DNA of 8,924 nt from an uncultured Oscillospiraceae bacterium (GTDB lineage: Bacteria; Bacillota_A; Clostridia; Oscillospirales; Oscillospiraceae): contig CALWWO010000133.1 of assembly GCA_944385265.1 (NCBI GenBank), positions 1 through 8,924 on the forward strand, in the 5' to 3' direction. The position numbers and the translations under genes are program-made. Under the pieces are notes generated by a model. The model was not told the origin of the DNA. It made no database searches and worked only from the letters and a program-made list of their open reading frames with translations. Shown here piece after piece: positions 1-8,924 of the stretch (the stretch's first letter is position 1; each line of letters begins with the position of its first letter).

Positions 1-2
1 TT

Positions 3-1766
3 CGTATACTTATGGAATTTCTCACGGGGCACGGACTTAAGACGGCGCTCGCCGTCAAGCTGTACAGGGTATACGGCGATCTCGCCGTCGAGCTTGTGCG
101 CGAAAACCCGTATCTCATCACTCATGAGCAGTTCGGCGCCGATTTTTATGAGGCAGATGCGCTCGCTTTAAGCCTCGGCTACTCCAGCGACTCGCCGCAG
201 AGGGTAGAAGCAGCCGTGCTTTTTGAGCTGCGTCATAATCTGACGAACGGGCACGCCTTTTTGCCGGCGGACAAGCTCGTCGCGGCTACGTGCCAGCTCA
301 TCGGGATGGAGCAGGAGCCCGTCGAAACGGCGCTGCGCGTCCTTACCGAAAACGGGCACGTCGTGCGCGAGGAGATCGCACAGCGCGACGCGTGCTATCT
401 CGACGGCATACACCGCGCCGAGAACTATACAGCTGAGCGTATTTTGCAAATGGCGTCTATCCCCGTCGGGCAGGCGCGCGGGATCGACAAGACGATAGAT
501 AATATAGAGCGCGAAATGGATATAGAATACGCCGACTTTCAGCGGGAGGCCATACGGCTTGCCGCGGAAAGCCGCATAATGGCGCTGACCGGCGGTCCCG
601 GTACGGGGAAAACCACCGCAGTCCGCGGTATCCTCGCCGTTTTCGACAAGCTCAAGCTCGATACGGCGCTTGCCGCGCCCACGGGCAGGGCTGCAAAGCG
701 GATGACGGAGCTTACGGGACGCGAGGCGCAGACGATACACCGCCTGCTCGGCGCCGGATTTTCGGACGATCATACGGACGTTGTCTTCCAGCACGATGAA
801 AACGACCCGCTCGATATCGACGCGCTCATCGTGGACGAGTCGTCAATGATAGACATACAGCTGATGTACGCGCTTCTGTCGGCGCTGAAGCCGACGTGCA
901 GGCTGATACTTGTCGGGGATGCCGACCAGCTTCCTCCTGTCGGACCGGGCAGCCCGTTTTCCGATATCATCAGAAGCGGCGCCGTGCCGACTGTGCGCCT
1001 TACCGAGATTTTCCGTCAGGCGAGAGAAAGCGGCATAGTCCGCGCGGCGCATGAGATAAATTCGGGAAAGGTGCCTGATTTTTCGGTAAAATACAGTGAT
1101 ATGTTCCTTTTGAACAGAAGCTCGCGTGCCAAAACGGCTGAGACGATAGTTGAGCTCGCCGCCGAAAGACTTCCGAAAAACATGGGCATACAGCCGTCCC
1201 AGATACAGGTGCTGGCTCCGCAGAAAAAATATGAATGCGGCACCTTCAACCTCAATCTGCTGCTTCAGGCGGCAATAAACCCGGCGTCTCCGGAAAAACG
1301 CGAGGTGGACCGCCCCGGCTTTACGTTCCGCGAGGGGGACAGGGTCATGCAGGTACGCAATAACTACGACCTTTTGTGGCGCTCGCAGGATGGGGCGAAC
1401 GCCGGAGCAGGCGTTTTTAACGGCGATATCGGCGTAATAACTGCGATAGACCACACGCATGAGCTTGTCACCGTCGATTTTGAAGATAAGATTGCCGATT
1501 ATACGTTTGAAAACCTGTTTGAGCTCGAGCCGGCGTACGCTATGACAGTCCATAAATCGCAGGGCAGCGAATACCGCGCCGTTATACTGTCCGTCTCAAG
1601 AGGAATGCCGATGCTGATGACGAGAAGCGTCCTCTACACCGCCGTCACAAGGGCGAGGGAGCTGCTTATCATTGTCGGCGACCGCGAAGCCGTTGCGGAT
1701 ATGGTGAACAATGACAGAAAGCAGCGGAGATACTCGGGGCTTAAAACGCGGCTTTATCGCCGATAG
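3..1766 (+). CDS. recD2: RecD2-type ATP-dependent 5'-3' DNA helicase, 5'-truncated by the window edge
   Basis: This is the C-terminal part of a superfamily 1B helicase of the RecD2 class, the stand-alone RecD-like helicase of Firmicutes used in DNA repair and replication-fork processing. The frame stays open to the left edge, and the first visible residues already match the middle of the N-terminal RecD2 region, so the ATG at 12 is internal. The family usually has about 720-750 residues; about 585 are present. Counting from the ATG at 12, I see Walker A GGPGTGKTT at 194-202, motif Ia APTGRAAKRM at 222-231, Walker B VDES at 274-277, motif III GDADQLPP near 302-309, TEIFRQ at 331-336, the UvrD_C_2-type segment TVHKSQGSEY at 512-521 and motif VI YTAVTRAR near 542-549. 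All helicase motifs look intact. The stop codon lies inside the terminal hairpin of the repeat array that follows, so the last residues (LYRR) are encoded by that element. The identification is firm. Confidence 0.95.
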   Translation, partial: RILMEFLTGHGLKTALAVKLYRVYGDLAVELVRENPYLITHEQFGADFYEADALALSLGYSSDSPQRVEAAVLFELRHNLTNGHAFLPADKLVAATCQLIGMEQEPVETALRVLTENGHVVREEIAQRDACYLDGIHRAENYTAERILQMASIPVGQARGIDKTIDNIEREMDIEYADFQREAIRLAAESRIMALTGGPGTGKTTAVRGILAVFDKLKLDTALAAPTGRAAKRMTELTGREAQTIHRLLGAGFSDDHTDVVFQHDENDPLDIDALIVDESSMIDIQLMYALLSALKPTCRLILVGDADQLPPVGPGSPFSDIIRSGAVPTVRLTEIFRQARESGIVRAAHEINSGKVPDFSVKYSDMFLLNRSSRAKTAETIVELAAERLPKNMGIQPSQIQVLAPQKKYECGTFNLNLLLQAAINPASPEKREVDRPGFTFREGDRVMQVRNNYDLLWRSQDGANAGAGVFNGDIGVITAIDHTHELVTVDFEDKIADYTFENLFELEPAYAMTVHKSQGSEYRAVILSVSRGMPMLMTRSVLYTAVTRARELLIIVGDREAVADMVNNDRKQRRYSGLKTRLYRR

Positions 1767-2022
1767 GCGATAGTTTCATCGTGCGGAAGCACGATTCCTT
1801 TAATCGCGTGAAAGCGCGATTTCTTACGCCGCCGGCAAGGCGGTGCCTTGCCGCTGAAAGGCGGCGACCTTTTTGCCCGCAATGCGGGCGGGTTTACCGC
1901 GCCCATGGCGCGGGGATTTGCGACATTTCTTTTGAATATGCAAAAGAAACGTCGCCCAAAGAAAACATAGCAAAGGGGATATTCCCCTTTGCAAACCCCG
2001 AAAGCCGCGTATCAACATACGC
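1753..2022 (-). repeat. Hairpin array A (minus-strand copy of a modular multi-hairpin element)
   Basis: About 270 bp of consecutive inverted repeats directly after, and overlapping, the end of recD2. Hairpins seen (arms, plus coordinates): 1755-1761/1766-1772; 1778-1784/1789-1795; 1802-1808/1815-1821; 1827-1833/1860-1866 enclosing 1834-1841/1845-1852; 1875-1880/1884-1889; 1897-1903/1907-1913; 1920-1924/1951-1955 continuing as 1926-1934/1941-1949; 1970-1979/1983-1992; 2007-2012/2017-2022. Read on the minus strand, the modules occur in the same order as in array B (2444-2599), including a 17-base identical segment (1955-1971 against 2444-2460) and a terminal hairpin matching at 18 of 19 positions. 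An open frame at 1781-2104 crosses it, but its FCPQCGR zinc-ribbon look comes only from a GC palindrome. I read this as a non-coding RNA-like or non-autonomous repeat; the function is unknown. Confidence 0.8.
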
Positions 2023-2122
2023 ATCGGCGAATCTAGCTTGCTGTTTCCCTATTAGTAACCTGACCGTGCTTACCACTCGACGAATGACGCTAAAAACCCG
2101 ATAGATTTTTAAATCACCGCCC

Positions 2123-2320
2123 CCCGCGCATCTAAGCGCGGGCGCAGCGCAGTAGCGATAAAAAGAAACAGGGTAACGTGACCTCCGTGCCGCGGTGTAA
2201 ATCTACGCGCAATGTTATTGCTGTGCAACGCGCTGTCAATGCGCCTATTTTATCTTGCGGGGGACAGTCCATCTTACAAGATGACGTATGCCTGCGATGG
2301 GATAAAACATAGAAAGGGGA
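2123..2320 (-). repeat. Looser hairpin block between arrays A and B, with a third partial core motif
   Basis: This stretch has no gene that I trust. It holds a CCCGCGC/GCGCGGG hairpin (2123-2129/2136-2142, loop of 6), several short GC dyads around 2205-2245, and an ATCTTG/CAAGAT pair (2252-2257/2277-2282) enclosing GGAC/GTCC. Near 2303-2319 the plus strand reads AAAACATAG followed by AAAGGGGA. This is nearly the array A segment at 1963-1979 (AAAACATAGCAAAGGGGA) with one base missing, so the block may be a degenerate or variant copy of the same element, oriented like array A. A long minus-strand frame (2132-2944) runs through it and on into array B and the mreB leader, which argues against coding. 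Between arrays A and this block (2023-2122) I see nothing recognisable. Confidence 0.5.
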
Positions 2321-2326
2321 AGATAC

Positions 2327-2599
2327 AAAATTACAACCCAGCGAAGCGGTTGTGATTTTGAGAGGAGGAGCGATGGAGTGGGTAAGCGTTCGCTTTTTAG
2401 CGGGCGCGCACTTAACGCAATCCGCGACGACGAGGTTTTCCCTGCTATGTTTTCTTTGGGTTACCGTTTCTTTGGGATACGCCAAAGAAATGGTAACAGA
2501 TCCCCGCGCTATAGGCGCGGTAAAGAATGCCCCTTTACAGGGGCATAAAAAGGAGTTGCGCTTTCGCGCAACAAAAGGCGATCGCCTTTCGGCGATAAA
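2327..2599 (+). repeat. Hairpin array B (plus-strand copy of the modular multi-hairpin element)
   Basis: This is a second copy of the array A structure in the opposite orientation. It opens with a 12-bp stem including one T-G wobble (2327-2338/2348-2359). After the 17-base core GCTATGTTTTCTTTGGG (2444-2460) come, in order: a 16-bp stem with one G-U pair (2460-2475/2482-2497, loop GATACG); CCGCGC/GCGCGG (2504-2509/2515-2520); TGCCCCT/AGGGGCA (2528-2534/2539-2545); GTTGCGC/GCGCAAC with TTTC loop (2555-2561/2566-2572); and ATCGCC/GGCGAT with TTTC loop (2581-2586/2591-2596). The last overlaps a perfect 16-bp palindrome at 2574-2589. Array A has the same series on the minus strand with different arm sequences and some added hairpins. 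A 90-codon frame (2352-2624) is open here, but it has no ribosome binding site and translates the palindromes. Confidence 0.8.
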
Positions 2600-2644
2600 A
2601 GACCGCCGGTATTTAAAATTTTGATAAATTTTCCATCCTGCACT

Positions 2645-2672
2645 GTTACAAATCGCGGGAATCGGATATAAT
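2645..2672 (+). promoter_or_regulatory. Candidate SigA promoter for the mreB leader transcript
   Basis: A perfect -10 box TATAAT lies at 2667-2672. A 4/6 match to the -35 box (GTTACA, 2645-2650) lies 16 bp upstream. Transcription would start near 2679 and give a 5' leader of about 320 nt before the mreB start codon. It sits just beyond the end of array B, so it separates the repeat block from the mreB unit. A weaker TATACT at 2964-2969 lies closer to the gene, but no -35 box was found for it. The short stretch 2600-2644 shows nothing beyond A/T-rich sequence. Confidence 0.55.
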
Positions 2673-2823
2673 AAGACCGTGTATGAAAAAAATCGGATTG
2701 GGCGGCGCACTTTTCGTATGCTTTTCCGCCCGCTCCTTAAATCCGTCCGGCTGTATTTTATGTTTTTATGTAAACCATGGTGGAAAACGCCTTTACTTAT
2801 ACCACATAGCCATATTGTACCAG

Positions 2824-2997
2824 AGAATGGAGATATCCTGCGGCTTAAACGCCGCTCGGATATCCGCCTTATTTTATTGCGTGCCGCTCGCCGCTTTTTT
2901 GCGCGGCATATGCTGCACATGCTGCGTATCTCCATTTGCCGCACATGGAGATCGCGGATCTACTATACTTTTTAGCTTAGCGGCAGAATGGAGATAC
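2824..2997 (+). promoter_or_regulatory. Structured mreB leader with Shine-Dalgarno-complementary segment
   Basis: The leader contains a hairpin with arms GATATCC/GGATATC (2832-2838/2858-2864) and an inner GCGGC/GCCGC stem (2840-2844/2851-2855), followed by the T-rich CCTTATTTTATT. GCCGC/GCGGC pairs follow at 2890-2894/2903-2907. The segment GTATCTCCATT (2926-2936) is perfectly complementary over 11 bases to 2987-2997, which contains the mreB Shine-Dalgarno GGAG (2990-2993). The same segment can instead pair locally over 8 bases with 2945-2952 (loop of 9). A further ATGGAGAT copy is at 2827-2834, part of a 12-base direct repeat (2824-2835 and 2985-2996). Mutually exclusive pairing that masks or frees the ribosome binding site is therefore possible. 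No known riboswitch class was recognised, and there is no experimental evidence. Confidence 0.5.
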
Positions 2998-3001
2998 TAT
3001 T

Positions 3002-4033
3002 ATGATTTTTGGGCGCGATATAGGAATCGATCTTGGGACGTCAACGGTCATTGTATGCGTAAAGGGCAAGGGCGTCGTCACGAGGGAGCCGTCGGTCGTC
3101 GCGATGGATCGCAACACGGGAAGAGTGCTTAAAGTCGGTATGGCAGCGCAGCGCATGATGGGCAGAACACCGGGCAATATCGCCGCGATCCGCCCTATGC
3201 ACGACGGAGTTATATGCGATTATGAAATGACGCAGCGTATGCTTAGGGAGCTTGTGCGAAAGGTCACCTCGTTTTCCCTGTTTAAGCCACGTCTTATAAT
3301 ATCCGTCCCGTCCGGCATTACCGAGGTGGAGGAGAGAGCCGTTATCGACGCCGGCATACAGGCAGGCGCAAGAAAGGTGTATCTTATTGAGGAGGCTGTC
3401 GCCGCAGCCCTCGGCGCGGGGCTTGATATATCAAAGCCGGAAGGGAACATGGTGATAGACATCGGCGCCGGAACGACAGACGTCGCCGTTATCAGCCTGT
3501 CAGGCGTCGTTCAGGCTGAATCGATAAAGGTCGCGGGCGACTCTTTTGACGAGGCAATAGTAAAATATATCCGCAAAAAGCATAACGTGCTTATCGGCAA
3601 ATCGACTGCGGAGGATCTAAAACACACTATCGGCTGCGTTTTCCCGAGACCGGAGGAGATCGCCGTCGAGGTAAAGGGCAGATGCCTTATGACAGGGCTG
3701 CCGAAAATGGTCTCCGTCAACACAAGTGAGATGATCGAGGCATTCGACGAGGTGTCGCAGCGGATACTGGACGCCATACATTCCACGCTTGAAAATACGC
3801 CTCCGGAGCTTGTCGCGGATATATCGAACAACGGGATAGTGATGACCGGCGGCGGAAGCCTTTTGTACGGCTTTGACAGGCTGGTGGAGAGCAGCACGAA
3901 CATACACACAATGGTCGCGGACGATGCGGAATTGTGCGTATCGTACGGCATAAACAAATCGCTTGAATGGATATCCGATATGCAGGACGGTACGATAAAC
4001 TTAAACCGCCGCCAGCAGCTTGCCGGACAGTAA
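3002..4033 (+). CDS. mreB: MreB/Mbl family actin-like rod-shape protein
   Basis: This 343-residue bacterial actin homologue forms membrane-associated filaments that guide peptidoglycan synthesis along the cell wall. The length is normal for MreB/Mbl. The phosphate-1 loop DIGIDLGTSTV spans 6-16. The VKGKG and EPSVVA signatures follow, then GRTPGNI, a connect-1 helix with EEAVAAALGAG at 130-140, the phosphate-2 loop DIGAGTTD at 153-160 and the adenosine motif MTGGGSLLYG at 281-290. The N-terminus resembles B. subtilis Mbl more than MreB as I recall them, but paralogue assignment is uncertain. Small oddities are ST in place of the usual AN in the first loop and A in place of the second G in DIGGGTT. 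ATG 3002 is chosen because GGAG (2990-2993) lies 8 nt upstream. There is no mreC or mreD next to it; it appears to be transcribed alone, ending at the 4212-4247 terminator. Confidence 0.93.
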   Translation: MIFGRDIGIDLGTSTVIVCVKGKGVVTREPSVVAMDRNTGRVLKVGMAAQRMMGRTPGNIAAIRPMHDGVICDYEMTQRMLRELVRKVTSFSLFKPRLIISVPSGITEVEERAVIDAGIQAGARKVYLIEEAVAAALGAGLDISKPEGNMVIDIGAGTTDVAVISLSGVVQAESIKVAGDSFDEAIVKYIRKKHNVLIGKSTAEDLKHTIGCVFPRPEEIAVEVKGRCLMTGLPKMVSVNTSEMIEAFDEVSQRILDAIHSTLENTPPELVADISNNGIVMTGGGSLLYGFDRLVESSTNIHTMVADDAELCVSYGINKSLEWISDMQDGTINLNRRQQLAGQ

Positions 4034-4176
4034 CGCTCGCATAAGAGGACGGCAAAAATGTCGAATATAGTGTAAATACGCTGCCGATAGAACGCGGAAA
4101 ACGCGGGGCAGCAGTACGCGTAAAGACAGCGGCGCGCGGGAAAAATATACGAGCGCGGAGAATCTGCGAGAAAAAA

Positions 4177-4200
4177 CGGAAAATACGGTCTTATTTTCCG
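4177..4200 (+). other. AT-rich hairpin in the mreB 3' region
   Basis: Perfect 9-bp stem CGGAAAATA/TATTTTCCG (4177-4185/4192-4200) with a 6-base loop. It lies in the 178 bp between the mreB stop and the main terminator. It is not followed by a T tract, so it is not an obvious terminator itself; it might stabilise the mRNA end. Nothing else was recognised in 4034-4176. Confidence 0.4.
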
Positions 4201-4211
4201 GTATATACAAA

Positions 4212-4247
4212 AAAACAGGGAGCTTTTTTGAAAAGGCTCCCTGTTTT
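4212..4247. terminator. Bidirectional intrinsic terminator between mreB and ywlG
   Basis: A 12-bp stem (4212-4223/4236-4247) has the GC-rich core CAGGGAGC/GCTCCCTG and is flanked by A and T runs. Read on the minus strand, the hairpin is followed by seven T residues, an excellent terminator for ywlG. Read on the plus strand, the TTTT at 4244-4247 serves mreB. Placement between two convergent genes fits shared use. Confidence 0.85.
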
Positions 4248-4277
4248 CGATACTGCATATTTTCGGAATCTCGCCCG

Positions 4278-4820
4278 TCAGGCAAGTTTTTCATCGTATT
4301 TTGCACGCTCGCCGCCTATATACTTCGGTCTCGTGCGCGCGGCTATAAGCGTAGCGCTGCCGATATGGTCAAGGCTGAGCCTTACGGGAACGGCGACCTT
4401 TTTCAGGTGCATTCCGATAAGCGTGCCGCCGATATCAAGTCCGGCGTCCGCCTTTATCTCCTCCAATGCGACGGGATCGTCAAACCCGCAGTACGCCGCC
4501 GTGGCAAATGATCCGCCCGCTTTTGGCTGCGGCACGGCGTTTACGATATCATACCCTGAAGCTGCCGCGCGCTCCGTTATTATGCAGCGGTTCAAATGCT
4601 CGCAGCACTGGGCGGCGAGGAAAATACCGCGCTCTTTCAAAACGCCGTTTATCGCCTCAAAAATCTCATCCGCCGTCTCCGGCACGGAGTTTTTGCCTAT
4701 TGTGTATCCGTTTACCTCGCTGGACGAGCATCCTACAACGACGACGTCCCCCTTTTTCAGCTTTGCAGCCTCTATAAGCTCAAGCGCGGCGCGCTCCGCC
4801 TGCTCTTTTATACTTTCCAT
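4278..4820 (-). CDS. ywlG: YwlG/UPF0340 (DUF436, TIGR01440) family protein
   Basis: This 180-residue protein matches the UPF0340 family typified by B. subtilis YwlG; the family is usually about 180 residues, so it is full length. Recognisable features are VVVGCSSSEVNGYTIG (27-42), the cysteine motif AAQCCEHLNR (69-78), GGSFA near residue 102 and a C-terminal GTLIGMHLKKVAVPVR block. The biochemical role is not established, and no transmembrane segment or signal peptide is seen, so it is probably cytosolic. The start ATG at 4820 is supported by AAGGAGA about 10 nt upstream (complement of 4831-4838). It is a single-gene unit with its own promoter at 4872-4900, divergent from the DegV gene and convergent with mreB, and is terminated at 4212-4247. 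The family assignment is firm; function is unknown. Confidence 0.88.
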   Translation of the reverse strand: MESIKEQAERAALELIEAAKLKKGDVVVVGCSSSEVNGYTIGKNSVPETADEIFEAINGVLKERGIFLAAQCCEHLNRCIITERAAASGYDIVNAVPQPKAGGSFATAAYCGFDDPVALEEIKADAGLDIGGTLIGMHLKKVAVPVRLSLDHIGSATLIAARTRPKYIGGERAKYDEKLA

Positions 4821-4871
4821 AATTCATCTATCTCCTTTACGGTCATGTTTTTTGCTGCCGACCGTACATCT

Positions 4872-4900
4872 ATAATAACGCCGCTATTTTATTTTCTCAA
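4872..4900 (-). promoter_or_regulatory. Promoter of ywlG
   Basis: On the minus strand, TTGAGA (complement of 4895-4900, 5/6 to consensus) and TATTAT (complement of 4872-4877, 5/6) are separated by exactly 17 bp. Transcription would begin near 4865, leaving a leader of about 45 nt that includes the AAGGAGA ribosome binding site. Confidence 0.7.
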
Positions 4901-4970
4901 GCTTTATCAAAAGAAATGTTAATTTTTCGAAAATTCGGTGCAAAACCGGCGCTGTACGCCAAAAATTTGC

Positions 4971-4999
4971 TTTACATCATATTTAATATGTGCTAACCT
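4971..4999 (+). promoter_or_regulatory. Promoter of the degV-gpsA operon with palindromic candidate operator
   Basis: TTTACA (4971-4976, 5/6 to the -35 consensus) is followed after 17 bp by TAACCT (4994-4999). That is a poor -10 box but carries the extended TGn motif (4991-4993). The spacer contains a perfect 6-1-6 palindrome, CATATT-T-AATATG (4978-4990), where a repressor would block RNA polymerase. A second small dyad, TAAC/GTTA (4994-4997/5003-5006), overlaps the -10. The regulator is not known. Confidence 0.5.
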
Positions 5000-5035
5000 A
5001 GTGTTAAATACTACTTCTCATATTAGGAGATCAAA

Positions 5036-5908
5036 ATGGAAAATTTCACTATCATTACAGATTCTTCATGCGATCTGCCGTCCTCAATGATAGATTCTCT
5101 AAAGGTCGGCGTCGTCCCACTTTCGGTGCGGCTAGATGATACAGATTATGTAAACTATCTCGACTGGCGCGAGATAGCTCCGACAACTTTTTATAACAAA
5201 TTGCGCGATGGGAGCGCAGTACAGACCTCCGCCCCCAGCATCGACGATTTTATATCGGAGATGACGCGCGAGCTTCTGGACGGGAACGACGTTTTGTGCC
5301 TATCGTTCTCTTCAACGCTGAGCAATACGTACAATACGGCAAGGATTGCCGGCGAAATGATGTCCGAGAAGTTTCCCGACCGTAAGATCATCGTGATAGA
5401 CACGCTGTGCGGCGGTATGGGACAGGGGCTTTTAGTGTATCTTGCCGTCATATATAAGCGCCGCGGAAATACGATTGAGGATACTGCCGCGTATATAGAA
5501 AGACTGCGGATGAATATATGCCATCTCATCTCCGTCGCCGATCTGAAATTTATAAGGCGCGGCGGGCGCATATCGACCGCTGCCGCTGCTGTCGGCTCTA
5601 TCCTGAATATACGACCGCTGCTGCATTTAAATGACAATTCGGCTATCACGTCGCTATCAAAAGTGCGGACAAAAAAGGCGCTGATAAACGCCTTTGTCGA
5701 CAGGGTCAAGAAAACGATAATAAAACCGGAAAAACAGACGGTCTTTATCAGTCATGCCGATTGCGAGCAGGACGCGAGAGAGATATCCGAGCGACTGAAG
5801 AAAGAGTGCGGGATAAAGAGGACGATAATCAACTATATCGGTCCCGTCCTCGGTGCGCACGGCGGTCCGGGTGCTCTCGCCGTTTTCTATATCGGGGAGT
5901 GCAGATAA
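5036..5908 (+). CDS. DegV family fatty-acid-binding protein (FakB-like)
   Basis: This 290-residue cytosolic DegV-fold protein has the usual family length. Proteins of this family bind a single fatty acid; the FakB members present it to the kinase FakA, which makes acyl-phosphate for phospholipid synthesis. Diagnostic segments are TDSSCDLP (8-15), the ligand-contact TSAPS (64-68, commonly TSQPS), SFSSTLSNTY (90-99, commonly LSGTY), FIRRGGRIS near 173-181, and IGPVLGAHGGPGAL at the C-terminus with the conserved His at about 275. The ATG at 5036 has AGGAGA at 5025-5030, 5 nt upstream. The gene starts an operon with the gpsA-like gene 3 nt downstream, which fits a lipid role because the acyl-phosphate and glycerol-3-phosphate pathways meet. 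No fakA is present in the window, so the FakB role specifically is inferred. Confidence 0.92.
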   Translation: MENFTIITDSSCDLPSSMIDSLKVGVVPLSVRLDDTDYVNYLDWREIAPTTFYNKLRDGSAVQTSAPSIDDFISEMTRELLDGNDVLCLSFSSTLSNTYNTARIAGEMMSEKFPDRKIIVIDTLCGGMGQGLLVYLAVIYKRRGNTIEDTAAYIERLRMNICHLISVADLKFIRRGGRISTAAAAVGSILNIRPLLHLNDNSAITSLSKVRTKKALINAFVDRVKKTIIKPEKQTVFISHADCEQDAREISERLKKECGIKRTIINYIGPVLGAHGGPGALAVFYIGECR

Positions 5909-5911
5909 ACT

Positions 5912-6874
5912 ATGCGTATAACTGTTATAGGATGCGGAAGGTGGGGTTCCTTCATCGCAAAATATCTGTGCGATATAGGGCATAGGGTCACGCTGTACGG
6001 GCGTGAATCCTCTGCAAACATGCAGAACTTTATCGCCACTCGTAAAAATTCGTATCTCACGCTTCCGGAAAACGTCGCTTTGTCGACAGAGCTCGGCTCT
6101 GCGCTTGAATCAGCCGACATCATCGTTATTTCCATCGACGCGCAGGGGGTGCGCGCGCTTACAAAGCAGATAGCCGGGTACGGCGCAAAGAATAAAGTAT
6201 TTATATTGTGCATGAAAGGGCTTGAGATAGAGACAGGCAACAGGCTTTCGCAGATCGCCTCAGGAAATTTCGATCCTTCAAACAAGATAGCAGTATGGCT
6301 CGGTCCCGGTCACGTACAAGATTTTTGCCGCGGCATACCGAATTGCATGGTCATCGACAGCGAGGATGAGATATTGAAGCGTCAGCTTGCCGCAGAATTT
6401 TCCAGCAGCCTGATAAGATTTTATTACGGCAACGATCTTATCGGCAATGAGATAGGCGCGGCGGCAAAAAACGTCGTCGGTATCGCGGCAGGCTTTCTTG
6501 ACGGACTGGCGCTGTCCTCGCTGAAGGGCTCGCTCATGTCTCGCGGCACGCTGGAGATATCACGCCTTATCAAAGCCCTCGGCGGCAGTGAGTTTTCGGC
6601 ATACGGGCTTTGCCACCTCGGCGACTATGAAGCGACCGTTTTCTCACAGCACAGCCACAACCGCCGCTTTGGCGAGATGTTTGTCAAAGGCGAAAAATTC
6701 GACAAGCTTGCAGAGGGGTATTACACCGTGAGAGCGCTGAAGCTGCTCAGCGAGCGCACCGGCACGGAGCTTCCAATATGCGAGGGCGTGTACGACGTTC
6801 TCTATAACGCAACTCCGTTTGAAGCGGCGCTGGAGCGTCTTTTCGCCAGAAGCACAAAAACGGAGTTTTATTGA
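5912..6874 (+). CDS. gpsA: NAD(P)-dependent glycerol-3-phosphate dehydrogenase (GpsA family), divergent
   Basis: This 320-residue protein, slightly shorter than typical GpsA (330-345), would reduce dihydroxyacetone phosphate to sn-glycerol-3-phosphate, the backbone of phospholipids, in the cytosol. It starts with a Rossmann nucleotide-binding loop IGCGRWGS (6-13). Also seen are CMKGLE (100-105) with the first conserved Lys at 102, and NEIGAAAKNVVGIAAG (179-194) with Lys 186 in the catalytic position. The active-site segment HLGDYEATVFSQHSHNRRFG (235-254) keeps Asp 238 and the N-R pair at 250-251. Two motifs are altered: GPGHVQD (131-137) replaces the usual GPSFAxE, and the usual GDL-TC stretch is GDYEATVF. 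It is translationally linked to the DegV gene: the ATG at 5912 is 3 nt after the upstream stop, with GGGGAG (5894-5899) inside that gene as ribosome binding site. The specificity could have drifted, but family membership is clear. Confidence 0.88.
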   Translation: MRITVIGCGRWGSFIAKYLCDIGHRVTLYGRESSANMQNFIATRKNSYLTLPENVALSTELGSALESADIIVISIDAQGVRALTKQIAGYGAKNKVFILCMKGLEIETGNRLSQIASGNFDPSNKIAVWLGPGHVQDFCRGIPNCMVIDSEDEILKRQLAAEFSSSLIRFYYGNDLIGNEIGAAAKNVVGIAAGFLDGLALSSLKGSLMSRGTLEISRLIKALGGSEFSAYGLCHLGDYEATVFSQHSHNRRFGEMFVKGEKFDKLAEGYYTVRALKLLSERTGTELPICEGVYDVLYNATPFEAALERLFARSTKTEFY

Positions 6875-6907
6875 TATATCCTCTCACTCGCGCGGACGAG
6901 AGCCGTC

Positions 6908-7111
6908 TTAATCCTCTGTTATCCGAAAAAGCTCGTTCGGCGTACATTCAAGCAGCAGGCACAGCGCCTCAATATTGTCATAGCGGATAGATTTCGTCTC
7001 GTTATTGACCATCTTGCTGAAATTTTGATAACTCATCCCAAGCTGCTTATACAGCCAATATTTCGTTTTCCCCTTCTTCTCCAACAAATGCAGGACATCT
7101 AATTTTATCAT
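6908..7111 (-). CDS. Small XRE/Cro-CI type helix-turn-helix regulator
   Basis: This 67-residue single-domain DNA-binding protein is of the HTH_26-like XRE group. It runs from MIKLDVLHLLEKKGKTKYWLYKQLGMS, through the recognition helix region SYQNFSKMVNNET, to a C-terminal helix ALCLLLECTPNELF that is typical of this family (residues ~48-61). I chose ATG 7111 rather than ATG 7126. GAGGA lies 8-9 nt before 7111, whereas nothing like a Shine-Dalgarno precedes 7126, and that upstream ATG overlaps the inner stem and Shine-Dalgarno of the RBS hairpin. The gene is convergent with gpsA (33 bp between stops) with no clear terminator there. Its leader forms a hairpin with the ribosome binding site bulged out, and the same DNA could be an operator for autoregulation. 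The target is unknown. Confidence 0.85.
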   Translation of the reverse strand: MIKLDVLHLLEKKGKTKYWLYKQLGMSYQNFSKMVNNETKSIRYDNIEALCLLLECTPNELFRITED

Positions 7112-7155
7112 AAGATATTTCCTCATCTCGTATTTTTTAATGAGATAATATCTTA
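7111..7155 (-). promoter_or_regulatory. Hairpin presenting the XRE gene ribosome binding site
   Basis: On the minus strand the leader reads TAAGATATT, ATCTC, a 12-base loop, GAGAT, GAGGA, AATATCTTA, with the last A being the first base of the start codon. The outer 9 bp (7111-7119/7147-7155) and inner 5 bp (7125-7129/7142-7146) are perfect. The only unpaired stretch in the stem is the 5-base bulge (7120-7124), which is the Shine-Dalgarno GAGGA. As RNA this could modulate initiation; as DNA it is a large dyad suited to repressor binding. Both readings are inference. Confidence 0.6.
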
Positions 7156-7477
7156 GCTTTTCACTTTACATATAGACTAATGCATTATATAATAGAAACA
7201 TCAAGAAACCGGGACGTCCTATTTTAAAACGCCCCCATCTTCGCAATTAATCTGGCTTTTTATAAGTATTTTGGCTTCTAATTTCATACCGCCGCTATTA
7301 TAATAGACGGCGCGGCGCATATCCCCGCAATGCTGGGACCCGGCGTAATTATTTTTGCAGCTTTTAAAGCGGCGGCGCAATAATTCGGGAGATGATGATA
7401 CGGCGCTTTCGCGTCCGCCGGCGGCATACCGCGGTAAAAATCCACACGCCGGCGCGCATATTCGAAATTCTGGGTAC
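7156..7477. other. Gene-free interval between the XRE gene and nfo terminator
   Basis: About 320 bp without a credible gene. Its 5' part is A/T-rich and holds the XRE promoter region. From 7285 it is rich in GC dyads: CCGCC, the perfect 12-bp palindrome CTATTATAATAG (7295-7306) flanked by CGCCG/CGGCG (7290-7294/7308-7312), GCTTTTAAAGC near 7350-7362, GCCGGCGGC near 7420 and ACCGCGGT near 7429. A minus-strand frame (7219-7593) crosses it but runs into the end of nfo and lacks a ribosome binding site. It does not share the core motif of the 1753-2599 arrays. Confidence 0.5.
7184..7189 (-). promoter_or_regulatory. Possible -10 box of the XRE gene
   Basis: Perfect TATAAT on the minus strand, about 73-78 bases before the chosen start codon. 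No convincing -35 hexamer lies at the correct distance (CCGGTT occurs at 17 bp), so the promoter is either activator-dependent or miscalled. Confidence 0.35.
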
Positions 7478-7509
7478 AAAAAAAGCAGGAAAATAATTTT
7501 CCTGCTTTT
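7478..7509 (-). terminator. Intrinsic terminator of nfo
   Basis: Perfect 13-bp stem AAAAGCAGGAAAA/TTTTCCTGCTTTT (7481-7493/7497-7509) with a 3-base loop. On the minus strand it is followed by further T residues, giving a run of seven T. It starts 13 bases beyond the nfo stop codon. Confidence 0.88.
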
Positions 7510-7522
7510 GGGAAGACTGATC

Positions 7523-8356
7523 TTAGTCCTTATATAGCTCTTTAAGCAGCGCAATCTCACGTGCATAACCGGCAAGATCATTCGGTGTTTCAAGATAAAA
7601 CGGCAGCTCGCGCAAAACCGGGTGGTTTATAATTCGCGAAACTGCGTCTATCCCCAAAAATCCGTTCCCGATCGTCTCATGCCTGTCCTTATGACTTGCA
7701 AACGGGTTTTTTGTATCGTTCAGATGTACGGCTTTAAGGCGCTTCAACCCTATCACGCGGTCAAATTCCGTCAAAACGCCGTCAAGATCACCGACAATAT
7801 CGTATCCCCCGTCGTACACGTGGCAGGTATCCAGACAGACGCCGAGCTTATCGGACAGCTCCGTCCTGTCGATTATCTCGCGCAGCTCTTCAAATTTTCC
7901 CCCGATTTCCGAGCCTTTGCCTGCCATCGTCTCAAGCAGGACGGTGGTCGAGATATCAGGCGTCAGCACGAGATTCAGCGTTTCTGCGATTTTTGTTATG
8001 CCGACCTCCGTCCCCTGCTTCACATGGCTGCCGGGATGGAAATTATAGTAATTTCCCGGGACATATTCCATGCGTCTTAAATCATCCGCCATGGTCTCCC
8101 GCGCAAAAGTCAGCACACGCTCGTCAGCGGCGCAGGCGTTAAGCGTATATGGGGCGTGCGCCAAAATATTTAAGATTCCATTTTCTTTTGCAAGATCGTG
8201 GAACAAATCTATATCTTTTTCGTCAATATCTTTTGCCGAACCACCGCGAGGGTTTCTTGTAAAAAATTGGAATACGTTCGCGCCTATGTTTGCAGCGTCT
8301 CTCGCCATCGCCGCAAATCCCTTTGACGCGGACAGGTGACAGCCTATCTTAAGCAT
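7523..8356 (-). CDS. nfo: Endonuclease IV (AP endonuclease)
   Basis: This 277-residue TIM-barrel enzyme cleaves DNA at abasic sites in base-excision repair using three zinc ions. All nine metal ligands known for E. coli Nfo can be matched: H67, H107, E142, D176, H179, H211, D224, H226 and E256. They lie in the segments [54 protein letters not shown] and YLETPND. The frame is open upstream to 8485, but the start is set at ATG 8356. AAAGGAGG (complement of 8366-8373) lies 9 nt upstream, the family begins with M-K-IG-H-S, and the extra 43 residues are basic and unlike the family. It is a single-gene unit with its own promoter and terminator, divergent from the small gene at 8646. Confidence 0.96.
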
Positions 8357-8394
8357 AAAGCTCAGCCTCCTTTTATGCAGTACGGTTTTTCGCC

Positions 8395-8413
8395 CGGCAC
8401 GATTATTGTGCCG
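8395..8413 (-). other. Hairpin in the nfo leader
   Basis: Six-base-pair stem CGGCAC/GTGCCG (8395-8400/8408-8413) with a 7-base A/T-rich loop, in the roughly 125-nt leader predicted between the nfo promoter and start codon. It leaves the AAAGGAGG site free. No known riboswitch was recognised. Confidence 0.35.
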
Positions 8414-8486
8414 TCTTTTCCATTTGACCCGGTGGAGTAAGGAAAAGGGTTTAAATCGCGCGTACAATACCTGTATAACGAACAAT

Positions 8487-8514
8487 ATTGTACCATAAAT
8501 TCAACGCCCGTAAA
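8487..8514 (-). promoter_or_regulatory. Candidate promoter of nfo within inverted repeats
   Basis: On the minus strand, TTTACG (complement of 8509-8514, 4/6) and TACAAT (complement of 8487-8492, 5/6) are 16 bp apart. The -10 box overlaps the perfect palindrome ACAATATTGT (8482-8491). It also lies in one arm of an 8-bp inverted repeat, GTACAATA/TATTGTAC (8462-8469/8486-8493, 16 bases between). Such dyads at a -10 and start site suggest repressor control; no SOS box was found. Confidence 0.5.
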
Positions 8515-8568
8515 ATACAAAATCATGCTTTGTCTTTAAAAGTTTAGGTTATCGATGCAAACTTAATA

Positions 8569-8597
8569 TTGACAAATATATGTTAATACTATATAGT
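8569..8597 (+). promoter_or_regulatory. Strong SigA promoter of the small gene
   Basis: A perfect -35 TTGACA (8569-8574), a 17-bp spacer and TATAGT (8592-8597, 5/6). It is the best promoter in the window. Transcription would start near 8604, leaving a leader of about 40 nt. Confidence 0.82.
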
Positions 8598-8645
8598 TTT
8601 ACTGCATCTACGTCTTAATAAAAAATTTTTTAGGAGAAATTTCCT

Positions 8646-8840
8646 ATGCCTAATTATGAAAAAATGTATCACCTTATGTTCAACTCAATAACTGACGCTC
8701 TTAAAAATATGGAAAATTGCGACTATGACCACGCCCGTCTGATACTTGAAAAAGCTCAGATGGCGGCGGAGGAGATATATATCTCATCCGATAACGGACA
8801 GGACGGACAGGATGGTGCTACGTTCACCATTATAAAATAA
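8646..8840 (+). CDS. Small helical protein of unknown function
   Basis: A 64-residue protein starting MPNYEKMYHLMF. Residues 3-48 look like two amphipathic helices, YEKMYHLMFNSITDALKNME and YDHARLILEKAQMAAEEIYI, with an acidic surface, probably a helical hairpin. The tail (50-57) is a short NGQDGQDG repeat made by a 9-base tandem duplication (8796-8804, 8805-8813). There is no signal peptide, membrane segment or cysteine pair. ATG 8646 has AGGAG (8632-8636) 9 nt upstream and a near-consensus promoter, so it is very likely expressed. It reminds me of short conserved hypothetical proteins common in Clostridia, but I cannot name a family or function. No stem-based terminator was found in the 84 bases that follow; a run of T is present at 8845-8851. 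Confidence 0.78.
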   Translation: MPNYEKMYHLMFNSITDALKNMENCDYDHARLILEKAQMAAEEIYISSDNGQDGQDGATFTIIK

Positions 8841-8924
8841 GATTTTTTTGAGAGCTAAATTGAAGAAGCCGCCGGAAATTCGGCAGCGTCCCATAAGGAA
8901 GTAAAAAGAATTTTGGTAGGAACC

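What the first reader, a model, noticed from the sequence alone, without database searches (positions are those of the whole stretch)
1753..2599. Two inverted copies of a modular hairpin element with compensatory changes
Arrays A (minus) and B (plus) share module order and a 17/17 identical core (1955-1971, 2444-2460), yet stems differ while pairing is kept. The outer long stem is GTTACC/GGTAAC in B and GCGAC/GTCGC in A. The innermost pair of that stem is G-C in B and T-A in A. The next-but-one hairpin is GCCCCT/AGGGGC in B and GCCCGC/GCGGGC in A. Retained structure with diverged sequence is the signature of selection on folding, either a structured RNA or a non-autonomous mobile element read as RNA or a cruciform. 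I do not recognise it as a named family.
Basis: partly seen in the sequence, partly recalled or inferred. Interest (0 to 1): 0.8.

Follow-up and report, generated by a model that had tools for sequence, protein, structure and literature searches.

The report
Hairpin repeats built for triple helices
A repeated non-coding element in this bacterium carries a hairpin plus a matching third strand whose sequences change together across many genomes, as expected if one strand folds into a three-stranded helix, a kind of structure whose role in bacteria is unknown.

Summary
In detail: two inverted copies share a 17/17 core and keep their stems paired while the sequence changes. They form one unit of a dispersed intergenic repeat (24 blastn matches in one related Oscillospiraceae genome). 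In 23 aligned copies 98.6% of stem cells pair and 7 of 16 pairs change on both sides (6 without the misaligned window A row).

New: the conserved "core" is a pyrimidine tract that copies the purine arm of the long hairpin in parallel order, the rule for a pyrimidine-motif triple helix. Among 48 lopsided hairpins with such a core, 34 fit this mirror rule perfectly and 1 fits the direct copy (a tie). Of 43 sequences from an unbiased pattern 35 fit mirror, 8 neither, 0 direct; the opposite pattern, not above its control, gave 3 exact, 7 off by one, 0 discriminating direct of 15. An outer stem of free sequence locks the base; linker length rises with stem length. A model of the hairpin matched 26 of 296 relatives.

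Closest known: intrastrand triplex repeats of E. coli (TMECO); the pair examined lacks the outer stem. No triplex has been shown physically. Function (RNA or DNA; gene-end structure or mobile-element end) is inferred.

The parts
1753..1916 (-). A: array of small G+C-rich hairpins running outward; the last one overlaps the recD2 stop codon (1764-1766)
1920..1955 (-). A: locked hairpin: outer stem GCGAC (1951-1955) / GTCGC (1920-1924), G.T junction 1950/1925, Y arm 1942-1949, R arm 1926-1933, loop 1935-1940
1958..1965 (-). A: third-strand tract TTTTCTTT, parallel copy of R arm AAAAGAAA (8 of 8 mirror, 6 of 8 direct); linker GG 1956-1957
1970..1992 (-). A: G+C hairpin just inside the core (GCAAAGGGG..CCCCTTTGC); similar hairpins stand beside the core in many G001 copies
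2321..2433 (+). internal repeated module (hairpin plus TTTTGAGAGGAG), 74-98% identical to several places in G001 over 44-114 bases
2450..2457 (+). B: third-strand tract (TTTTCTTT; 2451-2457 match R arm AAAGAAA 7 of 7, symmetric so not discriminating); linker GG 2458-2459
2460..2497 (+). B: locked hairpin: outer stem GTTACC 2460-2465 / GGTAAC 2492-2497, G.T junction 2466/2491, Y arm 2467-2473, R arm 2484-2490
2500..2599 (+). B: array of small G+C-rich hairpins running outward

Best explanation
The unit is a dispersed non-coding repeat made of two inverted copies of one module. Shown by comparison: each module has a pyrimidine tract (core), a short, mostly G-led linker, and a hairpin whose upper part is Y arm / R arm and whose lower part is an outer stem of free sequence but kept pairing; the core copies the R arm in parallel, T for A and C for G. 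Inferred: the core lies in the major groove of the Y/R helix as a pyrimidine-motif triple helix (T.A-T, C+.G-C), and the linker crosses the groove of the outer stem, which locks the base. Inferred with less certainty: the strand that folds is the core-forward one, as RNA or as transiently single-stranded DNA, and the structure acts at the 3' borders of genes, where its hairpin side abuts stop codons, as a barrier or end-cap that limits passage of polymerase or nuclease.
For: Stem covariation. Core follows the mirror rule: of 48 lopsided Y-core hairpins mirror scores higher in 46, ties in 1, lower in 1; 34 perfect mirror, 1 perfect direct (the tie); cores permuted among them give 12.8 perfect mirrors on average, at most 19 in 500. 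35 of 43 sequences mirror, 8 neither, 0 direct. Runs of 13-14 triples with two or three C positions: L184, L191, L194. Two-arm viral scan: outer stem of 3 bp or more in 14 of 22 and 4 of 4 mirror-core stretches, 1 of 12 and 0 of 2 direct-core stretches. 35 outer-stem/linker combinations, linker length rises with stem length, rho 0.72; junction G.T 31, A.C 0. 10 of 11 close pairs have cores inward; 29 of 37 stop-adjacent cases have the hairpin side to the stop.
Against: No physical evidence that a triplex forms. C+.G-C needs protonation near neutral pH. Mirror symmetry alone does not tell the strand, nor RNA from DNA. L235 scored lower for mirror under the arm chosen, though higher (8 against 6); L145, L163, L167, G407a and the G603/G700 sequences are off by one or carry a mismatch. 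The opposite-lopsided pattern was not enriched over its reversed control (22 against 18 placements). Some relatives' hits lack a core (L135). Many elements compared are close copies, so the counts are not independent. The gene-end role rests on mechanical ORFs, and for inverted pairs the orientation bias follows from the layout. For the flanking gene's own mRNA the strand is the other one.
Confidence: 0.62

Rival explanations
1. Only a hairpin (RNA or cruciform) is selected; the core is a separate conserved tag, for instance a protein site or promoter piece.
For: The hairpin alone covaries well; copies with symmetric TTTCTTT cores, window B among them, cannot discriminate.
Against: The core tracks the R arm in register across lopsided tracts, in many genomes and within single genomes; a tag would not.
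Confidence: 0.08
2. The triplex acts as DNA: a structure that stalls replication or transcription and makes the locus unstable, as proposed for TMECO in E. coli.
For: Same Y-Y-R order and tracts-inward pair as an E. coli TMECO pair; mosaic and deleted copies; gene ends that differ between two related genomes; Holder 2015 (abstract, passages, sections 15, 16, 18).
Against: The G.T against A.C bias for one strand and the short linkers are easier to explain for a selected single strand, RNA in particular.
Confidence: 0.33
3. The locked hairpins are the ends of a non-autonomous transposable element recognised as folded single strands by a transposase in trans.
For: Dispersed units; in G029 four units 85-92% identical over about 400-500 bp with hairpins outward; copies at contig ends in G250 and G118; presence/absence at gpsA, nfo and mreB ends.
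Against: Y1 transposase family PF01797 absent from 5 of 6 carrier genomes searched, and the one gene found has no element within its 2.2-kb locus by string search and reading; solo modules abut stop codons in G066. Other transposase families and target duplications were not searched.
Confidence: 0.25
4. The arrays are ordinary tandem intrinsic terminators.
For: Read from the flanking gene the spacers are T-rich: on the outward strand A makes up 165 of 275 bases in the 5 nt after 58 small hairpins (segments chosen by hand); in G001 an array stands beside nfo where the window has a plain hairpin with T run.
Against: The long hairpin is followed by a purine tract on the gene strand, not by a U run, and this says nothing of the mirror core.
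Confidence: 0.15

Closest known systems
Intrastrand triplex repeats of bacteria, TMECO / ITxF (Holder et al. 2015, PMC4666352: abstract, passages and sections 15, 16, 18 read)
   Same: Three tracts on one strand (Y-Y-R on one strand, Y-R-R on the other), intergenic, many copies, inverted pairs; in an E. coli pair fetched here (mrcB-hrpB gap, two strains) the third-strand tracts face inward as in the window.
   Different: TMECO is G+C-rich and, by the paper, extraordinarily uniform; at the locus examined the 3-nt second loop (TTA or CCG) does not pair upstream of the hairpin, so there is no outer stem. Here tracts are T/C-rich and highly variable with the three strands changing together, and an outer stem of 4-10 bp sits inside the first loop.
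REP/BIME/REPIN with RAYT
   Same: Palindromic intergenic repeats in alternating orientation (start of the abstract of PMC2817692 seen in the listing; inverted pairs as REPINs recalled).
   Different: No mirror third strand that I know of (recalled); RAYT family absent in 5 of 6 carriers.
ENE / MALAT1 RNA triple helices (starts of the abstracts of PMC12501189 and PMC11411715 seen in the listing; details recalled)
   Same: Pyrimidine third strand parallel to a purine tract, U.A-U and C+.G-C triples.
   Different: There U tracts form an internal loop that clamps an A-rich 3' tail; here the third strand lies 5' of an outer stem.

Membership tests
Bacterial intrastrand triplex repeats (ITxF/TMECO) | three tracts on one strand with a third strand in the Hoogsteen order | tested here: met
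   window A 8 of 8 mirror against 6 direct; mirror preference over the whole set
Bacterial intrastrand triplex repeats (ITxF/TMECO) | loops of 1-6 nt between tracts (search rule of Holder 2015) | tested here: not met
   between third strand and Y arm the window has 8 nt (A) and 9 nt (B) because the outer stem strand lies there; families with a 4-bp outer stem and 1-nt linker have 5 nt and would meet it
Bacterial intrastrand triplex repeats (ITxF/TMECO) | intergenic, multi-copy, inverted pairs | tested here: met
Bacterial intrastrand triplex repeats (ITxF/TMECO) | triplex formed in vitro or in vivo | not testable with these tools
   needs CD, NMR or footprinting
REPIN/RAYT | a RAYT (Y1 transposase) gene in the genome | tested here: not met
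   PF01797 in 1 of 6 carriers, absent in G001; not testable for the window's own genome, which is not held
Rfam RNA families | match at gathering score | tested here: not met
   window: four matches up to E 1, all below gathering; 20 loci: only tRNA and 6S, elsewhere in them
ENE/MALAT1 | U-rich internal loop clamping an A-rich tail (recalled) | tested here: not met
   the third strand is outside the outer stem
Intrinsic terminator | hairpin directly followed by a U run on the transcribed strand | tested here: not met
   in the window the long hairpin is followed outward by AGATC or AAATC and inward by a CC/CCC-purine tract; small hairpins in the arrays have T-rich spacers read inward
MITE | terminal inverted repeats | tested here: inconclusive
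   19-base ends 95% complementary, but unit ends dissolve into variable arrays
MITE | target-site duplication | not tested
   flanks were only looked at by eye

The most novel reading that the evidence does not exclude
A widespread bacterial class of locked RNA triple helices: a 5' pyrimidine strand docks in the major groove of a hairpin through a linker tuned to the length of a freely evolving outer stem, so that three strands covary. It would be a bacterial counterpart of the triplex caps of eukaryotic transposon and long non-coding RNAs, placed at gene ends.
Probability: 0.4. Interest if true: 0.87.

Novelty: new variant of a known kind. Interest (0 to 1): 0.76.

Why it matters
Potential triplex sequences in bacteria have been listed before, but whether evolution keeps the third strand stayed open. 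Here the third strand changes together with the purine arm across many genomes, and within single genomes, which makes that question testable by simple compensatory mutations. If it is RNA, it would add a new triple-helix architecture and a possible new way to mark or protect transcript ends; if DNA, it would give a defined family for studying triplex-linked instability.

Tried and rejected
Own-genome search: no genome is held for the window. Similarity searches with the window element gave nothing in plasmids (B only) or phages. Of 29 genome stretches with the 17-mer, only those of one assembly (CALXCR01, here G001) carry the hairpin by inspection; the others, and both viral stretches, look like chance. 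blastn over 99 relatives found only G001 itself. The ORF 2352-2624 that runs through B was rejected as a gene: G001 copies with TTTCTTTGACATA hold a TGA in that frame (by eye). Direct (Watson-Crick) copying of the arm by the core was tested as the alternative to the mirror rule and lost. In one search, of 74 lopsided cases 67 scored better for mirror and 7 for direct; five of the 7 (L132 twice, L134, L137, L139) came from my linker limit of 6 nt, and with 8 nt L132, L134 and L137 (L139 has the same core end and was dropped as a duplicate) score mirror; one is L145 (off by one) and one the non-core strand of L130. The opposite-lopsided pattern was no more frequent than its reversed control (22 against 18); of 15 distinct sequences 3 are exact mirror, 1 symmetric, 7 off by one, 4 neither, 0 discriminating direct. 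Of the 39 viral stretches most look like A+T-rich chance: 8 had an outer stem of 4 bp or more in the strict count, of which L220 and L228 also have a mirror tail; L197 and L212 fit by eye, L233; L195, L201, L203, L204 and L229 have a stem but no matching tail. RAYT link in G250: string search and reading of the gene's 2.2-kb locus show no element. Literature: the literal sequence (no paper) and related motifs gave nothing nearer than Holder 2015 in the listings; this covers only the held open-access library.
Full report
Observation. The 17-base core GCTATGTTTTCTTTGGG is at 1955-1971 (minus) and 2444-2460 (plus) with no mismatch, 0.02 expected. The stems named in the finding are in the sequence, and both arrays fold far better than shuffles (z -7.00 and -6.93). 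The unit lies between recD2 (ends 1766) and an mreB-like gene (starts 3002), named by NCBIfam. The last hairpin of the A array overlaps the recD2 stop codon.

Copies elsewhere. An exact scan with the core gave 29 genome stretches; by inspection those that carry the hairpin are all from one assembly, an uncultured Oscillospiraceae bacterium (CALXCR01), called G001 here. G001 has 24 blastn matches to window 2440-2540 and encodes an MreB 92% identical to that of the window. A gapped pattern of core plus hairpin matches 20 places in G001 and none when read backwards. None of the other 98 relatives gave a blastn match.

Covariation of the stems. 23 copies (2 window, 21 G001; 18 distinct) were aligned. 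With the 16-bp structure 98.6% of 280 cells pair and 7 pairs change on both sides; the covariation score is 0.400, against 0.131 for shuffles (0 of 500) and 0.066 at most when slid. Two weaker measures of that call: both-side pairs reached by 3 of 500 shuffles, further pair types by 64 of 500. MAFFT placed the window A row one column off; without it 98.5% of cells pair and 6 of 16 pairs change on both sides, one of them as A-U 8, U-A 6, G-C 3. The sequences are related, so cells are not independent events. A model from this alignment matched 26 of 296 genomes, G001 included, at E 0.01 (18 candidates scored per genome, E-values rough, some weak hits such as L135 lack a core). In these genomes the outer stem is quite different (GGTGGA, GGTCCTGG, GTAAC, GGTTTCA on the 3' side) yet paired.

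The third strand. In lopsided tracts the core proved to be the mirror of the Y arm, that is, a parallel copy of the R arm. Examples: L144 CTCTTTTCTCTTT beside AAGAAAAGAGAAA (12 of 13); L142 TTTTTTCTTT beside AAAAAAGAAA; L194 TTTCCTTTCTCTT beside AAAGGAAAGAGAA (13 of 13, direct 9); L191 and L184 14 of 14, direct 8. This is the order needed by a pyrimidine-motif triplex. I then tested it without using the core for selection. First, a pattern fixing only a lopsided hairpin followed by any nine purines: 19 of 394 genomes of the order match, 127 placements (overlaps counted) against 2 for the reversed pattern. Of the 43 sequences, distinct within their genome, in the listed rows 35 follow the mirror rule, 8 neither, 0 direct; G410a is symmetric and G095 repetitive, so 33 are clean, and a few sequences recur in two genomes. 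The rule holds within one genome where tract lengths differ (G066, G310). Second, 123 lopsided hairpins in the fetched loci were chosen by hairpin and outer stem alone; 48 have a Y core; mirror scores higher in 46, ties in 1 and is lower in 1 (L235, where the arm taken was one base long; 8 against 6 for mirror); 34 are perfect mirrors, 1 a perfect direct match (the tie); cores permuted among the 48 give 12.8 on average and at most 19 in 500. Third, the opposite lopsidedness in 391 genomes of the class gave 8 genomes and was not above control (22 against 18 placements); its 15 distinct sequences have 3 exact mirrors, 1 symmetric, 7 off by one towards mirror, 4 neither, 0 discriminating direct. 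Fourth, a two-arm scan of viral contigs: mirror cores in 22 and 4 stretches, with an outer stem of 3 bp or more in 14 and 4; direct cores in 12 and 2, with 1 and 0, the 1 being a symmetric tract. In these lists several contigs are near duplicates on both arms, L197, L228 and L233 stand in both mirror lists, and L075, which by eye has a GTTAC outer stem in another register, was counted as having none.

The lock. 35 distinct outer-stem and linker combinations were seen. Outer stem length (4-10) and linker length (0-8 nt) rise together, rho 0.72 (not corrected for kinship). The linker begins with G in 27 of 35. At the junction the core-forward strand has C-G 40, G.T 31, A-T 4, G-C 4, T-A 2 and never A.C, though the scanner allowed it (overlapping loci not removed). 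So the strand kept foldable is the one with order Y-Y-R. My inference is that the linker crosses the deep groove of the outer stem as in H-type pseudoknots; short linkers over 4-7 bp suit an A-form (RNA) helix. This geometry is recalled, not modelled.

Layout. Of 11 pairs closer than 700 nt found by the scanner 10 have cores inward and hairpins outward, like A and B. Of 37 cases in which an element lies next to a stop codon of an ORF of 100 aa or more, 29 have the hairpin side to the stop, 15 of these within 20 nt. These ORFs are mechanical, some elements count twice, and for pairs the bias is built in, but 6 of 8 fetched modules of G066, which are solo, show it too. In G029 four units share about 400-500 bp at 85-92% in both orientations. 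At four orthologous gene 3' ends, that of recD2 carries a unit in both genomes, while those of gpsA, nfo and mreB carry one only in G001. At recD2 in G001 the right-hand core and long stem are missing while small hairpins remain, and two places in G001 have hairpins with mismatched arms and arrays on both sides; I read these as deletions between like tracts.

Beyond Clostridia. By eye a viral contig (L075), a Variovorax paradoxus plasmid (outer stem with one G.T) and a Burkholderia cepacia plasmid (between lpdA and aceF) carry the same arrangement, as do several viral contigs, one with a 17-triple tract (L233). Only the two plasmid hosts are named.

What it may do. Shown: selection for a hairpin with a paired outer stem and for a parallel third strand. 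Inferred: a triple helix on the core-forward strand. Less sure: an end-cap or barrier at gene borders, a DNA structure linked to instability, or ends of a mobile element; these overlap, and I put each at about one in four to one in three. RAYT-type transposases are absent from 5 of 6 carriers searched.

Known relatives. Holder et al. 2015 (PMC4666352; abstract, passages and sections 15, 16 and 18 read) describe bacterial intrastrand triplex repeats, found with loops of 1-6 nt, and the G+C-rich TMECO in inverted pairs; pyrimidine classes were 6% and 4% of their hits. At one E. coli place, fetched from two strains, the third-strand tracts of a TMECO pair face inward, as in the window, and there is no outer stem. 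Their search could hold the 4-bp families of this class (5-nt loop) but not the window's A and B (8 and 9 nt). So this is a new variant of that kind. No Rfam family covers it at the gathering score (window and 20 loci), and the literature searches found no description (open-access library only, listings seen except for Holder 2015).

Noticed in passing
window 2321-2433: A separate module (hairpin AATTACAACC..GGTTGTGATT followed by TTTTGAGAGGAG) is 74-98% identical to several places in G001 and looks like a second dispersed repeat nested in these units.
   Followed up: partly
L065 241-314 and L058 4055-4128: Hairpins with arms of two different outer-stem types and arrays on both sides, core lost: probable deletion products between direct TTTCTTT tracts.
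   Followed up: partly
L162 1762-1967: A 6S RNA match (minus strand) lies close to a model match (1595-1659) in G175.
   Followed up: no
L233 651-701: Viral contig with a 17-triple tract by eye (core TTTTTCTTTTTTTCTTT against AAAAAGAAAAAAAGAAA), the longest seen.
   Followed up: no
L174 1432-1941: G250 holds one Y1-type transposase gene and its element copies sit at contig ends, so this genome may have a recently active form; no element was seen next to the gene.
   Followed up: partly
L235 1501-1547: A Burkholderia cepacia plasmid carries a module between lpdA and aceF; the PLSDB table lists no feature there.
   Followed up: partly
window 6908-7126: Small minus-strand ORF that looks like a helix-turn-helix protein (by eye) without an NCBIfam match, between gpsA and nfo; G001 has a repeat unit after gpsA instead.
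   Followed up: no
window 1822-1922: Weak Rfam match of DUF3577 RNA over array A on the minus strand, E 0.18, below its cut-off; taken as chance.
   Followed up: no
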